Of a stretch of DNA of 36,190 nucleotides, positions 1 through 36,190 are shown piece after piece. The notes beneath the pieces are model-generated. The model ran no database searches, had not been told where the DNA came from, and worked only from the letters and a program-made list of their open reading frames with translations. The stretch is from contig QJWC01000025.1 of the NCBI GenBank assembly GCA_003235475.1, forward strand, positions 1 through 36,190, read 5' to 3'. Within the stretch, counting starts at the first letter, position 1. The number at the start of each line of letters is the position of its first letter. Source of the DNA: Acidimicrobiia bacterium (GTDB lineage: Bacteria; Actinomycetota; Acidimicrobiia; Spongiisociales; UBA5794). Both the position numbers and the translations under genes were made by a program.

Positions 1-1596
1 GACATCGGCGACGTCGTTCGGGTCGAAGGCACTGTCGATGAGCGGTTTGGCAACACGCAGCTGACCGACTTCGTGGAGATCGTGGAGGTGGACGCCAACG
101 GCTCCCGCACCGCCTCGCCGTCAATGATCACGTATCCGCTCGTATCGCTCGACGACATGGAGGCCGTCGAGGGCATGCTCGTGACGTTCACGCAGGATCT
201 GGTGATCTCCGAGTACTTCAACTACGACCGCTTCGGCGAGATCGTGGTAGGCCTGCCATCGCCGGGCTTCACCCGCCAGATGCAGCCGAACGCCGTGTAC
301 GAACCTGGTTCACCGGATGCAATGGCGCTGCGCGAGTTCAACCTGCTGAGCCGAATCACGATCGATGACGGCAAGACGTCGCAGAACCCGGACTTCATGG
401 TCCACCCGATCTTCCGGGACGAGTTCACGCTTCAGAACAGCTTCCGCGGCGGCGACTCGATCGGCGGTCTCCAGGGTGCGATCTACTACACGTTCGGCAG
501 GCACGTGCTGTACCCGAACGGTCATGACACGTACACGCCGAACCCCCGTCCGGGTGTCCCGAACGTGGGCGGCGACATCAAGGTCGCGACGTTGAACGTG
601 CTCAACTACTTCCTGACGATCGACGACCGCTCGAACAACTGTGGTCCCAACCAGGATCAGAACTGTCGAGGCGCCGACACCCAGGAGGAGTTCGACAGAC
701 AGCGGCAAAAGATGCTCGAGGCGCTGCTCGACCTCGATGCCGACGTCATCGGCCTCATCGAGATGGAGAACACGCCGGGCGTCGAGCCGATGGCCGACAT
801 CGTTGCTGGCATGAACGCAGCGCTCGGCGCGGACATCTACGACTACGTCGACGCCGGCATCGCGGGCCCTGACGTGATCAAGGTGGGACTCATCTACAAC
901 AAGTGGACGGTGACCCAGACCGACGAGACCGCGGTCCTCGACAGCCCGGACTTCATCGACCCGAGAGGCAGTGGTGTCGCACGGAACAGGGCTGCGGTGG
1001 CAGCGACCTTCAAGGAGCAGCACGGCAACGGGCGGTTCTCGGTGGTTGTCAACCACTTCAAGTCGAAGGGAAGTGCCTGCGGCGCTGGCGACGATGAAGG
1101 ACCTGGCGACTTCTTTGGAAGCTGCAACCTGACGCGGACGCTGGCGGCCGAGAAGCTCGTCGAGTGGATCGGGACCAACCCGACGGGAGCAGAGGACACC
1201 GACTGGCTCATCATCGGCGACCTCAACTCGTACGGCATGGAAGACCCGATCGACGTGCTCGTCGGAGCGGGGTACGCGAACCTCGTCGCCGACACGTACG
1301 GTCCGGCTGGTTACTCGTACGTGTTCGACGGGGAGCTCGGCAACCTCGACTACATCCTCGCCTCGGAGGGCTTGTCGTCGCAGGTCACCGGTGCAGCCGT
1401 GTGGCACCTCAACGCCGACGAGCCGGACATCATCGACTACGACATGTCGTTCAAGAGCGACACGCAGGATCTCCTGTTCGACGGGACGAACCCGTATCGC
1501 AGCTCTGACCACGATGCCGTGATCGTTGGACTCGACCTGAGCAGGTCCGGAAAGTCGAAGGGCGACCCGAAGGGCCCACCACTCGGCATGCTGTAA
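1..1596 (+). CDS. ExeM/NucH-type secreted endonuclease, 5'-truncated by window edge
   Basis: This is the C-terminal 531 residues of a large extracellular nuclease; the frame is open from base 1, so the real start lies outside the window. The first residues (DIGDVVRVEGTV...) look like the OB-fold segment that precedes the catalytic domain in ExeM/NucH proteins. The endonuclease/exonuclease/phosphatase (DNase I-like) domain follows from about base 580. Visible catalytic motifs are VATLNVLNYF (metal-binding Asn), LIEMENT (Glu), VVNHFKSKG (His), IIGDLNSYG (Asp/Asn), GNLDYIL and SSDHDAVIVGL (Asp/His). Proteins of this family are secreted and degrade extracellular DNA, for nutrient or phosphate supply or biofilm turnover. 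The tail is short and charged (GKSKGDPKGPP), with no sorting signal seen. A GC-rich hairpin follows the stop codon. The family call is firm; substrate and full domain layout cannot be judged from a partial gene. Confidence 0.9.
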   Translation, partial: DIGDVVRVEGTVDERFGNTQLTDFVEIVEVDANGSRTASPSMITYPLVSLDDMEAVEGMLVTFTQDLVISEYFNYDRFGEIVVGLPSPGFTRQMQPNAVYEPGSPDAMALREFNLLSRITIDDGKTSQNPDFMVHPIFRDEFTLQNSFRGGDSIGGLQGAIYYTFGRHVLYPNGHDTYTPNPRPGVPNVGGDIKVATLNVLNYFLTIDDRSNNCGPNQDQNCRGADTQEEFDRQRQKMLEALLDLDADVIGLIEMENTPGVEPMADIVAGMNAALGADIYDYVDAGIAGPDVIKVGLIYNKWTVTQTDETAVLDSPDFIDPRGSGVARNRAAVAATFKEQHGNGRFSVVVNHFKSKGSACGAGDDEGPGDFFGSCNLTRTLAAEKLVEWIGTNPTGAEDTDWLIIGDLNSYGMEDPIDVLVGAGYANLVADTYGPAGYSYVFDGELGNLDYILASEGLSSQVTGAAVWHLNADEPDIIDYDMSFKSDTQDLLFDGTNPYRSSDHDAVIVGLDLSRSGKSKGDPKGPPLGML

Positions 1597-1621
1597 AGCG
1601 CTGGCGCCGAAAACCAGATGC

Positions 1622-1647
1622 GGCCCGGGGGCGAGAGCCCTCGGGCC
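1622..1647 (+). terminator. Rho-independent-like hairpin between convergent genes
   Basis: Arms GGCCCGGGGGC (1622-1632) and GCCCTCGGGCC (1637-1647) pair over 11 positions with one G-U, closing a GAGA tetraloop. A pyrimidine-rich stretch (CTTCTACTTCTT) follows on the plus strand. The hairpin sits between the nuclease stop and the nfuA stop, so it probably ends the nuclease transcript. On the minus strand the G-U becomes an A-C mismatch, making it weaker for nfuA, although a TTTT run lies a little further on. Confidence 0.7.
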
Positions 1648-1650
1648 CTT

Positions 1651-2283
1651 CTACTTCTTGGACTGCTCGTAGTACGGGTTCTCTCCCGAGGCGTGGTCCG
1701 TGACGTCGATGACCTTGTGGACGTCCGGCACACCATTGACGATGGCCGACTCGATTCCCTGGGACAGGGTCACGTTCGCCATCCCACATCCCTGACAGGC
1801 ACCGCCCAGCCGCACATACGCGATGCCGTCCTCGACGGCAACGAGTTCCACCTGGCCTCCGTGCCCGGCGACGGATGGGTTGATGGCGGTCTGGATCACG
1901 TGGCTGACCTGCTCGGCGACAGGACTCGAAAGATCGGGCGCAGGACCGTCCAGGGCGATGGTCGGCGAGGGGGAGTTCGGGTTCTCGATCGAGAGGCCCG
2001 GCTTGAGGAGGTTCTTCGACATCCCGAGCGTCGCGCCCGTGAGATTCGCGACAGACGCCTGCGGGATGGCCACGATGAGGTCGCCGTGTCGTTCGACATG
2101 GTCCGTATCCTCGAGCAGGTCGAGGGGGGTCATGTGCATCGTGTAGGTGAACTCGGTATCTCGCGCACCGCCGATCGCGAGCACGAGGGCGAGCTCATCC
2201 TCCCCGGCTTCGCCAGAGATGATCGAGAGCACCTTGTCGCGCGCGGCATCGGTGACCGTCAGGATGCGAGAATCCTCTGACAT
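1651..2283 (-). CDS. nfuA: NfuA-like Fe-S cluster carrier protein
   Basis: The 210-residue protein has the two-part NfuA architecture. Residues about 1-105 form a degenerate A-type (HesB/IscA-like) domain without the usual A-type cysteines, as in E. coli NfuA. The C-terminal NifU-like domain (about 125-195) carries the cluster-binding pair in GACQGCGMANVTL (CxxC). NfuA accepts Fe-S clusters from the assembly machinery and passes them to apoproteins, also under oxidative stress. Length is close to the 191 residues of E. coli NfuA. The start ATG overlaps the ATG of the divergent ATP-grasp gene in the tetramer CATG. A TATCAT hexamer (2316-2321, minus strand) and a weak AGAGG lie upstream. No other isc/suf gene is in the window. 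Confidence 0.88.
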   Translation of the reverse strand: MSEDSRILTVTDAARDKVLSIISGEAGEDELALVLAIGGARDTEFTYTMHMTPLDLLEDTDHVERHGDLIVAIPQASVANLTGATLGMSKNLLKPGLSIENPNSPSPTIALDGPAPDLSSPVAEQVSHVIQTAINPSVAGHGGQVELVAVEDGIAYVRLGGACQGCGMANVTLSQGIESAIVNGVPDVHKVIDVTDHASGENPYYEQSKK

Positions 2284-3559
2284 GACCTCTCAGTTCCACG
2301 AAGCGACTCCCGCGGATGATACGGACCGGCAGCCGAGATCTGCTGGGCGGCCCGTCGTTGTACTCGTCGCGCCGTCGACGAGTTACCGGACGGGTGACTT
2401 CGTCGTTGCCGCGATGTCGCTCAGAATGGACCTCGTCGTTGCCACCGACGACGTCCTTCCGATGGGTGAGGTCGGACGCTCGCGATCGTTGGTGATCGAC
2501 TTCGACAGGCCCGAGTGGTCCGCCGCTCGCATCTCGGACCTGAAGCCGCGACCAGACGGGGTGGTCGGCGTCGACGACAAGGGAGTGATCATCGCAGCAA
2601 TGGCGAGCCATCTCCTCGGGCTCCCCGCAAACCCCGTCGCGGCCGTACGTCTGACCCGTGACAAGGCCCACATGCGCAACCTCCTCGACAGCGCTGGCGT
2701 ACCGCAACCCCGCTTCGCGGTCGCACAGCTGGGTGACGCCACAAAGACCGCGAACGATCTCGGTTACCCGTGCGTGATGAAACCGCGAGGGCTCTCCGCA
2801 AGCCGCGGAGTGATTCGCGTTGATTCGGATTCAGAGGCATCGTTCGCAGAGACGCGCATCCGGGGAGTCATAGGGGAGTCCGGTGGTGACATGGACGCTT
2901 CGATCCTCGTAGAGCAATTCATCCCGGGTGATGAAGTGGCTGTGGAGGGCCTCCTCATCGACGCATTTCTCGAGGTCCTCGCGATCCTGGACAAGCCAGA
3001 TCCCCTCGACGGGCCGTTCTTCGAGGAGACCCTCTTCGTCACGCCGAGTCGCCATACGACAGACGAGCAGCAGGCGATCGCGGACGTGACCGAAGCGGCA
3101 ACACGCGCGCTCGGCCTTGTGAGCGGGCCGATTCACGCAGAAGTGAGGCTCGGGCCGGACGGTCCAGTCGTCATCGAGGTCGCAGCACGTTCGATCGGGG
3201 GACTGTGCGGCCGCGCCCTCACGTTCGGGGTGCTCTCCGAAACACTCGAATCTGTGATCCTCCGAAGCGCGGTCGGTATGGCAGGCGTTCGAACCGATGC
3301 GGCCGCTCCCGCCACGGGCGTCATGATGCTGCCGATTCCGAAGGCGGGGAAGCTCGATCGCATCGACGGCCTCGAGGCTGCCTTGCAGGTCGAAGGGGTG
3401 ACCGATGTCGTGCAGACGATTCCGAACGCCCGTGACGTCGTGCCCCTCCCCGAGGGCGACCGCTACCTCGGATTCATCTTCGCGACTGCTTCGACCCCCG
3501 ACGCCGTCGAGCTTGCCCTTCGTTCGGCGTACGGCAAGCTCGAGATCCGTATCGCCTGA
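2282..3559 (+). CDS. ATP-grasp ligase, L-amino-acid-ligase type
   Basis: The protein is 425 residues from the ATG at 2282. Upstream codons remain open but run antisense through nfuA, so they are excluded. The order is an N-terminal pre-ATP-grasp fold (RPVVVLVAPS..., VVATDD), an ATP-grasp domain with the ATP-binding lysine in CVMKPRGLSASRGV, ILVEQFIPGDEVAVEG, and the metal-binding part IHAEVRLGPDG/VVIEVAARSIGG. A C-terminal domain resembling the LAL_C2 domain of L-amino-acid ligases (BacD/RizA type) follows. Such enzymes use ATP to join a carboxylate, through an acyl phosphate, to an amine, often forming a dipeptide. The substrate cannot be read from the sequence and no biosynthetic cluster is adjacent. 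No Shine-Dalgarno is seen; a weak GAGAAT lies 8 bases upstream, so leaderless initiation is possible. The stop abuts the stop of the convergent LLM gene (TGATCA). Confidence 0.8.
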   Translation: MTSQFHEATPADDTDRQPRSAGRPVVVLVAPSTSYRTGDFVVAAMSLRMDLVVATDDVLPMGEVGRSRSLVIDFDRPEWSAARISDLKPRPDGVVGVDDKGVIIAAMASHLLGLPANPVAAVRLTRDKAHMRNLLDSAGVPQPRFAVAQLGDATKTANDLGYPCVMKPRGLSASRGVIRVDSDSEASFAETRIRGVIGESGGDMDASILVEQFIPGDEVAVEGLLIDAFLEVLAILDKPDPLDGPFFEETLFVTPSRHTTDEQQAIADVTEAATRALGLVSGPIHAEVRLGPDGPVVIEVAARSIGGLCGRALTFGVLSETLESVILRSAVGMAGVRTDAAAPATGVMMLPIPKAGKLDRIDGLEAALQVEGVTDVVQTIPNARDVVPLPEGDRYLGFIFATASTPDAVELALRSAYGKLEIRIA

Positions 3560-4474
3560 TCAGCCTGCGTGCACGAGGTCGACGACGGGCGCCATCGCCT
3601 CGATCGCACCGAGTGTCGTGTCCGTGAGGTCGAGCCGGACTTCCGCGATGCCGGAGGTTGCCGTCGACAGTATGTGTTCTGCGATCGCCTCGGCCGAATC
3701 GAACACCGCGTTCGTTCGGTCATCCGGAGCCTCGAATCCGGGCGGGGTGACGGAGTACAGGTCCAGCGTTCGAACGACGGAGCCCGGGTCGCGTCCGACC
3801 TCCTCGCAAGCCGCCTCGAGGAGGCCGATCGGCCCCGCGAGGTGTCCCGCAATCCCTTCGGCCGTGAGATCCCATGACCACCAGTTCCACGCGTCGGCGA
3901 ACCGCGCCACGAGCGTCATCATCTTCTCACCACCGGCCGCGATGTTGATGAACGGACCGGTTCCATCGGTACCACGCAGCACGATTTCGGAATCCTTGAC
4001 GGAGTAGTACGCGCCTTCGAAGTTGGCCCGACCGGTTCGGGAGAGACTGTGGATGATCTCGATCGCTTCTGCGAACCGCGAGTATCGGTGATCCGTCGGG
4101 AACCCGAACGCTTCGTAGTCGGAATCAGCGGTGTTGCCCGCGCCGATTCCGAGCACATATCGGCCGCCGGAGATCTCGTTGAGCGCCTCGGCCATGCTGA
4201 CCACCATCGCAGGCGACCGATACGGCGAGTTGACGACCGACTGGCCGAACCGGATCGTCGAGGTCGCCTCGGCAATGGCTCCCGACATGGTCATCGACTC
4301 CCACACCCCATTGGTGTGCTCCTTGCCCCGGTACAGCAAGGCATCCTCGTACACGAACATGTCGAAACCGATGGACTCGGCGAGGAGGGCGCGGTCCTTG
4401 ATCGACGCCCAGGTGGGCGCTGGCGGGTCAGTATCTGGACGGCCGTTGAGACCGTTGATGAGTCCGATCTTCAT
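3560..4474 (-). CDS. LLM-class (probably F420-dependent) oxidoreductase
   Basis: This 304-residue protein has the luciferase-like monooxygenase TIM barrel: N-terminal MKIGLINGLNG, then GFDMFVYEDAL, TSTIRFGQSVVNSPYRSPAMVV, the family hallmark GGRYVLGIGAGN, and later FINIAAGGEKMMTLVARFADAWNWW. In actinobacteria most such proteins bind deazaflavin F420 and transfer hydride to or from unknown small molecules; flavin use cannot be excluded. It is cytoplasmic, with no membrane segment. The gene stands alone: convergent with the ATP-grasp ligase and about 45 bases downstream of the stop of the small membrane protein on the same strand. It has its own leaderless-type promoter (TAGGGT, six bases before the ATG), which supports the start chosen. 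Confidence 0.88.
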   Translation of the reverse strand: MKIGLINGLNGRPDTDPPAPTWASIKDRALLAESIGFDMFVYEDALLYRGKEHTNGVWESMTMSGAIAEATSTIRFGQSVVNSPYRSPAMVVSMAEALNEISGGRYVLGIGAGNTADSDYEAFGFPTDHRYSRFAEAIEIIHSLSRTGRANFEGAYYSVKDSEIVLRGTDGTGPFINIAAGGEKMMTLVARFADAWNWWSWDLTAEGIAGHLAGPIGLLEAACEEVGRDPGSVVRTLDLYSVTPPGFEAPDDRTNAVFDSAEAIAEHILSTATSGIAEVRLDLTDTTLGAIEAMAPVVDLVHAG

Positions 4475-4480
4475 GGCGCC

Positions 4481-4486
4481 ACCCTA
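4481..4486 (-). promoter_or_regulatory. -10 element of a leaderless promoter for the LLM gene
   Basis: On the minus strand TAGGGT is followed by six bases (GGCGCC) and then the ATG at 4474. Transcription would start at or next to the start codon. No Shine-Dalgarno fits between. Confidence 0.6.
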
Positions 4487-4519
4487 AAGGATGGCAGGGT
4501 TCTTCGAGCGGTGACGGCC

Positions 4520-4765
4520 TCATGCGAGGAGGCTGAGGCCTCCCCACAACGCGATGAGGACTCCGACACCGAGAAGCCAGTAGGCCCGGCCGGGGCGGAA
4601 CTCGCCCTCCTCGCCCTTTGGTTTCTCGTCCATGCGGTGCTTGTAGATCGCGTACGCGTTACCGACGACCATCGCGAGCCCGAACGCGAACGCGAGCTGC
4701 TTGATGAGCAGGCCGAGGTTGAGGATGTCGACCGGGTCGGTGGACGCTTGCAGGATGTGTCTCAC
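4520..4765 (-). CDS. small two-TM membrane protein, function unknown
   Basis: An 81-residue protein that I do not recognise. Two hydrophobic helices are clear: residues about 17-41 (LGLLIKQLAFAFGLAMVVGN...) and about 62-80 (YWLLGVGVLIALWGGLSLL). They are joined by a charged loop (KHRMDEKPKGEEGEFRPGR). The start is the GTG at 4763-4765, supported by TACCCT seven bases upstream on the minus strand. The LLM gene lies downstream on the same strand, but with a promoter of its own. The divergent neighbour at 4829 is another membrane protein, and the two start codons lie only about 60 bases apart. Regular hydrophobicity and a well-placed promoter argue for a real gene. Confidence 0.7.
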   Translation of the reverse strand: MRHILQASTDPVDILNLGLLIKQLAFAFGLAMVVGNAYAIYKHRMDEKPKGEEGEFRPGRAYWLLGVGVLIALWGGLSLLA

Positions 4766-4772
4766 GGCGGTC

Positions 4773-4778
4773 AGGGTA
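4773..4778 (-). promoter_or_regulatory. -10 element of a leaderless promoter for the 81-residue membrane protein
   Basis: TACCCT on the minus strand, seven bases (GACCGCC) before the GTG start at 4765. It lies 38 bases from an identical hexamer on the other strand (4817-4822) that serves the divergent gene. Confidence 0.55.
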
Positions 4779-4816
4779 CGGCCGGCTCCGCAACAGGCTG
4801 CAAATCTGCCGCCTGA

Positions 4817-4822
4817 TACCCT
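4817..4822 (+). promoter_or_regulatory. -10 element of a leaderless promoter for the 297-residue membrane protein
   Basis: TACCCT followed by six bases (CCCCGC) and the ATG at 4829. No Shine-Dalgarno is present. Confidence 0.6.
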
Positions 4823-4828
4823 CCCCGC

Positions 4829-5722
4829 ATGGCCTCCCCCTCAGCTCCACATGCCTCAGCGCGCGCCCGTCGCGTCGCACTCCCAGTGGTCCTGTGGGTG
4901 TTCGGGCTTGCCACGTCGGTGTTGCTGGTCGGCATATGGGGGAGGACCGTTGCGGTCGACGAACCGACCGTCAAGGACGCGGCGAGGGTGATCGTCGATG
5001 ACGAACTCGCCGCCCAGCGGATTCGATCGTGGCTCGCAACGGCACTGTCGGACGTCGTAGGAAGCGATGAAGAGGCGGCGGAAATAGTTGACGAGATCGC
5101 ATCACAGCCCGCGTTCCCGCTGGCTGTCGAGTCGATCGTCGAAGACTTCGTCGCCGCCCTGTTCGCACCCCCAGGGGAGGAGCAGGAGATCCGGATCGCC
5201 GAAACGCTTGCGCCGATGATTCCCTTGGTGACGAGCGAGCTCGCGAGCCGAGACATCGACCTGCCGCCACAACAGATCGAGGAGGCACTCGACGCCGCTC
5301 CCGTGATCGAGCTCGACAACGGCGAAGCCGCCGCCGTGACCACGGCAGTGGAGCAGGCACGCACAATCCTCACGAGGGTGGTGGCGCTTGCCGCCGCCGT
5401 CCTGCTGGTGTCGGGTGTGACGGCGCTCGCCCTCGCTGAGCGCCGCTACCTGATGCTCCGTCACCTCGGTGTGCGGGTGCTGATCTCTGCGGCGACATTC
5501 GCCGTCCTGTTCCGGGTCGGGGCGTGGGCACTCGACCCGAAGCGCGGCCGGTCGCCGCTGCTCGGTGGCGGTTCCGTGCTGCTGGGTTCGAACGGCCAGG
5601 TCTTCCTGATCGCATCGGTGTTGGCTGCGGCGGTGGCTGCCGTCGGAGGTGTGGTTGCGTGGCGCCGGTCACGGGCCAACTCTGTGGCAACGCAGCGGTC
5701 GGCAGAGTATGCCAACATCTAG
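4829..5722 (+). CDS. membrane protein with extracytoplasmic helical domain, function unknown
   Basis: The 297-residue protein begins with a basic stretch and a first TM helix (about 17-38, VALPVVLWVFGLATSVLLVGIW). A long acidic, helix-rich segment (about 45-180; many Glu/Asp/Ala, e.g. SDEEAAEIVDEIA) probably lies outside the membrane. Three more hydrophobic segments follow (about 183-205, 214-233, 257-277), and the C-terminus is basic (WRRSRANSVATQ). I do not recognise a family. A helical outside domain between TM1 and the rest is reminiscent of small envelope sensors or scaffold proteins, but no catalytic motif is visible. It has a leaderless-type promoter. It is convergent with the MFS gene, and the two stops lie inside an inverted repeat. 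Confidence 0.75.
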   Translation: MASPSAPHASARARRVALPVVLWVFGLATSVLLVGIWGRTVAVDEPTVKDAARVIVDDELAAQRIRSWLATALSDVVGSDEEAAEIVDEIASQPAFPLAVESIVEDFVAALFAPPGEEQEIRIAETLAPMIPLVTSELASRDIDLPPQQIEEALDAAPVIELDNGEAAAVTTAVEQARTILTRVVALAAAVLLVSGVTALALAERRYLMLRHLGVRVLISAATFAVLFRVGAWALDPKRGRSPLLGGGSVLLGSNGQVFLIASVLAAAVAAVGGVVAWRRSRANSVATQRSAEYANI

Positions 5723-5752
5723 CGAACATCCGGCGAAAGTTCTGCGCTAGAT
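5717..5752. terminator. inverted repeat spanning both stop codons of convergent genes
   Basis: ATCTAGCG (5717-5724) and CGCTAGAT (5745-5752) are perfect 8-base arms, and GAAC/GTTC adds an inner stem. Each arm contains the TAG stop of one gene (stops at 5722 and 5747). The position suggests a bidirectional terminator, but there is no U-tract, so its strength is uncertain. Confidence 0.45.
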
Positions 5753-6886
5753 CCCGTCGACTTGGTCGATGGTTCGCGGATCCGTGGGTGGCAGGCGATC
5801 GCGGCCTTCCTTCACGCCGACGACGCCCAGCCCGGAGATCGCTACTCCGATGGCCGCTGTCGCAGCGAGGCCCTGGAGGGTGCCGTTGTCGACGAGGAAG
5901 CCTCCCAGCGCCGGTCCCACGGACCGTCCAAGCGCCAGAACGCCCTGCCCATCGCCTGCCCTCTCTGCAGGCTCGAGAGATCGATCGGCCAGCATCTGGA
6001 GGATCCCCGGGATGGCCATCCAGAACCCGAAGCCCCACCAGAACATGCCCATGAAGAAGAACGGCGTGGGTGCGTACACGGTGAGGAGGACTGCAGGCGC
6101 GATGGACATCGCGAACCAGCCAGGTATCCGGTGTCGGTCGGAGAGTCGCGCACCGGCGAGCCCTCCGGCCGCGTTGAGGCTGAATCCGATCGAGGCCATC
6201 AGCGGCGAGAGCTCGTGGATGTCTCGGGCGACCAGTCCGAGGTTGATGTAGAGCGACGATCCGAAGAACGTCATTCCGAACAGGGCGATCAGCAGGAGCC
6301 GGTTCGACCGCGAAGCCGACAGGACCCCCCGACCCCTCTTGCGCCCAGCAACAGGTCCCCAGAACAGTGCCGCTGGAACGGCCATGAGGGCAAGGAACAG
6401 GAAGACCGCCCGATCCCCGTGGCCCGAAATGGTTGCGATCACCGGAGCGAGCACGAGGGCGGTGAGGGGTCCCGTCATTGCGATCGATGACATCGAGTCC
6501 TTGCGGGTCATCGCGTTCGACCAGGTGAGCCACGTCATCGTTCCTGCGGCGAAACCGGCGAGAAGCCGGAGCGGAACAAGCACGAGGAACTGGCTGGGGA
6601 GGACGCTGAGAAGGTTCAGCGCGATGAGAGCGGCTGCCGCTGCCCGGAGGATCCGCCCGTTGGGACGCAACAGCCTCGGCAACAAGAAGTTCGCAAGGGC
6701 AAATGCACCGACCTGCGCGACCGAGATGGAACCCGCGAGGCCCTCGGAAACCCCGTAACGCTCCGCGAGGGGAACGATGAGGAACGGTGTTGCGCCGAAC
6801 ATCGCCGTGACCGCGATCACCGCAGCGATGATCGCGAGTGGGGCGCCTTGTCGGCCCCCGTAGAGGATCCGCGATGGAACGTGCAC
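5747..6886 (-). CDS. MFS transporter
   Basis: The 379-residue protein is almost entirely hydrophobic, with about 11-12 TM segments in two halves around a central basic loop (VAGRKRGRGVLSASRSNR). The first helix begins near residue 16 (PLAIIAAVIAVTAMFGATPFLIVPLAERYGVSEGLAGS...), a typical major-facilitator beginning. The second half holds GFSLNAAGGLAGARLSDRHR and ALGRSVGPALGGFLVDNG, as in drug or metabolite exporters of this superfamily. Substrate is unknown. The start is the GTG at 6884-6886. CATACT lies exactly six bases upstream, compatible with a leaderless mRNA; a tight CGAGG also precedes it. The META lipoprotein gene ends 30 bases upstream on the same strand, so the two may also be co-transcribed. 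Confidence 0.85.
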   Translation of the reverse strand: MHVPSRILYGGRQGAPLAIIAAVIAVTAMFGATPFLIVPLAERYGVSEGLAGSISVAQVGAFALANFLLPRLLRPNGRILRAAAAALIALNLLSVLPSQFLVLVPLRLLAGFAAGTMTWLTWSNAMTRKDSMSSIAMTGPLTALVLAPVIATISGHGDRAVFLFLALMAVPAALFWGPVAGRKRGRGVLSASRSNRLLLIALFGMTFFGSSLYINLGLVARDIHELSPLMASIGFSLNAAGGLAGARLSDRHRIPGWFAMSIAPAVLLTVYAPTPFFFMGMFWWGFGFWMAIPGILQMLADRSLEPAERAGDGQGVLALGRSVGPALGGFLVDNGTLQGLAATAAIGVAISGLGVVGVKEGRDRLPPTDPRTIDQVDGI

Positions 6887-6892
6887 CCTCGG

Positions 6893-6898
6893 AGTATG
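6893..6898 (-). promoter_or_regulatory. possible -10 element for the MFS gene
   Basis: CATACT on the minus strand, six bases (CCGAGG) before the GTG at 6886. It departs from TANNNT only at the first base, so this is weaker than the other cases. Confidence 0.35.
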
Positions 6899-6916
6899 GC
6901 GAGGACCGCGCCGGAG

Positions 6917-7336
6917 TTATGCCTCGCCGGTTCGGGTGAATCGCAACGTCCGGTCGCCGCTGGTCCAGAGCATCGTTTCGCCGAGCAGCATCACATCGAT
7001 GGGGCCCGACGACAGCATGCCCACGATCGCATACTCATACTCAGCCGGGTCGACACATCCCATCAGCGTCATCGTATGGGTGCGACCCTCGAGGGTCCGC
7101 GATTTGCCGCGGTACTCGTACGACCCCTCGGCGATGTTGCACGCAGCCCCGGTTCTGAGCAAGCCGTTGGCAATGCTCATGTTTGCCGACAGGCGGTGGC
7201 GCTCGGCGTCTGGCACTCGCTGGACGGATCCGCCGTCGATCACCGACTCGAGGCGCCACTGCCCCTCGATCTGTGGCACGGTGGCCGCACAGGCGGACGC
7301 GACCAACAGCACTGCTACGACGATCAGCGAGCGCAT
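6917..7336 (-). CDS. META/HslJ-like lipoprotein
   Basis: A 139-residue protein starting at the ATG at 7334-7336. The reading frame stays open much further upstream but there runs antisense to the VOC gene. AAGGAG lies seven bases before this ATG, which fixes the start. Residues 1-16 are a lipoprotein signal (MRSLIVVAVLLVASAC) with lipobox ASAC, predicting a lipidated Cys16. The mature part resembles the META/HslJ fold: an early EGQWRLESV, a central ACNIAEGSYEY and LMGCVDPAEYEYAIVGML, and a final TLRFTRTG strand. Two further cysteines may form a disulfide. META-domain proteins sit at the envelope and are linked to stress or antibiotic tolerance, without known chemistry. It may be co-transcribed with the MFS gene and is divergent from the VOC gene. 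Confidence 0.7.
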   Translation of the reverse strand: MRSLIVVAVLLVASACAATVPQIEGQWRLESVIDGGSVQRVPDAERHRLSANMSIANGLLRTGAACNIAEGSYEYRGKSRTLEGRTHTMTLMGCVDPAEYEYAIVGMLSSGPIDVMLLGETMLWTSGDRTLRFTRTGEA

Positions 7337-7392
7337 CCGAGTCTCCTTCCCACGTACGACGTGCCGCGACAGCGTGCCGGTTCCCACTGCCC

Positions 7393-7398
7393 TAGCGT
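7393..7398 (+). promoter_or_regulatory. putative -10 element for the VOC gene
   Basis: TAGCGT lies 25 bases before the ATG at 7424 and is followed by AAGG at 7413-7416, so this gene would have a short leader with a ribosome binding site, unlike its leaderless neighbours. Confidence 0.4.
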
Positions 7399-7423
7399 GG
7401 CACATTCGCGAGAAGGCGGTGCC

Positions 7424-7861
7424 ATGTCCTATCAGATTGTGGTCGATTGCGCGGACCCTGACCTGCTCGCGCGGTTCTGGGCGGAGGCCCTGCACTACGA
7501 GTTGGAGGGCCCGCCCGAACCGCACGCGACGTGGAGGGAGTACTGGACCTCGGTCGGCGTCCCCGAGGACGAGGTGGGCGACGGCTACGACTCGATTGTC
7601 GATCCTGACGGCATCCGCCCGCGCGTGTGGTTCCAGCAGGTTCCCGAAGTCAAGTCGATCAAGAATCGGCTCCATTTCGATCTCCTCGTTGGCGGTGGTC
7701 GGTCGAACCCCATCGAGGTGCGCAAGGAACGAGTGATCGCCGAGGTCGAGCGCCTGACGGATCTTGGCGCCACCGCGATCCGGATCGTCGACCACCCGGA
7801 GTACGACCACTTCTTCGCCGCGATGGCCGATCCGGAAGGAAACGAGTTCGACGTCGTGTAG
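7424..7861 (+). CDS. VOC-superfamily (glyoxalase-like) protein
   Basis: The 145-residue protein begins at the ATG at 7424 with AAGG about seven bases upstream. It starts with MSYQIVVDCADPDLLARFWAEAL, the usual entry of small VOC proteins, and ends with ATAIRIVDHPEYDHFFAAMADPEGNEFDVV, the usual final strand (DPEGNEF). The middle contains VWFQQVPEVKSIKNRLHFDLLV, also a VOC pattern. Candidate metal or substrate ligands are the histidine in NRLHFDL and the glutamate in GNEFDV. Family members include glyoxalases, dioxygenases and antibiotic-binding proteins; the reaction here cannot be decided. It is divergent from the META lipoprotein gene and is followed after 34 bases by the PhzF-derived fragment. 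Confidence 0.85.
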   Translation: MSYQIVVDCADPDLLARFWAEALHYELEGPPEPHATWREYWTSVGVPEDEVGDGYDSIVDPDGIRPRVWFQQVPEVKSIKNRLHFDLLVGGGRSNPIEVRKERVIAEVERLTDLGATAIRIVDHPEYDHFFAAMADPEGNEFDVV

Positions 7862-7880
7862 GTGGCCGGGCTGGAGCGCG

Positions 7881-7997
7881 GCTAGGTTTCGCGGCATGTC
7901 ACGACCATGTCACGCGTTCCGTGTCCCTACCCGTGGCGACGAGGGCGGTGACCACCTCGGCGTCGTGAACGATGTCGTGGACGCATCGCACGAGAAC
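7881..7997 (+). repeat. direct repeat copy 1: phzF promoter and first 34 codons
   Basis: This stretch matches 8884-9000 at a constant offset of 1003 bases with no gap: 14 of the first 15 bases and 78 of the 102 coding bases agree by my count. It contains the leaderless -10 element, start codon and N-terminal codons of phzF. The methyltransferase gene lies between the two copies. Confidence 0.85.
7883..7888 (+). promoter_or_regulatory. duplicated -10 element (copy 1) before the phzF-like fragment
   Basis: TAGGTT, seven bases before the ATG at 7896. The same hexamer and spacing precede phzF itself (8886-8891). Confidence 0.55.
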
Positions 7998-8030
7998 ATC
8001 ACCCGGCAACCCCTCAACTGTGTCGCGTGA
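7896..8030 (+). pseudogene. phzF N-terminal fragment, possibly a coupled leader peptide
   Basis: A 44-residue open frame starts MSRPCHAFRVPTRGDEGGDH. Its first 34 residues match 25 of 34 in the start of the full PhzF at 8899 (MSRPCHVLRVFTRGDEGGNH), without any gap. After residue 34 the similarity ends and eleven unrelated codons lead to a TGA that overlaps the GTG start of the methyltransferase (GTGA, 8027-8030). By my count eight of the seventeen differing codons are synonymous, so both copies seem to have evolved as coding sequence for a while. A folded PhzF domain cannot be made from this. It is either a remnant of a second phzF, or a short translated leader that feeds ribosomes to the methyltransferase. 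Confidence 0.7.
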
Positions 8031-8848
8031 CCGCATACAACTGGTCCAGGCCCGTGACGGTGGAAGAGATGTACGGCGATTGGGATTGGGAGGCCGCGGT
8101 CGAGCTGGTCGGCGCGAGCCTCAATCCGCGGCAAAGCACGGCGATCTTCGACACCGTCGAATCCCTTGGGATCGGTTCCGACGATGTCGTACTGGACATC
8201 GGGGGGCGAGACGGCAGCCACGGCCTCGTCATGGCAGAGCGATTCGGGTGTCGGGTGATCTCGGTTGATCCGTCTCCTGCCAACATCGAGCAAGGGCTGC
8301 GTGCTGTTGCTGACCATGAGTACGGTCACATGGTCGAGCTGGTGTTGGGTGGCATCGAGGACATCCCGATTGGGGACGGTGAATGCGCCCTGGTGTTCTC
8401 CCGGGACATGATGAGCCATGTTGCCGATATCGACACCGGTCTTGCCGAGTGTCACCGGGTGCTCGAACCGGGCGGGGCGATGATCGTCCACCAGGTGTTT
8501 GCCACGGACCTCATGGAGCCGAGGGAAGCAGAGTATCTCTGGGCCGAGGCGGCGTCGGTGGCGGAGCGAATGTCGGTGGCAAACTTCGAGTCGGCCACCG
8601 CGAGAGCCGGATTCGCCATCGAGGGCCTCGATCTCGTCGGCTCCGAGTGGTACGAGGCGAATCAGGAGTCCGGGACGTCGCCCAATTACGCACTGCAGAT
8701 TTCGCGACTCCGGCGGAACAAGGATGAGTACATCGAGCAGATCGGGGAGGTCGCGTTCCGCGGTGTGTACGCCAATGCCCTGTGGGCTGTGTACATCCTG
8801 ATCGGCAAACTCGAGACCCGCCTCTACGTGTTGCGCTCCCATGGCTGA
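8027..8848 (+). CDS. class I SAM-dependent methyltransferase
   Basis: The 273-residue protein starts at GTG 8027, overlapping the stop of the PhzF fragment. The Rossmann methyltransferase core is at about 45-160. Motif I is VVLDIGGRDGSHG (an unusual GGRDG instead of GCGxG), the acidic end of strand 2 is VISVDPS, motif II/III is ALVFSRDMMSHVADIDTGL, and ECHRVLEPGGAMIVHQVF is the usual post-III segment. The arrangement resembles small-molecule N- or C-methyltransferases of the UbiE/sarcosine type. The C-terminal 100 residues are family-specific and unassigned. No separate Shine-Dalgarno is seen, which fits reinitiation from the upstream 44-codon frame. An alternative start would be the ATG at 8069. 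Substrate is unknown; phzF follows 50 bases later. Confidence 0.82.
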   Translation: MTAYNWSRPVTVEEMYGDWDWEAAVELVGASLNPRQSTAIFDTVESLGIGSDDVVLDIGGRDGSHGLVMAERFGCRVISVDPSPANIEQGLRAVADHEYGHMVELVLGGIEDIPIGDGECALVFSRDMMSHVADIDTGLAECHRVLEPGGAMIVHQVFATDLMEPREAEYLWAEAASVAERMSVANFESATARAGFAIEGLDLVGSEWYEANQESGTSPNYALQISRLRRNKDEYIEQIGEVAFRGVYANALWAVYILIGKLETRLYVLRSHG

Positions 8849-8883
8849 GCCGAGCGTCTCGTGGGTGGACGAGCAGCGGAACA

Positions 8884-9000
8884 GCTAGGTTTCGCGTCAT
8901 GTCACGGCCATGTCACGTATTGCGCGTCTTCACTCGCGGCGACGAGGGTGGAAACCACCTCGGCGTGATCAACGACGTCGTGGGTATTTCGTACGAGGAC
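8884..9000 (+). repeat. direct repeat copy 2: phzF promoter and first 34 codons
   Basis: The intact partner of 7881-7997 (offset 1003 bases). It continues into the complete phzF gene. Confidence 0.85.
8886..8891 (+). promoter_or_regulatory. -10 element (copy 2) of the phzF leaderless promoter
   Basis: TAGGTT, seven bases (TCGCGTC) before the ATG at 8899. No ribosome binding site lies between. Confidence 0.6.
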
Positions 9001-9690
9001 AAACAGCGGATTGCCACGGAGCTCGGGTTCTCGGAGACGATCTACATCGACTGGGTCGACGGTGAGCTCGACCCAGAGGTCACCATCTTCACGCCAGCGA
9101 ACGAGCTCCCATTCGCCGGTCATCCCCTCGTTGGCGCAGCCTGGGTGCTGTACATGCTCGGACCGCGGCCGACGGGACGGTTGCGGACCAGGGTGGGCGA
9201 CGTCGACTACGCGATGGAGGGCGACGTGGTTGCGGTGGACGCGTCGATCCCGATACTTCATCTCGATGATGTGACAGCGCTGAGAGCGTCGGAAGCCGGG
9301 ATGCCGCCTCCGGCCCGCACGATGTGCCTCGGCCTTCCCGCTGACTACCTCATGGCCGAGTACGACAGCTTCGACGACATCGCCTCGCTCGACCCGGATG
9401 ACGGCCCTTTGATGCAGCATCACGGCCTGTACGCGTTCGCCCGTGACGACGACACCGTGAGGGGCAGGTTCTTCTTCCCGAGCTCAGGCGTGAGAGAGGA
9501 TCCCGCGACCGGCTCGGCCGCAGTCGCCCTTGCGCACTACTACTCGGTCCTCGGCGAGACCTCGGGAGCGCTGACGATCCATCAGGGAGACGAGATCGAG
9601 AACCCCAGCACGATCGCGCTCCTGTGGGATCCGACCGGCACCAGGATCGGCGGCACCGTCCGCCGCGACAACGTCCTCCTCGTGAAGTAG
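8899..9690 (+). CDS. PhzF-family isomerase/epimerase
   Basis: The 263-residue protein has the double hot-dog-like PhzF fold. Marks of the family are TRGDEGGNHLGVIND near residue 12 (normally F..GNP..V), TPANELPFAGHPLVGAAWVL (catalytic-site region with GHP) and the second-half motif RFFFPSSGVREDPATGSAAVALAHYY (EDPATGSA). PhzF of phenazine synthesis isomerises a dihydro-hydroxyanthranilate; most homologues have unknown roles, and nothing else here suggests phenazines. The usual early catalytic glutamate is not obvious in DEGGNHLGV beyond Glu16 itself. The start is fixed by the leaderless promoter and by homology with the duplicated fragment at 7896. An in-frame extension to 8782 would run into the methyltransferase gene and is rejected. 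Confidence 0.87.
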   Translation: MSRPCHVLRVFTRGDEGGNHLGVINDVVGISYEDKQRIATELGFSETIYIDWVDGELDPEVTIFTPANELPFAGHPLVGAAWVLYMLGPRPTGRLRTRVGDVDYAMEGDVVAVDASIPILHLDDVTALRASEAGMPPPARTMCLGLPADYLMAEYDSFDDIASLDPDDGPLMQHHGLYAFARDDDTVRGRFFFPSSGVREDPATGSAAVALAHYYSVLGETSGALTIHQGDEIENPSTIALLWDPTGTRIGGTVRRDNVLLVK

Positions 9691-9699
9691 CGAGAATCT

Positions 9700-9711
9700 G
9701 GTCGTACGACC
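9700..9711 (+). promoter_or_regulatory. 12-base palindrome upstream of first ECF sigma operon
   Basis: GGTCGTACGACC is a perfect palindrome. Its core TCGTACGAC (9702-9710) ends exactly 42 bases before the GTG start of the sigma gene. TCATACGAT stands at the same distance before the paralogous sigma gene at 12030. It may be a shared promoter element or an operator. Confidence 0.5.
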
Positions 9712-9752
9712 GCCGTGTCGCGCACCTTTACGTGGCAAGAGGAGAACCTGAC

Positions 9753-10220
9753 GTGCTTGCAGATCGGCTACGGGTCGACAGCTTCACAGAGTTTGTCGGG
9801 GCCGCGGAACCGCGGCTGAGGCGTGCACTCACAGCGGCATATGGATCGCAAGCGGGCAGGGATGCCTGTGCCGACGCGCTCGCGTATGCCTGGAAGAACT
9901 GGGATCGCATTCAAGCCATGGCGAACCCCATTGGATATCTCTATCGCGTCGGATCGAGCGTTGCACAGAAGCCGCAGCAGAAGGTGATTCGCGGGGATTT
10001 CGACCCCGTGGTCGAACACCTGCCATGGATCGAACCCGGGCTCGGCGCGGCTTTGGCATCGCTGACCGACACGCAGCGGGCCATCGTCGCCCTCGTCCAC
10101 GCCTGGGACTTCAGTCTTGGTGAGGTCGCGGATCTCCTCGGTGTGACCAAGTCGACGGTTCAGACCCACGAGGTACGAGCTATGGAGACACTCCGAAGGA
10201 AGCTGGGGGTCAACCGATGA
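9753..10220 (+). CDS. ECF-like sigma factor, module 1
   Basis: A 155-residue protein starting at the GTG at 9753, with AGGAG about eight bases upstream. The region-2-like part is FTEFVGAAEPRLRRALTAAYG...DALAYAWKNWDRI, then NPIGYLYRVG, matching the sigma-70 region 2 helix pattern. Region 4 is LASLTDTQRAIVALVHAWDF SLGEVADLLGV, then TKSTVQTHEVRAMETLRRKLG, a helix-turn-helix that would bind the -35 element. Length and the absence of regions 1 and 3 fit the ECF group. The stop overlaps the start of the membrane protein gene (ATGA), as in a sigma/anti-sigma pair. A close paralogue in the same setting is at 12030. Which ECF subgroup it belongs to is not clear, and the region 2 signature is unusual. 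Confidence 0.8.
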   Translation: MLADRLRVDSFTEFVGAAEPRLRRALTAAYGSQAGRDACADALAYAWKNWDRIQAMANPIGYLYRVGSSVAQKPQQKVIRGDFDPVVEHLPWIEPGLGAALASLTDTQRAIVALVHAWDFSLGEVADLLGVTKSTVQTHEVRAMETLRRKLGVNR

Positions 10221-11947
10221 ACACCGTATCGAGAACGATCAAGGATGCTTACGTCGACATCGACGCATCACAGTCCGTCGTCTCGATCGAGGAGATCTTC
10301 CACCGAGCCGGACCTGTGCGACCGGTTGACGGCATGCATCCAACATCGCTTGGTCGTCGCGTGCCGGTAGATCGCGCTCCTCGTTGGGTTCCGGTGGTGG
10401 TTGCGCTCTCGTCGGTGGTGGTTGTCGCCGCCTTCGTCTTCGCTTCACTCCGAGCGCGTACGCCGGAGCCTGCGCCACCAGCGTCCTATACGACCGTCAG
10501 CAATCCGTCGGACCCAGACTCCACCGATGCGACGACGATCGACGGCGGTGCCATCGGAGTCGGAGTGTGGCAGGCGCACGAAGGACTCGGCGCCGGTCAG
10601 GTGTTCGTGTTGGATGGCGTCTTCATGCGGTTCGATGAGCCATACGCGCGTGCCCCTGGTTCCGACGAAGTGGCTGATCGGGACTCGTATGTGTGGGCCT
10701 CGATTGACGCGACCGAGTGGTCCCGCCTCGATCTCCCGCTCCCGGACGTGGTCCCGTACCCGGCGAAGTGGTACTTCGACGGTCGGACGCAGACGATGAC
10801 GGCTACGGGTCCGGTCACCTCGGACACGACCGAGAAGGATCGGGAGTCGGTGACCTTCCACGCGAGCGTGGATCGGCGCGATGGCGCGTTCGCGCTCGCA
10901 CTCTCGCCATTGGACTCGTCACTCGATCCGTCCAAGCTGGCACTGGACGACCGACTCGTGATCCCCGAGTTCGAAGTCGAAGGTCTCATTCCTGTGGCCG
11001 AGGCCTCGCCCGCGACGGCGTCCTTCGATTTCGAGCCGACCGCGCGGGGCGATCTCAGAGTGCTCTCCGGTTCGATCGTCTTCACGCTTCCGCCGGACGT
11101 TCTCGAGAGGCTCCCGGTCTCCACGACGTACGACGAGTGCTGTGATGCCGGTCCGCTGGACGACCGAAGTCAGCGTATGTACGACCACGGAGCGCTGGTG
11201 GCCGAGGTCGTCTCAGCGGTGCTCGGGTCAACGCTTCGGGTCGAGGTGCTCCTCGTGGGCCAGGACGGTCAACGGACAACGATCCATGTCGGCGAGGCTG
11301 ATCTACACCTACCTCGCGGCAGCGTTGTCCAATCGACTCCGTTCGTGCCGCTGACGATCAGACCGGTCGACTTCCGTGACTACGGCTTTGCCGTTGAGGT
11401 GCTCTGGATCTCGACAGATGGCGGAACGTCATATCGAGCAGTGCAGCCGCCGATGCTCGCGCGCTATGCGACATCGTGGGGATTCCCGGGCACGGTCGTT
11501 GCGCAGGGTGGGCGATTCCTTTGGTACACGGAGGTCGAGCTCGATGGCGAGAGCGGAATCGCTGTGTGGTCGACCGAAGATGGCATGACCTGGTCACACG
11601 TAGCTGACAATCTCCCGTGGTTCAACCACTCAATGATCCGGGTCTACGACGATGTACTGCTTGTTCCGAGCGAGTATCTCATCCTTCGTAGTTCGGACGG
11701 TCTGGAGTGGCACACTGTCGACGGTCACGGTGGAGACGACCTGGAGGTCTCCACCGGCGGTTTCGTCCTCTACGACTCCGACGCCGCGTACCTGTCTCCG
11801 GATGGAGAGGTGTGGCGGGGCATTGCGTTGCCGCCCGCGTTGGGCAGGATTTGGGAGGACTTCGACATCCGCTTCGTCGCCGACGTCATCGTGATCGACG
11901 AATTCGACACGGGGCTGACCTGGATCGGACGGTTCTCTGCGCCATAG
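10217..11947 (+). CDS. one-TM Asp-box repeat protein, putative anti-sigma factor, module 1
   Basis: The 576-residue protein has a short cytoplasmic part (1-55, with VSIEEIFHRAG), one TM helix (about 56-78) and a large extracytoplasmic region. Asp-box-like motifs (S-x-D-G-x-x-W), as found in BNR repeats of beta-propellers, occur at about 160 (SIDATEWS), 397 (WISTDGGTSY), 450 (VWSTEDGMTW), 490 (LRSSDGLEWH) and 525 (YLSPDGEVW). The only two cysteines are neighbours (DECCD, 308-309). The cytoplasmic stretch lacks the HxxxCxxC of zinc anti-sigma factors. Gene coupling with the sigma factor (4-base overlap) suggests that it holds the sigma factor at the membrane until an outside signal arrives. That role is inferred from context, not from homology. 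It is paralogous to the protein at 12491. Confidence 0.75.
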   Translation: MNTVSRTIKDAYVDIDASQSVVSIEEIFHRAGPVRPVDGMHPTSLGRRVPVDRAPRWVPVVVALSSVVVVAAFVFASLRARTPEPAPPASYTTVSNPSDPDSTDATTIDGGAIGVGVWQAHEGLGAGQVFVLDGVFMRFDEPYARAPGSDEVADRDSYVWASIDATEWSRLDLPLPDVVPYPAKWYFDGRTQTMTATGPVTSDTTEKDRESVTFHASVDRRDGAFALALSPLDSSLDPSKLALDDRLVIPEFEVEGLIPVAEASPATASFDFEPTARGDLRVLSGSIVFTLPPDVLERLPVSTTYDECCDAGPLDDRSQRMYDHGALVAEVVSAVLGSTLRVEVLLVGQDGQRTTIHVGEADLHLPRGSVVQSTPFVPLTIRPVDFRDYGFAVEVLWISTDGGTSYRAVQPPMLARYATSWGFPGTVVAQGGRFLWYTEVELDGESGIAVWSTEDGMTWSHVADNLPWFNHSMIRVYDDVLLVPSEYLILRSSDGLEWHTVDGHGGDDLEVSTGGFVLYDSDAAYLSPDGEVWRGIALPPALGRIWEDFDIRFVADVIVIDEFDTGLTWIGRFSAP

Positions 11948-11978
11948 GCGCGGGGTGCGCGCCGCGGTCGATTGGCTG

Positions 11979-11987
11979 TCATACGAT
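11979..11987 (+). promoter_or_regulatory. TCATACGAT element upstream of second ECF sigma operon
   Basis: TCATACGAT ends exactly 42 bases before the GTG at 12030. It matches TCGTACGAC at 9702-9710 in seven of nine positions, at the same spacing. It includes TACGAT, usable as a -10 hexamer. Confidence 0.5.
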
Positions 11988-12029
11988 GTGCACGCTTCAT
12001 GCCTTGTCGGGTGAGAGGAGCGCAAAGCG

Positions 12030-12494
12030 GTGTTGCCCGACGAAACCAGAGCCGACACGTTCTCATCATTTGTCGTGGACCGGGAGGAGCATCTTCGGAT
12101 CGCCCTGACGGCGCGTTTCGGGCCCGACCTCGGTCGCGAAGCGGCGGCCGATGCGCTTGCCTACGGGTGGGAGCATTGGGATCGGATCTCGGCCATGGAG
12201 AACCCCGCGGGATACCTCTACAGAGTGGGGATGAACGCGGCGAGGCGGTCGCGACGGCGGCCGGCGGTGGTCATGCCAGAGGTGTCGATCGAGACACCGT
12301 GGGTCGAACCGGGGTTGCCCAAGGCGCTCCAGTCGTTGTCGCCCCAGCAGCGCACGGTGGTGGCGCTCGTGTATGGCCTTGATTGGACCATGGCTGAGGT
12401 CGCGGAACTGCTCGACATCAGCAAGGCGTCTGTACAGAAGCATGCCGACCGGGGCATGAGCCGACTCCGGAGGACGTTGGGGGTGAGCGCATGA
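12030..12494 (+). CDS. ECF-like sigma factor, module 2
   Basis: The 154-residue protein starts at the GTG at 12030, with GAGAGGAG nine bases upstream. It is clearly paralogous to the protein at 9753: both share DALAYxWxxWDRIxAMxNPxGYLYRVG in region 2, and the WVEPGL/WIEPGL linker before region 4 (LQSLSPQQRTVVALVYGLDW, helix-turn-helix MAEVAELLDISKASVQKHAD). The DNA-recognition helix differs (KASVQKHADRGMSRLRR against KSTVQTHEVRAMETLRR), so the two factors may read different promoters. The stop overlaps the start of the downstream membrane protein gene (ATGA). Expression probably follows the TCATACGAT element 42 bases upstream. Confidence 0.8.
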   Translation: MLPDETRADTFSSFVVDREEHLRIALTARFGPDLGREAAADALAYGWEHWDRISAMENPAGYLYRVGMNAARRSRRRPAVVMPEVSIETPWVEPGLPKALQSLSPQQRTVVALVYGLDWTMAEVAELLDISKASVQKHADRGMSRLRRTLGVSA

Positions 12495-14134
12495 ATGCCG
12501 ACATCCGAAACCAGATCGAGTCGTACTACTCGACGATGATCGCGGATCAGCGCCCTGTGTCTCCCGACGAGGTTTCGGCAAGGATCCGGACGGTCCGACC
12601 GTTGCCCGGGCGTGTCGATAAGACGCCTCGTTGGGTTCCGCTCGCCGTAGCCGCCTCCGCAGCGGTGGCGGTCATCGCGGTCCTCGTCGTTCCGCTGCTC
12701 ACAAGCGCTCGAGATGTCACTCCGCCTGCGGTCACCACCACGACGACAATCTCGTCGACGACCACTTCCGTTGATGCGTCCAACCCCTACGGCGATCTGG
12801 CGTGGAGCCGAGCCGAGTTCGGGCCGCTCGAGACGGTCGTCGAGGTGGGCGGCACGTACTTCGCGATCGGCTCCCCTCCCGAATCGGCAGACGATGGTGG
12901 TCCGTATTTCTGGTGGTCGGATGACGGCACCACATGGACGAAGGATCTCCTGCCGGATTCGTTCGCACCCGCGTACTACTGGGACGACCAGCGCCAGCTG
13001 TTCGCCGTGTACGACCCCGCGCTCGAGAGCGTCGAGGACCCGACCTGGATGTCCCTCAACGTCACCCGAGTCGATGGTCGGCCACGCCTCTTCCTCCAAC
13101 CGAGCGCTGGCGAGCCATCGTTCGCGGTCGTCGCGGTCCTGCCCGACATGGAGGTGGACGGCCTCGTGCCGGTCGCGTTCTCCCAGATCGAGTACCACAC
13201 CGCGGATCGGCCTGTTGTGGCCCAGGTCGGCGATGTCCGTGTCACGACGGGCGCGATCCGATTCGAGATGCCAGACGAGGTCGTGGCCCAGCTGCCCGAG
13301 TTCGACGGGTTCTCCGTCTGTTGTGACCACGCGGACGCCGCCGGGGGTGAATCCATCGAATTCACATTCGAAGGGGAGCTGCGGTTCGAAAAGGTCTGGA
13401 AGGTGGAGGGACAGCGCCTGTCCGTCGACGTCATCGTGTACGACAGCGACATCCCACGCACGATTCATGCAGGACATGTCCTTCTTCCGGCGTCGATCGG
13501 CGTCTTCACGACGACCGAATACAGCGGCGGAGGCGACTACGCGGTGGACGTGATGTGGCGCTCGAGCGACGGCGGCCAGACCTACAAGCCGACCCAGCCC
13601 GAGCCGTTGCTCGCCATCGCGGGGGATCCAAGGACCTTCCCAGCCAACCCGCGTGTCCTGACCTTTGACGATCGCATGCTCTGGTACCTCGGTCATTGGG
13701 TCGGAGGACGCTGGGGCGTGGGAGTGTGGTCGTCAACCGACGGCCTCGAGTGGACGCTCGAGCAGTCGAATGTCGGATTCATCGACTCATCGATCATGCG
13801 AAAGGAGCGGGTGCTCGTGACGAGCCGATCAGACGGCTTGTGGGGCCTCAGCGTCGATGGTGTTTCCTGGGGCGTTGCGCCCGTGCCGAACGACTCGCTG
13901 GTGAATGTGTTCAGGGACGGGTTCGTCAACGTTCGGAGGGATGGAGTGTTCCTGTCCTCCGATGGTCTTTCGTGGCACCGCCTCTCTGTTCCCGAGGGAC
14001 TCGGATCCCCCGAATCGTGGGAAGCGCTCTTCCCCGGTTCGGCCGGCTACCGCGTCACCTTCTTCGGGAGCCTCGTGGTCATCGATGACTTCGATCACAG
14101 GGAGACGTGGGTGGCGATACTTCCTCAGTCCTGA
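12491..14134 (+). CDS. one-TM Asp-box repeat protein, putative anti-sigma factor, module 2
   Basis: The 547-residue paralogue of the protein at 10217 has the same plan: a cytoplasmic part of about 46 residues, the shared PRWVP at the membrane border, a TM helix (about 48-70), a Thr/Ser-rich linker (VTTTTTISSTTTS) and a large outer region. Asp-box-like motifs are at about 141 (WWSDDGTTWT), 356 (WRSSDGGQTY), 412 (VWSSTDGLEW), 452 (GLSVDGVSW) and 487 (FLSSDGLSWH). Again exactly two cysteines exist and they are adjacent (SVCCDH, 277-278), at the position matching CC 308-309 of module 1. Conserved patches include TIHxGxxxLP and the C-terminal VVIDDFDxxxTWV. The inferred role is membrane control of the sigma factor at 12030. 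The last 10 bases overlap the convergent 52-residue gene. Confidence 0.75.
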   Translation: MNADIRNQIESYYSTMIADQRPVSPDEVSARIRTVRPLPGRVDKTPRWVPLAVAASAAVAVIAVLVVPLLTSARDVTPPAVTTTTTISSTTTSVDASNPYGDLAWSRAEFGPLETVVEVGGTYFAIGSPPESADDGGPYFWWSDDGTTWTKDLLPDSFAPAYYWDDQRQLFAVYDPALESVEDPTWMSLNVTRVDGRPRLFLQPSAGEPSFAVVAVLPDMEVDGLVPVAFSQIEYHTADRPVVAQVGDVRVTTGAIRFEMPDEVVAQLPEFDGFSVCCDHADAAGGESIEFTFEGELRFEKVWKVEGQRLSVDVIVYDSDIPRTIHAGHVLLPASIGVFTTTEYSGGGDYAVDVMWRSSDGGQTYKPTQPEPLLAIAGDPRTFPANPRVLTFDDRMLWYLGHWVGGRWGVGVWSSTDGLEWTLEQSNVGFIDSSIMRKERVLVTSRSDGLWGLSVDGVSWGVAPVPNDSLVNVFRDGFVNVRRDGVFLSSDGLSWHRLSVPEGLGSPESWEALFPGSAGYRVTFFGSLVVIDDFDHRETWVAILPQS

Positions 14135-14283
14135 TCGTCAGAGTCCTTCGGGACGGTCATGAAGATCGTTGCGTGGCGGGCGCAAAGGGGGGTCTTGCCG
14201 TCGAGGTAGGTGACGGCGAGGCGGTCGCACTTCGCGCACTTCTTCCGTACCCCGAGCGACCACTCCGTACCCTGGTCGTTCAT
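14125..14283 (-). CDS. 52-residue zinc-ribbon-like protein
   Basis: The frame from the ATG at 14281-14283 to the TGA at 14125-14127 encodes 52 residues, including KKCAKCDRLAVTYLDGKTPL followed by CARHATIFMT. Its neighbour upstream on the same strand (14287-14535) has the same pattern: CDKC, then MLLCARHATIFMT. The shared CxKC...LCARHATIFMT strongly supports a real gene in spite of its size. CxxC with a later C and H could bind one zinc. Only three bases separate it from the preceding stop (TAG, CCC, ATG), so the two form an operon. Function is unknown; similar mini-ribbons often bind nucleic acid or a protein partner. Its 3' end overlaps the convergent membrane protein gene by 10 bases. Confidence 0.7.
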   Translation of the reverse strand: MNDQGTEWSLGVRKKCAKCDRLAVTYLDGKTPLCARHATIFMTVPKDSDDQD

Positions 14284-14286
14284 GGG

Positions 14287-14535
14287 CTACCGGCCCGATG
14301 ACGCGACAGGGGCCGCGACGGTGCGGGGTGCGTCGGTGTCCATCCGCTCGAGCGTCATGAAGATCGTCGCGTGGCGTGCGCAGAGGAGCATGCCGAAGTC
14401 ATCATTGGTGATCGCATCCCTGTGGCACTTGTCGCACGGTGGGCGACGCGCCCGCAAGAAGATTGGGTCTCTTTCCATATGGATTGGATCGGCATCTCGC
14501 GACGCTGCCAAGAGAATGGTTCGCGCACTCAGCAT
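14287..14535 (-). CDS. zinc-ribbon-like small protein, paralogue of the next gene
   Basis: Up to 82 residues from the ATG at 14535, or 63 from the ATG at 14478 (MERDPIFLRARRPPCDKC...). The core, PPCDKCHRDAITNDDFGMLL then CARHATIFMTLERM, matches the 52-residue protein downstream in its spacing of CxxC and CARH, and in the run LCARHATIFMT. The tail (DTDAPRTVAAPVASSGR) looks unstructured. Start choice is uncertain: GGAGGG lies about 11 bases before the longer start, and nothing convincing precedes the shorter one. It is divergent from the acyl-CoA synthetase gene. It is a probable single-zinc protein of unknown function; the tandem duplication makes it likely that both products are used. Confidence 0.65.
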   Translation of the reverse strand: MLSARTILLAASRDADPIHMERDPIFLRARRPPCDKCHRDAITNDDFGMLLCARHATIFMTLERMDTDAPRTVAAPVASSGR

Positions 14536-14574
14536 GTGAACTAGTCACCCTCCACACGGCGGCTGCGCCTTCCC

Positions 14575-14580
14575 TAGCAT
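14575..14580 (+). promoter_or_regulatory. putative -10 element for the acyl-CoA synthetase gene
   Basis: TAGCAT, 27 bases before the ATG at 14608. GAGGGAG at 14594-14600 provides a ribosome binding site seven bases before the start. Confidence 0.45.
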
Positions 14581-14607
14581 CGCCTCATCGAGCGAGGGAG
14601 CCGTTGA

Positions 14608-16395
14608 ATGCAGACGTACACCACACCCGGGGGCGTGGCGATCGGGCCGAACGTCAACGTGGTCCAACAGCTGATGGTCAGGGCCGATGTCGCCCCCGAC
14701 CACCCGGCGCTCGCATACCGGGATGGCGACCGGTTCGTCGATGTCACGACGGCCGACCTGTGGGCCGAGGTGCAGGAACTGGCGGCAGGCCTCGTTGCGT
14801 GGGGCGTCGAGAAGGGTGATCGCGTCGGACTCTTCACCGGGACTCGCATCGAGTTCACCTACCTCGACTACGCGATCTGGGCGGCGGGCGCCGCCACGAC
14901 CACGATCTACGAGACATCGTCCGCCGAGCAGGTGAGGTGGATCCTGTCGGACTCGGGTGCGGTGCTGCTGATCTCGGAGTCCGATGACACCACCGCGACC
15001 TACCAGCTGGTTGCCGACCAGGTTCCGGAGTGCAGGGGCGTGCTGACGATCGATGACGGTGCCCTTGACGCGCTCAAGGCTCTGGCGACGGACGAGTCAC
15101 GTGCGGAAGTCAGGCGTCGCATCGATTCGATCGCACATGACGATCTCGCGACCCTCGTCTACACGTCCGGTACCACCGGCAACCCGAAAGGCTGTGCGCT
15201 CACCCACCACAACTTCGCGTGGGAGGTTCATCAGCTCGAGGTCGCGATCTCCATCCTGCTCCTCCCGCCGAACCGGACGTTGATGTTCCTTCCGCTCGCG
15301 CACATCTTCGCCCGCGCCGCGCAAGCGGCGTGCGTCAGCAGGGGCTGCCAGATCTTCTACTCGACGGGAGTCCCGAACCTGCTCGAGGAGCTGCCAATGG
15401 CGAAGCCCACATGGGTGTTCTCCGTACCCCGGGTGTTCGAGAAGATCTACAACGGCGCGAAGGCGAAGGCGGATGCCGACGGCAAAGGCAGGATCTTCGA
15501 CAAGGCCGCGGGCGTGGCCATCGCGTACTCGCAGGGGATCGACCGTGGCAAGACAGGGATCGGGACAAAGCTCCTCCACGGCCTGTTCGACAGGCTCGTC
15601 TACTCCAAGCTGAGGGCGGTGTTCGGCGGTCATGTCACCGCAGCCGTTTCCGGAGGTGCTCCGCTCGGTGCACGGCTCGGCCACTTCTTCCGCGGGGTCG
15701 GCGTCGTGGTGTACGAGGGCTACGGCCTCACCGAGACCACGGCCGGCGCGACGTTGAACACCCCGAGCGCCATCCGGGTCGGTTCCGTCGGGCGGCCCCT
15801 TCCTGGGGCGACGATCGGCATCGCTGAGGACGGCGAAGTGATGATCAAGGGACCGCATGTCTTCACGGGGTACTGGAACAACGAGCGCTCGACGAGCGAA
15901 GCGATCGAACCGGATGGCTGGTTCCACTCCGGCGACCTCGGCGCGCTCGACGCGGATGGTTACCTGTCCATCACGGGCCGCAAGAAAGAGCTCATCGTGA
16001 CTGCGGCGGGCAAGAACGTTGCCCCGGCGGTCCTTGAGGACCGCATGCGCAGCCACGCGTTGGTCTCCCAGGCGATGGTGATCGGCGACGGGAAACCCTT
16101 CATCGCTGCGCTGGTCACGATCGATGAGGAGGCGCTTCCCGGATGGGCAGCCGCGAACGACGCTGAAGGTCTCTCCCTCGCTGAGCTTCAGGCGCACGAA
16201 GGCGTCATCGCCGCTGTCGAGGCTGCCGTGAAAGACGCCAACAAGGCGGTGTCGCGGGCCGAGGCCATCAAGGAGTTCCGGATCCTGCCGCATGACCTGA
16301 CGATCGAATCCGGGGAGCTCACCCCGACCCTCAAGGTCAAACGCTCGGTCGTCGCATCGAAGTACGCGAGCGTGATCAACGACATATACGGGTGA
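14608..16395 (+). CDS. long-chain acyl-CoA synthetase (AMP-forming, FadD15-like)
   Basis: The 595-residue protein activates a fatty acid with ATP to an acyl-adenylate and then an acyl-CoA. The adenylate-forming motifs are all present: LVYTSGTTGNPKGCALTHHN (phosphate-binding loop, about residue 184), YEGYGLTETTAG (A5, about 370), GWFHSGDLGALDADGYL and the hinge ITGRKKELIVTAAGKNVAP (A7-A8, about 450), and the catalytic C-terminal lysine in TPTLKVKRS (near 580). Length and the ordering of the C-terminal helical insert fit long-chain synthetases of the actinobacterial FadD15 type rather than acetyl-CoA synthetase. It is cytoplasmic or membrane-associated. It stands alone, with a ribosome binding site and its own promoter. 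A beta-oxidation thiolase is at the far end of the window, not in the same operon. Confidence 0.9.
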   Translation: MQTYTTPGGVAIGPNVNVVQQLMVRADVAPDHPALAYRDGDRFVDVTTADLWAEVQELAAGLVAWGVEKGDRVGLFTGTRIEFTYLDYAIWAAGAATTTIYETSSAEQVRWILSDSGAVLLISESDDTTATYQLVADQVPECRGVLTIDDGALDALKALATDESRAEVRRRIDSIAHDDLATLVYTSGTTGNPKGCALTHHNFAWEVHQLEVAISILLLPPNRTLMFLPLAHIFARAAQAACVSRGCQIFYSTGVPNLLEELPMAKPTWVFSVPRVFEKIYNGAKAKADADGKGRIFDKAAGVAIAYSQGIDRGKTGIGTKLLHGLFDRLVYSKLRAVFGGHVTAAVSGGAPLGARLGHFFRGVGVVVYEGYGLTETTAGATLNTPSAIRVGSVGRPLPGATIGIAEDGEVMIKGPHVFTGYWNNERSTSEAIEPDGWFHSGDLGALDADGYLSITGRKKELIVTAAGKNVAPAVLEDRMRSHALVSQAMVIGDGKPFIAALVTIDEEALPGWAAANDAEGLSLAELQAHEGVIAAVEAAVKDANKAVSRAEAIKEFRILPHDLTIESGELTPTLKVKRSVVASKYASVINDIYG

Positions 16396-16479
16396 TCGGT
16401 CGACCCTCGTTCGATGGCGGGAACCAAGTGACCGCCAAAGGCGTCGAAGCGGTACCTTCTCCGTGAGGTGATCTCCTCG

Positions 16480-17643
16480 ATGTCACGACGAACGATTGTG
16501 ATTGCCGCCGCCCTCGGCGCAATCTTGCTCATCGCAGCGCCCGCAAGCGCGTGGGTGCTTCCTTCCGCGCACCCGATGCCGGACGGCCTCGAGCGCCCGG
16601 TGATCCGCTCGGTTGAGCTCTCGACGCCAAAAGCACACAACAACCTGCTCGAGGCGGACCTGGTGATCCGTGCGAAGACCGACAAGGGGATCCGACGGTA
16701 CGAGTATCGATGGAACGGCGGCACGATCGGCTCGATCCACCGGACGCCTGTGACGAACCCGGTCGTGTCGTATGCAACGATCCTCCCGAACACGAGGTAC
16801 GGGCTGCAGGTCCGAGCCGTCGACCGATTCGGTTGGACGTCCGAGTGGTTCGATGTGTGGACGGGATTCACGCCTTCCGTTCCCAACATCATTGTCGCGG
16901 GCGATTCGGTCGCCTCTGGATACACGCGCCAATGGTTCACGGGCGACGCAACCTGTCGCGACCAGAGCTACGCGTACGGTGCGTCCGTTGTCTCCAGCGT
17001 TGCAAACACCCTCCCGGACGCGTGGTATCCGACGTACGTGAACGTTGCATGGCCCGGCGCTGGCGTCGGGGCGATGGTCAACGGCGGATCTGACTCGTGC
17101 TCGGATCACTACGCCCCACAGATCCTCGAGATCGAGAAGTACGCCGACCCCGACACGTGGAACGTGGTCGTCATCACCGCCGGCATCAACTCGACCAACT
17201 GGGTGGACGTGGTCATGGAGCTCACGAAGGACACGACCCTCTCGTTCACCGCGAGCGGTGACCAGGAGGCATGCCGAAGGGCCGTGAACGAGAAGTGGAA
17301 CATCCAGAGGTCCGCCGAGTCGATCTCGCAGCACGCCAATCGAATCGTGACGGATCTCGACAGGACGACGAACGCGTCCATCTACTGGACGTCCTACTAC
17401 TCGATCGTAGGCTCTCGGTTTGCTCCAGCGTGGTCGCCCGTGGGCGACGAATGCACCGGCGAGATGGAGGCCGCGATGGGGCGGCTCCACACCGCTCTCC
17501 GCACGGGCATCGGTGACGGTGCGACGTGGGTCGACCTATCCGATGTCGAAGTGGGTATCCAGAAGTGGGCAGGGTGGCCACATCCGAACCCGGACGGGCA
17601 TCGGGCGATCGGTGAGGCGATCGCAGACGCGATCACCGGCTGA
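16480..17643 (+). CDS. secreted SGNH/GDSL hydrolase with N-terminal FnIII-like domain
   Basis: The 387-residue protein starts at the ATG at 16480 (GAGGTG about ten bases upstream). Residues 1-24 are a Sec signal peptide (MSRRTIVIAAALGAILLIA followed by APASA), predicting cleavage before Trp. Residues about 35-130 look like a fibronectin-III-type beta domain (YEYRWNGG, then NTRYGLQVRAVDRFGWTSEW). The SGNH esterase domain follows: IIVAGDSVASGY (block I, nucleophile Ser), the block III-like VVITAGINSTNW, and the C-terminal HPNPDGHRAIGEA with the Asp/His pair. Such enzymes deacylate esters, for example acylated sugars or lipids. Several cysteines (TCRDQS, DSCSDH, EACRRA, ECTGE) suggest disulfides outside the cell. 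Substrate unknown. Confidence 0.85.
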   Translation: MSRRTIVIAAALGAILLIAAPASAWVLPSAHPMPDGLERPVIRSVELSTPKAHNNLLEADLVIRAKTDKGIRRYEYRWNGGTIGSIHRTPVTNPVVSYATILPNTRYGLQVRAVDRFGWTSEWFDVWTGFTPSVPNIIVAGDSVASGYTRQWFTGDATCRDQSYAYGASVVSSVANTLPDAWYPTYVNVAWPGAGVGAMVNGGSDSCSDHYAPQILEIEKYADPDTWNVVVITAGINSTNWVDVVMELTKDTTLSFTASGDQEACRRAVNEKWNIQRSAESISQHANRIVTDLDRTTNASIYWTSYYSIVGSRFAPAWSPVGDECTGEMEAAMGRLHTALRTGIGDGATWVDLSDVEVGIQKWAGWPHPNPDGHRAIGEAIADAITG

Positions 17644-17652
17644 CGCCGCATC

Positions 17653-17670
17653 TGTCACACCGATGTGACA
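17653..17670. promoter_or_regulatory. perfect inverted repeat at the dinB promoter
   Basis: TGTCACACCGATGTGACA: two 7-base arms around CCGA. It ends ten bases before the dinB ATG and overlaps the hexamer CAGCAT (17669-17674) that would be the -10 element of a leaderless mRNA. The stem is too AU-rich for a good terminator of the preceding gene. It does not look like a LexA box. Confidence 0.45.
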
Positions 17671-17680
17671 GCATGGGGAG

Positions 17681-18982
17681 ATGGATATACCGGGGATCCT
17701 GCACGCGGACCTCGACGCCTTCTACGCCGCCGTCGCCGTTCTCGAGGATCCGAGCCTGGCCGGAAAGCCGATGGCGGTTGGCTCAGGGGTCGTGCTGTCG
17801 TGCACCTATGAAGCGCGCGCGTTCGGAGTGGCTGGCGGCATGCGGATGGTCGACGCCCGCGCCCGCTGCCCCCAGCTGATCGTCGTCGATGGTTCATTCG
17901 GGGCGTACTCGGAGTATTCCAAGCAGGTGTTCTCGATCTTCGAGACGTACACCCCGCGCATCGAACGGATCTCCATCGACGAGGGCTTTCTCGACGTCAC
18001 GGGGTCGGTTCACCTGTTCGGAAGCCCGCGGGAGATCGGCGCCGAGATTCGGAAGCGGGTCCGCGAAGAGACGGGCCTCGCCGTGTCGGTGGGAGCCTCG
18101 ACTCGCAAGTTCCTGTCCAAGATCGCATCGCAGGTCGCCAAGCCGGACGGCCTGATCGTCGTGGAGCCCGGAGACGAACTTGCCTTCCTACATCCCCTCG
18201 ACGTGTCGTATCTCTGGGGTGTCGGCCCGGTGACCAAGCGCAAGCTCACCGACCTCGGGATCAACACGATCGGCGACATTGCCGCCACGAACCCGGACTC
18301 GCTGACGACGATGCTTGGCAGGGGAGCGTCCTCACACCTCTACGCGCTCGCCAACAACCAGGATCCGAGGCCGATCGAGAGGCACCGGAAAGCGAAATCG
18401 GTTGGCGCGCAATCCGCCATTCGCAGCCAGATCAGGACGCTCGACGAGGTCGTGCCGATCCTCCAGCGGCTGACGGATCGGGTCGCAGAGAGGCTGCGAG
18501 CGAAGGATCGAACGGCCCGGACGGTGACTGTGAGGGTCAGGTTCGGGGATCTGAGTTCGGTGACCCGTTCGGCGACGATGGAGACGCCAACAAGTGCGAC
18601 CGGAGCCATCATGGATGTGGCGACGGCACTCCTCAAGAAGGTCGTGGAGGAGTTCCCCAATCACGAGACGTCGCTCATCGGCATCTCGACGTCCGGTCTG
18701 GGAGTCGGCGAGCCGATGCAGCTCGCGATGGGAGTCGACGCCGCGACGACCGGGGGAACCCCGGCTGAGCTCGAGTACCAGTCGCTCGATGCGTCGGTCG
18801 ACGAGTTGCGGCGTCGCTTCGGTCGCTCGGTCGTCACGCACGGGAGCGACCTCCTGTCGAGCAGGACCGCATTCTCAGACGGCCTCTCGGACATCATGAC
18901 GCTTCGCGACGATGGCATTCCCGAGGCGCTGGACGGCGGCCCCGAGTACGTGACCGAGGAGGACGTGACCCAGTCGGGCTGA
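17681..18982 (+). CDS. dinB: DNA polymerase IV (Y family)
   Basis: The 433-residue translesion polymerase carries the three active-site carboxylates: HADLDAFYA (residue 8 onward) and SIDEGFLDVT (about 105). The palm/finger motif CTYEARAFGV and the helix-hairpin-helix thumb (LWGVGPVTKRKLTDLGI) are also clear, followed by a little-finger domain (KAKSVGAQSAIR...). MQLAMGVD near residue 347 could be a degenerate clamp-binding motif; a canonical QLxLF is not seen at the C-terminus. It copies damaged DNA with low fidelity. The ATG at 17681 has no Shine-Dalgarno, while CAGCAT lies six bases upstream, consistent with a leaderless mRNA. An 18-base palindrome overlaps that promoter. A GC-rich hairpin follows the stop. 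Confidence 0.92.
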   Translation: MDIPGILHADLDAFYAAVAVLEDPSLAGKPMAVGSGVVLSCTYEARAFGVAGGMRMVDARARCPQLIVVDGSFGAYSEYSKQVFSIFETYTPRIERISIDEGFLDVTGSVHLFGSPREIGAEIRKRVREETGLAVSVGASTRKFLSKIASQVAKPDGLIVVEPGDELAFLHPLDVSYLWGVGPVTKRKLTDLGINTIGDIAATNPDSLTTMLGRGASSHLYALANNQDPRPIERHRKAKSVGAQSAIRSQIRTLDEVVPILQRLTDRVAERLRAKDRTARTVTVRVRFGDLSSVTRSATMETPTSATGAIMDVATALLKKVVEEFPNHETSLIGISTSGLGVGEPMQLAMGVDAATTGGTPAELEYQSLDASVDELRRRFGRSVVTHGSDLLSSRTAFSDGLSDIMTLRDDGIPEALDGGPEYVTEEDVTQSG

Positions 18983-18983
18983 A

Positions 18984-19002
18984 CGGCCGAACACCACGGC
19001 CG
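18984..19002 (+). terminator. short GC hairpin after dinB
   Basis: CGGCCG (18984-18989) and CGGCCG (18997-19002) pair around a seven-base loop (AACACCA), two bases after the dinB stop. There is no U-tract, so the call is tentative. Confidence 0.4.
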
Positions 19003-19019
19003 ACCACACACGGGATGCC

Positions 19020-19025
19020 TAGCCT
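19020..19025 (+). promoter_or_regulatory. -10 element of a leaderless promoter for the EamA gene
   Basis: TAGCCT followed by six bases (CGGCTG) and the ATG at 19032. No ribosome binding site. Confidence 0.6.
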
Positions 19026-19031
19026 CGGCTG

Positions 19032-19937
19032 ATGCGCCCGACGTACTGGCTCGCGATGCTCACCGCCGCCCTCGGCTGGTCCTCAGGTGGAATCGCGACT
19101 CGCGCCGCGCTCGGCGAGGGAGCTGGGCCGTGGACGATCGTCGCCGTGCGGGCGCTGCTGGCTTCGATCCTGCTCGGGGCGGTGATCGTGCTGCGCCGCA
19201 TGCCTTTGCCGTCGCTCGAGGTTCTGAAGATCGGTGCCGTGATCTCCCTCACGAACCTGGTCATTCCGTACGTGCTCTTCACCTTCGCGTACAACTACGC
19301 GTCCGTCGGCTTCGTCGGCGTCTTCGCGGCGCTCATTCCGATGTCCACGGCGATTGCAGCCAAGATCATGCTTCCGGACGAGGATCTGACGGGAGCGAAG
19401 ATCGTCGCGCTGATCGTCGCGTTCGTCGGGGTTGCGCTCCTGCTGCTGTCTGGCGACTCTGGACTCGCGGACGGTGGCCAACCGCTGGCCGCGTCCTTGC
19501 TCGTGATCGTTGCGGTCGGAACCGTCGGATACGCGAGCGCCTATGCGAAGCGGCACTCCGGCAAGTACGAGCCAACACGGATCACGTTCCTCCAGGTTGC
19601 GATTGCCGCTCCGCCGCTCCTCGCCGTGATGGCCCTTGTCGAGGGATCCCCGATGACGCTCACGTCGAACGCGTGGGCGTACATCGTCTCCGCTGCGCTG
19701 TTCGGGGCGGTGGTCCCGTTCCTGCTGTACTTCTGGCTCATCGAGCGGATCTCCGCCACCAATGCATCGCTCATCGGGTACATGGTCCCGCTCATCGGGC
19801 TCGTCGGCGGCATCCTGCTGCTCGGCGAGCAGCTACAGCCGGGCATCGTGGTCGGGTTCGCGTTCGTGATCCTCGGTCTGTACCTGTCGGACCGGGCGTC
19901 ACGCCGCCTTGTGGTTGACATCGCCCTCGTCGACTAG
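19032..19937 (+). CDS. EamA/DMT-family transporter
   Basis: The 301-residue protein has ten predicted TM helices in two EamA repeats. The first begins YWLAMLTAALGWSSGGIATRAAL and the second near residue 155 (ASLLVIVAVGTVGYASAYAKR). Characteristic end-of-repeat patterns are AALIPMSTAIAAKIMLPDE and LIGYMVPLIGLVGGILLLGE (the E in a short loop before the last helices). Members export amino acids, drugs or nucleotide precursors; nothing here fixes the substrate. The gene has its own leaderless-type promoter and is convergent with the ABC-2 permease gene, with only five bases between the stops. No terminator fits between them, so the two transcripts probably overlap. Confidence 0.88.
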   Translation: MRPTYWLAMLTAALGWSSGGIATRAALGEGAGPWTIVAVRALLASILLGAVIVLRRMPLPSLEVLKIGAVISLTNLVIPYVLFTFAYNYASVGFVGVFAALIPMSTAIAAKIMLPDEDLTGAKIVALIVAFVGVALLLLSGDSGLADGGQPLAASLLVIVAVGTVGYASAYAKRHSGKYEPTRITFLQVAIAAPPLLAVMALVEGSPMTLTSNAWAYIVSAALFGAVVPFLLYFWLIERISATNASLIGYMVPLIGLVGGILLLGEQLQPGIVVGFAFVILGLYLSDRASRRLVVDIALVD

Positions 19938-19942
19938 CGGCC

Positions 19943-21613
19943 CTAGACGGCGAGGTCCCTCGAGCGGAAGCGCATGACCGCGACTGCGGTACCCGCCAAG
20001 GCGACGACCGCGAGCGCGAGGTAGCCGAAGGTGAAGCCTTTGCCGAGCGGGACGATGTCGCCGAGGTACCAATAGAACGGGGAAAGCCATCGGAACGGCG
20101 ACAGCACGTCGATGAACGACCCGAGCCCGTTGAGGAACCAAGCCACGACACCGACCGCGGACGTGATGCCAACGGCTGCTCCGGGTGTCACCGAGGACCA
20201 CAGTGCGACTGCGATCCCCCAGAAGCAGAGACCGAGCAACGCGAGGCCGACGTTGGAGGCGAGCATGTTCACGAGCGAGATCTCCGTGCCGTACAGGGCG
20301 TTCGAGACGAGCCCGATCAGGAACAGGACCACGGCGACGATGAGCGAGAGGACTCCAATCGCAGCTGCCTTCTCGGCGAGCAGACGCCGCCGCGGCACGG
20401 TCGATGAAAGCACGAGGTCCAATCGCCCCGTCGACTCTTCCCTGCCGACGAGTGAGGTCATTGCAGTCATCGTGAATACGATCAGGACGATCGGCCCGAC
20501 CGAGCCGTAGGTGCGTGAGGAGACGAAGCCCTGGGGTGTCGCCAGCGAAGTCGGATCGGTGAGCCCGAACATTGCGAGCAGTTCCTTCGGGAATGCTTCG
20601 ACGACCCCGGCCATCGCCTCTGAGTCCCCAGCGAGGGCAGGCCAGGCCGCGAAGGTCGCGAACAGGATCGTGCCGAGGCCCAATGACCAGATCCAGATCG
20701 ACTTTCGACGATCCCAGAGGCTCTTGCCAAACGGAGATCGGAGCAGTGCCGTCGCTCGGGGTGAAGTCGCGGTGGATCGCTTGCCAGCCTTGGCGCGCTC
20801 TGGCAGCACGGCCTGTTCGGTCGCGATGTTGCGTCTGGCGAACAGCACGGTGGCACCAGCGAGAAAGGCTGCTGCCGTGATGATCAGCCATACGTGGCCG
20901 CTCGACATGCCGTTGATGATCGGGAGGTCGTGGAGGTACCACGTGAAGGGGCTGAGTTTGGACGGGATCTCGAGCCACGTGAAGAGCTCTGCGAATGCGC
21001 CAACGACCCACGCGAGGACGGCGAAGCCTGCCCCAGCACCTCCGGCGACCGTGGGGTTGCCTGTGAAGGCCCCGATCAACATGGTCGCTCCTCCGAAGAC
21101 CATGCCGAGGAGCCACAGCCCGAAGCTGATTGCGATGATGCCACCGGTGTTCAGCTTCAGACCGAGTGGAGTGTTGAGGGCCATGAGGGTGACCGCGGGG
21201 ACGAGGATGATCACGAAGCTGAGCAAGGCAAACGAGTCCAACTTCTGCAAGATCGCCGTCGTCCGCCGGATCGGGTTCGACAACAGCATGTCCATCGTGC
21301 CGGTGCTCTCCTCGCGCGACGTCGCCGCGACACCCACCGACACAGCGAACGCGATCACGATGATCGGCGCCACGAACGAATACATCTCGGTCTGCACGTA
21401 GCCCGCACCGGTGAGGAAGGTTGCGGGATCGATCCCGAACAGCGCGAGCATCTCGGGTGGGAAGTCGTTGATGAAGTCCTTCATCGCCTCGCTGTCGCGC
21501 ATCACGGGGTAGAAGGCTGCGAGCCACGCGGTGAGCGCCCCCATCCCGATGACCCACCAGATCATCGACCGTCTGCGGTCCCAAAGGTCCTTGGCGAAGA
21601 CGCTACGAAGCAT
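19943..21613 (-). CDS. ABC-2 type exporter permease with internal duplication
   Basis: The 556-residue membrane protein consists of two homologous halves of about 270 residues, each starting with a cytoplasmic amphipathic segment: SVFAKDLWDRRRSMIWW (residue 4) and SPFGKSLWDRRKSIWIW (residue 293). Both continue with DSEAM...FPxExLAxFGxxDPxxxxxxxG and a TM region ending in SREESTGTMDMLLS or GREESTGRLDLVLS. Each half has about six TM helices, so one polypeptide can form the whole pore. The start at ATG 21613 overlaps the upstream ATPase gene by 11 bases; a longer in-frame reading would run further into that gene and is rejected. With the ATPase it forms an exporter for an unknown substrate, possibly a lipid or antibiotic. 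Confidence 0.87.
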   Translation of the reverse strand: MLRSVFAKDLWDRRRSMIWWVIGMGALTAWLAAFYPVMRDSEAMKDFINDFPPEMLALFGIDPATFLTGAGYVQTEMYSFVAPIIVIAFAVSVGVAATSREESTGTMDMLLSNPIRRTTAILQKLDSFALLSFVIILVPAVTLMALNTPLGLKLNTGGIIAISFGLWLLGMVFGGATMLIGAFTGNPTVAGGAGAGFAVLAWVVGAFAELFTWLEIPSKLSPFTWYLHDLPIINGMSSGHVWLIITAAAFLAGATVLFARRNIATEQAVLPERAKAGKRSTATSPRATALLRSPFGKSLWDRRKSIWIWSLGLGTILFATFAAWPALAGDSEAMAGVVEAFPKELLAMFGLTDPTSLATPQGFVSSRTYGSVGPIVLIVFTMTAMTSLVGREESTGRLDLVLSSTVPRRRLLAEKAAAIGVLSLIVAVVLFLIGLVSNALYGTEISLVNMLASNVGLALLGLCFWGIAVALWSSVTPGAAVGITSAVGVVAWFLNGLGSFIDVLSPFRWLSPFYWYLGDIVPLGKGFTFGYLALAVVALAGTAVAVMRFRSRDLAV

Positions 21614-22514
21614 CGTGCGTACCCGCGTAGTACGAGAGGAAAACTTCCTCGAGCTCACCAGCCCGCGTCGAGATCGAGACGACATCGTACGCAGAGGCGG
21701 CCTTCACGACTGGATCCATGTCCCCCTGGACGGTGAGGCTCAGCACCGTTCCCGAGTTCCGCGACTCAGCCCTCGTCACGTTGTCGATCGCTGCGAAGGT
21801 CGCGGCGTCGACCACGTCTGCGAACTGGATGGTGATCGAGCGATGGGCCTTGGCCTTGAACGATTCGAGCGTGTCGACCTCGATCAGCCGCTGATCGCGA
21901 ACGATGCCCACACGATCCGCGACACGGTCGACCTCGGGGAGGATGTGCGAGGAGAGGAACACCGTTCGACCCTCGGCTCGCACCTCCGCGATCAGCTCCT
22001 GGAACTCCTGCTGCATCAGGGGGTCGAGGCCGCCGGTCGGCTCGTCGAGGATGAGCAGTTCCGGCTCGTGCATGAATGCGTTGACGAGCCCGACCTTCTG
22101 GCGGTTTCCCGTGGAATAGTCCTTGATCTTCCTGTCGAGGTCGAGGTCGAATCGGTCAGCGAGTTCCTCCATCTTCTTGCTGGCGGCGACCCCCCTGAGG
22201 TTGGCGAAATAGAGGAGAAACTCGCGTGCGGTCATCGGTTCGTACATCGCGAGCTCGCCCGGCAGGTACCCGGTCCGTCGGCGGATCTCGATCGTGTCCT
22301 TCACGACGTCGAGGCCGAGAACCTTCGCGCTTCCGGACGTGGGGAACAGGAAGTTCATGAGGCAGCGGATCGTCGTCGACTTGCCGGCGCCGTTCGGGCC
22401 GAGGAATCCGAAGACCTCGCCGACACGGACATCGAGGTCGAGGTCGATGATCCCCGGAGAGTCGCCATAGAACTTCGTCAAGCCGGAGGTCTCGATTGCA
22501 GTGGTCAATGGCAC
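21603..22514 (-). CDS. ABC transporter ATP-binding protein (ABC-2 exporter)
   Basis: The 303-residue ATPase partners the permease encoded downstream (11-base overlap). It has Walker A GPNGAGKSTTIR, a degenerate signature YSTGNRQKVGL in place of LSGGQ, Walker B LLILDEPTGGLDP and the switch histidine in SSHILPEVDR. A C-terminal domain of about 80 residues (VDTLESFKAKAHRSITIQF...) is typical of DrrA/CcmA-like drug or lipid exporter ATPases. The first codon is probably GTG (22512-22514), directly after GAAGGGA. A TTG two codons later would have better spacing to that ribosome binding site, so the N-terminus is uncertain by two residues. CATAGACT further upstream may hold the -10 element. Confidence 0.9.
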   Translation of the reverse strand: MPLTTAIETSGLTKFYGDSPGIIDLDLDVRVGEVFGFLGPNGAGKSTTIRCLMNFLFPTSGSAKVLGLDVVKDTIEIRRRTGYLPGELAMYEPMTAREFLLYFANLRGVAASKKMEELADRFDLDLDRKIKDYSTGNRQKVGLVNAFMHEPELLILDEPTGGLDPLMQQEFQELIAEVRAEGRTVFLSSHILPEVDRVADRVGIVRDQRLIEVDTLESFKAKAHRSITIQFADVVDAATFAAIDNVTRAESRNSGTVLSLTVQGDMDPVVKAASAYDVVSISTRAGELEEVFLSYYAGTHDAS

Positions 22515-22581
22515 TCCCTTCGTCCGTGCATGAGTCTATGAACGTACCGCACCGTCCCAGAGTGAGGGGAGCGCCGTGTCA

Positions 22582-22587
22582 TAGAAT
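22582..22587 (+). promoter_or_regulatory. -10 element of a leaderless promoter for the CDF/thrB operon
   Basis: TAGAAT followed by six bases (CGCTGC) and the GTG start at 22594. It is the closest match to TATAAT among the leaderless promoters in the window. Confidence 0.6.
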
Positions 22588-22593
22588 CGCTGC

Positions 22594-23496
22594 GTGGCAT
22601 CGGAATCCAAACGGCTGATCATCCTCGCGCTCCTCGCGAACATCGCGATCGCGATCACCAAGTTCATCGCCGCAGCGTTCTCGAGGAGTGCCGCGATGCT
22701 CGCCGAGTCCTTCCACTCCGTGGCCGACACCGGCAACCAGCTCTTCTTGCTGAGGGGAGACGCCGTTTCGCGATACGCGGCCAACACGACGCATCCGTTC
22801 GGCCGCGGCAAGGCCATGTACTTCTGGTCGTTCATGGTTGCCGTGGTCCTGTTCGTCGGCGGTGCTGTGCTGTCGATCTGGAATGGCGTACAGAGGGTGT
22901 TGCATCCAGGGGACCACGAGAACGAGGGCCTGTTCTTCGCCTTGGCCGTTCTCGCCATTTCGGCGGTCTTCGAGATCGGCGTCGCGCTCGTGCCAGCCAT
23001 CCGTCAGTTCAACAGCCTCCGCGGCACCAAGGGGGCGTGGAGGATGATCCGCGAGACCAAGGACTCTGCCCTCATCATCGTGATCTTCGAGGACTCGGCT
23101 GCTGCTGTGGGCCTCACGTTCGCCGCAGCAGGCCTCATCCTGTCCGAAGTGACCGGTTCGGTCGTGTGGGACGGCGCTGCATCGATCCTCATCGGTCTCC
23201 TCCTCGCCGCGGTCGCGTTCGTGATCGCGCGGGAGATGCAGTCGCTGCTGGTCGGTGAGTCAGCGAGCAGGAGGGATCGCACCGCAATCCGGCTGGCAAT
23301 CCTGAGCGTCGAGGAGGTGCACCATGTCGAACGCCTCCTCACGATGCAACTCTCCGCGCACGAGATCCTTGTCACCGCCGAGGTGGCATTCGACGAGGGC
23401 GTCGACGAGGTGGGGGCGATCGAGATCCTGGAATCGTCGATCGTGAACGTATGCCCGGACGCGACCCGGATCTTCATCGAACCGGTGCGCCGATGA
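22594..23496 (+). CDS. cation diffusion facilitator (ZnT9-type)
   Basis: The 300-residue protein exports divalent cations (Zn, Mn, Fe or Co) in exchange for protons. It has five or six TM helices. TM2 has the metal-site pattern AESFHSVADTGNQ (HxxxD). TM5 has FEDSAAAVGL (E-D-S-A-A-A), as in the ZnT9 branch, instead of the HxxxD of ordinary CDFs. An insertion between TM4 and TM5 (QFNSLRGTKGAWRMIRETKD) also fits ZnT9. A cytoplasmic C-terminal domain of about 85 residues (from SASRRDRTAIRLAIL) has the ferredoxin-like CDF fold. The GTG start is set by TAGAAT six bases upstream. The stop overlaps the thrB start (ATGA), so the two are co-translated. Confidence 0.87.
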   Translation: MASESKRLIILALLANIAIAITKFIAAAFSRSAAMLAESFHSVADTGNQLFLLRGDAVSRYAANTTHPFGRGKAMYFWSFMVAVVLFVGGAVLSIWNGVQRVLHPGDHENEGLFFALAVLAISAVFEIGVALVPAIRQFNSLRGTKGAWRMIRETKDSALIIVIFEDSAAAVGLTFAAAGLILSEVTGSVVWDGAASILIGLLLAAVAFVIAREMQSLLVGESASRRDRTAIRLAILSVEEVHHVERLLTMQLSAHEILVTAEVAFDEGVDEVGAIEILESSIVNVCPDATRIFIEPVRR

Positions 23497-24335
23497 TCGG
23501 GTCAGCGTCTGCACCCGCGTCCTCAGCGAACCTCGGCCCGGGATTCGACGTCCTTGCGCTCGCCTTGTCCCTTCGGTGCACAGCCACTGCCGAGCCATCC
23601 GAGGTGATGACCTTGACCGAGGGCGGGAGCACACGCAGGCTCGGCGAGGGTGACAGGGTGGCTGCGGCTGCACGGATGGCTGCCGGCAGGCCAATGCACA
23701 TCACGCTGTCGAACGAGGTTCCTCGCGCGCGGGGCCTCGGATCGTCCGCAGCCGTCGTGGCTGCCGTGGCCGGTGCGGCCCTCAAGGCGAACGGGAACGG
23801 GGGCGACCGACAGGCGGTGTATGCGATCGTCAAAGGCATCGAGGGACACGCTGACAACGCGGCGGCAGCCGTCTTCGGGGGGCTCGTCGCTGCGACCGAC
23901 ACGGGAATCCAGCAGCTCCAGCTTCATCCCTCGCTGCGGGTGGTCGTGGCCGTGCCAAACGAGCACCTCCGCACGAACGAAGCCCGCAACGCCCTTCCCG
24001 ACACCTACGACCGAGGCGTTGCGTCACGGAGCCTGGCGCGTCTCGCATTCCTCATCGAGGGACTGCGTACAGCGAACCCGGGTGCGCTCGCCGAGGCCGG
24101 TGGCGACGAACTCCATGAGGCGCCCCGTTCGGAGCTGTCGCCGATCACCGGAGAGCTGATGGCGGCAGCCCGTGGGGCTGGAGCACTCCATGCAGCGTGG
24201 TCCGGAGCAGGGCCGACCGCGATCGCCTTCACCACGGCGGAGCGCCGCGGCAGGGTGATCGGGGCGATGGCCAACGTGCTCGGACCTGGCGGCGAGGTGC
24301 TGGCGCTCGCTGTCGACTCCGAGGGCCTGCTTTAG
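23493..24335 (+). CDS. thrB: homoserine kinase
   Basis: The 280-residue GHMP kinase phosphorylates L-homoserine with ATP, the penultimate step to threonine. Visible motifs are SAPASSANLGPGFDVLALAL (GHMP motif 1), VPRARGLGSSAAVVAAV (the phosphate-binding PxxxGLGSSAA) and HAAWSGAGPTAIAF (motif 3). The ATG at 23493 overlaps the CDF stop by four bases, an unusual partner: thrB normally sits with thrC or hom, which are absent here. The length is slightly below the 300 or so usual for ThrB. The stop codon TAG overlaps the convergent dgt stop by three bases (24332-24335), so there is no room for a terminator. Confidence 0.9.
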   Translation: MIGSASAPASSANLGPGFDVLALALSLRCTATAEPSEVMTLTEGGSTRRLGEGDRVAAAARMAAGRPMHITLSNEVPRARGLGSSAAVVAAVAGAALKANGNGGDRQAVYAIVKGIEGHADNAAAAVFGGLVAATDTGIQQLQLHPSLRVVVAVPNEHLRTNEARNALPDTYDRGVASRSLARLAFLIEGLRTANPGALAEAGGDELHEAPRSELSPITGELMAAARGAGALHAAWSGAGPTAIAFTTAERRGRVIGAMANVLGPGGEVLALAVDSEGLL

Positions 24336-25330
24336 AACAGGCGCGGCCTGAACAACTCGTCGTGGGTTCGGATGGCGTAGCGATCGGTCATTCCGGCCAC
24401 GTAGTCGATCACCTGGGTGAGGTCGTCCGCCTCGTCATGTCGGTATGACTCAGGCACCTGGTCGAGGTGTTCGAGGTAGTACGTGACGAGGTCGCGCACG
24501 ACCTGCGTGGCGCGACGCCTCTGCGACTCTGCTTCGGGCCGCAGGTACACACGCTCGAACATGAACGCACGCAACGTGTGCATGGCCTCGAGGAGTGATG
24601 GCTCCATCGCGATCTCGTTCTGCCGGTATGACTCGTCGATCACCGCCTCCACCATGGTGGAAACCCACTCCCGGCCGGGTTCCCCGAACGGCTTGATCAC
24701 GTCGGCGGGAAAGCTCTCCGGAGTGAGGATCCCCGCCCGGATTGCGTCCTGGGCGTCATGGGCGAGGTAGGCGATGCGGTCCGCGTACTTCACCACGTCG
24801 CCTTCATGGGTCCCCGCAGTCTCGCCGATCTTCCACGAGTGCGTCCGGATTCCTTCGAGGACCTCGAACGTGAGGTTCAGAGGCTCGAGGACCTCATAGA
24901 TTCGGACGGACTGTTCCGAGTGCAGCCACTCGCCCTCGACGAACTCGGAGAGGGCGTCCTCGCCCGTGTGCCCGAAAGGGGAGTGCCCGACGTCGTGCCC
25001 CAGGCAAACAGCCTCTGCGAGCGCCACGTTGAGCGAGAGGGCCCTCGCGATCGCACTGCCGATCTGGGTGACCTGCAGGGTGTGCGTCATGCGGGTCACG
25101 AAGTGGTCGCCCTCGGGGTTCATGAAGACCTGGGTCTTGTGTTTGAGCCTGCGGAGGGCCTTCGAGTGCATGATCCGGTCGTGGTCCCGCTCGAACGGAG
25201 TCCTCCATGGGTCTGGGTCCTCCGGTATCGCCCGGCCCCTCCCGGCGTTCGACCTGGTTGCGCCCGGTGCCAGATCTGTCGCCTCGCGCTGAAGCGCCAC
25301 CTCGGTGGTCCTCAGGACGAAGTCGCTCAT
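24332..25330 (-). CDS. dgt: dNTP triphosphohydrolase (dGTPase-like, HD domain)
   Basis: The 332-residue protein belongs to the HD-domain dGTPase-like family, which cleaves dNTPs to deoxynucleosides and triphosphate. The metal-binding residues are in MTHTLQV, GHDVGHSPFGHTGEDAL (HD) and VKYADRIAYLAHD. The entry motif DHDRIMHSKALRRLKHKTQV is typical. The C-terminal helical part is shorter than in the roughly 420-residue actinobacterial Dgt, resembling compact family members. The ATG (25328-25330) overlaps the stop of the upstream phnE gene (ATGA), so it is the last gene of the phosphonate-type transporter operon. Its products, deoxynucleosides and triphosphate, make a link to phosphorus recycling thinkable but unproven. 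Confidence 0.88.
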   Translation of the reverse strand: MSDFVLRTTEVALQREATDLAPGATRSNAGRGRAIPEDPDPWRTPFERDHDRIMHSKALRRLKHKTQVFMNPEGDHFVTRMTHTLQVTQIGSAIARALSLNVALAEAVCLGHDVGHSPFGHTGEDALSEFVEGEWLHSEQSVRIYEVLEPLNLTFEVLEGIRTHSWKIGETAGTHEGDVVKYADRIAYLAHDAQDAIRAGILTPESFPADVIKPFGEPGREWVSTMVEAVIDESYRQNEIAMEPSLLEAMHTLRAFMFERVYLRPEAESQRRRATQVVRDLVTYYLEHLDQVPESYRHDEADDLTQVIDYVAGMTDRYAIRTHDELFRPRLF

Positions 25331-26235
25331 GATGGGTCTGCGGTCAGCCTCGGATCACGGTGGCTGCCGGTGATGGCGGTCATCCATTTGCTGATCGGGG
25401 ACTGTGACGGCTGTCCGGTGATGATCCTGCGTCGGATGGCGGCCGATGCCGCATCGATGACGAGGACGGCGACGATGGTGAGGATCAGCGCCGCTCCCGC
25501 CTTCGGCCAGTCCCCCCTGAACCGGAGTCTCGCGACGATCTCCGCGCCGATGCCTCCAGCCCCGACGAGGCCGAGCACAGCAGACGCACGCACGTTGATC
25601 TCGAACCGGTAGAGCCAGTAGGCGACGATGTTGGGCATTGCCTGGGGGACGACGCCGAATCGCATCCGCAACATGGTGGTTCCACCAGATGCCCCGATGG
25701 CCTCGAGAGGACCATCGTCGACACCCTCGATGACCTCAGACGTCAGCTTGCCGAGCGTCCCGATCGAATGGAGGCCGATTGCCATCGCACCCGTGAAGGG
25801 TCCGAGTCCGAAGGGGACGATGAAGATGATGGCGAGGATCAATTCCGGGAAGGCCCTGATCGCGGAGAGGATCGCCCGCGTGGGTGCGACGAGCCATCGG
25901 GGGGAGATGTTCGCGGCGGCCATGAACCCGGCAGGGAACGAGAACATCGCCCCTATGAGTGTCCCGATCCACGCGACGTAGATCGACTCGAGAAGCTTCG
26001 TCATGAGACGGCCCATCTCGGTGAAGTCGGGTGGGAACATGCCGCTGATCAGTACCCACACCTGTCCGGGTGCCGCCCACATGCGTGACGGCGACACTTC
26101 GAGGCCGGCCACCGCCCAGATGAACGGGATCAGGATGCCGAAGGTCACCGCCCACTTGATGACCTTCGGGGCGAGGGGTTCGGCCGGACGTGCCATGTCG
26201 GGAATCGCATCCGGTGCGAGGTCGGGGACCGTCAT
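25327..26235 (-). CDS. phnE: phosphonate/phosphate-type ABC permease (second PhnE)
   Basis: The 302-residue permease has an N-terminal TM helix (about 28-48, WAVTFGILIPFIWAVAGL), then the binding-protein-dependent transport domain. The EAA loop is AIGASGGTTMLRMRFGVVPQ, followed by RASAVLGLVGAGGIGAEI, which is diagnostic of PhnE. About six TM helices are predicted. It overlaps its neighbours on both sides by four bases (ATGA with phnE1 upstream and dgt downstream). Together with the other PhnE it should form a heterodimeric pore, as in transporters of the PhnCDE1E2 layout. Confidence 0.9.
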   Translation of the reverse strand: MTVPDLAPDAIPDMARPAEPLAPKVIKWAVTFGILIPFIWAVAGLEVSPSRMWAAPGQVWVLISGMFPPDFTEMGRLMTKLLESIYVAWIGTLIGAMFSFPAGFMAAANISPRWLVAPTRAILSAIRAFPELILAIIFIVPFGLGPFTGAMAIGLHSIGTLGKLTSEVIEGVDDGPLEAIGASGGTTMLRMRFGVVPQAMPNIVAYWLYRFEINVRASAVLGLVGAGGIGAEIVARLRFRGDWPKAGAALILTIVAVLVIDAASAAIRRRIITGQPSQSPISKWMTAITGSHRDPRLTADPS

Positions 26236-27584
26236 GCGATCCTCCTCCGTGCGTAGATCGAGACCGCCTCGATGACCAGCACGACCGCGAAGATCACAAG
26301 CACGATCGCCATCACCTCATCCCACCGGAAGAACTGGCGGCGTTCGTCGAGGAGCCGCCCGATGCCCCCTGCTCCGACGAATCCGATCACGACGGACGCG
26401 CGAATGTTCAGCTCGAAGACATACAGGCCGTAGGCGATGAAGTTCGGGAGCACTTGGGGAAAAGCCGCGCGGGCAATGACCTGACCATGCGTGGCGCCAG
26501 CGGCTCGAGCGGCCTCGAGGGGCCCGAGGTCGATGGCGTCGACGGTCTCAGAAAGGAGCTTCGCCATGATGGCGAGCGAGAACATGATCATCGCGAGCGC
26601 TCCAGCGAACGGCTTCCCGAACCCGACGGCTGTCGCGAAGAACACGGCCCAGAACAGGTCGGGAATCGTGCGGACGAGGTTGAGGAAGCTCTTCGAGATC
26701 CAGTACACGGCGGCGTTCGGCGCCGTGGGTCGGGATGCCATGAACGAGAGGGGCGCCGCAACGAAGCAACCCACCGTCGCGCCCACGATGGCGATCTGGA
26801 ACGTCTCGATGAGCGCTTTGCCCATGTTGAAGGACGACGGCTGGCCGAGGCTCTTCGGCCATGTGAACTGCGGGGGCCAGAACTCGCCGAGGAAGTCACC
26901 GATGTTGAGGAGCTTCACCCATATTTCGTAGGCCGAGAACCCGATCTCGTTCCAGGCAAGGATGGTGACGAGTGCGCCACCGCCAACAGCGAGCGGTGTC
27001 GCCTTGCCGAGCCAGAAGGACACGTTCGTGGTCGCGCCAAGGATGCCCGATGCGACGCCGACCGCGATGAAGAGGCCGAATGTCAGCAGTTGGGTGGTCG
27101 TCTGGCCGGGCCGCACCCGGTCGAGCACGCCGACGGCAACCGCGGTGAGGAGTGCGACGTACGCCCCCCCGGCCCACGCGGACGCCGAGATGACAATGGT
27201 CGACACCCTCGTTCCACCGCTGTTGCGTTGGGTCACCCACCCCGCAGCGATACCGATGATCGCGATGGGCAACGCGGCCCTGAATGCCAGGCCAGACGTC
27301 ACTCCGATCTCGCGCGACGCGACGACGACGTTGAACATCGAATATGAGATGGTCGAAGCGACGACGAGGACGATCCCGTCGACGAAGGATCGTGTGACCT
27401 TGATCCACCAGAACAGCCCGAACGTCGAAAGCCCGATGAGAAGCCCCCATACGGGTCCTGCCTCGCCTGCGTAGCCGATGACATAGAGGGCTGCCGCGAA
27501 TGCGATGAAGGGGAGCAGGACGGTCCGCCCCGTGCGCGGCTCGGGAGGCCGAACCTGCGCCTGCGGCTCGGCGAACGTGGTCAC
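26232..27584 (-). CDS. phnE: phosphonate/phosphate-type ABC permease with extended N-terminus (first PhnE)
   Basis: The 450-residue permease is long for PhnE (usually about 260-300 residues). The C-terminal half (about 215-450) holds the transport domain, with the EAA loop ARAAGATHGQVIARAAFPQ and ASVVIGFVGAGGIGRLL. The first 190 residues add about five to six extra TM helices (TVLLPFIAFAAALYVIGYAG and others) of unknown role. The GTG start (27582-27584) follows the phnC stop without any gap (TAG, GTG), and its stop overlaps the second phnE. The extra membrane segment could be an accessory domain; it does not look like a second copy of the transport domain, because no EAA motif is seen there. 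Confidence 0.87.
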   Translation of the reverse strand: MTTFAEPQAQVRPPEPRTGRTVLLPFIAFAAALYVIGYAGEAGPVWGLLIGLSTFGLFWWIKVTRSFVDGIVLVVASTISYSMFNVVVASREIGVTSGLAFRAALPIAIIGIAAGWVTQRNSGGTRVSTIVISASAWAGGAYVALLTAVAVGVLDRVRPGQTTTQLLTFGLFIAVGVASGILGATTNVSFWLGKATPLAVGGGALVTILAWNEIGFSAYEIWVKLLNIGDFLGEFWPPQFTWPKSLGQPSSFNMGKALIETFQIAIVGATVGCFVAAPLSFMASRPTAPNAAVYWISKSFLNLVRTIPDLFWAVFFATAVGFGKPFAGALAMIMFSLAIMAKLLSETVDAIDLGPLEAARAAGATHGQVIARAAFPQVLPNFIAYGLYVFELNIRASVVIGFVGAGGIGRLLDERRQFFRWDEVMAIVLVIFAVVLVIEAVSIYARRRIA

Positions 27585-28358
27585 CTACCGGCGTCCTTCC
27601 ACCAGGTCGTCTGGCGTGATCGCCCTTCCGTAGATGCCGCGGAAGACGTCGTCGTCGACGTCCTTGATGTTGCCGTCGAAGACGAGCAGGCCGTCCTTGA
27701 GTCCGATCAGTCGCTGCCCGTACTGGCGGGCGAGGTCAAGGAAATGGAGGTTGATGATCGTGGTGATGCCGAGGTCGCGGTTGATGCGCTGGAGGTCGCG
27801 CATCACGACGTGTGACGTGACAGGATCCAACGACGCGACAGGCTCGTCGGCAAGGATCACCTTCGGCTCTTGGGCGAGGGCTCTGGCGATACCGACCCGC
27901 TGTTGCTGACCGCCCGAGAGGTCTGATGCCCGAACGTAGGCTTTCTCGACGATGCCGACCCGTTCGAGGGACTGCATCGCAATTTCCTTGTCGTGTGCAG
28001 GCCACAGGCCGAACATCGATCGCCAACGAGGAACCATCGACAGGCGGCCCATGAGGACGTTGTTGATGACCCTGGCACGGTTCACAAGGTTGAACGTCTG
28101 GAAGATCATTCCGACGTCGCTGCGGATCTCTCGGATCTCGCGGTTCGAAGCACCCACGACCTCGCGACCGTCGACGGTCACGGACCCGGTCACCGGGACG
28201 AGGCCGTTGATCGACCTGAGTAGTGTCGACTTGCCGGCACCTGACAGGCCGACGATGACGACGAACTCGCCCTCCTCGATGACGAGGTCGACGTCCTTGA
28301 GCGCCGTCAACCCACCCGGGTAGGTGACGGTCGTTCCGGTGAATTGAATGCGTGACAT
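27585..28358 (-). CDS. phnC: phosphonate/phosphate-type ABC transporter ATPase
   Basis: The 257-residue ATPase has Walker A GLSGAGKSTLLRS, signature LSGGQQQRVGIARAL, Walker B VILADEPVASLDP and the switch histidine in INLHFLDLA. It matches the PhnC family in length and in the C-terminal GRAITPDDLVEGRR. It powers uptake through the two PhnE permeases. The ATG (28356-28358) comes one base after the T-run of a strong terminator that separates it from phnD. No free Shine-Dalgarno is visible: the only AGGAGG-like sequence lies in the 5' arm of that hairpin. Expression therefore depends on readthrough and is probably far lower than that of phnD. Confidence 0.92.
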   Translation of the reverse strand: MSRIQFTGTTVTYPGGLTALKDVDLVIEEGEFVVIVGLSGAGKSTLLRSINGLVPVTGSVTVDGREVVGASNREIREIRSDVGMIFQTFNLVNRARVINNVLMGRLSMVPRWRSMFGLWPAHDKEIAMQSLERVGIVEKAYVRASDLSGGQQQRVGIARALAQEPKVILADEPVASLDPVTSHVVMRDLQRINRDLGITTIINLHFLDLARQYGQRLIGLKDGLLVFDGNIKDVDDDVFRGIYGRAITPDDLVEGRR

Positions 28359-28359
28359 G

Positions 28360-28390
28360 AAAAAGAGGAGGGGGCCGAAGCCCCCTCCTC
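28360..28390 (-). terminator. strong intrinsic terminator between phnD and phnC
   Basis: On the minus strand the arm GAGGAGGGGGC, the tetraloop TTCG and the arm GCCCCCTCCTC form a perfect 11-pair stem, followed at once by TTTTT. It begins seven bases after the phnD stop, and the T-run ends one base before the phnC ATG. It would stop most transcripts after phnD and let a fraction continue into phnC and the permease genes. Confidence 0.9.
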
Positions 28391-28397
28391 AATTCGA

Positions 28398-29537
28398 TCA
28401 GTCTTCGGAGATGCCGAGCTTCTCGGCAGCTTCACGGACCACGTCGAAGTCCGACTCGACCGCGGGACGGACAGCGGTCCATCCGTAGATCTCGTCGAAC
28501 AGCGCAATGCCATCCTCGGTGGCCAAGAACGCGACCGTTGCGTCGTAGACAGCCTGCTTGAGGTTTTCAGGCAGCTCGCCGCGAGCGACGACCACGTCGT
28601 TCGGGATCTCGTCCGTGATGGCGAACACGATCACCTTCGAACCGACATCCGGGTTGTCGTTGCGGATGTTCCGTCGTGCGTCGTCGAACGAGAGGCCGAT
28701 GTCGAAGTCACCGTTGTAGACGGCGGCGACGGTGTCGGTGTGCGACACGAGGTACGAGTACGTGATGTCGTTCTCGATGTCGATGCCCTCGTTGAGCAGC
28801 TGGAGCTGCGGGAAGACACCACCGGAGGTGGACGTCGCGCTGGTGAACGCAACGCTGCGGCCAACGACCGCTGAGAGCGGGGCCATGCAGGCTTGGCCGA
28901 AGTCGACGGTCGTTCCGTCGTCGAGAACCTCCTGCTCCTTGCCGTTGTCGCCGAAGGCGACACCGACCTGGAGTGCAACAGCCTCGAACGGCGTCACGAG
29001 GTGCACGCCATCGGGGCCGTTCTCGAGCGCACCCTCAACCGGCGGCTCTTCACAGATCGAAGGATCGTTCGTGAACCACTGGCCGTGGTACGTCGCCGCA
29101 CCGAAGCGGATCGACTGCATCAGCACTTCGAGGGTCGGGTACTGCTGGGAAGCCTGGACATAGCCGAACGGGCCGAACGCACCGAAGTCGGCTTGGCCAG
29201 CGCCCATTGCGACGACGAGGCCGTTGTAGTCCGGCGTCACGACGCCCTCGACCTCGATGCCGAGTTCGGCCGAGAGGAAGTCCATGTACGGCTGGATCGT
29301 GTCACCGAGGGTCTCTGCCTGCTCGGACGGGATGAAGCCGTAGACGATCTTGTCGGGCCAGTCGGCCTTCGGATCGACGGTGGTCGTGGTTGCTTCGGTG
29401 GTGGTGGTGTCACCGTCACCGGTTGTGGTGGTCTGTTCCGGAGCGCTCGTAGTCGTGTCATCTGACCCGGTCGACGCACATGCGGCGAGAACCAGCATCA
29501 GGGCCACGAGCAAGGAAACAAGACTTCTCTTGCGCAT
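28398..29537 (-). CDS. phnD: phosphate/phosphite/phosphonate-binding lipoprotein (PhnD family)
   Basis: The 379-residue solute-binding protein starts at the ATG at 29535-29537, with AAGGAG five bases upstream on the minus strand. Residues 1-21 are a lipoprotein signal (MRKRSLVSLLVALMLVLAAC, lipobox LAAC). A Thr-rich linker (about 22-50) tethers the domain to the membrane. The mature part has PhnD hallmarks: KIVYGFIPSEQAETLGDTI, PDYNGLVVAMGAGQADFG, FGPFGYVQA and the second-lobe VYNGDFDIGLSFDDAR. The ligand may be a phosphonate, phosphite or phosphate ester. No C-P lyase, phosphonatase or phosphite dehydrogenase gene is in the window to decide. A strong terminator follows, so this gene is probably expressed above the rest of the transporter, as is common for binding proteins. 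Confidence 0.9.
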   Translation of the reverse strand: MRKRSLVSLLVALMLVLAACASTGSDDTTTSAPEQTTTTGDGDTTTTEATTTTVDPKADWPDKIVYGFIPSEQAETLGDTIQPYMDFLSAELGIEVEGVVTPDYNGLVVAMGAGQADFGAFGPFGYVQASQQYPTLEVLMQSIRFGAATYHGQWFTNDPSICEEPPVEGALENGPDGVHLVTPFEAVALQVGVAFGDNGKEQEVLDDGTTVDFGQACMAPLSAVVGRSVAFTSATSTSGGVFPQLQLLNEGIDIENDITYSYLVSHTDTVAAVYNGDFDIGLSFDDARRNIRNDNPDVGSKVIVFAITDEIPNDVVVARGELPENLKQAVYDATVAFLATEDGIALFDEIYGWTAVRPAVESDFDVVREAAEKLGISED

Positions 29538-29583
29538 ATCTACTCCTTGAAGGCAGGGGTCGAGGTGACCCCTTTCTGACTGA

Positions 29584-29589
29584 ATCCTA
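29584..29589 (-). promoter_or_regulatory. putative -10 element for the phn operon
   Basis: TAGGAT on the minus strand, 46 bases before the phnD ATG, within the 77-base gap after the nucleotidase gene. No clear -35 box, Pho-box-like direct repeat or riboswitch was recognised in this short gap. Confidence 0.35.
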
Positions 29590-29614
29590 ACCAAGCGTCG
29601 GGCGCCACGCCGAT

Positions 29615-30163
29615 TCAGCAGTACTGGCGGCTCACCAACGCCTCGAAGGCGTCCCAGCTGTCGACATCCACGCATCCTTGTACCGGGCTGTTCCACGGTC
29701 GCACGAAGCGCACGATGGTACGGTCTGGTCGTTCGAGCGCGAGGGTCTCGAGGTTGTGCGGCCCGTCGTCGAGGTAGATGTCGCAGTCGACCCGCCACTT
29801 CTCCTCCGTGATGTGGACCTCGCTCGTCGGAATACCGGCCTCCCCGATCCACACGAACGTCTCGGAGTGGGCCCACGCAGGCTTGGTGGTGATGATGACG
29901 ATCTCGTGCTCCCTGGACAGCCGGTGGAGCGCCTCGAGCGCGCCGTCATACACGGGCAGCGTGCGGAAGAGCCCGGGACCGTCGCCGTTCCTCGCCCATT
30001 CCCAGAAGTCGTCGAGCGTGTTGTAGGGGGTGAGGTCGAGCATCGCCCCCCAGTGCGTGACCAGATCGGGCGTGTAATCGGTCCCCTGCTCCGCGTTGTA
30101 TCTCGTCATCCACCCGAGGTTGAAGTCCGCAACGACACCGTCGAGGTCGATTCCCAAACGCAT
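29615..30163 (-). CDS. 5'(3')-deoxyribonucleotidase-like HAD phosphatase
   Basis: The 182-residue protein belongs to the NT5C (5'(3')-deoxyribonucleotidase) branch of the HAD superfamily. The nucleophile motif is at the N-terminus, GIDLDGVVADFN (DxDGVxxD). Motif II is IVIITTKPA, and the metal-binding motif is CDIYLDDGPHN. WNxxxQGCVDVDSWDAF at the end is family-specific. Relatives dephosphorylate dUMP/dTMP or other deoxynucleotides. The ATG (30161-30163) is five bases after the dnaX stop, so it is co-transcribed with dnaX, a pairing of replication and nucleotide metabolism. It ends 77 bases before phnD. Confidence 0.83.
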   Translation of the reverse strand: MRLGIDLDGVVADFNLGWMTRYNAEQGTDYTPDLVTHWGAMLDLTPYNTLDDFWEWARNGDGPGLFRTLPVYDGALEALHRLSREHEIVIITTKPAWAHSETFVWIGEAGIPTSEVHITEEKWRVDCDIYLDDGPHNLETLALERPDRTIVRFVRPWNSPVQGCVDVDSWDAFEALVSRQYC

Positions 30164-30168
30164 ACGCC

Positions 30169-31923
30169 TCAGCCCTGGTCGACGAACTCGCCGCCGAGGG
30201 CGTCCTGGAGCATCGCGGCGGGATCGTCCGCTTCATCGTCGTCGGCGCTCACGAGGGAGTCCTTGTCCGGCACCAGCTCGAGGTCCATGGCCCCCGTGCT
30301 GTCCGCTGCAGGCGCATCTGCCGACTGGAATCGAACGGCCACAGCCGCGCCGAGTTGGTCTCCCGCGTGGGATGTGATGGCTTCCTGGAGCGCCTTGTCG
30401 GCCTTCAGCTGCTCGAGATGGAAGTGCATGTGTGATGCCACCTCGAACACGACGGCTCCGCCCTCGACGGCGACGGGTGTCGCCTCCCTGAGGAGCGCAT
30501 GGCGCCTCGGGCCGACCTCGGTCCGGATCGTCGCCGCCACTGACGGCCATACGCGGTTGAAGTCGGACAGTTTGAACGTAGAGGCCGCCTCGTCCGCGAC
30601 TTCGATGGTCGGCGCTTCCACCTCGCGTGTGTCGTCGGCTGGTACCACAGCGGCTTCAACCTGTTCGGTCGCTGGATCGTCCTCCACAGGTTCAACGTTC
30701 TTCTCGAACGGCCTGTCCGCAGGGAGATCTCGCGCGGGCGCCGGAGTGGGCTTCGGAGCGGCCCTTAGCTCCTCGACCGAGCGCTCGACCCGTGCGAGCC
30801 TTGCCGACACGGATTCGACGTCTGCGACCACCTCGGGCCGGGTGAGCCTGATGATCGCCATCTCGACGACGAGGCGCTCCTCGCGACCGTCCCTGAGGTC
30901 GGTGAGCGCCACCGAGAGCACGTCGATCGCCCTCAGTACATCTGTGCTGGGAATCGTGGGAGCGACCTGTTGCCACTCGTCGATGGTCTCGCTCGATGCA
31001 TCCACGATCTCCGCGAGATTCGGCGCGTACTGGGCGAGGAACACGCCGCGCATGTAGGCGATTGCATCCGCCACGAACCTGCGCAGGTCCGATCCCTGTC
31101 GGGTGAGGTTCGCGATCAGCTCGAGCCCGGCTGCGGCGTCGGTGTCGACCATGGCGTCGATCAGCTTGCGGAACGAGTCCCGATCGGCGAGTCCGAGGGC
31201 TCGCTCGACTCCCGCCGTCGTCACCGCGCCTGCACCGAGGGCGGCTACCTGTTCGAGGAGGCTCATCGCGTCGCGGACGGAACCTCCCGCGTGGGCGGTC
31301 ACAGCGGAGAGCGCCGCATGGTCGTGCGTGAACCCCTCAGCGTCAGCGATCTTCGCCAGGTAGTCGACGAGCGTCTCGGTCGGTACAGGGTGGAAGTCGA
31401 AGCGCTGCGACCTCGATCGGATCGTGTCGAGCAGTTTGTAGGGCTCGGTCGTGGCAAGCACGAAGATCACATGGTCGGGGGGCTCCTCGAGCGTCTTGAG
31501 GAGGGCATTGCCGGCGGCGCGGGACAGCATGTGCGCCTCGTCGAGGATGTAGACGCGCTTCGCGCCAGCGGCGGCTGCGACCGTCGACACGTTCGCCCGG
31601 ATCTCCCGCACGTCCTCGACCTTGTTGTGGGATGCGGCGTCGAGTTCGATGACGTCGAGCGATGTCCCTTCCGTGATGCCGACACACGAGGGGCAGGTGT
31701 TGCACGGTTCTCCGTCGGCGGCCCTGTTCGGGCAGTTCAAGGACTTTGCGAGCAGCCGGGCCGAGGTCGTCTTCCCCGTTCCGCGGGGCCCTGTGAACAA
31801 GTACGCGTGTGCGACCTTGTCCTCGACCACCTCGCGGGCGAGCGTCGTTGTGACATGATCCTGCCCGACGACCTCGTCGAATCGCTGCGGCCGATACTTG
31901 CGATAGAGCGCCTGGTACTGCAT
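30169..31923 (-). CDS. dnaX: DNA polymerase III subunits gamma/tau
   Basis: The 584-residue clamp-loader subunit starts with the conserved MQYQALYRKYRPQRFDEVVG. Walker A is GPRGTGKTTSARLLAKSL, the zinc module is CPNRAADGEPCNTCPSC, Walker B is VYILDEAHMLS, and sensor 1 and the arginine finger are in LATTEPYKLLDTIRSRSQRF. Domain III ends near residue 380. A Pro/Glu/Val-rich linker follows, and a C-terminal tau-like domain (FNRVWPSVAATIRTEVGPRR...) should contact the polymerase and helicase. A GTG just before the ATG is an alternative first codon. TACCGT lies eight bases before the ATG. It is normally followed by ybaB-recR, but here these genes point the other way. Confidence 0.94.
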   Translation of the reverse strand: MQYQALYRKYRPQRFDEVVGQDHVTTTLAREVVEDKVAHAYLFTGPRGTGKTTSARLLAKSLNCPNRAADGEPCNTCPSCVGITEGTSLDVIELDAASHNKVEDVREIRANVSTVAAAAGAKRVYILDEAHMLSRAAGNALLKTLEEPPDHVIFVLATTEPYKLLDTIRSRSQRFDFHPVPTETLVDYLAKIADAEGFTHDHAALSAVTAHAGGSVRDAMSLLEQVAALGAGAVTTAGVERALGLADRDSFRKLIDAMVDTDAAAGLELIANLTRQGSDLRRFVADAIAYMRGVFLAQYAPNLAEIVDASSETIDEWQQVAPTIPSTDVLRAIDVLSVALTDLRDGREERLVVEMAIIRLTRPEVVADVESVSARLARVERSVEELRAAPKPTPAPARDLPADRPFEKNVEPVEDDPATEQVEAAVVPADDTREVEAPTIEVADEAASTFKLSDFNRVWPSVAATIRTEVGPRRHALLREATPVAVEGGAVVFEVASHMHFHLEQLKADKALQEAITSHAGDQLGAAVAVRFQSADAPAADSTGAMDLELVPDKDSLVSADDDEADDPAAMLQDALGGEFVDQG

Positions 31924-31931
31924 CACCCCCG

Positions 31932-31937
31932 ACGGTA
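31932..31937 (-). promoter_or_regulatory. -10 element of the dnaX promoter
   Basis: TACCGT on the minus strand, eight bases before the dnaX ATG (five before the adjoining GTG). It lies back to back with the ybaB promoter 63 bases away. Confidence 0.5.
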
Positions 31938-32000
31938 GCCCGGCCACGCGACACAAACCGACCGCGGCGTTGCGTGCCGGATGCACGGCCGGTTGGGGGC

Positions 32001-32006
32001 TACCCT
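32001..32006 (+). promoter_or_regulatory. -10 element of a leaderless promoter for ybaB-recR
   Basis: TACCCT followed by six bases (CGCCGC) and the ATG at 32013. No ribosome binding site. Confidence 0.6.
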
Positions 32007-32012
32007 CGCCGC

Positions 32013-32333
32013 ATGTCAAAGATGCCGAACGACATGCGCCAGCTCATGCAGCAGGCCCAGCAGATGCAGCAGCAGATGATGGCCGCACAGCGGTCCCTGG
32101 CTGAGAAGACCTATGAAGGCACGGCCGGAGGCGGTGCCGTGACCGCAGTCGTGAAGGGGTCAGGCGAACTCGTGGCGGTCACCTTTGCCGATGGCGTGCT
32201 CGACCCTGACGATCCCGAGATGGCAGGCGATCTGGTCGTCGCCGCCGTGAATCAGGCGCTCGGAGCGATGACCGCCGACGCTGAGCAGTCACTCGGTGGC
32301 CTCGCGGGCGGTCTCGGTGGCATGCTCGGCTGA
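32013..32333 (+). CDS. ybaB: YbaB/EbfC nucleoid-associated protein
   Basis: The 106-residue protein begins [20 protein letters not shown], a long helix rich in Gln and Met, then the beta-sheet core [20 protein letters not shown] and a C-terminal helix. This is the standard YbaB/EbfC plan. It forms dimers that bind DNA with little sequence preference and sits next to recR in most bacteria. The tail is Gly-rich ([14 protein letters not shown]). The ATG is fixed by a TACCCT promoter six bases before it; a longer in-frame reading to 31974 has no support. Its stop overlaps the recR start by one base (TGATG). Confidence 0.9.
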
Positions 32334-32926
32334 TGTTCGAGCCCCCTGTCCAGCGCTTGATCGACGAACTCGCCCGGCTCCCCGGCGTGGGTCAAAAGAG
32401 CGCGCAGCGCCTCGCGTTCCACTTGCTGAACGCAGAAGAGGCGGATGCTCGGCGCCTCGCGGACGCGATCATCGACATGCGAGCGCAGGTTCGCCTCTGC
32501 TCGCGCTGTTTCAACGTGACAGCGGACGAAGAGTGCAGCATCTGCCTCGACATGCGCCGTGACCCTTCGATCGTGTGTGTCGTGGAGCGTGCGCAGGACA
32601 TCCCGGTGATCGAACGCACGCAGGAGTTCAGAGGCCGATACCACGTGCTTGGAGGGGCGATCTCGCCCATCGCTGGCATCGGGCCCGAGGTGCTTCGCAT
32701 GAAGGAACTCGTGGCTCGCGTTGATGGCGAAGGCATCAAAGAGGTGATCGTCGCGACGAACCCGACCGTCGAGGGGGACACCACGGCGATGTACCTGGCC
32801 AGGCTGCTGGGGCCGCTCGGCGTCCTCGTGACGCGACCGGCGTCCGGGCTGCCCGTGGGTGGAGACATCGACTACGCGGATGAGATCACCCTCGGGCGTG
32901 CCATCACCGGTCGTCGCGAGATCTAA
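32333..32926 (+). CDS. recR: recombination protein RecR
   Basis: The 197-residue protein acts with RecF and RecO in gap repair, loading RecA. It has an N-terminal helix-hairpin-helix ([20 protein letters not shown]), a C4 zinc finger ([17 protein letters not shown]) and a Toprim domain ([35 protein letters not shown]). It ends with the usual [20 protein letters not shown]. Length equals the family norm (about 198). It is translationally coupled to ybaB and is followed after six bases by the glycosyltransferase gene, so all three are likely one operon. Confidence 0.95.
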
Positions 32927-32932
32927 CACTCG

Positions 32933-34012
32933 ATGAGGGTTCTCCTCGTCGAGCCGTACCACGGCGGATCCCATCAGGCGTGGGCGGATGGTTACGCAGC
33001 CCGCAGCGCACACGACGTATCGCTCCTCACGAGGCCCGCACGCTTCTGGAAGTGGCGCATGCACGGGTCCTTCCTCACCCTGGGTTCGGATGTCGTTCAG
33101 CACATTGAGGACCATGGAGTCCCGGATGTGATCCTCGTGAGTTCGATGATGAACGTGGCATCGTTCGCCGGGGCGATCCGACACGCAGCCGCGGGTGTCC
33201 CCATCGCGGTCTACTTCCACGAGTCGCAGTTCACGTATCCGCTCTCGCCAGCCGATCGCGACGACCAGACGTACGCGATGATCAACTGGTCCTCGGCCGC
33301 CACTGCCGACACGGTGATCTTCAACTCCGAGTTCCACCGTCACACCTTTTTCGAGGAGGCACGCGGCTTCCTCAACGTGTTTCCCGAGGACAAGCACATC
33401 GACTTCATCGAGCGGGTCGAGGGACGGTCGTTGGTCATCCCGGTTGGTGTTGGTGTCACGGACCTGATCGCGGCGCAGCGGACGCCGGCCGAACCGCCGC
33501 TGATCGTGTGGAATCACCGGTGGGAGCACGACAAAGGTCCTGAAGAGCTGCTCGAGATCGTGCAGGCGCTCGATCGGCTCGGCACCGAGTTCGCGACGGC
33601 GATGTGCGGCGACGTGTTCGTGTCGGTACCGCCCGAGTTCGAAGACGTGATTTCAGCGCTGGGCGATCGCCTCGTACATCGGGGGTTCGCCGAACGGACC
33701 CGGTACGAGGAGCTCCTCCTCTCGGCCGACGTGGTGCTGTCGACCGCCAATCAGGAGTTCTTCGGCATCGGCGTGGTCGAGGGAATCGCTGCGGGCGCTC
33801 ATCCGGTGCTCCCCAACCGGCTTGTGTACCCCGAACGCGTCGCGTCGCTCGGCGGCGATCCAGCGACCGTGCTCTACGACGACGCCGTACACGCAGCGAG
33901 CCTCATCACGGAAGCATTCACCACACACGAGCGCCCCATGCGGCGGCCGACGGCCCGCTATGACTGGTCCTTGGTGGCGCCTCAACTCGACAAGGCACTC
34001 GAGACGCTGTAG
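32933..34012 (+). CDS. tRNA-queuosine mannosyltransferase-like (QTMAN/GTDC1) glycosyltransferase
   Basis: The 359-residue protein resembles GTDC1/QTMAN, the enzyme that adds mannose to queuosine in tRNA-Asp of animals. The N-terminal half is the DUF3524 domain: MRVLLVEPYHGGSHQAWADG, LTRPARFWKWRMHGSFLTL, then YFHESQFTYPLSPADRDDQT and FNSEFHRHTFF. The C-terminal half is a GT-B Rossmann domain: VWNHRWEHDKGPEELLEI, then a sugar-nucleotide site with STANQEFFGIGVVEGIAAGAHPVLPNRLVYPE (conserved E of the EX7E-like element; quoted in family terms). In bacteria the acceptor is unproven. It ends the ybaB-recR operon, six bases after recR. No queuosine synthesis gene is in the window. Confidence 0.8.
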   Translation: MRVLLVEPYHGGSHQAWADGYAARSAHDVSLLTRPARFWKWRMHGSFLTLGSDVVQHIEDHGVPDVILVSSMMNVASFAGAIRHAAAGVPIAVYFHESQFTYPLSPADRDDQTYAMINWSSAATADTVIFNSEFHRHTFFEEARGFLNVFPEDKHIDFIERVEGRSLVIPVGVGVTDLIAAQRTPAEPPLIVWNHRWEHDKGPEELLEIVQALDRLGTEFATAMCGDVFVSVPPEFEDVISALGDRLVHRGFAERTRYEELLLSADVVLSTANQEFFGIGVVEGIAAGAHPVLPNRLVYPERVASLGGDPATVLYDDAVHAASLITEAFTTHERPMRRPTARYDWSLVAPQLDKALETL

Positions 34013-34180
34013 ATCCTCGCACCTTTCCTCCCCCAGATTCTGAGGGAGGTGGCCGAGCGAAGCGAGGACGGAGGGGGCAATTGTCCGCCACCGTCCCGCA
34101 GAGGTGCTGTGTCAGGTGCCCCTCTGGTCCGCCCTCCCGGGCGGACCTGTCTCCCCCGTCTTCCGCCGGGGGGAGATCCG
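34013..34180. other. hairpin-rich spacer between convergent genes
   Basis: These 168 bases hold no open frame that I believe in, but at least four inverted repeats. CCTCCC/GGGAGG (34027-34032, 34044-34049) has an inner CAG/CTG. CAGAGG/CCTCTG is at 34099-34104 and 34121-34126. A perfect 9-pair stem is at 34126-34147, and TCTCCCCC/GGGGGAGA is at 34150-34157 and 34169-34176. GGACGG (34066-34071)/CCGTCC (34091-34096) may pair as well. A GAGCGAAGCGAGGACGG stretch (34055-34071) looks like extragenic repeat material. It could be a set of terminators, a REP-like element or a structured RNA. Confidence 0.6.
34126..34147. terminator. perfect 9-pair GC hairpin
   Basis: GGTCCGCCC (34126-34134), loop TCCC, GGGCGGACC (34139-34147). 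It lies between the convergent stops of the mannosyltransferase-like gene (34012) and glpX (34181). There is no T-run on either side, so termination is inferred from position and strength only. Confidence 0.5.
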
Positions 34181-35167
34181 TCAGGGGCGGACGTCTCCTT
34201 CGACCCATTCGACGCGGTGGTCGGCCTTGACGAACCGGACGGTGCCCGACTGTGACCGCATCACGACTGAGTGCGTGGACGTGTGTTCGCCGCCGAACCG
34301 GACGCCGTCGAGGAGCGGGCCCGTCGTGACGCCCGTCGCTGCGAAGAACGTGTTGTCGGAGTCGACGAGATCCCGTGTCGTCAGCACCTGCTCGAGGTCG
34401 AGGCCGTGGTCCTGGGCGTACCGTCGCTCGTCGTCGTTCCTCGGCCAGAGCTTGCACTGGATCTCACCGCGCAATGCGGCCATCGCGCACGCAGTCGTCA
34501 CTGCCTCGGGAGATCCTCCGATGCCGAGCATGATGTCGATCCCGTTGTCCTCGACACAGGTCGCGATCGCTGCCTGGATGTCGCCGTCGCCGATCAGCGT
34601 GATGCGCGCACCAGCCGCTCTCACATCGTCGATGTAGCCCTGGTTTCGAGGGCGATCGAGGATCACGGCGGTCATCTCCGAGATCTCCTTGCCGACGGCC
34701 TTACCCACGTTGTGGAGGTTCGCCGCCACTGGGGCGTTGATGTCGATCGAGCCGGCCGCAGCTTCACCGACGGCGATCTTGTCCATGTAGACGAGGTCGC
34801 CGGGGGCATACATCGAGCCGCGTTCTGCCATGGCGATGACCGCGAGCGCGCCGCCGCGCCCCTCGGCTGTGAGTCTCGTGCCGTCGACGGGATCGACGGC
34901 GACATCGACGAGCGGCGGGTTTCCGTTGCCAACCCGCTCACCGTTGTACAGCATCGGGGCCTCGTCCTTTTCGCCTTCGCCGATGACGACGACGCCGTCG
35001 AGGTCGATACGCGACAGCACCGTGCGCATGGCGTCGACCGCCGCCTGGTCGACAAGTTCCTTGTCGCCCCTTCCCTGCTCCCTTGCCGCGGAGATGGCAG
35101 CGGCCTCGGTGACGCGGACGAGGTCGAGAGCCAGGTTTCGTGACGGGAGATAACTCGCAACGTGCAT
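34181..35167 (-). CDS. glpX: class II fructose-1,6-bisphosphatase
   Basis: The 328-residue enzyme hydrolyses fructose 1,6-bisphosphate to fructose 6-phosphate in gluconeogenesis. GlpX motifs are all present: N-terminal NLALDLVRVTEAAAISAAR, the metal-binding VVVIGEGEKDEAPML, VDVAVDPVDGTRLTAEG (DPxDGT), and IMLGIGGSPEAVTTACAM. It is a cytoplasmic Mn- or Mg-dependent enzyme. Its ATG (35165-35167) lies one base after the thiolase stop (TGA, C, ATG), so the two are co-translated on the minus strand. Coupling of a thiolase for fatty acid use with a gluconeogenic phosphatase makes sense for growth on lipids (inference). The stop faces the hairpin-rich spacer. Confidence 0.95.
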   Translation of the reverse strand: MHVASYLPSRNLALDLVRVTEAAAISAAREQGRGDKELVDQAAVDAMRTVLSRIDLDGVVVIGEGEKDEAPMLYNGERVGNGNPPLVDVAVDPVDGTRLTAEGRGGALAVIAMAERGSMYAPGDLVYMDKIAVGEAAAGSIDINAPVAANLHNVGKAVGKEISEMTAVILDRPRNQGYIDDVRAAGARITLIGDGDIQAAIATCVEDNGIDIMLGIGGSPEAVTTACAMAALRGEIQCKLWPRNDDERRYAQDHGLDLEQVLTTRDLVDSDNTFFAATGVTTGPLLDGVRFGGEHTSTHSVVMRSQSGTVRFVKADHRVEWVEGDVRP

Positions 35168-35168
35168 G

Positions 35169-36190
35169 TCAGACCATCTTCACGATCAAGGCGTCGCCCT
35201 GGCCGCCGCCCCCGCAAAGGGCTGCGCCTCCAAGGGTGCCGCCGGTCTTGGCAAGGGCGTTGACGAGCGAAACGACGATCCTCGCACCGGTCGCGCCGAG
35301 CGGATGGCCGAGCGCAACGGCGCCCCCGTGGATGTTCACCTTCGACGGATCGAGATCGAGCATCTTCGATGACCAGAGGGAGACAGAGGCGAACGCCTCG
35401 TTGATCTCGTAGAGGTCGAGATCGCCTGCTTCGAGCTCCGCCCGCTTCAACGCAACCCTCAGTGCGTCCGCGGGACGCTCGTGGAGGGTCGCGTCGGGTC
35501 CAGCGATCTGCCCGTACGCGAGGATCTCTGCGACGATCGGCAATCCGGCTGCCTCGGCGGCCGCGCGGTCTGCCACGATCACGGCGGCGGCGCCGTCGGA
35601 GATCTGCGAAGCGTTCCCCGCAGTGATCGTCCCATCGGCGTGAAAGGCAGGCTTGAGGTTGCCGAGGGAGTCCATGGTGGTCTCCCGGCGGATTCCCTCG
35701 TCTGTGTCGACGAAGACCGGATCGCCCCGGCGCTGCGGCACCTCGGTGGGAACGATCTCGTCGGAGAATGCACCGTTGTCGGTTGCGGCTGCCGCTCGGG
35801 CGTGCGATCGGTTGGCCCACTCGTCCTGTTCCCCTCGGGTGACCCCGAGCTCGTCGTTCCGCGTATCCGATGTGTCGCCCATCATGCACGAGTCGAAGGC
35901 GCAGAAGAGCCCGTCGTGCATCATCGAGTCGATGACGGTCTTGTCGCCCATGCGATAGCCGGCACGCGCGCCCGGCATCACGTAGGGAGCATTCGTCATC
36001 GATTCCATGCCTCCGGCGACGACGAACTTCGATTCGCCGAGACGGATGTGGTTGGCAGCCTCCTGGATCGCGGTGAGCCCGGAAAGGCACACCTTGTTGA
36101 TCGTGACCGAAGGCACCGTCATCGGTATCCCTGCATTGACGGCAGCCTGGCGCGACGTGATCTGACCCTGGCCGGCTTGCAGCACGTGAC
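35169..36190 (-). CDS. acetyl-CoA acetyltransferase (thiolase), 5' end cut by window
   Basis: The visible 339 or so residues are the C-terminal part of a thiolase (usual length about 390). The frame stays open to the window edge, and the first residues HVLQAGQGQITSRQAAVNAG correspond to about residue 55 of the family, so the start lies outside. The nucleophilic cysteine is in TINKVCLSGLTAIQ. The histidine is in NIHGGAVALGHPLGATGARI, and the second catalytic cysteine is in AALCGGGGQGDALI. It condenses two acetyl-CoA or cleaves 3-ketoacyl-CoA; degradative and biosynthetic types cannot be separated here. Upstream partners are not visible. glpX follows after one base. Confidence 0.93.
   Translation of the reverse strand, partial: HVLQAGQGQITSRQAAVNAGIPMTVPSVTINKVCLSGLTAIQEAANHIRLGESKFVVAGGMESMTNAPYVMPGARAGYRMGDKTVIDSMMHDGLFCAFDSCMMGDTSDTRNDELGVTRGEQDEWANRSHARAAAATDNGAFSDEIVPTEVPQRRGDPVFVDTDEGIRRETTMDSLGNLKPAFHADGTITAGNASQISDGAAAVIVADRAAAEAAGLPIVAEILAYGQIAGPDATLHERPADALRVALKRAELEAGDLDLYEINEAFASVSLWSSKMLDLDPSKVNIHGGAVALGHPLGATGARIVVSLVNALAKTGGTLGGAALCGGGGQGDALIVKMV

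Follow-up and report, generated by a model that had tools for sequence, protein, structure and literature searches.

Tandem genes for ECF-like sigma factors and one-helix membrane proteins in Acidimicrobiia: members of a multi-copy family of predicted sigma/anti-sigma pairs

The locus

The window analysed here, a stretch of 36,190 nucleotides from the genome of an Acidimicrobiia bacterium, contains two paralogous gene pairs in tandem on the plus strand, between positions 9753 and 14134. In each pair, the gene of an ECF-like sigma factor (A or B) overlaps by the four nucleotides ATGA with the gene of a protein with one transmembrane (TM) helix (membrane protein A or B). The features are:

9701..9728, + strand: promoter-like element of module A, GTCGTACG-N16-CCTT, predicted -35 and -10 (EM motif and genome match)
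9738..9744, + strand: ribosome binding site of sigma A, AGAGGAG, by sequence reading
9753..10220, + strand: sigma A, ECF-like sigma factor, 155 residues, GTG start (Pfam Sigma70_r4, E 2e-10)
10217..11947, + strand: membrane protein A, predicted anti-sigma factor, 576 residues (ATGA overlap, paralogy, one TM helix)
10217..10384, + strand: cytoplasmic segment A, about residues 1-56, predicted to bind sigma (N-segment+TM profile, E 3e-12; A is a row of the profile)
10394..10450, + strand: TM helix A, residues 60-78 (hydropathy maximum 2.72)
10451..11944, + strand: outer domain A, 496 residues; Asp-boxes at 10700, 11573, 11690 and 11795, vicinal Cys-Cys at 11138-11143
11977..12005, + strand: promoter-like element of module B, TGTCATACG-N16-CCTT (EM motif; genome pattern match at 11978)
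12013-12020, + strand: ribosome binding site of sigma B, GAGAGGAG, parallel to the AGAGGAG of sigma A
12030..12494, + strand: sigma B, ECF-like sigma factor, 154 residues, GTG start (Pfam Sigma70_r4_2, E 6e-12)
12491..14134, + strand: membrane protein B, predicted anti-sigma factor, 547 residues (ATGA overlap, paralogy, one TM helix)
12491..12634, + strand: cytoplasmic segment B, about residues 1-48 (profile match, E 4e-14; B is a row of the profile)
12635..12691, + strand: TM helix B, residues 49-67 (hydropathy; residues 48-72 helical in a low-confidence AF2 model)
12692..14131, + strand: outer domain B, 478 residues, predicted all-beta; Asp-boxes at 12917, 13733, 13850 and 13955, vicinal Cys-Cys at 13319-13324

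The two consecutive paralogous pairs with ATGA overlaps that an earlier note on this DNA had described are borne out: the sigma factors are 50% identical over 154 residues (E 6e-49) and the membrane proteins 30% identical over their full length (E 1e-41). The start of the interval, which that note had set at 9700, has to be qualified, as the best start of sigma A is the GTG at 9753; the first ~50 nucleotides do not code for sigma A and hold the promoter-like element instead.

At only 154 and 155 residues, and with no domain besides sigma-4 in Pfam and NCBIfam scans, hence neither sigma-1 nor sigma-3, both sigma factors have the size of ECF sigma factors. The sigma-4 domain with its helix-turn-helix (Sigma70_r4 or r4_2) scores above the Pfam cut-off in both, whereas Sigma70_r2 stays below it (best E 0.09), because region 2 is so divergent. 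Nearly the full length of the family sigma profile nevertheless aligns to solved ECF sigma factors, for example positions 5-149 to CnrH (4cxf_A, E 4e-8), and the sigma part of a fused relative is modelled by AF2 as helices at residues 5-71, mostly with high pLDDT. The best NCBIfam match of both proteins is the SigE family TIGR02983, over the full length (E 3e-18 and 2e-21); by its cut-off of 141.6 bits they are not members, their scores being 66 and 77 bits.

The inner segment

The best 19-residue hydropathy windows, at residues 60-78 in membrane protein A and 49-67 in B, yield a single TM helix per protein, in agreement with the earlier claim of one TM helix and about 50 inner residues. Over 118 family members, arginine and lysine are more abundant ahead of the helix (3.4) than behind it (1.0), which places the N-terminal segment in the cytoplasm. 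This segment follows the consensus M-x-D-L-x-x-Q-L-R-x-Y-x(3-6)-L/F-D-x(3)-P-V/I-x-x-E-D/E-V; in segment B, helices at residues 3-18 and 25-31 appear in the low-confidence AF2 model only. The HxxxCxxC motif, already reported as lacking in both membrane proteins, is absent from these two and from all 118 family members (0/118), just four of which (4/118) have any cysteine in the segment. An identity as zinc-binding (class I, ZAS) anti-sigma factors is thereby ruled out.

Distribution of the family and gene linkage

The source assembly (2.1 Mb, 95% complete) contains seven sigma genes of this family (two at C18 and one each at C21, C17, C96, C82 and C10), besides 20 genes found via Pfam region 2. 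Of 60 related genomes, 57 contain matches to the family. Scanning GTDB genomes yielded 134 relatives, and the best 80 of these, which we kept, are almost all from Acidimicrobiia or related actinobacterial metagenome-assembled genomes, with one isolate, Demequina pelophila. A literature search of limited scope returned no relevant sigma/anti-sigma system of Acidimicrobiia, and the family is apparently widespread, multi-copy and so far little described.

The family comprises 122 distinct sigma genes (Acidimicrobiia plus Demequina), of which 118 have an overlapping one-TM gene directly behind them. The overlaps are mostly 4, 8, 11 or 14 nucleotides and the TM helix starts at residue 36-101. Of the remaining four, three are truncated where their contig stops, and the last is fused in frame to segment, TM helix and propeller. 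The possibility, raised at the outset, that homologues of the membrane protein are never next to sigma genes is thus contradicted. Searching the source genome with a profile of the N-terminal segment and TM helix gave seven best matches (E 4e-14 to 4e-8), some of them being rows of the search profile, and each lies directly behind a family sigma gene. Several weaker matches are also located behind other ECF sigma genes (C82:4504, C2:39050, C2:41499, C12, C13 and C114).

At two loci from one genus, L120 (genome G036) and L221 (G012), one continuous reading frame spans sigma factor, segment, TM helix and outer domain; the aligned frames are 49% identical. We modelled L120 with AF2 from sigma rows only, separate segment rows having misaligned onto the sigma part. 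Outside the linker, the sigma part mostly has pLDDT >88, the segment helix (153-175) has 57-76, and most of the outer domain has 81-91 as far as residue ~430, with a drop thereafter. In Foldseek searches, this outer domain matched glycoside hydrolases of the GH117, GH130, GH43 and GH32 families, which have propeller folds (E 9e-11, TM-score by target ~0.6).

Covariation of segment and sigma factor

Distances between sigma factors correlate with distances between their N-terminal segments (r 0.38, 0/1000 permutations), compared to a correlation of 0.10 (29/1000) with the TM helices of the same proteins. The inner segment is conserved in the family and covaries with the sigma factor, while the outer part varies. 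The top covarying columns pair the segment residue before the conserved valine with residue 23 of the sigma factor, which lies in the first region-2 helix; the combinations are P-R (51), R-S (21) and H-H (6; Fisher 6e-20). Analysis by independent pairs attributes this signal mostly to one clade; since there are few independent changes on the sigma tree, we regard the covariation of residue 23 as supportive only and give it little weight.

The outer domains

With the pattern [ST]x[DN][GA]..[WYF], both outer domains contain four Asp-boxes, against 0.28 expected from shuffled sequences, of which one in 5000 for A and none in 5000 for B had at least four. Each domain has a degenerate fifth box ending in tyrosine, the box positions of the two paralogues coincide in their alignment, and ~200 residues between the first and the second box are free of the motif. 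The repeated S-x-D-G-x-x-W boxes and the 470-500 outer residues of the earlier description therefore hold, the actual lengths being 496 and 478 residues.

Neither outer domain has a Pfam match, BNR included, and among 138 genomes of the order we found no full-length relatives of them outside the source genome. A PDB search with the pair of membrane proteins gave a sole, non-significant match, to a DUF6242 protein (9his_H, E 0.13). An AF2 model of membrane protein B, computed from a two-row alignment, reached a pLDDT of 38.9, too poor to prove a fold. By their descriptions, nearly all of the top 50 Foldseek matches of this poor model are β-propellers (sortilin, Keap1, glycoside hydrolases, DDB1), at TM-scores of 0.12-0.18 by query length.

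Across 100 outer domains of the family, Pfam identified DUF4349, SnoaL_2, Reg_prop, DUF4440, F5/8 type C, PASTA, redoxin, sortilin-Vps10, PD40, Kelch, FG-GAP, PQQ, SGNH, transpeptidase and BNR domains. At least three Asp-boxes are present in 30 of 104 family outer domains. Mapped onto the sigma tree, this trait undergoes at least 20 changes, which indicates that sensors are either swapped or evolve apart at a far higher rate than the sigma factors.

We consider it likely, by comparison with modelled and annotated relatives, that the outer domains of the window are β-propellers. Of the earlier proposal of an Asp-box propeller, the boxes are thus upheld, while the fold is probable and, given the lack of a Pfam match and the low pLDDT, unproven. 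The alternative is another all-beta fold that carries Asp-box hairpins, and Asp-boxes do occur in folds besides propellers (PMC2716378). Such a fold would agree with the absence of Pfam matches in both membrane proteins, with the low pLDDT and TM-scores, and with the long motif-free stretch between boxes one and two. We nonetheless judge it unlikely: the top structural matches, though obtained with a globally poor model, are almost all propellers, and relatives have PD40, Kelch, PQQ and BNR domains as well as the confidently modelled GH117/GH43/GH32-like propeller.

Promoter motif and predicted regulon

Expectation maximization on 116 upstream regions found a shared motif in 107 of them, with a log-likelihood of 554 compared to ~108 in shuffles. 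It reads TGTC-R-T-[AG], then ~18 nucleotides, then CTTTA or CTCTA, and lies mostly at -36 to -80. The -35 flank tracks the similarity of sigma-4 (r 0.14, 0/500) and hardly that of sigma-2 (57/500), the strongest correlation of the -10 side is with sigma-2 (r 0.18, 0/500), and the spacer tracks sigma similarity less (27/500 and 111/500). Although the effect sizes are small, recognition of the motif by its cognate sigma factor would be expected to leave just such a pattern.

The pattern GTCNTACG-N16-CYTT has four matches in the 2.1-Mb genome and none in the reversed control. They lie upstream of sigma A, sigma B, the C17 sigma gene and a PD40 lipoprotein gene; the first three sites helped to define the pattern, the lipoprotein site did not. 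The lipoprotein gene is directly upstream of the C17 family sigma gene, whose anti-sigma partner has a PD40 outer domain (Pfam), so that sensor and predicted target would have a common fold.

These results weaken the earlier suggestion that the doubling reflects two regulons: both modules carry the same promoter motif, of which there are just four sites genome-wide. With the same core promoter in front of both, two separate regulons are unlikely and cross-activation is the simpler reading. Judging from the promoter sequences, the modules probably cross-activate each other and represent two sensors on one small regulon.

Comparison with known systems

The earlier note knew of no described system with this layout, which is incorrect, as Tt-RpoE1/Tt-TolB of Thermoanaerobacter tengcongensis matches it and SigI/RsgI is a further analogue. 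Tt-TolB combines an inner end of ~39 residues with a single TM helix and a TolB-like outer part of ~580 residues; its residues 1-39 bind the sigma factor in two-hybrid assays, and inhibition has been demonstrated in vitro (PMC3397946). As in the window, a sigma gene is followed by the gene of a one-TM protein with a short inner end and a large outer domain, and the pair is autoregulated, as is predicted here. However, it is from a Firmicute and a single pair has been described, whereas the genes of the window overlap by 4 nucleotides within each pair, their outer domains carry Asp-boxes, and the family they represent is present in Acidimicrobiia in several copies. The likeness described here is one of layout.

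The SigI/RsgI systems of Clostridium (Ruminiclostridium) thermocellum resemble the family in having several paralogous pairs per genome, a common inner sigma-binding part, one TM helix and swapped outer sensors, and RsgI is controlled by intramembrane cleavage (PMC12203970). They differ in their sigma family, in their inner domain and in their outer parts, which are carbohydrate-binding modules in RsgI and mostly propeller- or enzyme-like here. We found no Pfam match to the RsgI N-terminal domain in the membrane proteins of the window or the relatives scanned, and its lack rules out RsgI membership.

CnrY of Cupriavidus metallidurans, the class II partner of CnrH, likewise has a short non-zinc segment before one TM helix, comprising two helices in CnrY, yet lacks a large propeller-like sensor. 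A search of the PDB with the segment profile, up to E 10, matched no anti-sigma chain, CnrY included. Minimal class II segments have fewer than about 60 residues and form two helices that wrap around the sigma factor. By its length, the segment may be such a (CnrY-like) domain, with no sequence relation found. The two fusions recall IutY (ECF243) and ECF52 proteins such as SCO4117, in which sigma factor and membrane regulator form one chain and, in SCO4117, the outer domain binds carbohydrates (PMC8999054). ECF52 proteins differ from the genes in the window by their zinc-finger and by being fused.

Proposed mechanism and alternatives

It is very likely, in our view, that each pair consists of an autoregulated ECF sigma factor and a membrane-bound anti-sigma factor, with sensor-triggered release and probably cross-activating modules. 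The inner segment of ~50 residues, with a helix around Q-L-R-x-Y followed by one around P-V-x-x-E-D-V, would tether sigma to the membrane. On perceiving a ligand or stress, the outer part, which is probably a propeller with Asp-boxes, would bring about the release of sigma, most likely via stepwise proteolysis whose last cut is made within the TM helix by a site-2 protease of the RseP type. Once free, sigma would transcribe from GTCNTACG-N16-CYTT promoters, those of both modules included. We infer binding and inhibition by the segment, and thus the direction of control, together with outer sensing, cleavage and cross-activation, from the layout, conservation, covariation, fusions and promoters described here and by analogy to Tt-TolB and RsgI. 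Proteolytic release is an assumption on our part. Regulated proteolysis is the mode of most one-TM anti-sigma factors with a known mechanism. The source genome has an M50 protease gene, but M50 genes were also found in 14 of 14 control genomes and, being near-universal, are no direct evidence of proteolysis.

The coupling of sigma and anti-sigma factor, as originally proposed, is strongly supported by the synteny in 118 of 122 cases, with the other four explained, and by the fusions, the covariation and the promoter logic. It is very improbable that the membrane proteins are unrelated to the sigma factors, that is, surface propellers whose inner end is a mere anchor and whose gene order reflects a common operon. 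The extreme variety of outer domains would fit such proteins, but the overlapping linkage, the conserved and covarying inner segment and the fusions argue against them. A more serious alternative, which we still regard as improbable, is that the membrane protein is needed for sigma activation in the manner of FecR or IutY, with a cleaved N-terminal fragment that stays bound and helps sigma. In the two fusions, sigma and segment belong to the same polypeptide, as they do in IutY (ECF243, PMC8999054), and a fused sigma factor must function with the segment attached; against this, sigma factor and membrane protein are separate genes in most members, and the look-alike studied experimentally, Tt-TolB, is a plain inhibitor.

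The manner of release may also differ from the one assumed. A conformational change or the binding of a partner at the outer domain could free the sigma factor and leave the TM helix uncleaved, which would be consistent with the absence of a recognisable protease site and with lectin-like and enzyme-like outer folds that could act by ligand binding. However, one TM helix and a short segment offer little room for conformational signalling, and most one-TM anti-sigma factors of known mechanism, such as RsgI (PMC12203970), undergo regulated proteolysis. Release without cleavage thus has a low probability in our estimate, and we favor sensor-triggered release by proteolysis.

Implications

The type of switch is already known from Tt-TolB and RsgI; what is apparently little described is the Acidimicrobiia family with its exchanged sensors. 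Tentatively, this family could be read as a plug-in platform for sensing, mostly restricted to Acidimicrobiia, in which one non-zinc segment and one type of sigma factor and promoter, in about seven copies in a 2.1-Mb genome, are combined with unrelated outer domains, and the tandem modules of the window provide two inputs to a shared promoter set. The paired switches give a coherent, testable account of how a major uncultured actinobacterial group may sense its surroundings, and they amount to a collection, assembled by nature, of sensors that can be swapped on one shared inner module. Through the promoter pattern, the regulon can be read straight from genomes. The common promoter of the tandem modules also raises the question of how paralogous switches are insulated from each other. 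The outer domains that enter into this reading are Asp-box, PD40, Kelch, PQQ and GH-type propellers, PASTA, redoxin and transpeptidase.

Outer domains and natural fusions

In the membrane proteins A and B, and in the anti-sigma factor of the third sigma/anti-sigma pair, which lies on contig C17 of the same genome (locus L028), the outer domain contains just two cysteines, and they form a vicinal Cys-Cys pair.

window 11138-11143: vicinal Cys-Cys, outer domain of A
window 13319-13324: vicinal Cys-Cys, outer domain of B
L028: vicinal Cys-Cys, outer domain of the C17 anti-sigma factor

Cys-Cys is enriched across the outer domains of the family (12 observed, 3.5 expected) and may represent a vicinal disulfide, a redox or ligand site. 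Transpeptidase (PBP), PASTA and redoxin domains also occur among these outer domains (alignment A2), where they could directly sense beta-lactams, peptidoglycan or redox state. At two loci, in genomes G036 and G012, sigma factor, anti-sigma segment, TM helix and a GH117/GH43-like propeller are fused in frame.

L120:1013-2665: in-frame fusion (G036)
L221:1480-3114: in-frame fusion (G012)

Repeat upstream of module A

The 5' end of a PhzF-like gene is present twice, as a 147-nt direct repeat (7852-7998 vs 8855-9001, 76% identity, spacing 1003 nt), with the duplicate at 7852-7998 upstream of a methyltransferase gene.

window 8027-8848: methyltransferase gene
window 8896-9690: PhzF-like gene

The repeat looks like a truncated gene copy or an insertion by duplication.

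The C17 locus

Adjoining the C17 pair is a PD40 lipoprotein gene preceded by a predicted promoter element of the type that precedes sigma A and sigma B.

L028 2292-2320 (G000:C17:54291): predicted promoter element

This gene is the only predicted regulon member beyond the sigma/anti-sigma pairs themselves. Read by eye, a large gene flanking the C17 pair (L028 5465-7963) resembles the non-homologous end-joining DNA ligase LigD and is followed by a Ku-like gene.
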